A stretch of 64,000 nucleotides of DNA from Theodoxus fluviatilis. Lineage: Eukaryota > Mollusca > Gastropoda > Cycloneritida > Neritidae. This document shows, piece after piece, positions 1 through 64,000 of this stretch. Within the stretch, counting starts at the first letter, position 1; each line of letters begins with the position of its first letter. The translations under genes were made by a program, and so were the position numbers. The stretch spans positions 87,735-151,734 of the forward strand of contig JAWQFJ010002781.1 of NCBI GenBank assembly GCA_034096865.1, read 5' to 3'. The notes under the pieces are model-generated. The model saw only the letters and a program-made list of their open reading frames with translations. It ran no database searches and was not told where the DNA came from.

Positions 1-215
1 TGATGACATTTCAATGCATTGCTTAGCACTGCTGGCATCAAACTTCACATTTGCTCAACTAGTGATACATCTGGTGTCCAGAATTGCATTTGCAGTTGGA
101 TCAGGCTGAGTGGTCTAAAGGAAATGTTTCTCTTTCAGTGTCATACTACCTGCATCAGAATTGTACACCCATGAAATTCATAGACTTTATGCATGCACTG
201 CTTTCTCTCTTGTAG

Positions 216-3200
216 GAAACCACTTCTACGGGAGTCCATATATTTCTTGTGGACACCAGCAGCAATGGAACGTTCATTAATGGCGAAAAAGTAGGCAAGT
301 GAGCTTTTCCAATAATCTGATTTGAGTCTGTCCTTCGGAACTTGTTACAGGAAACAATGTCTTGGCTGATAGAGATGTGCTGTGTTGCTAGCTTGGGTTA
401 GCTGTAGTGTAATGAGAATTAAAAAGGATGGGAAAATGCAGAGAGCTTGTTTACATGCCTTGCAATAATGTCAGAGCTGTATCAAGAGAGTTATAAAGGT
501 AAGTAAAGATCTTGCAGACTTACAATACATCTTGTAATCACATGTTACAATGCTTGAATATGATAGTGATTTACTCAGACTTGTGAATGTTCATTTGCTT
601 TGTTTTTGCAGGCAAAGGGAACAAACAGGTGCTGAACAACAATGATGAAATTGCATTAGCCTTGAAAAAGAACAAAGGTGAGAGATTTTTTAATGATGCA
701 TGAGAAAAGGAGTTTTAAAAAAGGGGGCGAGGGCTTGGTTTGGAGAATGTGGTGTGTGTGTGTGTGTGTGTGCGTGTGTGCGCGCGCACGCACGCACTTG
801 TGTATTTGAGAGAGAGAGATTCTTTCAACCTATGGACTGTCCTAATTGAAGTTGGTATTTGATCTTAATTGCTCTTCTCACTAAATTCTTTTCTTCTTCT
901 TTGTTATTACTATTCTTAGCCTTCTGCCTTCTCTCCTCTACCTGCTCTTCTTCTGTCACCTGCTTTTGCTCCTCTTTCTCATCGTGCTCCTGCCTCACCA
1001 GTTCATGCTCCTGCCTCACCAGTTCATGCTCCTCATGCTCCTGCCTCACCAGTTCATGCTCCTCATGCTCCTTCCTCACCAGTTCATGCTCCTCATGCTC
1101 CTGCCTCGCCAGTTCATGCTCCTCATGCTCCTGCCTCACCAGTTCATGCTCATCATGCTCCCGCCTCACCAGTTCATGCTCCTCATGCTCCTGCCTCACC
1201 AGTTCATGCTCATCATGCTCCTGCCTCACCAGTTCATGCTCGTCATGCTCCTGCCTCACCAGTTCATGCTCCTCATGCTCCTGCCTCACCAGTTCATGCT
1301 CATCGTGCTCCTGCCTCACCAGTTCATGCTCCTCATGCTCCTGCCTCACCAGTTCATGCTCCTCATGCTCCTGCCTCACCAGTTCATGCTCCTCATGCTC
1401 CTTCCTCACCAGTTCATGCTCCTCATGCTCCTGCCTCGCCAGTTCATGCTCCTCATGCTCCTTCCTCACCAGTTCATGCTCCTCATGCTCCTGCCTCACC
1501 AGTTCATGCTCCTCATGCTCCTGCCTCACCAGTTCATGCTCCTCATGCTCCTGCCTCACCAGTTCATGCTCCTCATGCTCCTGCCTCACCAGTTCATGCT
1601 CCTCATGCTCCTGCCTCACCAGTTCATGCTCCTCATGCTCCTGCCTCACAAGTTCATGCTCCTCATGCTCCTGCCTCACCAGTTCATGCTCCTCATGCTC
1701 CTGCCTCACCAGTTCATGCTCCTCATGCTCCTGCCTCACATGTTCATGCTCCTCATGCTCCTGCCGCACCAGTTCATGCTCCTCATGCTCATGCCTCACC
1801 AGTTCATGCTCCTCATGCTCCTGGTTCTGCTCTACCTATTTCTTTTATTCCTCCTCCTTTTCTGCCTCCTCATCCTTCTGTTCTAGCTCATCCTTCTGCT
1901 CTAGCTCATCCTTCTGCTCTAGCTCCTGTTCCTCTTCAACCTACACTTCCTGTCCTAGCTCCTTCTTCTCTTTGATCTTCCTGATCCTTTTCCTCCTCCC
2001 CTCCTACTGATCCTCTTTCATACATGCTCCTCATGCTCCTCCTTCTTTCTCCTCCTCCTCCTCTTCGTCCTGCTGCTGCTGCTGTTGATCCCTCTCCTCC
2101 TAATCCTACTCCTCCTGCTGATTCTCCTCTACCTTCTCTACCTCTTCCTCCTGCTGATCCTCCTCCTCCTCATTTATTTATCTCCCTGACCCCCCCCCCC
2201 TCTCCCCCCCCCCCCTTCCCCCCCCCCCCCCCCCCTCTGCTCTTTCTTGTTCCCACTGCTCCTCCTTCCCCTCCTCCTCCTCCTCCTACCATTCTCCCCC
2301 AAATCACCTTACACTAGCATGGTTTGAGTCTGTGCATTGCAGCTTATGTGTTCATGGACCTGCAGTCCACGGAGAATTCCAACCTTCCTGCAGAGTTGAC
2401 AGAGAAATACATTCTCACCAGAGTTCTAGGCAGGTATGGTATGATTCCTTGTTTTATTGGATGTCTTTCTTCTTGAAATAAGCATGAACAGAAAGAAGCA
2501 CAGATAGGGCTTTTTTGGTTTAAAAAGGTGCTAATGTTACAAGACAAAGATGAACAAAAGTTATAAAAGTGCCAAATTTTTACTTAAAAGTCTTTGTCGG
2601 GGGCTTTGAGGCCAAGTTGTTATGTTAGCATGCTTGACCTGTAGTTGCTTTCAGCCAATGGGTGCAGTATTTTGAACTGTGCAGTTCCCAGAGTTGCATC
2701 CTTGAGCAAGTTGCTTTTCTTACATTGCTTCTCTCCACCTAGGAGTACAAGCGAGTACCTGAGAGGGCAGTATTGGCACACTGTAGTGCAGTTAACTTGT
2801 GTATGTGGCCATGAGCAGGCATCAAGATGGAATCTTCCCCAGGGAGTGAAGTTAGCACTGGTACCCGATTGTGTGCGTCTTAGATGTCTGACACTGAGTT
2901 TGTTGTTGGGTGCCAGTGAAGGATTGATCCAGCAGCCCAGTGATCAGGAGGTAACGTGTAAAACAGTTTGAGACCCAGATTTGGGTGATAAGTTACTATT
3001 TAAAACCACACATTTACCACTTCCTATATCTGAACATCTGTATGTGTTACTCCTGATGACAGTTTTTTGGACATAAATTTGGGGGGTTAACACTTATATT
3101 CATCTTTGCCTTGTAATACAAGTTACATCTTTAGAAACTTCCCTGTGCCATTGTCAGCAGATCATGGTCACAGACAGTCAGGTTGTTTTTTATATCCCTT

Positions 3201-4573
3201 GTACATGAAGTATATTGTCCTCACTGAAAAAACTGGATAAGCATAGGATCAGTTGTAGAAAAAGTAGAAGTGTATTTTTGAGCATGGAGACAAATTATTC
3301 ATATCTCCCATTGAAAAAGACTATTATAGTTTGTACCATAGCGTCCCTGGAGGTAGTCCTCAATTATGTAAACACAGGAAAGATATTGTCTTCACTGAAG
3401 AAACTGCAGTATTGCCGTATCTGTTGTTGAGACAGAGCAACAGGAAAGATAGTCTTCACTGTAGAAACTGCAGTATTGCCGTATCTGTTGTTGAGACAGA
3501 GCAACAGGAAAGATATAGTCTTCACTGTAGAAACTGCAGTATTGCCGTATCTGTTGTTGAGACAGAGCAACAGGAAAGATAGTCTTCACTGTAGAAACTG
3601 CAGTATTGCCGTATCTGTTGTTGAGACAGAGCAACAGGAAAGATAGTCTTCACTGTAGAAACTGCAGTATTGCCGTATCTGTTGTTGAGACAGAGCAACA
3701 GGAAAGATATAGTCTTCACTGTAGAAACTGCAGTATTGCCGTATCTGTTGTTGAGACAGAGCAACAGGAAAGATAGTCTTCACTGTAGAAACTGCAGTAT
3801 TGCCGTATCTGTTGTTGAGACAGAGCAACAGGAAAGATATAGTCTTCACTGTAGAAACTGCAGTATTGCCATATCTGTTGTTGAGACAGAGCAACAGGAA
3901 AGATAGTCTTCACTGTAGAAACTGCAGTATTGCCGTATCTGTTGTTGAGACAGAGCAACAGGAAAGATAGTCTTCACTGTAGAAACTGCAGTATTGCCGT
4001 ATCTGTTGTTGAGACAGAGCAACAGGAAAGATATAGTCTTCACTGTAGAAACTGCAGTATTGCCGTATCTGTTGTTGAGACAGAGCAACAGGAAAGATAG
4101 TCTTCACTGTAGAAACTGCAGTATTGCCGTATCTGTTGTTGAGACAGAGCAACAGAAAAGATATAGTCTTCACTGTAGAAAATGCAGTATTGCCGTATCT
4201 GTTGTTGAGACAGAGCAACAAGAAAGATAGTCTTCACTGTAGAAACTGCAGTATTGCCGTATCTGTTGTTGAGACAGAGCAACAGAAAAGATATAGTCTT
4301 CACTGTAGAAACTGCAGTATTGCCGTATCTGTTGTTGAGACAGAGCATGTCAGAAGCAAGAATGAAATGGCATTTACCTTGCATTTAAAGTGTAAATAGC
4401 TGGTTGTGTTAGTGGGAGCACACATGTTTGTGTGTGTATTTTGTGTGTGTGTTATTGCGTGCATGCATGCATGTGTGTGTGTGTGTGTGTGTGCATGTGT
4501 GTTTTTGTGTGTGCATGTGTGTGTGTTTGTGTGTGCATGTGTGTTTGTGTTTGTGTGTGCATATGTGTGTGCA

Positions 4574-4605
<32 letters not shown>

Positions 4606-4993
4606 CTTTTATATTTGTGCATATTCCTGGGAATGTTAACAGGTTTTATTTGAGCATGTCTGATTTCTTATGTATTAAATGATCACTTCTTATGTCTTAA
4701 GTTGTCAATTTTTTCAGAATGTATCTGGAACCCATTACTGGCAATAGTATTCATTTTCATGCAGACTTTATGAACCTCGTTACTGAAGCATTTAGAGAAT
4801 TTCAGCGTACACTTTTTAATTGTCATCATCTTGCTTTCTCTTCTGGAGGGGTGCTTGTGGGGAGGTGAAACTTGCCTTTGCAAAGGGAACTTGTGAGAAG
4901 TTTGCTTGCAAAATCATCTCTAAGAAGAAATTCTCTGTGGGAGGGAGGTCACATATAGTAAGTACCCTTACAACTGAAGCATGCCTCTTCATT

Positions 4994-5076
<83 letters not shown>

Positions 5077-6166
5077 TCTCACCCACCCACCCTCCCTTCC
5101 TTTCTCCTCTCCCTCCCTCTTTCCCTCACTGAGGAATCATACAGATATATGTAAAATTCTCAGTTTTGTGATATTTCATTGGAATACATCATCTTGCATG
5201 TTTTTATGTTTGCTACAATATGTTGTATTAATAAGAGATGACACATTATGTATTAACACCAAAAAGCAAAAGGAAAGAAAAACAGTTATTGACATTGCAT
5301 AGATTTGGAAGAAAAGACTCTTTCTAACTGCTTCACTTAAGCCCCATTTTGAGGGAAGTCATAGATTTGATTTTTTTAAAATTATACAATGGAACCAAAA
5401 CTGATGAAGATTAAAAGCTCTGCATTGCTCTTTTTCCCCCATCACAATGTTTTCTGTCACAACTCTTTATAAAGGCACCAGTTAATACAGTCAACATTTT
5501 GTTCTGGGGATTTTCAGCTTCGAATGCTATATGTGAGTGGCAAGTGGTAGTGGTGTAAACCAGGAATTACTCCTTGGATGCCCGCTGGTCAGTCCAAAAG
5601 ACCACTGTGTCACATCTCTGGTATATGACATGTCTCTTTTCTTCCAGAATTTGGCATCCCAGGTGATGAGTGAGGCGAAAATTTTGAAAGCCTTGAAACA
5701 TGTAAGTACCCGTCTTACTGCTGTCGTTCTCTTGCTTGCCCATATATCTCTACGTCTTGTGCTAACAGTGCTGATTCAGACCTCACTTAGTATCATCTAT
5801 CTCATGCAGAGTCACTCTAGTGGCCTGTGACCCTGAGATGAGATAACATGGGGTGCGTTGCTTAGACACGAGGAAAGCCAAGATCTTGAGAAAAATAGGC
5901 TGGTGTCAACATGTGTCAAGGTGTGTCAACATGATAAAAGCAGATGTAACTTTAGGCAATCGAATGTTGACACTGGCCTATTTCTCGTAGGACCTTGCGT
6001 CTATGCAATGTGGCCATGGACTGCTCTGTACATTCTCAGCACAGAGAAGGGGTCAAACTTCTTATTGTATGTCATCAGATAATGGACACTGAAAAGTATA
6101 TTAGTCCTTAATTTCCCTATCATTTCATATGTGACCGGGTGAAGTGAAGCCCGAAGTCTTTACATG

Positions 6167-6254
<88 letters not shown>

Positions 6255-9200
6255 CCCCCCCCTCCCCCCCCCGGACATTTGTTCCCCTCTCTCCTCCCTC
6301 TATCTCTCTCCTCCCTCTATCATGTATGTATCCTGCGTCTCTGACGCCCATGCTATATAATATGTTGTGGGACCAGCCTACTATGTAGCTTATCAGTCCG
6401 GGAGGGGGCAGAGCCGCCTTCCCTTATCGTTTGTTAATTGAACTTGACATGTGGCCGCTGATAGTCCCTCCTGTCGTTTCTTGCGCGCGCTATGCCTAAA
6501 TTGTTAGAAACAAGAGACAAATTTGATGCTTTCTCTAAATTAAGACATCTGATTGCAATGGTGCAATATTCATTCGGTTGACTTTGTTATGCCTATCAAG
6601 GCAACACTTGGTGTGAATAATTTCGAGTAAGTATAAGGCAGCAATGAGCCTTTTTCTATCATTAGGAAAACACAACTCAGAGACAGGCTGAGATCAGCAA
6701 CTGCCGAGCCCAAACCTGGCTCCTCTGAGGTCCGCGCATTTCTTTGATAAGGAGGGACTGTCGGCAGGTCTACAGGGACAACCACCACGAGTCTCTTGAG
6801 AGATCCCCATCCCATCTGGGGGAGAGACCACTGCCATCATGGTCTGGGTTGGTCCAGGCCATTATCATCAGGCCTCGGACCAGCCAGGAGCTCCTATACC
6901 CATGGGTAACAATAAAGTTGTGGAAAGCAGCAGCGATTTTGTCTCATGCCTGGGCCCTTGTACCATCAAGCCTTGCCTTCACCCCCCCACCACACATACA
7001 ATGAAAATTCATCAGAAAACGGGGGAGAAACATACAACACACACACACACACACACGCATACACACACTCACACGCACGCACACGCATGCACTCGCCTTC
7101 CTTCCCCCCTAAAAATATAAAAACCATGCCTTACCTCTGCCTTCCTATATTGCAGCCTTGCATCATTGGCATTGAAGACGTCATAGACACGCCTGAAGTC
7201 TTGTACATAGTTCTGGAATTGTAAGTACTTTGTTTTGATTGGTTACACACATTTACCTAATGCTTACCATGGGTAATCTGAAATGTCCTGATGTTCTGAT
7301 GTTGTTGTTGTTTCTTCATGTGCATTTGCCACTCTCTTTATGTTGGTAATAATTAGATTTTGCTTGAAAAATCGGGGGTGGGGGATGTTAGTGTTAAGAC
7401 ATTATATTTGCCCTGACTCATTATTGAAGTCACACAAACGGCAGAGCCATGACACCCCATTATTGAAGTCACACAAACGGCAGAGCCATGACACCCCATT
7501 ATTGAAGTCACACAAACGGCAGAGCCATGACACCCCATTATTGAAGTCACACAAACGGCAGAGCCATGACACCCCATTATTGAAGTCACACAAACGGCAG
7601 AGCCATGACACCCCATTATTGAAGTCACACAAACGGCAGAGCCATGACACCCCATTATTGAAGTCACACAAACGGCAGAGCCATGACACCCCATTATTGA
7701 AGTCACACAAACGGCAGAGCCATGACACCCCATTATTGAAGTCACACAAACGGCAGAGCCATGACACCCCATTATTGAAGTCACACACAAACGGCAGAGC
7801 CATGACACCCCATTATTGAAGTCACACACAAACGGCAGAGCCATGACACCCCATTATTGAAGTCACACACAAACGGCAGAGCCATGACACCCCATGATTG
7901 AAGTCACACACAAACAGCAGAGCCATGACACCCCATTATTGAAGTCACACACAAACGGCAGAGCCATGACACCCCATTATTGAAGTCATACACAAACGGC
8001 AGAGCCATGACACCCCATTATTGAAGTCACACACAAACGGCAGAGCCATGACACCCCATTATTGAAGTCACACACAAACGGCAGAGCCATGACACCCCAT
8101 TATTGAAGTCACACACAAACTGCAGAGCCATTACACCCCATTAGAAAGAAGGAAAAAAAGTTGTTGTGGCAAAGGTAACATGGCAACAAGAAAAAAGTCA
8201 GTTGGTCAACATTTCTGTTTCACTGAAAACACCTTTTTCTAGTTAAATAGTGGATTCTCTGAGTGCTCATAGGGCAGGGAAGATGGGACAGCACACGGTT
8301 TGTTGTTTACCATCCTTTTTTCCTCTCCTTCTTTTCCTTTTTTTTAATAAACACAAATTGAAAAATTGTTTAGGATTGGCAGAGAAAAAAAGGATTGGTC
8401 GGGTTATGGTAATCACAACTGTATTTTTTGTTGACCCTAGTTCATTTCCTGCCACCTCAGCCTCTCTGGCTGCATGGGAGTGCCCCGTCCCAGGCTGAGC
8501 TATGACAGCAGGCTCTGAAACGCAGTAGCAAGGAAGGGGTTCCAGCGGAAGAGGGGAGGGACATCAAAGTGGTTCTGGCAGTAAACTACAGTGCAGCATC
8601 TCTCTAGAGCGCATGGCAAGGCTAGAGACTGTCACTCCACAGCTAACCTTTCAGTTTGTCTCAGCCCCCACTGATGGTGATGCCCTGTGTAATCCAGATG
8701 GAAGCTCGGTGCAAGCAGTTGCTCTTGACCCTTCCTTGCATTGCAGGGTGGAGGGAGGGGAGCTGTTTGACAGAGTGGTCAGTGTGGGCAGCTTTGATGA
8801 GCCCACTGCCAAGCTGCTCTGCTTCCTCATGGTCACAGCTGTCAAGGTGAGGGGAGAAGATTTGCTGCAAGATGAGTGTGGCCACAGTTGACTTGCTCGA
8901 CCATTTGGTTGTTGATCATGAACTCAGAATTTGTATTTACACTTTTTTTCATTCCTGTGCATCCTTGTCTCATCAGCAAGGTGCTAAAATTTTAAAGATG
9001 AATAACTTTCCTCTGGATCAGTTCATGCAGCCTTACATCTCTGATAATTTATAATGAGATAAATGGTTTACTTGTATATTAATGATTTCATGATTTGTAT
9101 GTTATAGATTTCATTTGTGTTGATTGATGGCTGTGGTTAACTCTTAAGTCCCTGTAGCGTCTTTCTCCACCCTTGATGGTTTTCCTGATCCGCCCTTCTC

Positions 9201-11968
9201 TTCCCATTGTAGGTTTCTTTTCAGAGGCTAACTCTTAAGTCCCTGTAATGTAGATGGACAGTTTAATTGCCTGTCTTGCAAAGATGCTATGAAAAGTAGT
9301 TGCAGATGGACAGAGAAGGGTGGAACAGGAATACCAGTCAGGGGCGGAGAAAGGCTCCACAGGGAACTTAAGAGTTAACAGGTGATTGATCAGAATCAAT
9401 TTCAGTTTTGGATAAGTCATGGGATTCTTTCATTTTCCATCTGTCATACTGAGTCACATATCAGTGAAAAATTGCTTGTACACGTATATGAATGAGTGAA
9501 ATAGTATGAAGCTCTAATAATACTTGTGTCTTTGATTTGCAGTATCTGCATGATCAAGGAATTACTCACAGAGACTTGAAGGTATGCTCTCTTTGCAAAC
9601 TTTTGCATCACAGCAAGGACATAGCAAGTAGGGTGCTTATGACAGACTCTTGTGGATGCTGGCATGTCTTTGAATGCTCAGTCAGTGACCCTGAGAATCA
9701 ATATAATAATTTCATGTTTGAGGGTTAAATGATGGCTTCATTTTGTTGGGGGGGTTTTCTGACTGTGACCTGGCCAAGCTACCAGTTTGTAGCAAGAGCA
9801 CTCATGATCACACATGAGCAAAGTTACTTCTCCAGGGAAATTTTCCTCGATAACTTTGTTTTCAAAATCAAATTAATGAAAACATATTTAAGGCTTTATC
9901 ATTGAATGGGACTATATCAAATTTAGATCATGCTTTTCCTACATCATGTTTCCAGCCTGGGGATGCAAGGTGTCTTATTTTACCTTTCAGCCCGAGAACA
10001 TCCTTCTGGCTTCTGACACTTCCAATGACACACTCATCAAGGTAAGGCATTGTCTACTTGATGACTGCTAATTGTTTCCATTCGTCACTTATCCCTTCAT
10101 CAAAATCGGTGTGTTTTGTGATGTTGGCATTGTTTGGGTTTTCCTCTCCATAATGTGTTGGCATGGTCAGTATTGATAAGATGGACAGAAAAAAAACACA
10201 GTAGTAGACTGTTCTCTTAGCAGCTTGCTTTACCTGTGGGTCATAATCTGAGAAGTGAAAACAAAACCGTTCTCTCTCCCCAACACAAAAATTTGGACAT
10301 GTCGGAACTCTACAAACAACATTGAGTCAGACAAACTAACCCATGTTTTGATTAAGTTGATTTCCCTGGCGAAATTACATGCTTGCAATATGATTGAAGG
10401 AATGAGGCTCAATGGAAAGAGGTAGTGAAATTGTGGAAAGTTTTCTTGTTGCACTTGAATTTTACCTCTAACTTCCCATGGTGCATTTCAGGTGACAGAC
10501 TTTGGCCTGTCCAAGTTTGTGGACGCTGGCTCCATGATGAAGACTTTCTGTGGCACACCAACCTACCTGGCACCAGAAATCCTGGTCACTGCTGGGTCTG
10601 GCACCTACAACAAGGCCATCGATGTCTGGAGTCTTGGAGTCATCATCTTCATCTGGTACTTGGCATTGATGGCGGCTCTGTAGTCTTGTTGCGTTTATCT
10701 GCTCGGACACAGCAATAGTCATCATCTTCATCTGGTACTTGGCATTGATGGCGGCTCTGTAGACATGTTGCGTTTATCTGCTCGGACACAGCAATAGTCA
10801 TCATCTTCATCTGGTACTTGGCATTGATGGCGGCTCTGTAGTCATGTTGCGTTTATCTGCTCGGACACAGCAATAGTCATCATCTTCATCTGGTACTTGG
10901 CATTGATGGCGGCTCTGTAGTCAGGTTGCATTCATCTGCTTGGACACAGCGATAGTCATCATACTTGATGTTTTCATTTCTTTGCATTCAGCATGTGTTT
11001 ATTTATCTGTTGGTTTTTTTTTCCCTCCCCTGTTTGTGCAAACTTAATAATGTATTCATTGTCTTTGTTTAGAAAAATCCTGCCATCTTAATAATTTATT
11101 AAGTGCCTTCATTTGTTTAGAAAAATCCTATCTAAAGTGAGAGTAAATTATTTTGCTGGCCCTATGTTTTTTTGCAGACTGTATATATATGTATCAAGTG
11201 CATTTGACTTTCAGCCTGAAAAGTTTAGTCTATTAAAAAACAGAGTTCACAAACTTCCTGCCAGAATGGTAGTGTCATTAGTGCTCTGTAACTCAGACTC
11301 ACTGGTTTTGAAACCAAAAGAAAGAAGAGTGAATTTTGCATCTGCAGGTAAAATCCCCACAACATCCATAGCATCCCCAGCTTTGACAGTCAGAGAATGC
11401 ACATTAGGTTGAGAGAAGGTTGCTACCAGGTTTTTGCACAGCTCATGTTTGCAGCTTGTCCGGCTACCCACCCTGCTCTTGTCACCAGGTTTTTGCACTG
11501 CTCATGTTTGCAGCCTGTCACTGTCGGGCTACCCACCCTGCTCTTGTCACCAGATTTTTGCACTGCTCATGTTTGCAGCCTGTCGGGCTACCCACCCTGC
11601 TCTTGTCACCAGGTTTTTGCACTGCTCATGTTTGCAGCCTGTCGGGCTACCCACCCTGCTCTTGTCACCAGGTTTTTGCACTGCTCATGTTTGCAGCCTG
11701 TCGGGCTACCCACCCTGCTCTTGTCACCAGGTTTTTGCACTGCTCATGTTTGCAGCCTGTCGGGCTACCCACCCTTCTCGGATGAGCGGAAGGATATGGA
11801 CCTTCCCAAGCAGATCATGGAAGGTCACTACTCTTTCCCCAAGCAGTACTGGGAAGATGTCTCAGACTCAGGTAGGGATGAAGAGGAAACTGAAGAATGA
11901 TGAATTGAAGAACAGAGCAGGTGATGGAGTGATAAAGCAGAAAGAATTTACTTCTGCTGTCAGAAATA

Positions 11969-11999
<31 letters not shown>

Positions 12000-14900
12000 T
12001 GTGTGCATGCATGCGTGCATGTGTGTGTGTGTGTGTGTGTGCATGAGTGTGTGTGTGTGTGTGTGCATGAGTGTGTGTGTGTGTGTGTGTGTGTGCAGGG
12101 TTGTTGTTGATTTTAGTGACCATCATATAAATGATGATATGGGTTTCTCTTTGGTGGCACTTGTAAGTAAGAAAGGATTTGATGTCATGGAATGAAGAAC
12201 CAACATTTCCACAGCTTATTCTCAGTCAACAAACTTGTAAATCGCACAAATGCATATGGGTGATTATGATGATGATTTGTTGTTTTTGTTGTTGTTTCTT
12301 GTTGTTGATTATTTACATGCTTTCCTGCTTGCAGCCATTGACCTGATCAAGAAGATGATGACTGTGGACCCCAAGGCCAGAATCACCTTGGCAGAGGCCC
12401 TCAACCACCCCTGGTTCAAGGTCAGTGGCAGACGGGGAATTCCCTGCCTTGAAAAGTCTTCTGTGTGGCAGGTGGAATATCTGGATTGCTGTCAGTGTGA
12501 GTGATGTGAGCTGGTAGTTTTGTGTGTTTGTTAGTTGCTTGATGAGCTGATGGATGCATGGTTAGGTACGTGGGTGGGTTGGTTGGTTGGCTGGTTTTTC
12601 AAATCGTGTTAGACTGCAATATGAACAATAGTTGCTTTGATCTTGACTTCTCATTCTTCAAGCAATACTTTCCTCTATCTGAAGTGTCTGATGGTTTCAC
12701 TTTTGCCCTCTGTTAAGGCAAAGGTATTGAATCATACTGGGGCCACTGTGTAGGGATGAGGCAGTGGAAGCTCAGGGGAATGAAGATGAGATGCCTTTCC
12801 ATCTACCAATGTCAGGGTTCCCATGGTCATTAAAAACCTGGAAAAGTTTTGAAATGTTGTCTAAAATTGAAAAGTCATGGAAAAGTTTTGAAATGACTGC
12901 ATTGGCCAAAGTATTTTTCTGTCATGCTCATCAGTGTGAGCAATTACTTCCTGTCACATGGTACTCAGAGTTACTCCTCTTGACTGGGCACAACGTTTTT
13001 GAGCTGGAGATACAACGCCCAAGTTCCACTGTTACTATGAATGGGAGAATCCAGACACCCCTTGCAGTGCAAAACAGCTGCACATTTTCACAGATTTGTC
13101 TGATAAAATGTATTTTAATTTGTCAAAAAGCCATGGAAAAGGCATGAAAAAGTTCTGAAATTTGTTTCTTGGAAGTCTGCAGGAACCCTGAGTCTTGTGG
13201 TAGAATACTCCTCCCAGAAGTAGTGGTGAATATTTGCTTGATGCCCTTGTCATTCTGGTGGATTCCATGCGTGTTGTATTGGTTACAGGATGATGACATG
13301 AAGGCAACAGCCAAGAAGCTCATGTACCCGGACGCTGATGGGATGGTTCCCCCAAACCTGGTAAACAATTCTCTCTCCGACTTCCTCTGTGATTTCTTAG
13401 TCCAGTGCTGTGAATCACTGTCGGTAGGTTTCTTGAGCTGGTACTGTGTGAATTTGACTGGTTTCATAGTTTCATGCTGTCTTAACCCTCTTAGCCCCAG
13501 AAGTTAAAATTTGTTACACCCGCCATGAGCCCAGGGCCTGTATTCACAACGGCGATTTATCTTTTTAACACTCGATTTATCCCCTAGCCCCGCGTTATCT
13601 TGATCGGTTAGATAAGGTACGCTCGTCAGAGGATCCTAGGTTGCGCTTTGCTATATATACTGGTTTCCAGCCAAGGGAGAGCGGAACAGGCAGTTGGAAT
13701 CGTCTGAGTTTAGAGATAAATCGGGGTTAAAATAAATCGCCGTTGTGAATACGGGCCCAGATCGTTAAAAGTCGCCAAGCCTTGGGTGGCTGTCTTTAAC
13801 ATCTAGTTTCCACTTCTAGAAGGGTCCGGCCATGAGAAAGTTTATATTAGCTCCACAGAGGAATGACCACTGCAGATTGTATTACATTTCCTGTCATTTG
13901 CTCTTGTTTGCCTCACTCCCGACACAAGTTGCAAAATGGCTTCTTTCAGTGGAGAGTAGTCTGAATTTGAGGCTTGGTACAAAGATATATTACACCAAAT
14001 TATGTCTGAAAAGGACAAATTGAAGGAAGAAATGGACAAAGAGTCGGATGTAGACATATCTGAGGGTTCAGAAGATTGAGGAGAGGAGGAAAACGAGTCA
14101 GATCCGGAGGATGACATTCCGCTTGCCAACCTTCAGACAAAATGGCAGACTGCCACCACCCAGCCCTTCAATGTTCAGCCATTCGACATGGATGTAGGAC
14201 TACGACACAACCTTTGCAATTTAAGTATCCGTTTTGGATTTCTTCTTGTTTTTGCCACAACTCATCTTTAATTTGGCTGCTGCTGAGACCAACCAATACT
14301 CTGCGCAGAAAGCAGCTGAAAGAGGCTATGAAGATCCGGTGTGGGAGGAGATATCACTGTGTATGCAAACAACAACACGAATTTCCTCTGAAATCTAGAG
14401 ACCTATCTGAGTTTCCATGTCTGGGGCTAAGAGGGTTAACCCATCATGGCCAGATGTAGTGTAAGGTCTTACATCGCCCTATAAGACCAGATGCAACACA
14501 GGTGTCATTTCTGGTACTGCTGCACTTCCAATTTTGTGACATTTCAAAATTTCTCAAAAGAAAAAATATGTACTAGGAGCAACAATGATGATGTAGTGGT
14601 GTAGCATATTCATTTAGCTTTCTAACAGTGATTATGTCTTGACACTAGGATGAATAGAAGTGAAGAAAAAAATTTGAACAAAGTAAGTCAGTCTTGGGTC
14701 TCAGATTTTCAGGAGTATTTTCCATTCTGCACATTAGGTTGCAATGGGTTAAGAGAAAACTCAGTTTGCTTATGTACATCCAAGGTTAAATAATTTAAAG
14801 CATTTAATATCTGCTAACGATTTGACAGGTAACACGACAGGAATTTTCAAGACTTGATGCAGGGCATTTATGTAGGCTCGAAATTTTTATAAACTTTTCT

Positions 14901-15045
14901 TCATTTCTCTCCTTATTTTGCTGGATTTTCTCTTCTGGCACAGCCCGTGGGTCGGAAGAGGACGATGGATGGGGGCGATGAGCCTCCATCAAAAAGGAAG
15001 AGCTCAGGAGACACCAACTCACCTCCTGACACCCCCACCCCCTGA
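216..15045 (+). CDS. CHEK2: Checkpoint kinase 2 (FHA + Ser/Thr kinase), 3' fourteen exons
   Basis: This is the DNA-damage checkpoint kinase acting in the nucleus downstream of ATM. Coding exons: 216-294, 612-677, 2343-2433, 4849-4957, 5648-5701, 7156-7220, 8747-8846, 9543-9581, 9991-10041, 10492-10655, 11756-11871, 12335-12420, 13289-13360 and 14944-15045. All phases agree and give 397 codons plus TGA. The N-terminus (SQ/TQ cluster, start of FHA) lies left of the window. Visible motifs are the FHA core SSNGTF, the glycine loop GRGACGEV, the ATP lysine in ACKIISK, the helix-C Glu in MSEAKIL, the catalytic loop HRDLKPEN, DFGLSK (human DFGHSK), the activation loop [15 protein letters not shown] with both phospho-Thr positions kept, and VDPKARI. 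The tail is basic (GRKRT, KRKSS), like the CHK2 nuclear localisation signal. Intron 1 is GC-AG. The intron between exons ending at 10655 and starting at 11756 has tandem copies of its splice sites at both ends. Several transposons lie in introns. Confidence 0.96.
295..611 (+). other. CHEK2: GC-AG intron in CHEK2
   Basis: The exon ends GTA-G and the intron starts GCAAGT, the usual GC-donor consensus. The acceptor is TTTTTGCAG at 603-611. This joins V-G-K-G-N-K-Q in frame, matching the FHA region of CHK2. A GT four bases downstream (299-300) would shift the frame and reach a TGA within the next exon. Confidence 0.85.
752..812. repeat. GT microsatellite, then GCAC and GA runs
   Basis: A (GT)n run is followed by alternating GC/CA bases and a short GAGAGA stretch, inside a CHEK2 intron. 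Confidence 0.9.
965..1835. repeat. 30 bp minisatellite, about 28 copies, in a CHEK2 intron
   Basis: Tandem 30 bp unit built around AGTTCATGCTCCTCATGCTC, with scattered point variants. Because 30 is a multiple of 3, long open frames appear on both strands. The minus-strand frame (1799-825) reads a charged decapeptide [10 protein letters not shown] and the plus frames read [10 protein letters not shown] and [11 protein letters not shown] treat these frames as consequences of the repeat, not genes. Confidence 0.93.
1836..2320. repeat. Pyrimidine-rich tract before a CHEK2 acceptor
   Basis: Nearly 500 bases of CTCCT/TTCCTC-type pyrimidines with a C homopolymer-like core at about 2188-2235. It ends about 20 bases before the acceptor at 2341-2342. 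A tract this long could form triplex DNA on paper; nothing in the sequence shows that it does. Confidence 0.8.
3376..4346. repeat. 64/66 bp minisatellite with a 324 bp higher-order unit
   Basis: About 14-15 copies of a unit containing GAGACAGAGCAACAGGAAAG and GTCTTCACTGTAGAAACTGC. Copies are 64 bp (GATAGTC) or 66 bp (GATATAGTC). From 3440 the order is S L S S L / S L S S L / S L S L, a five-unit block of 324 bp repeated twice and followed by a partial block. It lies inside the CHEK2 intron before 4849. Confidence 0.92.
4421..4612. repeat. Degenerate GT microsatellite
   Basis: A run of (GT)n broken by GCAT and TTT, in the same CHEK2 intron as the 64/66 bp array. Confidence 0.9.
4997..5072. 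repeat. (CT)38 microsatellite
   Basis: An uninterrupted CT run that starts about 40 bases downstream of the CHEK2 5' splice site at 4958. Confidence 0.95.
5855..5985. mobile_element. Short inverted-repeat element, copy 1
   Basis: It begins GCGTTGCTTA and carries inverted arms AATAGGCTGGTGTCAACATG and ATGTTGACACTGGCCTATTT (5893-5983). A related copy sits at 58057-58183 in the BAIAP3 introns. It is too short to encode anything and is probably a non-autonomous transposon relic. Confidence 0.55.
6169..6275. repeat. (CT)n followed by C runs
   Basis: CT repeat from 6169 to 6251, then poly-C with single T interruptions, inside a CHEK2 intron. Confidence 0.95.
7037..7092. repeat. CA microsatellite
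   Basis: A (CA)n run with GCA variants, about 65 bases before the CHEK2 exon at 7156. Confidence 0.9.
7420..8144. repeat. 39/41 bp minisatellite, 18 copies
   Basis: Anchor GAAGTCACAC recurs every 39 bp from 7426 to 7777 and every 41 bp from 7777 to 8105. The later units carry an extra CA (CACACACAAA). The core is GGCAGAGCCATGACACCCCA. The clean split into two adjacent length classes indicates two separate amplification steps. It is intronic in CHEK2; the long frames through it follow from the repeat. Confidence 0.93.
8262..8450 (+). repeat. Dispersed repeat family A, copy in CHEK2 intron
   Basis: Begins CATAGGGCAGGGAAGATGGG, passes through a T-rich middle, and ends near TTTTTGTTGACC. Relatives lie at 16521-16760 (-), 34232-34640 (-), 44049-44222 (+) and 45750-45875 (+). 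No coding capacity is seen. Probably a non-autonomous element. Confidence 0.6.
9141..9374. mobile_element. Hairpin MITE flanked by TTAA
   Basis: Ends are CTCTTAAGTCCCTGTAG (left) and CAGGGAACTTAAGAG (right), inverted copies flanked by TTAA at 9137-9140 and 9375-9378. Similarity between the arms runs inward for about 60-70 bases (CTTTCTCC..., TTCCTG, CCCTTCTCT). A second copy of the left end lies internally at 9228. TTAA target sites are characteristic of piggyBac-type transposition. Confidence 0.65.
10639..10966 (+). repeat. CHEK2: 79 bp minisatellite carrying the CHEK2 5' splice site, 4 copies
   Basis: The unit starts GTCATCATCTTCATCTG|GTACTT, so it includes the last 17 bases of the exon ending at 10655 and its donor. 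Starts are at 10639, 10718, 10797 and 10876, with a degenerate fifth start at 10955. Reading past the first donor meets TAG at 10681-10683, so only the first donor gives an open product. Confidence 0.93.
11420..11775 (+). repeat. CHEK2: 59 bp minisatellite carrying the CHEK2 3' splice site, 6 copies
   Basis: Each unit contains TGTTTGCAG|CCTGTCGGGC, the acceptor plus the first exon bases. GCAG occurs at 11450, 11510, 11575, 11634, 11693 and 11752 (spacings 60, 65, 59, 59, 59). The last copy is the true exon start at 11756 because only it continues into [11 protein letters not shown]. Since 3 x 59 = 177, the acceptor three units upstream (exon start 11579) is also in frame and open, and would insert 59 residues. 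Confidence 0.93.
11968..12096. repeat. GT microsatellite with GCATG interruptions
   Basis: A degenerate (GT)n run in the CHEK2 intron following the exon that ends at 11871. Confidence 0.92.
12813..13190. mobile_element. TIR element with CAGGGTTCC ends
   Basis: Begins CAGGGTTCCCATGG and ends GGAACCCTG. It contains repeated (C/T)GGAAAAGTTTTGAAATG-type stretches, resembling a widespread invertebrate and fish repeat with hAT-like ends. The flanking octamers (ACCAATGT and AGTCTTGT) match poorly, so a target duplication is not clear. It ends about 100 bases before the CHEK2 exon at 13289. Confidence 0.5.
13534..13758. mobile_element. 225 bp MITE nested in the piggyBac relic
   Basis: Inverted ends GTATTCACAACGGCGATTTA and TAAATCGCCGTTGTGAATAC lie inside GGGCC/GGGCCC termini. 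CAG occurs on both outer sides and may be a 3 bp target duplication. No coding capacity. Confidence 0.75.
13936..14370 (+). pseudogene. piggyBac transposase remnant (N-terminal part)
   Basis: After ATG at 13936 the frame reads an acidic start with in-frame stops (TAG after MASFSGE, TGA after EGSED), then [16 protein letters not shown] and QPFNVQPF, the acidic-then-aromatic layout of piggyBac N-termini. A shifted frame later reads [15 protein letters not shown], like the stretch ending the first piggyBac domain. The catalytic Asp region and C-terminus are missing, so it is inactive. Confidence 0.7.
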
Positions 15046-15615
15046 AATGGCATCTCCTGAACTAGCAACTTTTCCCTCAACAAGGGAGGAAAGATTGACT
15101 GTGACAGGTATGGAAGGGTTGAGGTTATGTTTGACTTAATTAATGCAGTGTTTGCTGTTATTGCATTTCCACATCTTTTAGTGAGGAGATCAGTGATAGA
15201 ACAACACTTCTACATCATTGCTAGCTCTTTGTCTACTTGTCTGGATGGAGAACCAAATAATATAAGTACTTGTCATGGTATACATGTGTGTGAGTTCGGT
15301 TTTTGGAAGGGTGGGGGGGTGGGGGGTTGCTGCTCTGCGACTTTCTTGATACTGTGGAAAGGACATTATCGTAAAATGTATCACATTAGAATTTCTTCAT
15401 AGTGTGTTTTTATGTTCCACAAAGACAATACTGTGTGCTTTGGAGAGTCATCAAGGTGCTATGTGTTGTGAACTCTGGCACTGCATTGTAACTTTGGGAA
15501 TGGTTGGGGGGGCATTTGTCTGGTGAAGAACATGAGACAATAGCTGCAAATTAAATGGGTAAGGCAAAAAAAAAATTGATTGTGGTTATGGCAATCTGAG
15601 CGACCCCATTTTTTT
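15046..15615 (+). other. CHEK2: CHEK2 3'UTR region, no further gene seen
   Basis: This follows the stop codon. A GT-rich stretch at 15307-15330 is present. No AATAAA was found before the repeat at 15616. The transcript end is unknown. Confidence 0.4.
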
Positions 15616-16453
15616 ACTCACATGCGAAGCAAAAATGAGTCTATGTACTCACCCGTGTCGTCCGTCCGGGCGTAAAAAACTTAAACGTTGGATTTTTCTC
15701 GGAGACTATTAAGTCTATCAACACCCAATTTGGCATGATGGTGTATGATGACAAGGCCTCAAAAAACATACACAGTGACTTGACCTTGCTTCAAGGTCAA
15801 GGTCGCAGGGGCCATAAATGTTGTCTAAAAAACAGCCATTTTTCACATTTTCCCAATTTTCTCTGAAGTTTTTCAGATTGGATACCTCACCTATACATGG
15901 TATATAGGGCAAAGTAAGCCCTATTTTTTTATACCAGTTTGGTTGACCTTGCTTCAAGGTCAAGGTCACAGGAGCTCTTTAAAGTTGGATTGTATACATA
16001 TTTTGAAGTGACCTTGACCCTGAACTATGGAAGATAACTGTTTCAAACTTAATAATTATGTGGGGCAGATGTTATACTTTGATCATGAGACACATTTGGT
16101 CACATATCATCAAGGTCAAGGTCACTTTGACCCTAATGAAATGTGACCAAAATGGGGTAGTGAACCACTAAAAGTGACCCTATCTCATGGTAGAAAGTGC
16201 CAATAAGCACCATTGTGCTTCCTATGTCTTGAATTAACAGCTTTGTGTTGCATGACCTTGGATGACCTTGACCTTGGGTCAAGGCCACATGTATTTTGGT
16301 AGGGAAAATGTGTAAAGCATTCCTTAGTTTAGTGTATGATGTCATTGCTAGGTGTAGTTGATTGACCTTGACCTTGAAGGTCACCTGAAGGTCAAGGTCA
16401 TGTAAAGGTCAAGGTCAAGCATGTGAGTCGTATGGGCTTTGCCCTTCTTGTTT
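15616..16453 (+). mobile_element. AGGTCA-rich dispersed repeat, copy 1
   Basis: Begins ACTCACATGCGAAGCAAAAA and ends TATGGGCTTTGCCCTTCTTG. A near-identical copy lies at 24855-25696. The element repeatedly contains TCAAGGTCAAGGTCA or its complement, in about six clusters. TCAAGGTCA is the extended half-site used by NR5A and ERR nuclear receptors. No long frame is open. GACTCACATGC near the left end and GCATGTGAGTC near the right end are inverted. Class unknown. Confidence 0.85.
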
Positions 16454-16520
16454 CATCTGATCCTAAACTATTTTTTCAGTAGTGAAAAAGATAAAAGAAA
16501 GAAAGAGAGAAATCAATGGC

Positions 16521-16760
16521 TATCAATGAATTGTGAGCTGTCTAATCTTCCCTGCCATATGAGCACACTGGAAATCCACTTTTAAAGTTAAAAAAGAGCT
16601 TTTTCAGCAAAAGAAAAATTGTGCTTTATGTTCAGTCTGACCTCTCCTGTGGAAGAAAAATATACAAAAATGTTCAGGCTGATCTTCTGACCCCTTTTTT
16701 GTTGTTGCCATGTTAACGGTACCACAGCTATTTTTTCTTTTAACCTAAGCAATCAGAGAC
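16521..16760 (-). repeat. Dispersed repeat family A, copy
   Basis: On the minus strand it shares CAGGGAAGAT, TTTTTCTTTTGCTGAAAAAG and a GGGGTCAGAAG start with copies at 34.3 kb and 45.8 kb. Non-coding. Confidence 0.5.
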
Positions 16761-16765
16761 AGAGC

Positions 16766-18599
16766 ACATACCAAAGAACCATTCTTGTCGTTGTGTGGAA
16801 GCATTTGACAGAGATTACTAAGGATATGGCCCTCTGTTGAGTAGAATGTAAGCATTTCTTCTGCACACTCCTCTGGAATTGTGCCCTGATGTGCCCATGT
16901 TTATAGAGCAGGTTTGAGCATTCAAAATGAGACAGAGCTTTCATAATCTTGTTGTTGTGACAGTGTGAGCTGGAAAACAGTAGATTTCATGTAGAGGAAC
17001 AGGGGACTGTTGTGAATGTCATTAAACTGTACTCGGTCCTGCACATACGTGTCTGATGTGTACATTCACTTGTCATTCTGACTTCTTTCATAATGGCATT
17101 AAAAGTTGACTGGTCATCACCTCTGGTCTTGGCACTGGTGACAAGTCACTTTATAGGTTAATGAAATTCATGCTATGATTCTTTACATGTTGTGTTTGGT
17201 TTTCGCTTCTTTCCTTTGGGTACAACCATTCCTGAATAAATAATTTTTAGGCTTATAGATGAATGGATATTTCCATTTTTCAACTTTATGTCAGTATATT
17301 CGGTTTTGTTGTGTTACTTGGTTGGAGCAGTTTTAAACTGTTGAAGGTACTGAGAAGATGGGTTGGTTTTGTACTATCTTTTTGTTGTTGAGTGGATATT
17401 TGTATGGCCCCCCCCCCCCCTATCTCTCTCTCTCTCTCCCCCCCCCCCTCTTTCCCTCCCTCCCCCCCCCCCCCTCCCCAAATTCCAGTTGCCAAGAATT
17501 TTCTTTGAAAGAGGAACTTGTGATTAGTGCATAATGAGTAATGCAATTTATTTTTTTAAACTTTAAAAAGTATGAACTATACTTGATGATTATGTCACTT
17601 CAAAAAGCATTTATAAACATTTTTTTTGTTTCATTTTATTGTACAGAGCAGTTTAGCCTGCAGAGAAATATGCACAGAGATTGACTGTCTTTAGTTATGC
17701 CAGACCATTTTTTAAACTTTACAACATGATTCCAATGTATATATATAATTGTAGTGCTCACTGATTTGATTACAATACAATTTAAATTTTTGAAATCGGA
17801 TGAGTAGAACCAAAGTTATGGTCCGAAAATATTTAGTAAGATTTGTTAAGACCCCCAGATTTGAGATGGCACCGGCTTGATCATTGAAATTATACTTATT
17901 TCAGCATAGTTCTTACAATAATTAAAATATCTTAATGGAACTTTCCAATTTACTAAAAAATCACATGCCGAATTCATTGGCGTCACCAAAAATTGTCTTT
18001 GACGCGATTTTTGTCGACTAATTTGCATAAAATTGCATAATTTTTACTTTTTTGCTATTTGTTTTAATAAAACTCAGTGATTGTTAAGGTATTCCTCCAT
18101 ATAATTTACATTTTAACTTTATAGATTGATACTATACAAGAAAACAACTCAAAAAGAATGATGAATTATGTTTATTCATTTGCATAATTAATTAGATGGG
18201 CTCCGATTGGTCGAAAATTAAATCAAGCAAAACTTTGCTAAATATGATCCGATTTCAGAAATTTAAACTGTATTTAGATGTAAATTGAAGTTCCTATTGA
18301 GTTCAAAGAATTCCATGTGATTTCATGAGCTTCTTTGGTGCTGGTCTGATTAATATAAGAGAATACATGTTAAAGTATAAGACGAGAGGTGAACGTTCAG
18401 ACCTACACAAGCATTCAAACAATAATTCACAGCTATTTTGTTCTTACTTAATTTGATCAATTGCTATATTGATCAACTGCTACAGCAAAACAAGCCAAAC
18501 TCTAGAATTATATGTACAGACTTATGCATTGAAGACTTGTTTACATAACGTTACACCACAAATTTCTGCTTTTCGTTTTTCACACTGTGCAGTTTAGCC
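16766..18599. other. Gene-free stretch with a candidate poly(A) signal
   Basis: AATAAA at 17235-17240 is the first after the CHEK2 stop and could end its mRNA, 2.2 kb downstream. C and CT runs occupy about 17407-17475. The remainder is AT-rich and shows no credible exon. Confidence 0.4.
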
Positions 18600-18859
18600 A
18601 TAATTTACATCAGTCACTAGTCAAGAGTTCAATAATGTTCTTGGGACTGGGACTCCTGTTGAATAAAGAATTCCATGTTGATGTATGGCTGAAACCACTG
18701 GTTTGATTCTCAGAATGGCTGCATATGATACTTTTGGAAATGTTATATGAAAGAGTCTGTGTCCCATCCATCGAGGTTTGGCTCAGAAAACAAGGTTCCA
18801 TGGTTGACAAAGAAGTCTCGGAAGTGTGAATGTGAATCTGAAACAGAAGAAATTAGATT

Positions 18860-19950
18860 AGAATAAACACACACACCATTAACCAAATATCCTAAAACTC
18901 AAATACTATTGTTATTTCATATTTGAGAAGCATTAAAATAAACACATGCACACATACAAAACATACTGAATTGAACTTGAAGGCATACATTGAACCCATT
19001 AATTTAAAAATAAATATATATACATGATATAAATCTAAATGGCCTTCAAACTATTAAAACTTTCTTTAGTATGCTATTTTCCACAACGTCACATAATTAT
19101 ATTTTCTCATTTAGAGACGAGATGGGAGAGATGGTAAGCTCTAGTATGTTTTGGTTTCACCCCATGGAGTAGGCCTATAATGGTCAAGAGTACAGAGGTG
19201 CTGAGTATTGGTGTGATACAAATATTTCAAAATTAACTTTCTGATACAGTAATGATACACTCTTCATTTCACATAAATATGATGCATTAGGTGATGTCTA
19301 AACTGTACAGAAAAGAAAAACTAAGTGTAATCTTTAGTTTAGTTGTATTTGAAGAAGACAGTTTCAGAGTTTGGAGTCTCAACTTGACACCACCACTCAT
19401 TCAGAAAAAGAGCCACAAAAGATAAACTATTCAACACAAAAACTTTATTGCAGCTTCAACATCCAAGTATTAATGATTTTTTGCTCCTAGGTCAAGAAGA
19501 AATGAAATAAAACCATAATTGTTAGTCAACTCAACTCAACTTTACACCGCAGCGAATTTTCATGTCACACTTTCTCTCACTGACAGCATTTAATCTTTCG
19601 CGCAAAACATGAAAAACATCAAAGTTGAAGAAGATTTATTGAGCATTAAACACATTTGCAGAAACATCGATCTTTTGTCAACAACATGAAACAAGTTTGG
19701 ATTGTGTGAGTTAACAGTGTGAGGAGAAAGAGGCTCTGTTTTGAGGTAGGGTAGTGAAATTCGCGTACTCAGCACCTGCGTACTGTTGACCCTACACAGA
19801 TACCCAACACCCCCTGCGAGAGCATTCCAAACTGCTGAGCAGCGGTTGAGAGACAACGGCATTCTAAAAATAGCTTGAGCGAGGGGTGCCGCAACAGTGG
19901 ACTAGCCCAGTAAGCCTAGTCTGCGATGACCGACATTTTACCAACTTGTG
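18860..19950. other. No gene recognised
   Basis: AT-rich sequence. A minus-strand frame at 19862-19590 (MPLSLNRCSAVWN...) is open but resembles no family I know; it may belong to retroelement debris next to the fragment at 20 kb. Confidence 0.35.
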
Positions 19951-20084
19951 ATCATTGACTGCTTTTTGTAATTTTTCATTTCAATCTCACGGAATCACGT
20001 ACAGAAAGTTTATCGCTAAAGCATCTAGGTATTGCTGGAATAAATCAAAACGTCATTGCTTTGCAAAAAGCCTGACCAAACCAA

Positions 20085-21088
20085 CTGTGAAGCAGTTCCA
20101 TGTGAAGATCTGGCGCTTCCATGTTTCATCTCGTCCCTCCACGCCACCAGCTCTCTCGTCGACTCCGTCCTCTCCAGAACCGTTGGACTGGAGGAGACGG
20201 GTGAGCTGAAGGAAGCCATCAACACCTGGAGGTGGAAAAGCCAAACGGTGGAGGAACCAAACGAAGAAGACAGATGGAAGCAGAAAGCTTGGGATACCAT
20301 CTCTTCCAAGCGAACCCTGGAGGACCTCCTTGCTCGGTCGAACCAGGTCTCAGCCGCGCGCATCCGAGCGGCAGCCCGAGCGGAAAAGTGGAAGCTGGAT
20401 CCACGCCATCCCAATCCCGTCCCTGGGGCTCCATCTGGACCGTGAGACCATAAGAATAGCCGTGGCTCAGAGGGCAGGGACACCAGTCTGCGAACCCCAC
20501 CAATGCAGATGTGGAAGATCTATGGACGCCCTTGGACATCACGCCCTCTCCTGTCGGCTAAGCGCCGGCCGTTTCCCACGCCACTCTGCTTTGAACGACG
20601 TGGTGAGACGTGCCCTCCAGAGCGCTGGAATACCATCTGTCCTGGAACCAACCGGGCTCGACAGAGGCGACGGCAAGCGTCCAGATGGGATGACCATCTT
20701 CCCCTTCTCAAACGGCCGAAGCTTGGTCTGGGATGTGACGTGCGTTGATTCTTTCGCTCCTAGTAACATCATTTCCAGCGCCCTGCAACCGTCATCTGCA
20801 GCAGAGGCAGCGGAAGGGGCGAAGAGGACTAAATACCGCATCCTGGCCGAACGACACCGCTTTGAGCCCCTCGCCTTCGAGACCACCGGAGTCTTCGGAC
20901 CATCAACACTCAAGACCATCGAGGAAATTGGACGAAGACTGAAGGGAGAGACGGGCGAGCCACGGGAGACCATGTGGCTCAAACAACGAATCGGGATGGC
21001 TATCCTCCGAGGCAATGCCTTCTGTGTCCTTGCCTCATCCAGATCGCGAGATGACTGCGGAGAGAGACTGCGGGTTCCACAGGCCTAG
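20085..21088 (+). pseudogene. Retrotransposon reverse-transcriptase protein, C-terminal fragment
   Basis: The frame contains LALPCFISSLHATSSLVDSV and AWDTISSKRTLEDLL, then after a one-base insertion near 20390 continues with SGSWIHAIPIPSLGLHLD, a CRCG-x-x-x-x-x-GHHALSC metal-binding motif, KRPDG and LVWDVTCVD. A Cys/His cluster followed by an R-P-D...W-D-V-T pattern resembles the restriction-like endonuclease end of some non-LTR elements. The reverse-transcriptase core is absent, so the copy is 5' truncated. GC content is higher than that of its surroundings. Confidence 0.75.
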
Positions 21089-21640
21089 GGCCAGTGACCA
21101 CCGCACTTTTCACAGTGTAACTGCTCCACACTGTTCGTGTTTATTTATTCGGTCATCTGCAACACGACGGCTGCCCTGTGATCCCAGAACTCTTTGACAG
21201 AACCCTTTCTAGCGTTCCTTTCGCCATTCGACTGCTGCTCAAACTTTCGATTGTACGCGTTTCGACTGCAGCTCAAACTTTGAGAAGTTGAAATGACAAT
21301 TGCCGCACGCAAGCAGACGCTCCGTACTGTCGGTCATTGATCGTAAACTGACTGAAAAATTTCGATGGGGTACCTCAGGAAAATGCACGGTGAAGCGTCA
21401 TATTTAACACACATAGGAAACCAAATACACCATTTAAAAGAGGAAATCTTGAGGAATTTAAATATGCACGTTCGAATTTGATCAGATTAGATTAACTGAG
21501 CAAATTTTTAAGAAGAAAAGAATCGTTGTCAAACTTACCTCAATAGCGCGGGATTGCAGATAGACAGGAAGTTCGAACAAACACCGAACGAAAGAGCAAT
21601 CTTTGCTCTCATTGGTTGCCAAGTATGAAAGCTATCCAAT

Positions 21641-23890
21641 CAGAAAGAGCGATGCACGAGAGATTTAAAAATAGTAACCCAATGTGGAAAACGCGGCTGT
21701 GCCCGTGCCACGGCAGGCACTCTGCGAGAAACTCCCGATTTTCACAAACAACTTGTATTTTCGCAAAACGTACAAAACACACAAAATTCAAACTCTGTAC
21801 ACATATTCTTCAAACCTTTATTAACAACCTTCATTCATATAATTATATATAACATTTTGCGGATTGACCACAATTAGCCTTGAAAGTGAAGTGGTAGTGT
21901 ACTGTGCAGTTTGGCTAATAGCGCAAAGAGGGCGTTGGCATAACTACTGTCTTAGAATTAAAGGTAGCTGTGATTTTTTTTACTTTTTAAAATTTCTTTT
22001 GAATTCTCCTTCAAAATCAAATTCTGTACATATATTTGAAACATTAAGTGTTCATGGTTTGATGAACTATGAGTTATTTCAAACCTTCTGGTAAAGTTCC
22101 TATTGGCTACAAATGGAGACATAGTTTACTATTAAATTTGTAAACTCTATCGTTCTTAAGGCAACAACATAGCTGAAGTGTGAAGATTTCTGTGTGTATG
22201 GATTGAGCTGGGAATGTGTGTGTGTGTGTGCATGTGTGTGTATGCGTGTGTATATGTGTGCGTGTGTGTGCATGTGTGTGAATGTATGTGTGTGCATGCG
22301 TGAGTGTGTGTGTCTGTGTCTGTGTGTGTGAATGTGTGTGCAGTTGTGTGTTTGTGTGTGTAATCATGTAGCCAACTTCAACATAATTATCTGGATCAGA
22401 GTGTGTTGGCTGTTGCAAAAAATTAGACAAGAATCATGAACAATGCTTGATGCTGTGGTATTGTTGCTTTCTATGGCAATTATGTTTTAATGCAAAGTAT
22501 CAAAGGACCACATTGTGTCAACTGCATGCACAGATTTTTTTTCCTCATCATGGAAGCCTACGTAATTTTCATATATATTCAATTTGGTTCACATATCTAC
22601 CTGAAACAATACTGTGTATAATGCATATCCAACTTCCTTCCCAGATCTGTATGTGACATACAAAACCATTTTCTGCTGCAATGCTGTGTCCATCACAAAT
22701 CTGAATCTCTATTGTTTGCTTCTATCTAAGGAGTCCGCGTGGGTTTCTTGGGCTTTTGCTCATCAACGCTAGATTCAATCTGTGGATCTATGCATACAAA
22801 TGTGATGTTGTTTGCTGCAAGTCTTCTGTTCAGAATCCCATTGTAAACCTTCCAGCATTGCTAGTGGACAGCGTAGTGGTAATGAAGCAGTGAATCTTTG
22901 CATATGGACTATCCGATCAGTGTGTGATGACTGACTGGAGCAATGTGAGCACAGCAAAGCTTGTAACATGAGGTGTGCTTAACTACACAGCTGCCTCCAG
23001 GCTGGTTGTACCACATCCACATCACACTTCAAACAAGTCCCTAGTTACTGTAACGTTGCCCTTAGAGGTCATATAAGGCAGTGGATTGGATACAAAGCAC
23101 TTACTCGTGTGTTCACTTAATCAAAGATATTCAGGTAATAACCAGTTTTGACCTTTCTGGGAAAAGTATTTGAACACACAGAGCTGGATTATCCAAGTGC
23201 AGAAGACTTGGAACCTAACAGCCTAATACTTTTGAAATTATGTTTGAGAAGATAAGATTCCTTTTCTTCATAGCAAAGCTCTGTGTATGCATGTATGCCA
23301 TCATGCGTGTGTGTGTGCACGTGTGGATCCTTGCATGCATGCATGCTGGAGGAGCCCAGATTTTTGGCAAACAACACTTTATGTGAATGGAGCCTTACCT
23401 TAGTAAACACATTTGTTCTATACCCACACTGAGCATGCAGACAATTTTTAATTAGGTTTTTGTGGTGATACAGCTTGAATGATCATTCATCCTTGTTGAG
23501 AACATGCTCATGAATTACATAAGGCATTCATATTCTAGGTAGGGAGGGCTCCAAACCAAGCATTTGTGAATATGTACAATAGTACAGTTGTTCTAACATT
23601 CATCAAAACCATAGAGCAGCATTTTGAGTTCCTGGTATTGTGTCCAAGTAATGTTGATGCCCATTTTTTAACATTTAGACAGCTCAAACACCTATTAGTA
23701 AGATATGTTCTTTTTTGTTTAGGGGAGTCATGTTGTTTGATCATGAATAAAGTGTGAACCATGTGTCTGGTGTTTGTTTGAAACAAAACAAAAATGAAGC
23801 CTTATCTCAGTCATGATGTCTTTTAATCCTCTGCATATGACCTTTAGAGGAAATGAGAGTGTCGTTTATTTTTAACATGTACAATGTATG
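21641..23890. other. No gene recognised; GT-rich tract
   Basis: A degenerate (GT)n tract lies at about 22216-22360. Otherwise AT-rich DNA with only short frames. Confidence 0.4.
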
Positions 23891-23895
23891 AATAT

Positions 23896-24606
23896 GAGAG
23901 AGAGAGAACGAACGAACAAACGAACGAATGGATTTATTGAATAGGCCACCGGCCCCTTTCAAGTATACAATGTAAATACAAGTCAATACATTTCAAATAT
24001 ACAGTGTCAATATATTTGTAATTGACAGTGTCAATTCTTACGAGAAAATTACTTAAATATAAAAGCTGTCCTGCTCCGCGGACTCAAGCGCATCCTGTCT
24101 ACGTTTAAATGCCTTGTACAAAAACATACTAGTTGCTCTTATTGTCTTCCTGTGTTTACTGGACATTAGGCGTTTTACCGGTTCATCGACGTTCGAATCT
24201 AACGAAGCAAATATGAAACGTTCCCTTAAATCGTATAATGTAGGGCAATAGAGTAGAAAATGAGTCTCTGTTTCTTCTCTTTCTCTGCAGAGCGGACACA
24301 AATTAATGCCATCACCTGTCGTGTATCTGTATTTGTGACTGAATAAATCCGTAATTCCCATCCTGAAACGTATATAAACATCTCTAAATACTTTTTTATC
24401 TATATCGTATAGGTACTGTTCGGTTCCAAAAGATATTTTGAAGAGTCTATAGAAAGAATATCTACTACTATGCCGTACTTGCATTTCCCAATCAGTACAA
24501 AATCTGCTAATGAGTTTTTCTCTGATGTTTCTCAGAAGTGCTGTCTCATTGGTAACCCGCTGGTTTGACCATACATTTTCTAAATCGCATTCTATAAGTA
24601 TCTTTG
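23896..24606 (-). pseudogene. LINE 3' fragment (C-terminus of reverse transcriptase)
   Basis: The minus-strand frame ends QDSFYI at 24053 and contains YRLFKISFGTEQYLYDIDKK, FRMGITDLFSHKYRY and a zinc-knuckle CPLC-x-x-x-x-ETETHFLLYCPTLYDLR, the usual C-terminus of many non-LTR elements. The catalytic domain is missing (5' truncation). The 3' tail is a TTCG/TTTG simple repeat (23909-23930 complement). (GA)n runs flank both ends, suggesting insertion into a microsatellite. Confidence 0.8.
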
Positions 24607-24854
24607 AGAGAGAGAGAGAGAGAGATCTACTCAAAATCATTGATCTGTAAAATGCAGTGAGAGAGAGAGAGGACCTCTTTAAATCTAGAGGGCTTTTGGA
24701 AGATGGACTGAAAGCACATGTGAATCCTCTCTAAATGAAATAAATATATAAGTAAATGAATAGATTAATCTGCTGCTCTTGATATTGACACTATGTCATT
24801 CAGTTACTTCAGGGACAGAGCTGCTCTTGCACATGGCGGTCAACACTCATTTTT

Positions 24855-25696
24855 GACTCACATGCGAAGCAAAAGTGAGTCTATGTACTGAGCCGTGTCG
24901 TCCGGGCGTCCGTCCGTCCGTAAAAAACTTAAACGTTGGATTTTTCTCGGAGACTATTAAGTCTATCAACACCAAATGTGGCATGATGGTGTATGATGAC
25001 AAGGCCTCAAAAAACATACATAGTGACTTGACCTTGCTTCAAGGTCAAGGTCACAGGAGCCATAAATGTGGTCTCAAAAACAGTCATTTTTCACATTTTC
25101 CCAATTTTCTCCCACGTTATTGAGAATGGCGACCTTAGCTACAAGTGGTATATAGGTCAAAGCAAGCCCTATCTTTTGATACCAGTTTGGTTGACCTTGC
25201 TTCACGGTCAAGGTCACAGGAGCTCTTCAAAGTTGGATTGTATACATATTTTGAAGTGACCTTGACCCTGAACTATGGAAGATAACTGTTTCAAACTTAA
25301 TAATTATGTGGGGCACATGTTATACTTTCATCATGAGACACATTTGTTCACATATCATCAAGGTCAAGGTCACTTTGACCCTTATGAAATGTGACCAAAA
25401 TGGGGTAGTGAACCACTAAAAGTGACTATATCTCATGGTAGAAAGTGCCAATAAGCACCATTGTGCTCCCTATGTCTTGAATTAACAGCTTTTTGTTGCA
25501 TGACCTTGGATGACCTTGACCTTGGGTCAAGGTCACATGTATTTTGGTAGGAAAAATGTGTAAAGCATTTCTTTGTGTATGATGTCATTGGTAGGTTTAG
25601 TTGTTTGACCTTGACCTTGAAGGTCACCTGAAGGTCAAGGTCATATAAAGGTCAAGGTCAAGCATGTGAGTCATATGGGCTTTGCCCTTCTTGTTT
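24855..25696 (+). mobile_element. AGGTCA-rich dispersed repeat, copy 2
   Basis: Nearly identical to the copy at 15616-16453 along its whole length, including the first and last 30 bases. It keeps all AGGTCA clusters and has small indels, such as a shortened AGCATTTC region near 25565. Confidence 0.88.
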
Positions 25697-28165
25697 TGTA
25701 TTTGGCCTTGGCACTGGCAAGTTGGGAGTGTGGAGCACACTTCCCCAAGGACTTCATGAACGTTTGTCATAGAGAAACCTCTCCCAGAACTACATGTGCT
25801 AGATTACCAAGTTCATTGCTTGAGGAACATGATGTAAAAGACTGCAAGACTTCAAGGGCAATAGAAGACTACAAAGTATTGGAGGTGGCCAAAAGTAAAA
25901 GATTTTGAATTCGGTGCAGTTAGCCACACTAACGTATGAACTAAGTCCCATTGCCAGACACTTTGCAACGGGCACGGTCTCCATTGGTTTCCCTTGGCTA
26001 CAAGTCTCATAATGTGAATCAGATTCCCTCCTGTTGGCCATGGAATAGGAAAGGCTACTTTATCTCAACTCCTGCCAACACCTTGTGGTCTTGTATCACC
26101 AATGGCTAGGACCTTTGTTTGGTACCATGACTTTCATGGAGCTGGCTCTGGAAGATAAAGTTGGGTAGGAATCCTCAGTTTCTACTGAATCGGCAGTGCC
26201 TAGCTCTGGAGTGCAGTATTGCTGGTTGCTGAAATTCAACACTAACCAGGAAATCTTGGAACTCATATCTGATGAAAGACATTTATTACAATAAATACTC
26301 TTAAATAATCACAAATAGAAGAGTTAATAAAATTTTGCACGAAAAGAGCAATACTCTTAAAAACATGTATAAGTGCAAGTGCTTGAAACATATCGGGACC
26401 AAAAAGGGTCCAAATATGAATTAAATGAATGATAACGAAGTGTGAGGATGAGTGTGTGAAATGTGAACAACTGGAACTGTAATGTGGCTGTGATGTAAAA
26501 CACTAAGGTGCTTGAAAACGGACTGTATTCAGTGACTGCCGTACTTGTTACTGCCTTACAATGCTCTAACAACTCCATAGCCAAGGGACTCTCCTGTCCA
26601 TGCACACACGCCCAGCTAGAACTGAATGGACTAAATCATTTGCAACTGCGTAGTTTCACTACACTACTCTCCACACAAGACACTTCACAATGGCATGCCA
26701 TAAAGGCCAAGTGCTTCAGGATTGTTCATTTTCTCTATAGTGCAGATCTCTGAACAAGCAACTCATCATACTTCCTATGTAAACTAGAAACTGAATCATA
26801 AAAATTGCACATGCCCTGTAGCACCAAAACAGTAAACATGAATTCAAATGCATGTTCAAAAGTATGATTCAGTGATGAATATTTTGAAAAACATGTCAAA
26901 CATCTATTTCTGCTTCAATGAATGTCAGTGTGTGTCAAATAATGCACTCACCAACTACAGACCAGAATATATATCACAATAAAAAATAATTTTAAATGCA
27001 GGACATTCACACAACATTAAACACGTACATTAAGCAAACAACAGCAGCACCTAAGACTGTGCATGCTGAATACTTCATACTGTCGGATTAAGACATGCAT
27101 TTGCGCACTGGCATTAGTGAATGTCACGACATCATGCTGTGATACAGAACTGTGTGACCTTACAGCAAGATATGATGTTTCAAAATCTGAAATGCTGCAT
27201 CCCTTGCATATTACACAGGGAAATTTCTGGCAAGTAAGTATGGGGGTTTGTTGAATTGTAGAGGTCTTCTTTCTTCCAGGCAATTCATGACATGTTCAAA
27301 AACATTTCCTTGGAGATATTCTTCAGACAAGTTTTTTAAGTCCATCAAATGGAATACAATGAGTCAGTGACAGCAGTTTTTTGAGCAAATGTCTTGAGAC
27401 AGAAGTAATTCCTCATGAGGACTGCAGACCATTCTCATACAAAGGTGCTGGAATTGTCACCTGTACACCAGCAAAAGTGCTACAACAGAAGGTTCACACC
27501 ACAAGAGCAAGAAAGAAAAGACTTGACATTCAACCTCAGTCTACGAACTGCTAGAACTGTGCTACTCACTCATAATCACAAGAAAAAGGTTAAATCCAAA
27601 ATGCACAGATGCTGAGACATCCCTACTTCAGAAGGGCACAATTTACTTCTGATCTAAGGGAAAAAAATCCATGTTGCATTTTTCAACAATGGCTGGAATT
27701 ATCTCACAATTTAGGCTGCACAATCATCACCATACTGTATCTAGTATTCACATTTACCCCACAGTCTCAGAAGCACTGTATGCAAAGCTGCCTTTGGATT
27801 TGTGAGTGGTCTGCCTACTTGGAATGATTTGAACAGCAAGAGCTGTAAATAATTACTTCTGTCCTCAGTAATTCTAAATTGTATGCTGGAGTGAGAGGTC
27901 AACATTGTTTGGATGGAACAATTCCCCAGGAAGGAGTACAATGAGCATGAACTGTAGAAGGAATGGTTTCATCATGGAGCAGTAGAGGGATTAAATGACA
28001 CAAGGAATCTGTTGACCTTTGGTGCACTTAGTGCAATCAGTCATGGGATCTCAAAGCCTGTGTAGAGGTGGCATGAAAGTCCCAACACAGCAAGGTAACA
28101 GACAGTCCTCAGAGGAAGAGCCCACATCAATAAGTGTACTGCCCTCAAAGCTTCCTGACACTCTT

Positions 28166-28196
<31 letters not shown>

Positions 28197-28999
28197 CGCG
28201 GATGCATCTGGTCATATCTCCAGATGCCTGTCTGTTGTCCTGATCTATTTGCACACTATGTGTGCATCATGGGGCAGAGCATGCTTGCTTCCACTACTCC
28301 TGGGCTGCAGGGCTGTGGTCTCCAGGGCTGTGGTTTCCGATGTTCCATCTTATCCCAATCCAGCAAGATGCCTGCTCTGCTGATTGCCACAGCCCACACA
28401 ACTTGGTGCACTGGTGGCTGGCATCTTGGTGCACTGGCGGCTGGAGAGACCGATCTGTCTGCAGGTGTTATGTACCCAGTGGCCTGCAAACCCCCCAGCT
28501 CCCATCTCAGCTATGAGTAGAGAAGGCTGGAGCAAAGACTGAGAAAGCCAGCTACTAACACATGAGAGAGGTCTTGTCATAAATTCCCTCCAAATGATAA
28601 ATTGGAAAACTCATCAACAGTTAATGGCAGAATTCTAGCTTGAATACAAGTGTCTGATATACAAGTCCAAACAATAAATAGATTACTGGATCTTAAGCCC
28701 TTAAAAAAGAGGTTTTAGCTGTATATATTACTGAAAAGTGTGCAGTTCACAAAATACAACTTTAGGAAACTGCCTTAGACCATGAACATTCACAGGGCCT
28801 GAGGATGAAAGGGAGTAAAGAACCCTTGCAAGCCCTACCATACTTTTTCACTCTCAAGCTGCATCTGCATTATCTTATCTGAAAACATTCATGCCCAAAA
28901 GCAGTATAGATGTAGTCTACTGACACAAAGATGCAGACTCCAAAAGATTCTTGAAATTCTCTGTTGCATCCATTTGGTTTGAAGCTGGAAAAGCCGAGA
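25697..28999. other. No gene recognised; poly-G at 28166-28193
   Basis: Only short frames without splice support. A run of 28 G lies at 28166-28193. The interval downstream of the P450 stop (toward lower coordinates) would contain its 3'UTR, but I found no clear minus-strand AATAAA. Confidence 0.4.
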
Positions 29000-30029
29000 C
29001 TACAAATCCATCCTCTCAGTGATGAGCAGCTGAAACGGTTGGGGGCGGATGAGGAAGTCGTATTCCTGCTGGAGCTCCAGATGGTCCAGGGTGGAGCAGA
29101 CAGACAGCTGGTGCATCAGGTGTGAGAAGAAGAGGAAGAGCTCCACCTCCGCCAAGCTCTCCCCTGAGCACTGTCGAGGCCCCGCCCCATAGGGCAGAAA
29201 GTGGTCTGGAATGTCCAGGGTCCTGTCTGCATTCAGGAATCTGCATCAAAGAAAGAGCCAACCTCTTATCAATTCAGGGACCATCATCTTAACGGATATA
29301 AAATGCCTGGAATTAAAACTGGTTTGCAGCTGGACTGTCCCAAAGAAAAAACCATCTTTTCACCTTTATATTATTATATTAATTTTATCAAGTGAATACA
29401 TGTTATCAGAGTGTTTCTTTTGATAACAGTAAAGGAATCCCAAATTCAGGCAGTTTTCACAGTTTAAAGCAAATATCTTCACAGAATCAGACAACAAGTT
29501 TCTTTACATGTTCAACATTATTCATTAACCTAACCCTTTTCCTGATAGAGATATCATTAATTCAAGGTTAAGACATCTCTGCAGAAGGAACCATGTAGTC
29601 AATCATTCAGGGATTTGAACCACTAAGAACCAGTGTTGAATGTACACATACTTTTGGCGACATTGCTTTAAGCAGCAGCCCACAAGGAGAACAAACCCAC
29701 ATGAAAATCCCACCTGTTTGGATCAAACTTCATAGGATTCTTCCAGTTTCTAGGGTCATGGTGCACAGACCAGACGTTGAACAGGACAATTGTTCCCTTG
29801 GGGATGATGAAACCTGAAACGCACATTTTCTCCATTACTCCTCACTGCTCATAATGAGACAAAGTAAATATTTGGGAGGTGGAGAGTGAATGACATGCGA
29901 GTATAAGCTAATGCACTTGTGTAGTGTATGTCAGTATGTATGTGCCTGTGTGTATATGTGCACATGTGTGTGTATGTGCATGTGCACGTATGTGTGTGTA
30001 TGCATGTGTATGTGCCCGTGTATGTGTGC

Positions 30030-30081
<52 letters not shown>

Positions 30082-32058
30082 ATGAGTTCTTTATGGCCTA
30101 TCCATAAAATCATGCTGAACTATTTCTTAATCCACAAATCCATATATCAACTAGCTCATGAAGGTCCTGTATTTTGCACTTTCAACCCACCTCAAATTTT
30201 TGGGACTTTTCTCTTTCACAATCATCCTTTGGGGTAAAAAAAAACAACAACACTCTAATTCTGAAGATAAAAAAGAGCAAAGTACATCACAGTACTTACG
30301 GTCTAGCACAGAAGTCTCACTGGCTACATGAGGCCTGAGGAATGGGTAGACAGATGCCAGTCTCTCAGCCTCAAAGATGACGGCTGCGGTGTAGGGCAAG
30401 AAGGGCTGGTCCCTCAGCGAAGGCAGGCGATCCCTTCCAACCACAGCATCCAGCTCCCTCTGCACCTCTCTCTGCACTTCAGGATTGGCTGCCATGAAGC
30501 CCAGCAGCCAGGTCAGGGTCACAGCTGTAGCCTCGTAGCCAAAGTTTATGAGGTCAAGAAGGATGTTGTCCAGGTCTTCCTGGCTGAAGAGTCCGCGGTC
30601 TTCCCCAGTCTCCATGAAGAAGAGCAGATGGTCCGTCATGTCTCGAATGCAGTCTGGATCATAGGAATCCTTATGCCAGTTTAGGACATTTCGGTGGCTC
30701 TCGATCTGATGCTCCACGATGTGCCTGACAAACTGCAGGTCTTCACGGGGAGAGAAAACTTTGAGCATGGGGATGAAGTCCATAGCACTGAACTTAGTGG
30801 TAGAAGACCTTAGATGGAAGGTGTTCATCATGACCTTCATCTTCCTGCCCTGCGGGTCCACACGCTGCCCAAAGACAAGGTTGAGCATGATGTTGAGGCA
30901 AGCCGATTCCAGCACATAGGCAGGGTCCACTGCATCAGCTGAGGTCTCCAGGAAGCGGTTGATGACGTCAGTGATCTCCACAGTGAGCTTGTCTTCTATG
31001 TTCTCCACAGAGGAGCAGTAGGAGTCCAGACTGGAGTTGATGAAGGATTTCATGATTGTGCACTTTTCTGTCATGTCTGCAGTGCTTATACCTGGAAAAG
31101 CATGCACATGAAACATTACACTTACAATACTATTGTAATGAGTGGTGAATGGAAACACGAGGAAGATGCTTCATCTTTGACAGACATAGAACAAATGGAA
31201 ACACTTTGCAAACATCATAACAGGGAGGGTTCTTTTCAAACTCCATTCATTAAGGCTCCTTCCTAGGAAAATGATGAAGATCATCAGAATAATAGCTGCA
31301 CGGGTTAACCTCTTCTCTGTACACAACGCTATTCCAAATATTGTATCCCCTCATGTGCAAATACAGCAGTTGCCCACAGGTGAACAGCCTCAAATTACCA
31401 TGGATCATACAATGCATGTGGAGTCCTCTAAACAGCAGTACTTACTAGAAATCTTTCCCTCAGCAGGAACCCTGAAAGAGTTCTACTGCACAGTCCAACA
31501 AACGCATACAATAAAGAACTGATGAAAGAAATGTAGATGACTGCAAATGCAATGTAGGAGAGATCGGGTGGAGGTTTTGGGTAAAAGGTTACAGCAGGAA
31601 GACAGTGAGGGCAGATGCAGCAGTGTCAGATAGAAAAATCCATCGTAACAACACAAACCTTTCTGTCTGTCTCCATCATACAATGCGTGAAGAGATTGAA
31701 AATCTGGTCTGTTTGAGAACGACTCTCCTCTGTGCACAAGTCCCTCAAGTATTGATTCCACAGAGCAAACAACGACAATCTTGTGACATCCAATCCTCAG
31801 ACTGTATATATCTCCATATATGCTTCTCAAATGATTCAGATGGAGGTATGGTTTGTTCTGGAAGTATTTCAAGTGGCCGATTATAGGCCAACCCCACGGA
31901 CCGGGTGGGTAGATGTCTTGACGCCTGCGCAATAGAAACAGTATGCTGATCACCGGCACAACGAAAAGCAAAAGCCATTTCGCTGGAATATTTACAGCGG
32001 TAAAAACATCGGTTGTGAAGAGCAGACGATAGGTTTCCGTGAAGTTGTCTCCAGTCAT
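29000..32058 (-). CDS. Cytochrome P450, CYP2-like, 510 aa, four exons
   Basis: Microsomal haem monooxygenase family. Minus-strand exons 32058-31659, 31091-30300, 29813-29714 and 29240-29000 join in phase to 510 codons plus TAG. The N-terminus has a hydrophobic anchor (WLLLFVVPVISILFLL) followed by the hinge PPGPWGWPIIGHL. The meander, ExxR (EAERLASVYPFLRPH) and haem loop PYGAGPRQCSGE with the cysteine ligand are intact. Two normally conserved motifs are altered. Helix C W-x-x-x-R aligns with C-T-I-M-K (EKCTIMKSF), and helix I A-G-x-D-T-T aligns with F-G-Y-E-A-T. It could be a divergent active enzyme or one changing function; there is no stop or frameshift. Its start lies 390 bases from that of NCBP3, in the opposite direction. 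Confidence 0.93.
29935..30076. repeat. GT microsatellite in a P450 intron
   Basis: Degenerate (GT)n, ending in about 20 perfect GT units from 30030. Confidence 0.92.
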
Positions 32059-32447
32059 CCTTCTCTCTGAGCAATCACTAAATAAGTCTCACCACAAAAC
32101 GCAAGGAATTCTCTGTTGTGAAATAAATCTATTTTGCACTGAGATCGCGTTTGACTTCTGGTGATGTTTCAAAGCTTAATCTTACTAACTTAAGCTGTGC
32201 TTCATTTACTGCGCAATCACTTAGTAGATAAAATATATCACATGAAAAACTACAACATGATACAAATACCGCGCTGATCAACACAACCTCACAGTCTCAC
32301 GCTAAATGGCACAAAGCAGGTGCGCCATGTGTAAACATATAATTAGTAACCAATGAAAGAAAATATTTTCATTCGGTGCAGAGTGGAGGAAGTACATTTC
32401 TGACCAATCACAATGCGTGCATTGAGGCAGTGCGTTTTTCGTCCAAA
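32059..32447. promoter_or_regulatory. Divergent promoter between the P450 and NCBP3
   Basis: 389 bases separate two start codons pointing away from each other. CCAAT occurs at 32350-32354 and 32404-32408. No TATA box was found at a sensible distance from either start. Shared use is inferred from the spacing only. Confidence 0.6.
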
Positions 32448-33133
32448 ATGGCTGAGCTAAACAACAAGAAGCTTCCGAATCTCAAAATTTGCGTGGATAA
32501 TACTGACAACAGTGACGAAGAAGATGTTGTTGCTCTAGAGGATGAATTGTCAGAAGATTCTGACGTAGCAGAGGAAATTGACGACGATTCTGATGGCGTG
32601 GAGTTCAACGTACGCATCGCTAACACGGGGCGTCGGGAACAGTTGCCCAAGTCCTCAGACTCAGAGTCAGATGGCGAAATCTCGGACGAGGATGATGAGG
32701 GATCAGAGGAATCAGACACCGGAGTTCCAGAAATCCCTGTTCTTCCAAGTGTCAAATCTAGACTCCAACCCAGAGTTGAGCCACCTCCGAGACCCAAGCG
32801 AAAACTTAATCCGAAACCCATGCCAAAGATGGAGGTAAGAGTCACTCCGAATTTATGAGCGTTGCTTCTACTTTTGGTTCTTACTTTGCGAGTGCCTACG
32901 AAGTACACGGTAAAGAAATGTTTGAGTATGTGACACAGACTTACAGGAAGTTGTCGACATGAGTTAAACTGTAGTATAATAGAAAGTAAAGGATCAATAT
33001 CATGTCATCCCAATGAAATGGGCGACATTATGATTATTTCGTGTTCGAAGATGTCAGTTTTAGTTTGTGTTGGTGTACAAGAGGCAGCCGCCAAGCTGGC
33101 AGCCAAAGGAAAAGGAAAGAGAGCCATCTTTCG

Positions 33134-33188
<55 letters not shown>

Positions 33189-33271
33189 TGTGTGTTTTTT
33201 GTTGTTGTTGGTTTTTGGTTTGTTTTTGTTGTTTTGTGTGTGTGTGTGTTTGTATGCGCGTGTATGTGTGT

Positions 33272-33348
<77 letters not shown>

Positions 33349-35092
33349 TGGGGGGGGGGGGTGTTGGTGTGTGTTTGTGTGTGTGTGTGTGTGGGGGGGT
33401 GACTGACCGTAGATTTGTATTGTTGCAATTTGTTCATGGTGTGCTTAGTGTATGAGGCAAAATGTGAGTATATTATTTATGTATTGAATTTTTATTTACT
33501 GTTTACACAGTGTTTATTATCGTAATTTGATGTAATTTTCCAAATGTACTTTATTGACTTTCTGTTGATTTTAGATCAATCGTCGATATGAAAACAAGGC
33601 TGGCGAATTCATCACTGGAATTGACGTATTGTCCAAGGTATGTGTGGTTATCATGATTGGTAATAACATATGATTAGAATACTTTTACAATGCTTTTCTG
33701 TGTTTCATATAAGCACAGTTTTGTTTGAATTCATGATTACTTCAAGAAAGTTGCAGTGACTGTTTTGGGTGAGTACTGTTATTTCTTTCCAGGTCTTCAT
33801 ATTGATAGTTTCTGGCTGAGAACTAGAAATTATCTCCTTAAAATAAAATATTCCCCATCAACTCTTGAAACAACAAAAACTATGGATATATCCAAGCATG
33901 ACTCATGAACTGTGGCAGTAAAGATAATGTCATCTGTGGGTTGTAATTTATAAAGATATGAATGCCAGAGGTTCTGTGTCTGCAGAAATGTGTTCGCAAT
34001 GCTGACTGAACTGGGGTTATCATGGAGGCTTTGTCTTTTGTAACAGGAGGCTGTGGAGAAGCGCATCAGGAGAGCAAAGAGGTTTGGACTGAGCAGATCT
34101 CCCAGTCTACATGGGGAGCCTGACATCAAGACTCTCTATGACAGGTGTTGTATGGTTCTGCTTCCATGCACCAGGCAGTGGCTCTTATGCAATGATGGGG
34201 GGGGGGGGGGGGGGGGGGGGGGGGAGAAATGTTGTGGTCACCCTAGCCTGATGGACCCTGATTTTTCCTGCCAACCCTTAACTTCTTTTTCGATAATCCA
34301 AAATGAAGGAGAAAACAAATTGAAGGTAAATAATGAACTGTGTGCTGTCCCATCTTCCCTGCCCTATGTGCTGTCCCATCTTCCCTGCCCTATGTGCTGT
34401 CCCATCTTCCCTGCCCTATGAACACTCAGAGAATCCACTTTTTAAAATAGCATTTTCAGTTTAAAAGGTTGTGTTTGTGCTAAAAATGGTCTCTTCTATA
34501 TTAAAAAAAAAGAGTAAAGCTTAATTTACGCTGCCCTAATCTGTAAGTTGTCCAACCTATATTTTTGGGGCCTTGTTTACCCTGTCTTCCTGTGTCTAGT
34601 GTCATTTGAGCTGTATATTTTTGGGGCCATGTTACCCTAACCACAACTTTTTTGCCTAACACTAATAGAGCAGCTGTCAAGAGTACCTCTCCCACTGGAA
34701 GATGGTTGGGGTTCAGTCTCCAGCCAGGCATCTTGCATCATCTGTCATTATTTTCCTTTCTCTGCTACTCCTCTCCTCTGAAAGTCTTCCTAGATCTTAG
34801 TCATTATATGGCCATTCCAGTGACCTTTTCCTGACGTTTACTGGTGCATATATTCTTTTGGCACAGAATGATATATTGTATTTTTGTTGTTGTGCATGCA
34901 AAAATTTGTCACAAATTACATTACTACAAGTACAACAGGGTTACTTTCTCTCATTGCTTTTACAGTTTTAGGAATGTCCTCTTCTTCTGGATCAGCTTTA
35001 ATGCAACATCTTATGCTGAATTATGGAATCAACATAAGACAAGGATTTCATGGACATTGTTTATTTTTGGTGCTCTTTAAGTACTGCAAAAT

Positions 35093-35125
<33 letters not shown>

Positions 35126-35136
35126 GTCTCTGTCTC

Positions 35137-35201
<65 letters not shown>

Positions 35202-37946
35202 CTCTCTCTCCCCCCCCCCCCCCCCCCCCCCCCCAAGTTACCTACATGGAGTATTTTGTTTTAAAATGTGTTGACTTTACATCTGATGTAAGGAAGTGAC
35301 TACTTTGATTTGCTCTGTTTTCTAGCCTGAACATCACAGAGGCTCTGGAGAAGGAGGACCACGGAATTCGACTGGAGGCAGTCCACTTGCGAGGCACTGA
35401 CAAGATGAGCACAGAGGATATCTTCAAGTACTTTGCCGAGTTCCCACCTGCCGTGATTGAGTGGATCAATGATACTTCATGTAGGTCTTGACGAATGTGT
35501 TTATCTGTGTCCTTTCTTGCTTCACAGTTTGATGCCCCCTCATAAAATCAGAAGCACCGGAGTTGTGCTGTTTTAAAATTCAATGTTGACTCCTGCTTCC
35601 TCTCTGTTTTGGAATGGTGTGACCTAATTACTAAATTCACTCAGTAGTTGGTTAATTTTCAGAGCTATAAAATAGGCTATTTCCCTAAAACAAGATATGT
35701 GAGAAATACATTACAATGATCAAATCAAGTACATTTGAGTAGAAAGTGAATATTTTGTCAACACACACAAAAACAAGATATGTCAGAAATACATTACAAA
35801 GATCAAAACAAGTACATTTGAGTAGAAAGTGAATATTTTGTCCACACACACACTCACACACTCGCACAAAAAAGGACAAGGAATTCTATAGAAACCCTGT
35901 CTTTTGTCATAGTTTTGATGGGCAGATTTAGGTGAGCAAGCTTTGGCATTTGATAATGTGAGAGGTGCACTGCTGTGGTTCAATCCCCAGGAAGGGAGAA
36001 ATCTGGATTATTAATATTTTGCAATTCCTTGTCGGCCGCTACCCTTTTTTGTTATAACTTTATGTTGTAACCCTGTGTGTGCATGAATGAGTACAAATGT
36101 ACATGTAAAAGATGAACATCTACGATGCATCATCTGTGTGACTGAGTGTTGGTTCAAAGTCTATGACTTGCCAAAACCAAACAAATTGTCCCAACAGCAG
36201 CATCCTCAACCATCCATCATGTTTACTATTGTGATTTTAGTTTACACAATTTGCTGCATGCCTTTTTTCTGCCAGTGTTCCCAGAGATATGTCAAAGTAC
36301 AGCATGGCCACATTTACTGCAACTATTATTATGCAGTAAAAAATCTGCATAATAGTGTTTGTGACTGTTTGAAAAGTACACATGGTATACTGTTGGTGTG
36401 TGTTGCAGGCAATGTAGTGTTGGGAGACCTAGTGTCACATGGGATACTGTTGGTGTGTGTTGCAGGCAGTGTAGTGTGGGGAGACCTAGTGACACATGGG
36501 ATACTGTTGGTGTGTGTTGCAGGCAATGTAGTGTGGGGAGACCTAGTGACACATGGGATACTGTTAGTGTGTGTTGCAGGCAATGTAGTGTGGGGAGGCC
36601 TAGTGACACATGGGATACTGTTGGTGTGTGTTGCAGGCAATGTAGTGTGGGGAGACCTAGTGACACATGGGATACTGATGGTGTGTGTTGCAGGCAATGT
36701 AGTGTGGGGAGGCCTAGTGACACATGGGATACTGTTGGTGTGTGTTGCAGGCAATGTAGTGTGGGGAGGCCTAGTGACACATGGGATACTGTTGGTGTGT
36801 GTTGCAGGCAGTGTAGTGTGGGGAGACAAGGTGACACATGGGATACTGTTGGTGTGTGTTGCAGGCAATGTAGTGTGGGGAGACCTAGTGACACATGGGA
36901 TACTGTTGGTGTGTGTTGCAGGCAATGTAGTGTGGGGAGGCCTAGTGACACATGGGATACTGATGGTGTGTGTTGCAGGCAATGTAGTGTGGGGAGACCT
37001 AGTGACACATGGGATACTGATGGTGTGTGTTGCAGGCAATGTAGTGTGGGGAGACAAGGTGACACATGGGATACTGATGGTGTGTGTTGCAGGCAGTGTA
37101 GTGTGGGGAGGCCTAGTGACACATGGGATACTGTTGGTGTGTGTTGCAGGCAGTGTAGTGTGGGGAGACAAGGTGACACATGGGATACTGTTGGTGTGTG
37201 TTGCAGGCAATGTAGTGTGGGGAGACCTAGTGACACATGGGATACTGTTGGTGTGTGTTGCAGGCAATGTAGTGTGGGGAGACAAGGTGACACATGGGAT
37301 ACTGTTGGTGTGTGTTGCAGGCAATGTAGTGTGGGGAGACAAGGTGACGTGCGCCAGGGCACTGCTCCGACTCAGCAGGAGCTATGAGGAAGTGACTGAG
37401 GAGGAAAAGGAGGAGGCAGAAAACAGCTCCGACAAGCCATCCACACAGACAGAAGGTCAGTTCTACTCCTGTCCCATGCTCTCACCAACGTTTGAATGAG
37501 AACAACAGCCACCCACTCTGCTGCCATGAATTTATAGATTTCACTACACTGCCGCAATCAGCAGGAATGTTTTTAATCAATATCTAAATGTGATATTCAG
37601 CATGTTTCTTGTTGTAAACTTATAATGCATTTATGCTTGTCTGTTTACCACTCTTGATGTTTTCCTATGTTGTGGTTGTATTCAACATTGCTGGGTTGTT
37701 TTGGATTTAAGAGAACTACAAATACCACCCAAAAAAACCTTGGATCTTAGTAAATCACTGGTGACATGAGTTTTAGTAATGCTTGATGTTGAGCTGGCAC
37801 ACAGGATGGTCACTCATTTTGGCTGTGGCACAATCCTAGGCTGTGCCTGAAACACTACATTTTGGGCGCTGCTGTGTAGCAGCGGATGAAATCTCTTAAT
37901 ACACATTTGAGCATGTTACTGAAATTGAAGGTAGATGCAGAATAAA

Positions 37947-37979
<33 letters not shown>

Positions 37980-40900
37980 ACAGATTATGATGGGTATGAT
38001 GATTTTGATGATGATGGAGATGAAGATGATGAAGGTGATGATGGTTGCAGGCAGCCCATCATCTGCAGGAAAGACAGACACTGGCAATGCTGCAGGCCAT
38101 GCTGGCAGGGACAAGGAGGAGGAGGCCATGGAAACAGATGATGATGATGATGATGATGACCTTGACCTTGTCAATGACGATTACAAGCCCAAGCAGAGGA
38201 AGGAGTCAGCAGAGGCAACACACGAGGAGAGGCTGGCCTCTACAGAGAGCGAGGACCCGGAGACTGGAGAGAAGAAAAAGGTATGTTGGAGAAGGCTGAA
38301 TTGTAGGAAATGTTAACTTTGTGTAGATGGTGCAACTGTTTGATGTCTTGTAACACTGTCCTAAGCTAAGTGAATTGTGTTTTTTTTCTTTTCCATAACT
38401 GATTCCTGGTGACTTCTAAATATGATCTCTCTGTTGTGTAAATGAATGAAGAAGTCAAATTTCACAACTTCGCTTTAATCCCAACTCACCACTACATTAT
38501 TTTTCCCTTTCACCCATTTGCATATAATGTTCTCCCCACTCCTTGTTTGTTTAAGTCTTTTTCCAAACCTCATGCTTCAAGCCATACCACCCCTATTTAC
38601 AATTTCAGTAAACACAACCCCATTTCTCATTCTTAACTGAATGGAATGAAGGCCTTCCCATGGCAGACCATAATTTACTTTTGTCATTTAGATACTGATG
38701 CAGTCAGTCCATGTAAGATTTTATCTTGTAAACAAAACTTGAACTAATCATGCTTTGCTTTGCAAAAGTGAATCACTTGAAAATGAATTCAGGTTTCAGT
38801 ACTTGTAATGATTGTGTCAGTGAACTGATCAGTGTGTTTGTGTATCGGGGTAAACCAGTCTGAAAGTCAGACACATTCTGTATGCCTCACAAACATCCCG
38901 TGCTGCACCAGTACATCTCTCATCAGCTGGATTGTCAAGCAGCACTTGCATGCCACCAGGAGATATCTTGTAGTTAAAATTGCGGAAGACAGCAAGCCCA
39001 TCGGGGCAGTATATGTTGCCTCCAAATCCATAGGGAGGCAGCTTCTGCATGGATGTTGATTCGTATTTGTTCAGTCTCCATCCCAGCAGGCAAGTGGGGA
39101 GAGGCAGGAAGAGGACTCCAACCACCAGATGGAGGAGGACGGAGTGGCCAGGAGAAACTCCCAGACAAGGTCTGGACACAGCATCCCCTGGCCCCTGGGC
39201 TCCTGGAGGCTGGGCAAAGAGCACCCCCGCGCCCAGTTCCTCTTCATTCGCTATGCTGCACAGTGTGAGTGTGCTGCCCCTCTCTGTCTCCCTGCATTCA
39301 GCACTGATGTGACCTGTGATTGCCAGCAATCTGATTCCCAGTCATGTGACTTGCAAGAAAGATTGAGTGACAAGTACACAACCCATGACATCTGACTTAC
39401 TTGACTTATTCCCTTGAGTTCCTTGTGGAGCATAGGGCCTCGGCAACAGTCCTCCAGCATACTCGGTTCTGGGCAACTGTCTTCAGCTCTCCCCATGACA
39501 GGTTGCAGTTCCTCTTCTATTCCTCTCAGGATCGCCTCCAGGTGGTCTTGGGGCGACCAAGTCGTCTCTTGCCCTGAGGATTCCACTGCAAGGCCTGCCA
39601 TGTGATGTCATGTGGAGGTTTCCACAAGGTGTGTCCGATCCACCTCCACTTCCGCCTTGCGATCTGCTGTCCAATGCGATCATGGTTTGCCTGCTTCCAC
39701 AAGTCGGTGTTCTTGACTTTGTCTGTCCACCTGATCTTAAGGATGTTACGGAGGCATCTGTTTATGAACACTTGGAGCTTGTTGGTCAGAGTGTTGGTGA
39801 CTCTCCAGGTCTCAGAGCCATAGAGGAGGACAGACTTGACGTTGCTGTTAAATATCTGAAGTTTTGTGTGGGTAGAGAGGGATGTTGATCTCCAGACTGG
39901 TCTCAGAGTGTTGAAGGCATATCTGGCTTTCCCGATTTTGGCTTTGATGTCCTCGTCAGAACCGCCTGTTGCTGATACGACGCTGCCCAGGTAAATAAAG
40001 GAGTCCACCTCTTTGAGCTCCTTGTCTCCCAGGGTAACAGGCTTCTGCTGCTTCTTGTTCACGGCCATGGTCTCTGTCTTTTCCAGGTTGACCTGTAGTC
40101 CGGTCTTCGCTGCTTCTCTGGCAAGGTTGTCTGTCTTCTATTGCATGTGTTGGTAGCATTGGGACATCAGGCACAAGTCGTCTGCAAAGTCGAGGTCGTT
40201 CAAGGTCTGTGTCAGGGTCCACTGGACTCCGGTCCTGCCTGTCCTGGTTGTCTCTCGCATGACCCAGTCCACCACGAGCAGGAAGATCATCGGCGACAGC
40301 AAGCATTCTTGACGGACCCCTGTAGTCACCTCAAATTCCTCTGTCAGCTTGCCGTTGTGGATCACCTGGCACGTGGCGCCCTCGTACAGCTGCTGGATCA
40401 GGTTGACATAGGCTGGCGGGATTCCATAGTGATGGAGGAGTCTCCAAATGGTCTCTCTGTCAACGCTGTCAAACACCTGGCAGAAGTCAATAAAGTTCAG
40501 GTACAATGTTGACTGCCACTCCAGGGACTGCTCCAGGATAATCCTGGGCATAGCGATCTGGTCCGTGCATGACTTGTCCTTCCTGATGCCAGCTTGTTCT
40601 GGACAAAGTCTTTTGTCGACAGCGTCTTTCAGTCGATCGAGGATGATGAGGGTTAGTACTTTACTTGGCACTGACAGTAGCATGATGCCGCGCCAGTTCT
40701 TGCATAGTCCAAGATCTCCTTTCTTTGGGAGTTCCACCAGCTATCCTTTTTTCCAATCCGCTGGGACTCTTCCTTCTGTCCAGACTTTCTGTAGTAAAGG
40801 CAGCAGCATGGTTGCTGTGATGGAAATGTCTGTCTTGAGTGCCTCTGGTCATGACAGCTGGGGAAACTAGTATTTTCTGAATGGAATCTGAAACATGTGG

Positions 40901-43900
40901 ATGGGTTGCACCAAAGTATCCATGCTAATACATGACATGGTAGGTGGAGAATGTAACAAGGAGCTTCATGATTCCTGTGGTTTGTGCTTTGCCTGCCTCT
41001 AGGCCATGTGCACAGCTTTGCAGAGGACATAATGACACTTAATCTTGTAATTATAGTAACCATGAAATATAAAGCACTGTGTTCCTGTTAGTTCCAGAAA
41101 TCAAAAACTGTTCTCTGATATAATATCCTGGCACTGACTCAGGGTTGCAGGGGTAGCATATCAAATTCTGTCATTCATCACATTTATTTAAATGGTGACT
41201 AAATCCTATGTGAAGCCGGTTGCTGATTGGTTGCCTAAAATAGCCGCACACCACTCAGCACCAGAGACATCTTTGATGATACTATCCTATAGCTCAGTTG
41301 TGCACACTTTTTCGTTTCCTGCATTGGTTTTGCTGATTGGCTGTTGAGAAATTCTGCGCAGGGGAAATTTTGGATGCAACAGTTCTTCATGCTTGCAGTT
41401 TGCCAGAGAATCAGTTCTTCTGAAGAATATGTCTCAGTCTGATATAGAAATAGCTCAGTATCATAAATGCAAAGCACAAGAATACAGTGGATCCTACGTA
41501 TATGTAACCAATCAACAGAAAACTGTGTGAAATGGGTAATGTCTTGACACCTATCAGTGCCCGTCTTCAAATGGGATTTAGACGAAAGTATTTACTTAAG
41601 AGTTTTCCCTGTCGTTATAGATGTCAGATGCTGAGCGACATCACCATGTGTGCACTGTGTAGCAAAGGGTTGTTGACTGAACTATCTTTGATTCTTTAAA
41701 TTAGGCTGTGAATAGTTTTCTTTATTCTTTTATTTGTTTGACTCTGGTGTCCATTTTCATGCCCAAAGCATAATTACATTTTTCTTGAAGCTGACAAGAA
41801 GCTGCCTGGCGCTGAGAAGAGAAGCCAGTACTACAGAAAATATGGAAACCCCAACTATGGAGGTGAGGAGGGCAGAGTTGACTAGAGAAATTCTGACAAA
41901 AATGAAGGACTTCTGTCTGGGAAGCAGATACAGAAAACAACCAACGTTACTGTTCTAAAGATCCGAATGGTCTCAACCTAAGAGCTAACACCTCCTCTCC
42001 CCCCACCCCCACCCCCACCCCACCCCACCCCCACACCACCCTACCCCACCCCACTAACACATCTGCCTCCACATGCTATCGTGATCTTTTTCCATTCTGA
42101 AAGTGAAATACTTTCCCTTCCCTACCCACTACATTTCACAACTTCACTTCCTCCCGCCTACACCAGTCACCAAGCTAAGTCTGTTGTTGTTTTTGTTAGT
42201 GTTGTCTGTCCTGACAAAGAGTTTGATACTGGAAATGTTTACGTCCAGTTTTGTCTTGTGAATATAGCCTGGAACAGTAACCTTGGTTGTTTTCTGTAGA
42301 GGAATTCTCCAAATGAGATTGAGATGTTACAGGTGAGTTGCATGTATATTTATACGGTGAATAATTTTGCCAACTATCTCGGGTATTTGAGAAGAAATAC
42401 TGTGGAGACAGTGTGTTTTCACAATGGACTGTAGATGATATTTATAATTCTGTTCAAAATGAAGACCGAAGGGAAATAACATGAAGATTTCAAAAACATA
42501 TTTTGTCAATAGGGATTTAGTAAATGTGTTTACATTCTGATATTTTACTGTGAAGAAATGTCTTATCTAAAATGATTTTGTTTTCTTTGCAGGAATAAAA
42601 GGCCTCGTCAGTAGATCCATGTAAGTCCATTGAATGTTTAAAAATTAATTTTACTTGATTAATATGCGACTGAAATGTGTATGTAAATATCATTATGTTA
42701 ATTAGTTCACAGAGCTTAATTGCAAGTTAATGTTTATCACTAATATCTGCTGTGCTGCAAAAAAAAAAAAAAAAATGTTCACAACATAATTTTCTGTGAA
42801 TTTCACCCAAAATCTCCATCACTGTGTTATTCAGAGTGCCTTGCTGGCTCATGAGTCAGCAATGCTTTATATTCTTTGTGATGTTTGCGATTAATCCTTT
42901 CAATATGCAATAAGAATCTGACAGTACTGGACATCTATCTTGACAGTACTGATTTAAGAACATTTGTGACCCTCCATCCCTAATTGAGTCGGTCTGATAC
43001 TTGGATCAAATCAAGATACAGCTGGATTTTCATCAAAGGGGGTCAGCCGGTGGATTTTTGTGTACTCAGCAAGCAAGACCATTGCTACTCTTTCCATTTG
43101 TAGGCTGTAGCTTAATCACTGTTTGTTTTGTTTTTGTTTTTGTTTTCGTCTGTATGAATGTTGACTGAATGTCTGGTTTGTGTTGCTGTGTTGTTCTATA
43201 TCATCTGCTTTTCATCTTTGTTTCTCTTACCTTGATGTATATTACTTTCATTTACATTCCTATTGTGTGTTTTTTTTATTTTTATTTTCTTTTCTTCTTT
43301 TTTTTTTTTTTAGGCGCTTTGAGTCTCACTGTGTGGGAGTAATGCGCGTTATAAGAGTGATCTATTATTATTATTGCTATGCACAAAGTTTGAATGCCAT
43401 TTTCTCAAAATCCCCACTTTATGTTGCCATTTCTTCAAGTGCTCATAAAACAGCGAGCATTGCACATATCATAATAATCTTGTTATCATTTTTAAGCTAA
43501 TTCATAGTACTATCAGATGGCAATAAAATAAATAATTTGACCGAGGTATCGGACAGACTCATTTTGGGATGGAGGGTCACATTTGGTCCTTTTAGTTTTA
43601 CCTAAGGAGACAATGCAAAAATAACCTACTTTCCCAACTGCCAACTGCACAATGTCATATCTTCACGCTGAGTGGAGAGGAAAGATGTGATATGCTCATA
43701 GGTGAGACGGGAGGGGCTGTACCCAGAATGGTTATGGAGACACCAGGCCTGCCTTGTTTGACCTTCACCTTGACAGATCATGCACTTGTGGCGCAGGAAG
43801 CGACGCCTGATGGCCCGGGCCATGGACGACACCCTGCAGGACGAGGAGGAGGAGGAGGAGGAGGACGCCAGCCCCTCCAAGAGAGCCAGGACTTCCTACC

Positions 43901-46900
43901 GCCAGGAGGAGCAGGAGGAGGGAGAGATCGTGGAGGAGGAGGAGGATCATGATCACCATGGTGAGTAGTCAGATTGAATGCATGAAGGAATGAATGTATT
44001 TGGAAATGAACATTAACATACCGTCTGTCTGCTAGCCCAACCCACAGTGCTCTCCCCTCATGTCCCATAGGGAAGGGAAGATGGAACATTAGGCAGTTAA
44101 TTGTTGATCTTCAATTTCTTTCCTCTTTTTTTCTTTGCATGATTGAAAAAAAAGTTTAGGGTCAGCAGAAAAAAATAGGGTCTGTTGGGTTTCTGTAACC
44201 ACAACTATTTCTTTTGTTGGCCTAATGCAATTTATTCCATAAGATTTTTTGTTGGCCTAATGCAATTTATTCCATAAGATTTTTTGTTGGCCTAATGCAA
44301 TTTATTCCATAAGATTTTTTGTTGGCCTAATGCAATTTATTCCATAAGATTTTTTGTTGGCCTAATGCAATTTATTCCATAATATTTTTTGTTGGCCTAA
44401 TGCAATTTATTCCATAAGATTTTTTGTTGGCCTAATGCAATTTATTCCATAAGATTTTTTGTTGGCCTAATGCAATTTATTCCATAAGATTTTTTGTTGG
44501 CCTAATGCAATTTATTCCATAAGATTTTTTGTTGGCCTAATGCAATTTATTCCATAAGATTTTTTGTTGGCCTAATGCAATTTATTCCATAAGATTTTTT
44601 GTTGGCCTAATGCAATTTATTCCATAAGATTTTTTGTTGGCCTAATGCAATTTATTCCATAAAATTTTTTGTTGGCCTATTGCAATTTATTCCATAAGAA
44701 TTTTTGTTGGCCAAATGCAATTTATTCCATAAGATTTTTGGTTGGCCTAATGCAATTTATTCCATAAGATTTTTTGTTGGCCTAATGCAATTTATTCCAT
44801 AAGATTTTTTGTTGGCCTAATGCAATTTATTCCATAAGATTTTTTGTTGGCCTAATGCAATTTATTCCATTAGATTTTTTGGCGGAATTCTTAATTGCAT
44901 GGGATTGCCAAGCATCTTTCATCTCCTAACATTCTGTGTTGGGGAGTGTTCATGTGTTCTCGCCCTGCTTGCAGACAACAAGGGCAAAGAAGAGGATGAG
45001 GACGAGATGGACATGGACAAGGAGTTGCAGCACTTGATCCGACCCGTGACGCAGCCTCGACGCATGAAGATGTACGCCGATGAGGAGGAGGCCATCATCA
45101 AGGCCAGAAGGTATGTACACTGGGAGCCTCAATGGCAGCCACAGTGTCAGAAATGTGTACACTGAAAACTGCTCAAGGACATACCGCTCCAGTTTCATGC
45201 TACATAAGAGCACTGTGCTTCATGTACTGTGCCCCATATCACAATACTCTACCCCGTGCCACCATTCTCATACTGCCCGAGCTGCTAGTAGTTTAACATA
45301 CAGAGCCAAAACCCTGTGATGGGACAGGCAGGGAAAAAATGTAGGACCACAGACAGGGACTGAACCCGCAATCTTTGGTTAGTGCCCGAAATGCTCTACC
45401 AGCTGAGCCACCATGGTCCGTGTTGTCTTCTCCTGTCTACACTGCCCTGTATCAGCGGCAGTGCCACCATTCTCATACTGCCCGAGCTGCTAGCAAAGAG
45501 GTGAGCTCCTCTCTGTTTTTCCTCCTTGAGCTAAAACAGTCAGTCAATCAGTCAAAATGTAAGGAGTCATGCGGTGATGTTGTGCCAGGACTCCCATACA
45601 CTGAACACACGATTGCTAAATTCATAACAGTGAATGGAGGAGAAATGCAAGGAAGGGCTCATTCCTATGCAGGCAGCCAGGACAGTAAGGGCAAAGTATG
45701 GCCATATGGAACTTTATACATTAAGCACACAAAAAAAGGACCTGTAGTTCTGGTATCATGGCCCCATAAATAGGGTCAGTAGGTCATCTGAACATTTTTT
45801 ATATTTCAAGAAGAGGCTAGATGGAACATAAATTAAAATTTTTCTTCTGCTGAAAATGCTCTTTTTTTAATAACTTAAAACTATTCTTCAGGATGTCTGC
45901 TGGTGTTTGCTTTGCTTTGTGTTTAATTCATTACATGTTTGGTACAATGTGCAGAGTTTTACATAAGAAAGACTCGGAAGCAACCAGAAGCCCTTGAAAC
46001 TATCATCATAGTCATCATTACCACAATATCATAATCATCCAGTGAATCGGTATTGATCAAGTCTGAGTAGCTGTGACGAGATGACTTTTCCTCCTCTGTC
46101 TTATTATTATTATTATTATGCGTCTGCTGAGCCGTAGCACTTAGTGACTTTTCCCTGCCCTGAGCCGGTGTTAAGTAAGCAGTGACCCCCTGTGTAGGGA
46201 AAGTGACTTGCAAATGCTCTGAGTTGTGTTCTCCACTGGGGATATCACGTCGACCAATCTGATGACTTTGTCCTAGCCGAACTGATCAATCAAAGCGGAG
46301 TTAGACGAGCTGTGACAGGATTGGACCGAGTGGACTGTATGACGTAGGAGAGTGCATATAAGCCAGTGTTGTCGAATGCTCGTGGCGTCCTGACATTTAT
46401 TTTCATACGAGCAGAATCCACGGAGATGCGGGCGCCCTGCTCACGTTAGGTTTTTTTTCATGGCTGTGGCCATGTTCATGAGAAGAGGAGAGTGAGATGG
46501 AAATGAGAAAAAGCCCCAGCCCGCCACTGAACTGACGGAAGAAAGCCCACTTGCCAGTGGCCCCAATGAAGGTGGTGAACTGCCTGCCTTCCTGCCTGCC
46601 TGACGTCCCGACGGCCTGTCCCGCAGGAAACCGACTCCACTACAGATGACCTCGGCGAAAGAAGAACAAGTCCCCTCCATCTCTGGCGACCAGAGTCAGC
46701 ACACCAGAGAGAAAGAAGAACCGCCATGTTTTCATCACAGTGGTGAATTCCCCCGAGTCACCGGCTGAAATGTCGCGTGTGCTCTACCCCCCTTTCCCCT
46801 GTCTTACCCCAGTGTAGCACGCGCTAGGCGTGGGGGTTAATCCCGTGCGAGAACTGCGCAGCGTTTCGTCAAGAGGTCAGATAAGTACTTTTGTTTTTTA

Positions 46901-47621
46901 CTCGGCTCAAGGGCAGACGTTATTTCCCTGTCAGTTTCTTTTTCTTGCTAGAATTGTCATGAATAATTAATAGAATTTTGCATAACTTAGCATTTGATAT
47001 GATTTGTGGCGCTTGCCGCCGATTCCCCTTTCCAGGGTGATTGCTAGTGATTGATTAAACAACTATTTAAATATTGCTACTGTGTTGCCATTTCCTTAAT
47101 TCCAGACATCTTACATCCATAGTTTGGTTAAGGGAATGAAGGTGCGTGAATTGTTTCTCAAAGATTTTACCCCTAGACAGAGTAACAAGCCAGAATTTAT
47201 TCAGTTGAAATGAATTAAATTTAAGTAGAGAACGAACACGTCACAGTAGCTGAGAGCATGTCACTGACAAAGTTTTGTGCTTCTCAGGGCTACCGGGGCC
47301 ATAAAGGTGGTGGCAGAAAGCAAGTCCATCAAGAGTCGTCTGGGAAGGGTATTTGCTGTAAACAGCAGCAGCAGCAGTGGTGGTGGCATTGCAGATGCCC
47401 GACTTCGCATTGGCCTCCGCAGCTCCAGTCCCGACCCAGTGCAAGACTACAAGAGCCCGATGCCTGATCTCCGCTCTCGCCTGGGCAACAGCTACTGCGA
47501 GAGCCCATTGACTGCAGGTCGATCCAGCAGTGGATCAGATCTCCGAGCCAGACTGAAGCAAACCCAAGATCCCCGAGAGCAAAACCAAGTCTCGTACGAG
47601 GAACTAGACATGTTTACATGA
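32448..47621 (+). CDS. NCBP3: Nuclear cap-binding protein subunit 3, 658 aa, twelve exons
   Basis: NCBP3 binds the mRNA cap with NCBP1 and supports mRNA export. Exons: 32448-32834, 33575-33637, 34047-34144, 35326-35480, 37321-37455, 38051-38280, 39090-39264, 41791-41862, 42593-42620 (28 nt), 43797-43960, 44975-45110 and 47288-47621; 1977 nt in consistent phase. Recognisable blocks are RRYENKAGEFITGIDVLSKE, the RRM-like KMSTEDIFKYFAEFPPAVIEW and NVVWGDKV, then FLFIRYAAQ, SQYYRKYGNPNYGGIKG, KMYADEEE and C-terminal SRLG repeats, all as in vertebrate NCBP3. Acidic low-complexity stretches surround them. Exon 5's acceptor is the last of 17 tandem copies. Exon 7 has a CAGCAG acceptor (optional Gln). 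An upstream AG at 43785-43786 would break the frame of exon 10. Confidence 0.96.
33135..33405. repeat. Compound (GT)n (TA)n poly-T poly-G tract
   Basis: In order: (GT)25 from about 33135, a T/G-rich spacer, (TA)n at about 33274-33330, poly-T to 33349, poly-G to 33361 and more GT. It lies in NCBP3 intron 1. Confidence 0.93.
34197..34224. repeat. Poly-G (28 bases)
   Basis: Uninterrupted G run in an NCBP3 intron, directly beside a family A repeat copy. Confidence 0.9.
34232..34640 (-). repeat. Dispersed repeat family A, copy with tripled segment
   Basis: The minus strand reads CATAGGGCAGGGAAGATGGG, and that ~25 bp segment is present three times (34346-34420). The rest aligns by eye with the copies at 8.3 kb and 44.05 kb. 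Intronic in NCBP3. Confidence 0.6.
35095..35234. repeat. (CT)n with GTCT variants, then poly-C
   Basis: CT repeat with CTGT interruptions, ending in 24 C bases at about 35211-35234. About 90 bases before the NCBP3 exon at 35326. Confidence 0.93.
36358..37345 (+). repeat. NCBP3: 57 bp minisatellite with 17 tandem NCBP3 3' splice sites
   Basis: Each unit contains GTGTGTTGCAG|GCAATGTAGT, the acceptor and first exon bases. The first copy's exon start is 36409 and the last, which continues into the conserved exon, is 37321; 912 bases is exactly 16 x 57. The frame of exon 5 is open through the whole array, so every acceptor would give an in-frame product, adding 19 residues (NVVWGDLVTHGILLVCVAG) per unit. 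Copies vary at GDL, GGL, GDK and N/S. The GDK variant of the real exon also appears in internal copies, which indicates exchange between exon and array. Confidence 0.95.
37947..37979. repeat. (GAT)n microsatellite
   Basis: GATGAT run with a degenerate continuation to about 38043, just upstream of NCBP3 exon 6. Confidence 0.9.
39395..40860 (-). pseudogene. RTE-like LINE fragment in NCBP3 intron 7
   Basis: The minus strand encodes a reverse transcriptase: LPKKGDLGLCKNWRGIMLL, CPEQAGIRKDKSCTDQI, VFDSVDRETIW, then the catalytic FADD within DLDFADDLCLMS, FIYLGSVVSATGG and RRLGRPKTTWRR. In-frame stops lie at 40738-40740 and 40138-40140, with more after WRRS. The endonuclease part is absent (5' truncation). 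It is antisense to NCBP3. The 3' end has an AAGTC-type short tail near 39400. Dead copy. Confidence 0.88.
42966..43580. mobile_element. 615 bp TIR element in NCBP3 intron 9
   Basis: The left end reads GTGACCCTCCATCCC...GTCTGATAC and the right end is its inverted match (GTATCGGACAGACTC...GGGATGGAGGGTCAC), about 38 bp long with a few mismatches. ATTT stands on both sides (42962-42965 and 43581-43584) and may be the target duplication. No transposase frame. Confidence 0.7.
43313..43375 (+). mobile_element. SINE/LINE-type 3' tail nested in the TIR element
   Basis: GGCGCTTTGAGTCTCACTG, then GCGCGTTATAAGAGTG and a (TTA)n end. GCGC...ATAA followed by a TTA repeat is a common 3' end of retroposons in aquatic animals. 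The 5' part is not recognisable. Confidence 0.45.
44049..44222 (+). repeat. Dispersed repeat family A, copy beside a minisatellite
   Basis: Shares CATAGGGAAGGGAAGATGGA, the GTTTAGGGTCAGCAG region and a TTTTGTTGGCC end with other family A copies. Its end is the first unit of the 35 bp array that follows. Confidence 0.6.
44211..44882. repeat. 35 bp minisatellite, 19 copies
   Basis: Anchor GTTGGCCTAATGC recurs every 35 bp from 44216 to 44846. Copies are almost identical, with a few point changes around 44661-44740. The array ends about 90 bases before the NCBP3 exon 11 acceptor. There are no variable spacers, so it is not CRISPR-like. Confidence 0.95.
45259..45493 (-). mobile_element. tRNA-derived SINE between 33-34 bp direct repeats
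   Basis: The minus strand has a box A-like TGGCTCAGCTGGTAGAGCA (45410-45392) and a box B-like GGTTCAGTCCC (45365-45355), spaced as in a tRNA gene, but no cloverleaf 3' end. A 33-34 bp sequence containing CCACCATTCTCATACTGCCC occurs at 45259-45291 and again at 45461-45493, flanking it. This may be an unusually long target duplication. It lies in the last NCBP3 intron. Confidence 0.65.
45750..45875 (+). repeat. Dispersed repeat family A, partial copy
   Basis: AATAGGGTCAGTAGGTC and TTTTTCTTCTGCTGAAAATG match the inner part of the copy at 16.5 kb read in reverse. Intronic in NCBP3. Confidence 0.4.
45880..47287. other. Rest of NCBP3 intron 11, with a GC-rich block
   Basis: About 46190-46900 is richer in CpG than its surroundings and contains CATATAAG at about 46357 with CCAAT at 46253. 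It could be an old LTR or an internal promoter; I found no matching terminal repeats. No exon with NCBP3 similarity is seen here. Confidence 0.3.
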
Positions 47622-48535
47622 GGATGGATGGAGGACTTGCAGTGCTGTGTGAGGGTGTCGGGGACAAAGTGTGGAACAGTGAATCCCACAGGACCTTGTG
47701 ACAAGTTTTGCTTTAAAGACTGCCTGAGAATGGCTGATGTGAAACAGGCACCTGGTGTGTTGGTGTCCTTTTTTTTTTGGGGGGGTGGGGGTGGGGGTAG
47801 AAAGTGTCGATGGAATTATTGTAGGACACAGACAAGAACTCCTGCCTGTGTGACAAAGTGCTTTCTGAAATTTCTCGTGTTTTGAAAGTATAGCTAATGT
47901 GATTGTGGTTTTGGAAAGCAGGTATGGAAAAAATGTGTTAATGAAATCTTTTGTTCTCTCTCTCATCAAGAGTTTTTTTTTTTTAATACTTCTATGTAAC
48001 ATCAAGGGTCTGGCCTAAGTTAACATAAACTCTGACTGGCTCAGTACTTGAAGGTGTACACAGGACACTGGCTGGTGTTTTTTTACTATTAGTGCTACCA
48101 CAACCATGATTGATACTGTAGATGTCTATTGTTTCTTGAACTATCGGTGCAGAATTAATTTTTTTCCTCATTGATTGTTCCATGAAAGTTTGACTTACTA
48201 GAGAAACTTTGTAACAGAATTTTACTTGTGTCTGTTTAAATGAAGCGCATAGAAAATGTTTCAGAGATGAACTGTGGAAATGGCTGACTGTAACCACCAA
48301 GAGTGCCTTGTCAAGGAACTTTCATTATTTAAGTTGTTTCATAGTTTTGCTTTCATTCACATCAGGTCAATTTCCAGCAGCATCTGAACCAATTGGCTGC
48401 CATGAGCTTTTTACAGTTGAATATAATCCATGCTTTATGTAATTACCTGCCATGTATATGCATGTCATACATGGTGCTATTATTTCATTGATGCATGAAA
48501 CATTTCTGTGAGGAATAAATTGTGTGCATATTCCA
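47622..48535 (+). other. NCBP3: NCBP3 3'UTR
   Basis: Sequence between the TGA and the first AATAAA. It holds poly-T/poly-G runs at about 47770-47800 and no long frame. Confidence 0.6.
48514..48519 (+). terminator. NCBP3: Poly(A) signal AATAAA for NCBP3
   Basis: First AATAAA after the NCBP3 stop, about 0.9 kb downstream. A GT-rich stretch (TGTGTGC, then GGTGTGTAG) follows within 40 bases, as expected for cleavage and polyadenylation. Confidence 0.65.
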
Positions 48536-50030
48536 TATCCTGGTGTGTAGTCTGCACCTGAGTGACATGCACTATACTATGAAAAGAATAGAAAAGACTG
48601 AACAACAGCAACAAATGATTGATGAAGATAGAAAAAGTTTCCTTTATACAAGCCAGTATTGTATGTGAATAGCCTGCTGCTGTTTCAAAGCAGCACTTGC
48701 AACCAGTATTGAAAGCTCTGTACTTGGTTAAGATACCAGAAATCAAAAGCTCAATGGCAAGCAGTCCTCCATTATTTGTTTTGCAAGCAGCATGACAAGT
48801 ATTGAAGGCTGGTTAAGACACAAGAAGTCAAGAGCTATTTAGCAAGCAGCTCTCCTTTAATTGGTTTAGCATGCAACATACTCGTCAGTGTCATGTGTTG
48901 ACTATTTCCAAGAAATAGACCCACTTAGTCAAAAGCTCATGGAAAGAAAACATCAATGTATCGATGCTTTCCCTGGGAGGAAGCCCTATGAAATGTTCTA
49001 CACTGTCAAAAGGAAATACTGGTTAACTGAATTTTGGGTGTTGGGAAAAAGTAGTTGCAGAATTTTCACTTTTTTCCCCACCCAAAAAGGGAAATATTGT
49101 GTTCAGGAATGCTCCACAATATCCAAGACAGCAGTAATTAGGAGCATGCCATTGTACCCAAGGCAGCTCTTCCATTGCAAAGGCTGAAACTTTCTTTGGT
49201 ATATCATTCCATCAATTGAATGCTTCCATTCTCGGATTTTTCATATTGTTTTGCTAAGTGTTTAGGTTGCAGATGAAAGCCCCTAGTAGAACTAATTTTC
49301 TTTTATCTTCAGGCATGCACCAATCTATCATCTACCCACCCAATGATTTTCTAGCCAAAATTGAGAAAAAGAGAACAATGCAAAGCAGTTTTTTAATTGT
49401 TCTATATGGAAGAGGGTTACTGACTTTTATAATAAAAATTGTCTTTGCTTCTTGCTTTTCCCCCTGTGTTAAAATGCTCACTGGAAATTCATTTTCAAGG
49501 TAGAAGAGAGATGTTTGAATTTCATTAGAATGTCCCAGACAGTAATGCAAGTGCAAGGGATAGATGTTTTCACATTTGGTCTGATGAACCCTTTTGCAGA
49601 TCATGTGTCCTGCAGGGAAAATTACCTGCTTTCAGCCATTTTTTGGCTGCTTTTCAGACTGGCTTACAACAGTGAGAGTTGAGAGTGCACTGTGTATTCA
49701 GTATTGTCTGTAATTCTTTTATCACAAATGATCTGAAATGCTCAACAATGCTCTAATGGTCCATGTTGGACTCGCCTTACAAAAAATGTTGCCGTGAGGA
49801 CAAAATGTCTGGTTTCTAGGATATGCAGAGATGCCAACTGTTCTGATTTTGCCGTATTTCATTACAGCCAGTTGTGGTTTGTTCTGGTGCTATGATGACG
49901 TCAAAATTGTTCTGGGAAGTTAATTTTTGGCTAGCTGGGAGTCACCGTCAGCTGTGTGGTGATTCATTGTTGTGCCACTCATGCTGTACTGTAGGGAGAG
50001 ATTCAGTGTGACGAAAAGAGTCAACAAGTG
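48536..50030. other. No gene recognised
   Basis: Unique-looking, AT-rich intergenic DNA. A plus frame at 48888-49187 is open for 99 codons but shows no family features. Confidence 0.4.
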
Positions 50031-50031
50031 A

Positions 50032-50760
50032 AATGATTAAAAACGACAAGAATAACAAATAAAGACAACAAGTATGACAATTAGAGACAACAAGTACGAC
50101 GATTAGAGACAATAAGTATGATGAATAGAGACAATGAGTATGTCGATAAGAGATAACACGAATGACAATTAGAGACAAAATGTATGACAATTAGAGACAA
50201 CAAGTACGACAATTAGAGACAATAAGTATGATGAATAGAGACAATGAGTATGTCGATAAGAGATAACACGAATGACAATTAGAGTTGATAAGTATGACGA
50301 TTAGAGACAACAAGTAAGACAATTAGAGACAATAAGTATGATGAATGAATATGTCGATAAGAGATAACACGTATGACAATTAGAGTTGATAAGTATGAAG
50401 ATTAGAGACAACAAGTATGACAATGAGAGACCATAAGCATGATGATTAGAGACAACAAGTATGACAATGAGAGACAATAAGTATGATGATTAGAGACAAC
50501 GAGTATGACAATGAGAGACAATAAGTATGATGAATGAATATGTCGATAAGAGATAACACGTATGACAATTAGAGTTGATAAGTATGAGGATTAGAGACAA
50601 CAAGTATGACAATTAGAGACGATAAGCATGATGATTAGAGACAAGTATGACAATGAGAGACCATAAGTATGATGATTAGAGACAACGAGTATGACAATTA
50701 GAGACAACAAAAACAGCAATGAGAGACAACAAGTATGACAGTGAGAGACAAAACTGAAAA
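50032..50760. repeat. Degenerate ~20 bp quasi-tandem repeat
   Basis: Variants of GAGACAACAAGTATGACAAT are strung together about 30 times, with a longer block (AATAAGTATGATGAATAGAG ... TCGATAAGAGATAACACG) recurring at about 50110, 50220 and, in shortened form, 50330 and 50520. Confidence 0.85.
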
Positions 50761-53338
50761 AGAACCTGGGAGAGATTCAGTATGATGATTAAAACATGTG
50801 GAGAAATTTAGTCTGACGAGGGTCTGAGTGTTCTTGAGAAATTGAAACTGTTCCTGAAAAAAGTTCAGAAGGGTTGATATCACTCGATATGACAGAAAAA
50901 GAGTATTGTTAACAGCTCTCGATGGCAGTGCTGCTGTATTGAAAGGAAAGTAATGATTAGTACATGGCCAGATGTATTTGATGGCTTTCTTTCAGTAATG
51001 AATGCTTTCCATGATTGGCATGAGGTATGAGAGACCTTCATTCATTTATTTCACATTGTGGGGTTCTGCTCTTCAATTTTCATGTGACTTTGTTGTTGAT
51101 GTTGTGTGCTACTTTGAGATGCTGACGTTTTGCATGTTATCAGGCCATTTCTCAGGAAGTAGACCTCTCGGTACACTCTAACATGTGTTGGCATGAAGTA
51201 GGGATCTCCATCAATCTATGCGTGCAGTGATGTGTATTCTCAATATGGAAGCATGACTTACCAACTGCAAGTCTGTGCTATCTCTTACTCATTGGATGAG
51301 TGCGAAAAAAATGTCCCACTAGTTCAAGCATTCTTCTATGATTGCATGGCAAAAAGTAAGTGTGGACAGAACACATTTGTTTTTAGGTAGAGGGTTTGGG
51401 TCTACCAAACCCCTGCTGCTTCCATGCACTGCCTGCGAATGTAAGTCTTTTGGTGGAGGCCATCTCTTTGACTTTCATAAATTTCACTTCCTGCAAGTCA
51501 CTGTGTTGCAAGGAAACTGAAAGAGCACTGTAAGTAGACCATTCCTATTCTTGTGTCTGATCCTGCTCTCAGTTCCTAATACAGACCTAATATCCTACAA
51601 GGGGACACACAGGAAAAGTTTTGGACTTCAGGTGGGAAATGAAACCACATCCCCCCCCAGTCTTGTATCTCCTCTCATAGGCATCTTATCCTGCTGCCGT
51701 GTTCATGTCATCTTGTTTTTGATGGCAGACATGTTTCTGCTCAGTTTTTCTCTAAGTGTAAGTGATGACTTCCATGCCTGGAAGGAGCACTTTCAGTATG
51801 AATCCTAGTTGTCATTAGTTACATGTGCATGGATGGACACTGGGAACAGTTGGACATTTACTGTTTTGAATGTCAGAGGGCAAGAAGACAAGAAACTTCA
51901 TGAGAAGCGAGATGACTGATGGTCGAATACATTTTAACAGACATGAAGGGGGTTTGGAGCAGTTGTGTGTTTTGTGTGGGATGCATGTAAGTATCTTTAC
52001 ATCTCATTGTAGCGAGTTGGAACACCATACATTTGTGTTCCCTGTTTGTGTGTATATGTGCATTGCGCTAGCAGTGTTTGCATGTTCTCTTGATTTATTC
52101 TAAGCTGAAAGGAAAATGTGTGTCTATTTTGATTTTTGGATAAAAGGGGTCATCACTGCCATATGTCTGTATTTTTCTCTTTTTCTCATTTAATTTTCAT
52201 CAAGTCTAATGTATGAAGCATTGTGTAATAAATCTTATTCCATGTATTATCTACTCTATTTTTATGTGTGAGTGCCCATGGACACGTACACACATGCCCG
52301 CATGCTCGTGTGTGTGTGTCCATCTGTGCGTCCATGCATGCATGTAAGCAAATCTGTCACTTGTTACGACACTGTGAGTGGGATCTGATGGTGAGACTGC
52401 CACCCACACTAAACTGAGTAAAGGCACAGAATCTGTGGCATCTTGGACAGGAAATGGCCATGGCCAAGTGGATGGCAATGGAGTATGCCATTTTTGCATG
52501 GTTAGTCTGTTTTCGAGGGCAACTAAACATTGGAGTTTGCCATTGACTCCATTGCTAATGGACACTCACCAGGAAGTCCGGTCATGGGACCAGCTTTTCC
52601 CATTGAACTGTGTTGAAACCCTGCATGCCTTCTCAGATGCCATCCGAAAGTCCTTGATGAATCAATGGGCCTCTGCCCCTGAGGCATCCGATGACTTTTC
52701 AAAGTAGATACGTTTTGGCAGTTTCTTTCTTCTGCTCTAACTACTTGACCTGCCCGGCTAAGGTAGTTCTTCACTTAAACACGAACACACATACATACAC
52801 ACACGCATGCACACACAAACACTAATCCACACATACACGCGCACACACGCAAGCATGCACGTGCTCAAACATGCGCATGATCGTGTGAACGATGTAAGCA
52901 TGAAAATTAACTTCTATTTTGCAAATTATTTTAATTCAAAAGCTTCAATATACTCATCTTCAATGAAAAAACAAGTACCACGACATCCATAAAACTGTTG
53001 CATTGCACTGTCCCAGAGTAATCACTGATGTCTCCAATCAGAGAGAACAATACAATCAAGTCACCTCAAGAACATTGATAACACTGTACAAAGAAGAATT
53101 CAATGCAGATCTTTGGAATGTAGCAGCCATTCGTTACATACTGAGTTTCACTTCAGAGTCGATAAGGCCACAGATATGACATGAACACGAACATCAATGT
53201 TACATGTTACATTACATTTTAAATAAAGTTACACAACATGCATCTTCCTGATATGATGGTCAACAGACAGAATTATTGTGTATTCGTGTAAGAATTTCAT
53301 GTAACTTATCACACCATCTGAGGTATTCGGTTTGAATC
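50761..53338. other. No gene recognised
   Basis: Short CA-rich tract at about 52785-52860. Short frames only; none has splice support or known motifs. Confidence 0.4.
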
Positions 53339-54000
53339 ATGGACGTTTCGCCCCATTTGCAATTCCGCCCCAACCACTTCGCCCCGCATTCTTGCCGGTT
53401 CTCCCCACTATCCAAACCTCTTTGCCCCACTATCCAAACCTCTTCGCCCCACAATCCAAACCGGATCGCCCCATTCCTAAACCGGTTCGCCCCACTATAT
53501 ATTCCCAAATCAGTTTGTCTCATTTCACACAAAGTGGCGGAATGCCAATGGGCTATAGCTAGGTAGGTGGGACGAAATGTACGCGCAGTATTTAGTTGTG
53601 TGGTTATGTTCCTTGAATGTATTCTCTGCTGCATCAGACCATGGATCCAATATATGATGTAATGTCCATGATCAGACTGAATCTTTTGTTGTTTATAAAT
53701 CTGTCTCTTTTTGTGGCTGTTATACTTTGAGTAAATGTTGTATATTTGACTCTGGAAAGAAATATATTATTTTTGAAACAGTGGGGCGAACCGGTTTAGG
53801 AATGGGGCGAACCGGTTTGGATATTGGGGCGAACTGGTTTAGATAGTAGGGCGAAGAGGTTTGGATAGTGGGGCGAAGAGGTTTGGATAGTGGGGCGAAG
53901 AGGTTTGGATAGTGGGGCGAACCGGCAAGAATGCGGGGCGAAGTGGTTGGGGCGGAATTGCAAATGGGGCGGAATTGCAAATGAGGCGAAACGTCCAGCA
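53339..54000. mobile_element. Fold-back element with modular inverted arms
   Basis: The left arm (about 53339-53500) and right arm (about 53781-54000) are inverted copies starting GGACGTTTCGCCCC and ending GGGGCGGAATTGCAAATGAG-GCGAAACGTCC. Both are built from ~20-22 bp modules such as ATCCAAACCTCTTCGCCCCA, more numerous on the right. The ~280 bp middle is unrelated. Long modular arms resemble Foldback-type DNA elements. No target duplication is clear. Confidence 0.75.
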
Positions 54001-55696
54001 CCCTTCTGTATCGTATCATTTGATTCTCTTTGCATAAAGACTGAAATAATAGTGTTCATTGCAAGAAGAGCTTTCTGTATTTCTGTGACACAGGTTTCTC
54101 ACTTTTATATTCTACATGATGATAAATCCATCTAATAATGCAGGTCATCAATTGCACATGGACTAAGAAATGTTTTACTTTGTTGAATTATTTAAGACCA
54201 TATATCCTTTAGAATTTAAATTAATCATTATTCATGACTGAGTGGATAGACTTGATTGTTGATGATCTCAAATGTGTACCACTCCGAGCAAGAGAAGAAG
54301 TACGCTAATTGACTAATTACTGGTGATACGTTGTTATAGTAGTGTTGAGTTCTGTTTCTTTCATTATCAAGAAAAAATATTAGCGACATAATCATTTTTG
54401 CTGCTCTCTTCTATACAAGGAGGGTTTTCAAGTTCACAATAATGATGCAACTTTTAGTATAAAATAGGTGAAGTTAACGTTCAAAGGTTGCACCAGCTCA
54501 GTTGACATGGTTCAAATCAAGCCACTATTGTAACTAACGTGGAATTGGGGCCAAAATGAACCCCAAGGCCCGCTCAGAGCTGCTATGACAAAGCGTAGCA
54601 ACACATTTGTGTGTGATGCAATAGTGATAATGGTAATGACAATGATACCACGGATATGCATGTGCCACAAACAGTCAATAGAGTTTCATTAAGTCAACCT
54701 TTGCTTCTGCACACAAAGAAACTGCGACAACTCACAAAGAAAAGCCTCTCTAAACCCTTTTTGAGTGTCTCTGTCCTGAAGGTCCCCTGCCTTTGGTCAG
54801 GAATAGGAAAGCTTTTCCACAGATCCAGAGCTTAATTCAATGGAATTGGAAAACTTTTCCAAAGAACCATGACTTGGAAAATGGAAACGTGGTCACTATT
54901 GTCGGATGCGTTGGACACAGGGACTGCATGATCTCGGGACTCGTGACGTTACAGCCAGACCGGAACAGTCGAAGGTCTCGGAGGGACTCGTTGATCCTCT
55001 TGGTCTTGTCCCTTCCAAAGTTCTGTTCTTAAAACAGGCGTTCACTGAATCACGTCTGGGAAAGTGTCTGTGCCTCCAGTTTGAAAAGTAGCACTGCCAA
55101 TGGTGAGACTCACCCCGCACCTGCAAAGTTCTGCCAGGTATACAGACGGTGGCCTAGTGCCATTAGACACGGTTGATGCGACGATGGTGTGAGACTATCG
55201 TGCGCAAAATATTAGGAAATTTATACTGCTTCGATAGATTGCCTTGGACTTTGTCATGAGTGCATCCTTGTCCAGTTTGTTTACGTAGTTTGCACCACGA
55301 GCAAAGAGCCCATGCAATAAACAGTACAGTCATCCTAGCTCTTGTACCCTTCGGGAATGCTTGCCATCTACGAGCTAAGCCAAGCAGATGATTAACCATG
55401 GTGACATGGTAAGGTAGTTGGCAGTTACACAAGATTCAACGCTGTCCCTGCAAGCTAGCATGCAGGCGGCCAGTCAATCAGTCACACAAGCAAATATCCA
55501 ACCAGACGAGCAGGCTGGCGTGACCTCCCTTCAAGTAGCCCTATCGTGCTATCTGTGGAAACCAGCGGGAGCCGGGCGATTGGGATGGTGGCTTGCCAGG
55601 CAGACAGGGTCATTCTTCTGTCTCAGCACTGGACAGCTCACCAAGTGATGGCAAGGGACGAAGGTTCAAGCGTCGATGCCAGATTGACATTGGACT
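54001..55696. other. No gene recognised; BAIAP3 3' flank
   Basis: The 3'UTR of the minus-strand gene should begin at 55696 and run toward lower coordinates, but its end is not evident. Confidence 0.4.

Positions 55697-64000
<8,304 letters not shown>

Follow-up and report, generated by a model that had tools for sequence, protein, structure and literature searches.

In a window of 64,000 nucleotides (the whole stretch of DNA analysed here, from the gastropod Theodoxus fluviatilis), the boundary between intron 4 and exon 5 of the gene NCBP3 is multiplied into a tandem array of 17 copies, each carrying a 3' splice site. We consider this array most likely to be a silent mirage in which the last acceptor is used, with a probability of roughly 0.78. 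The same window also holds a new feature, an intron of CHK2 with two further arrays at its boundaries.

The NCBP3 gene and its boundary array

The NCBP3 gene was modelled on the + strand with the following placed exons:

32448..32834, + strand: exon 1, supported by tblastn
33575..33637, + strand: exon 2, supported by tblastn
34047..34144, + strand: exon 3, supported by tblastn
35326..35480, + strand: exon 4, ending ...IEWINDTS-C with donor gtaggt, supported by tblastn
37321..37455, + strand: exon 5 proper (CNVVWGDKVTCARALLRLS...), 135 nt, supported by tblastn
38051..38280, + strand: exon 6 as placed, beginning after TTGCAG/GCA (slash at the junction), based on AG, frame and donor only
39090..39261, + strand: exon 7, supported by tblastn, donor end approximate

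The protein joined from these seven exons matches PF10309 (NCBP3) with 74.3 bits against a curated cut-off of 28.9. The tblastn queries, five NCBP3 proteins from Patella, Gigantopelta, a Haliotis, Potamilus and Lingula, matched six of the seven placed exons and also indicated two more, at about 41763-41879 and 45025-45111, with no alignment from any of the five homologues at exon 6. The gene and exon (NCBP3, exon 5) named in the initial annotation are right. In the first protein search, Patella caerulea ranked highest, with 59% over the searched part, and among the matches listed by the third search Gigantopelta and three Haliotis proteins were on top. There is possibly a small extra NCBP3 exon near 33090. 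Additionally, a cytochrome P450 gene (30154-32085, - strand) lies head to head with NCBP3, and pieces of a retrotransposon reverse transcriptase (RVT_1, DUF6451; 39526-40740, - strand) reside inside an NCBP3 intron.

At the intron 4 / exon 5 boundary, Tandem Repeats Finder reports a single array (36378-37340, + strand) with a period of 57, 16.9 copies, 95% matches, 0% indels and a score of 1723. The tail of the intron contributes about 31 nt to each 57-bp unit and the start of the exon 26 nt, and the acceptor TTGCAG/GC is carried by all 17 copies. The exon starts run from 36409 to 37321 and all 16 gaps between them are exactly 57 bp, as had been annotated initially. The outermost acceptor copies are:

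36403..36411, + strand: first acceptor copy TTGCAG/GCA, exon start 36409
37315..37323, + strand: last acceptor copy TTGCAG/GCA, exon start 37321, sole copy to yield conserved NCBP3

The sequence TTGCAGGCA occurs 17 times inside the array and at two more + strand positions outside it, 606 and 38045, of which the former (606-614) marks where a CHK2 exon begins (612) and the latter (38045-38053) where NCBP3 exon 6 as placed does (38051). The 17 copies represent 11 sequence types with 10 variable unit columns. Copies 1, 2 and 4 have changes of their own; of the four single-copy changes, three fall in copies 1 and 2. The last copy does not differ from its predecessor. Clustering of changes in copies 1 and 2 is expected at an edge escaping homogenisation. 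The minisatellite may have started when 57 bp across the junction were duplicated in tandem, and unequal exchange would then have expanded it to 17 copies with the pattern observed here. Many copies resemble the exon start and one would be the real one, which makes the array a mirage in the amphioxus sense. Intron 4 also contains an 83-bp tandem duplication of two copies (35687-35852).

The start of exon 5 and the choice of acceptor

With the last acceptor, the PF10309 match has 74.3 bits and covers profile positions 1-58 of 59, whereas with the first acceptor it has 62.6 bits and covers 1-46, the domain match being broken at position 46 of 59. The conserved continuation (DKVTCARALLRLS) follows the last copy only, and the contiguous residues CNVVW are present in 175 of 176 retrieved homologues (67 from the first search plus the new entries among the best 120 of 371 from the third). 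The sole exception, P0128 from the mayfly Ephemera danica, is without NVVW and diverges directly after SC, exactly at the position of the intron in the window, so the intron position may be old. Further, the last copy shows the D-K-V-T of two bivalve homologues; L replaces K in 12 of the 16 upstream units, and the other four share the K of the real exon.

The available passages of PMC4595607 give WLDD as the cap-binding motif of NCBP3; this position reads WIND in the window protein, with one D kept, and the W-D-D cap-binding residues sit just before the exon 4/5 junction. In the AlphaFold model of the Patella homologue, the junction (C208/N209) lies inside the predicted RRM strand 207-211, preceded by a strand at 199-202, which agrees with the RRM strand proposed in the initial annotation. 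The pLDDT of this block is 91 to 94 over 171-220 within a largely disordered protein (whole model: mean pLDDT 57, pTM 0.37).

In the reading that we favour, the silent mirage, exon 4 (end at 35480) would be spliced to the last acceptor (37321), and the other 16 copies would consequently leave with the intron. As the last copy is attached to a 135-nt exon with its donor, exon definition would favour it. Since each unit keeps the frame, harmless leakage would be possible, and transcripts using upstream acceptors would be spared nonsense-mediated decay. The leaked products, with RRM strand 3 interrupted by a hydrophobic insert, would probably not be functional NCBP3.

Local signals give little guidance on the choice of site. 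The 17 acceptors vary at just three positions from -30 to +3 and are UG-rich, with 50 to 56% pyrimidine and a longest pyrimidine run of 2; for the five other scored NCBP3 acceptors, pyrimidine content lies between 31% (exon 6) and 75%. In 15 of the 17 acceptors a branch-like TGAC motif is located 31 nt upstream; the first has it at 45 nt and the second lacks it. With acceptors this similar and a shared TGAC spacing, the last site is not singled out locally. RNA folds of three stretches compared with shuffles gave z-scores of 0.34, 1.25 and -0.61, i.e. no signal, so RNA structure does not account for a choice of site. Internal donors (AAG/GTGAC) in the AAG copies were rejected on reasoning from the copies, as combining them with later acceptors would take out 34+57k nt and cause a frameshift. 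Should a single site prevail, its position and exon context would probably be decisive.

Several observations support the silent mirage: the family sequence would be restored by the last acceptor only, CNVVW is contiguous in nearly all homologues, the last copy has D-K-V-T, most single-copy changes sit in copies 1 and 2, and the arrays in CHK2 described below and the reportedly undisturbed splicing in lancelets fit with it. Against it stand the near-identical acceptors, the K shared by four of the 16 upstream units, the identity of the last copy with its predecessor, the transcription of the first site about 0.9 kb earlier, and the folds, which explain no choice.

Reading frame, CHK2 arrays and alternative explanations

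The NCBP3 frame is open throughout the array, and the annotated shared frame without a stop is thereby upheld, as is the range of 0 to 16 extra 19-residue segments given by acceptor choice, the last copy being the real exon start. The peptide that use of upstream acceptors would give is of the type HGILLVCVAGNVVWGD. One other + frame and two - frames are open as well, and the third + frame has stops within each whole unit. As a repeat the array is far beyond chance, but its open frame by itself is not. Of the 31-nt tails before every + strand AG in the window, 2283 of 3980 leave a 57-bp unit stop-free, which together with the one-in-three chance for the length gives a chance of about 0.19 for an in-frame, stop-free unit. 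A stop would arise from only five of the 171 single changes that the unit allows. Across the 16 whole in-frame units, six differences, including a three-base block, alter amino acids and one is silent, compared with 120 and 46 possible single changes, respectively, the observed numbers being tiny. There is no sign in these substitutions that the encoded peptide is being kept. The full insert of 304 residues has a mean hydropathy of +1.47 versus -0.92 for the canonical part.

Protein database searches provide weak evidence against the insert. A search with the array region, queried together with 34 residues of ordinary NCBP3, returned no protein at E 0.001 among the best 7998 word-sharing candidates scored, and not even ordinary NCBP3 was returned. 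Neither LLVCVAG nor HGILL is present in any of the 176 retrieved homologues, the longest of which has 800 residues, with lengths up to about 1255 residues admitted in the third search. The animal's own NCBP3 was not among the matches of the array search nor among the matches listed by the third search.

The two further boundary arrays affect a single CHK2 intron, in which both splice sites are multiplied by units not divisible by three:

10492..10655, + strand: CHK2 exon preceding the intron repeated at both ends
10638..10962, + strand: second boundary array (Tandem Repeats Finder), 79-bp unit, four CHK2 5' splice sites
10655, 10734, 10813, 10892, + strand: last exon bases of the CHK2 donor copies
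11425..11779, + strand: third boundary array (Tandem Repeats Finder), 59-bp unit, six 3' splice sites of the next CHK2 exon
11455, 11514, 11579, 11638, 11697, 11756, + strand: first exon bases of the CHK2 acceptor copies
11756..11871, + strand: CHK2 exon following the intron repeated at both ends

The gaps between the acceptor copies are 59, 65, 59, 59 and 59 bp. Among the 24 possible donor-acceptor pairings, eight keep the frame, and only two of the eight have no stop before the next exon ends: donor 1 joined to acceptor 6, and donor 1 joined to acceptor 3, the latter adding 177 nt. The outermost pair gives an intact CHK2 kinase segment, which still reads as a kinase when joined to the following exon. 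Among solved structures, a kinase segment of 93 residues scores 118 bits to CHK2 chains versus 96 to CaMK1, and it has 74 bits against Pkinase. An upstream segment (exons at 612 and 2343) matches CHK2 chains only, with 37.7 bits. Arrays of the same kind, mostly without a usable frame, are carried by a gene that is presumably still spliced correctly.

These data bear on the strongest alternative, that alternative acceptors produce a ladder of NCBP3 isoforms, each lengthened by between 0 and 16 segments of 19 residues, and that the length of the array varies between individuals. In its favour, all 17 acceptor hexamers are intact and alike, and the unit is a multiple of three without an in-frame stop. 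However, an in-frame and open unit is expected by chance at about 0.19, no sign of protein constraint is seen between the copies, the insert is very hydrophobic and placed inside RRM strand 3, no array protein was found among the best 7998 candidates scored in a search that returned nothing at all, or among the 176 retrieved homologues, and the sister arrays in CHK2 have units that do not divide by three. We regard the isoform ladder as improbable. It is the reading of the initial annotation, and the tunable protein insert put forward there is not supported and unlikely in view of the chance frame, the six altering differences against one silent, the hydropathy of the insert, the weak evidence of the database searches, the CHK2 unit lengths and the reportedly undisturbed splicing in lancelets.

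Slightly less probable still is a combined reading, in which exon-intron boundaries are recurrent birthplaces of minisatellites and the in-frame NCBP3 array additionally gives a leaky ladder that tracks copy number. Units spanning a splice site are found for three of 14 minisatellites chosen from the repeats of the window. With random placement, this has P 0.002 over the window and 0.014 within the two gene spans (10 units), in a post hoc test that includes the originally given array and 51 sites, some of which were read by eye or guessed (late CHK2 exons, P450 exons and late NCBP3 exons). The enrichment of arrays at boundaries is a hint only. The window also contains further long minisatellites at 1003-1823, 3374-4347, 7419-8143, 44212-44881 and 50005-50751. 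The three that lie in CHK2 introns make no contact with placed exon edges, and the one at 44212-44881 ends about 90 bp before the NCBP3 exon at 44975.

A function at the RNA level is very unlikely, be it that the array alters intron length, that it binds UG-rich factors, or that 57-nt units exit as GC-AG mini-introns, in which case upstream acceptor choices would be corrected before export. Each unit has a UG-rich tract, starts with GCA(A/G)TG after CAG and ends with TTGCAG, giving AG/GC at both ends, but GCAATG is a poor donor without the G at +5 of the donor consensus, and the three stretches fold no better than shuffles. The AG/GC ends fit the AG/GY proto-splice form described in the available passages of PMC2891723. 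Least probable of all is an assembly artefact, with the array or its length absent in the animal. Some assemblies do contain errors in repeats of around 1 kb, but here there are 11 sequence types among the 17 copies, with own changes in copies 1, 2 and 4, no N anywhere in the window and many other distinct minisatellites in it.

Comparison with known boundary repeats

Minisatellites at splice sites have been described in other genes. In the interferon-induced gene 6-16 (IFI6), a minisatellite with a 12-bp unit reportedly carries repeated splice donors that are used alternatively. IFI6 and the NCBP3 array share several splice sites in series, and differ in that the former consists of alternatively used donors in a 12-bp unit and the latter of acceptors in a 57-bp unit. 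Introns are also said to have arisen from tandem arrays (Zhuo 2007). According to the available passages, tandem repeats with splice signals can create or activate splice sites (PMC2891723, PMC2812944), and introns from tandem duplications have the AG/GY proto-splice form (PMC2891723). Introns from tandem arrays or from duplication of proto-splice sites and the NCBP3 array are alike in that the repeats carry splice signals; however, the former are new introns inside coding sequence, as far as the passages describe them, whereas in NCBP3 an existing boundary has been multiplied.

The closest likeness is to the mirages of lancelets (amphioxus). The passages on BflGb6, BflGb9 and Adh3 report length instability, including somatic instability at Adh3, and RT-PCR suggesting that the mirages do not interfere with regular splicing (PMC3087553). 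TnC and PGBD5 are further cases, with PGBD5 repeats of 60 and 108 bp (PMC3902484); splicing is reported to be undisturbed in both, for PGBD5 as the inference of the authors (PMC3902484). In the open-access literature searched, the passages found describe multiplied boundaries of existing introns in lancelets only.

Units spanning an intron-exon junction, the mark of a mirage, are present in the NCBP3 array and in the two CHK2 arrays, and the AG or GT is kept in all 17 NCBP3 acceptors and in the four donors and six acceptors of CHK2. As described in these passages, lancelet mirages and the arrays in the window have in common the tandem repetition of intron end and exon start with AG signals kept, and 5' and 3' boundaries are affected in both. 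Edge copies partly escape homogenisation in the lancelet mirages; in NCBP3 the changes in copies 1 and 2 may reflect the same, whereas the last copy equals its predecessor. Divisibility of the unit by three is nothing unusual, given the 60 and 108 bp of lancelet PGBD5. NCBP3 has 17 copies, compared with 3 in PGBD5 and, for BflGb6, 6 in one haplotype and 3 in the other. The NCBP3 array is open in frame, whereas the frame of the lancelet cases is not stated in the passages, and splicing and length instability were studied in lancelets, whereas the NCBP3 array is known from the sequence of one haplotype.

The 17 near-identical acceptors, together with the CHK2 intron of four donors and six acceptors, represent a natural experiment on how the spliceosome chooses by position alone. 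If boundary minisatellites recur across the genome, mirages would not be confined to lancelets, and the route that has been proposed to lead from such repeats to new introns could be traced in a second phylum. The NCBP3 array is a real example of a structure of known kind, in what appears to be a phylum other than that of the lancelets, and its copies outnumber those in every lancelet case for which the passages give a number.
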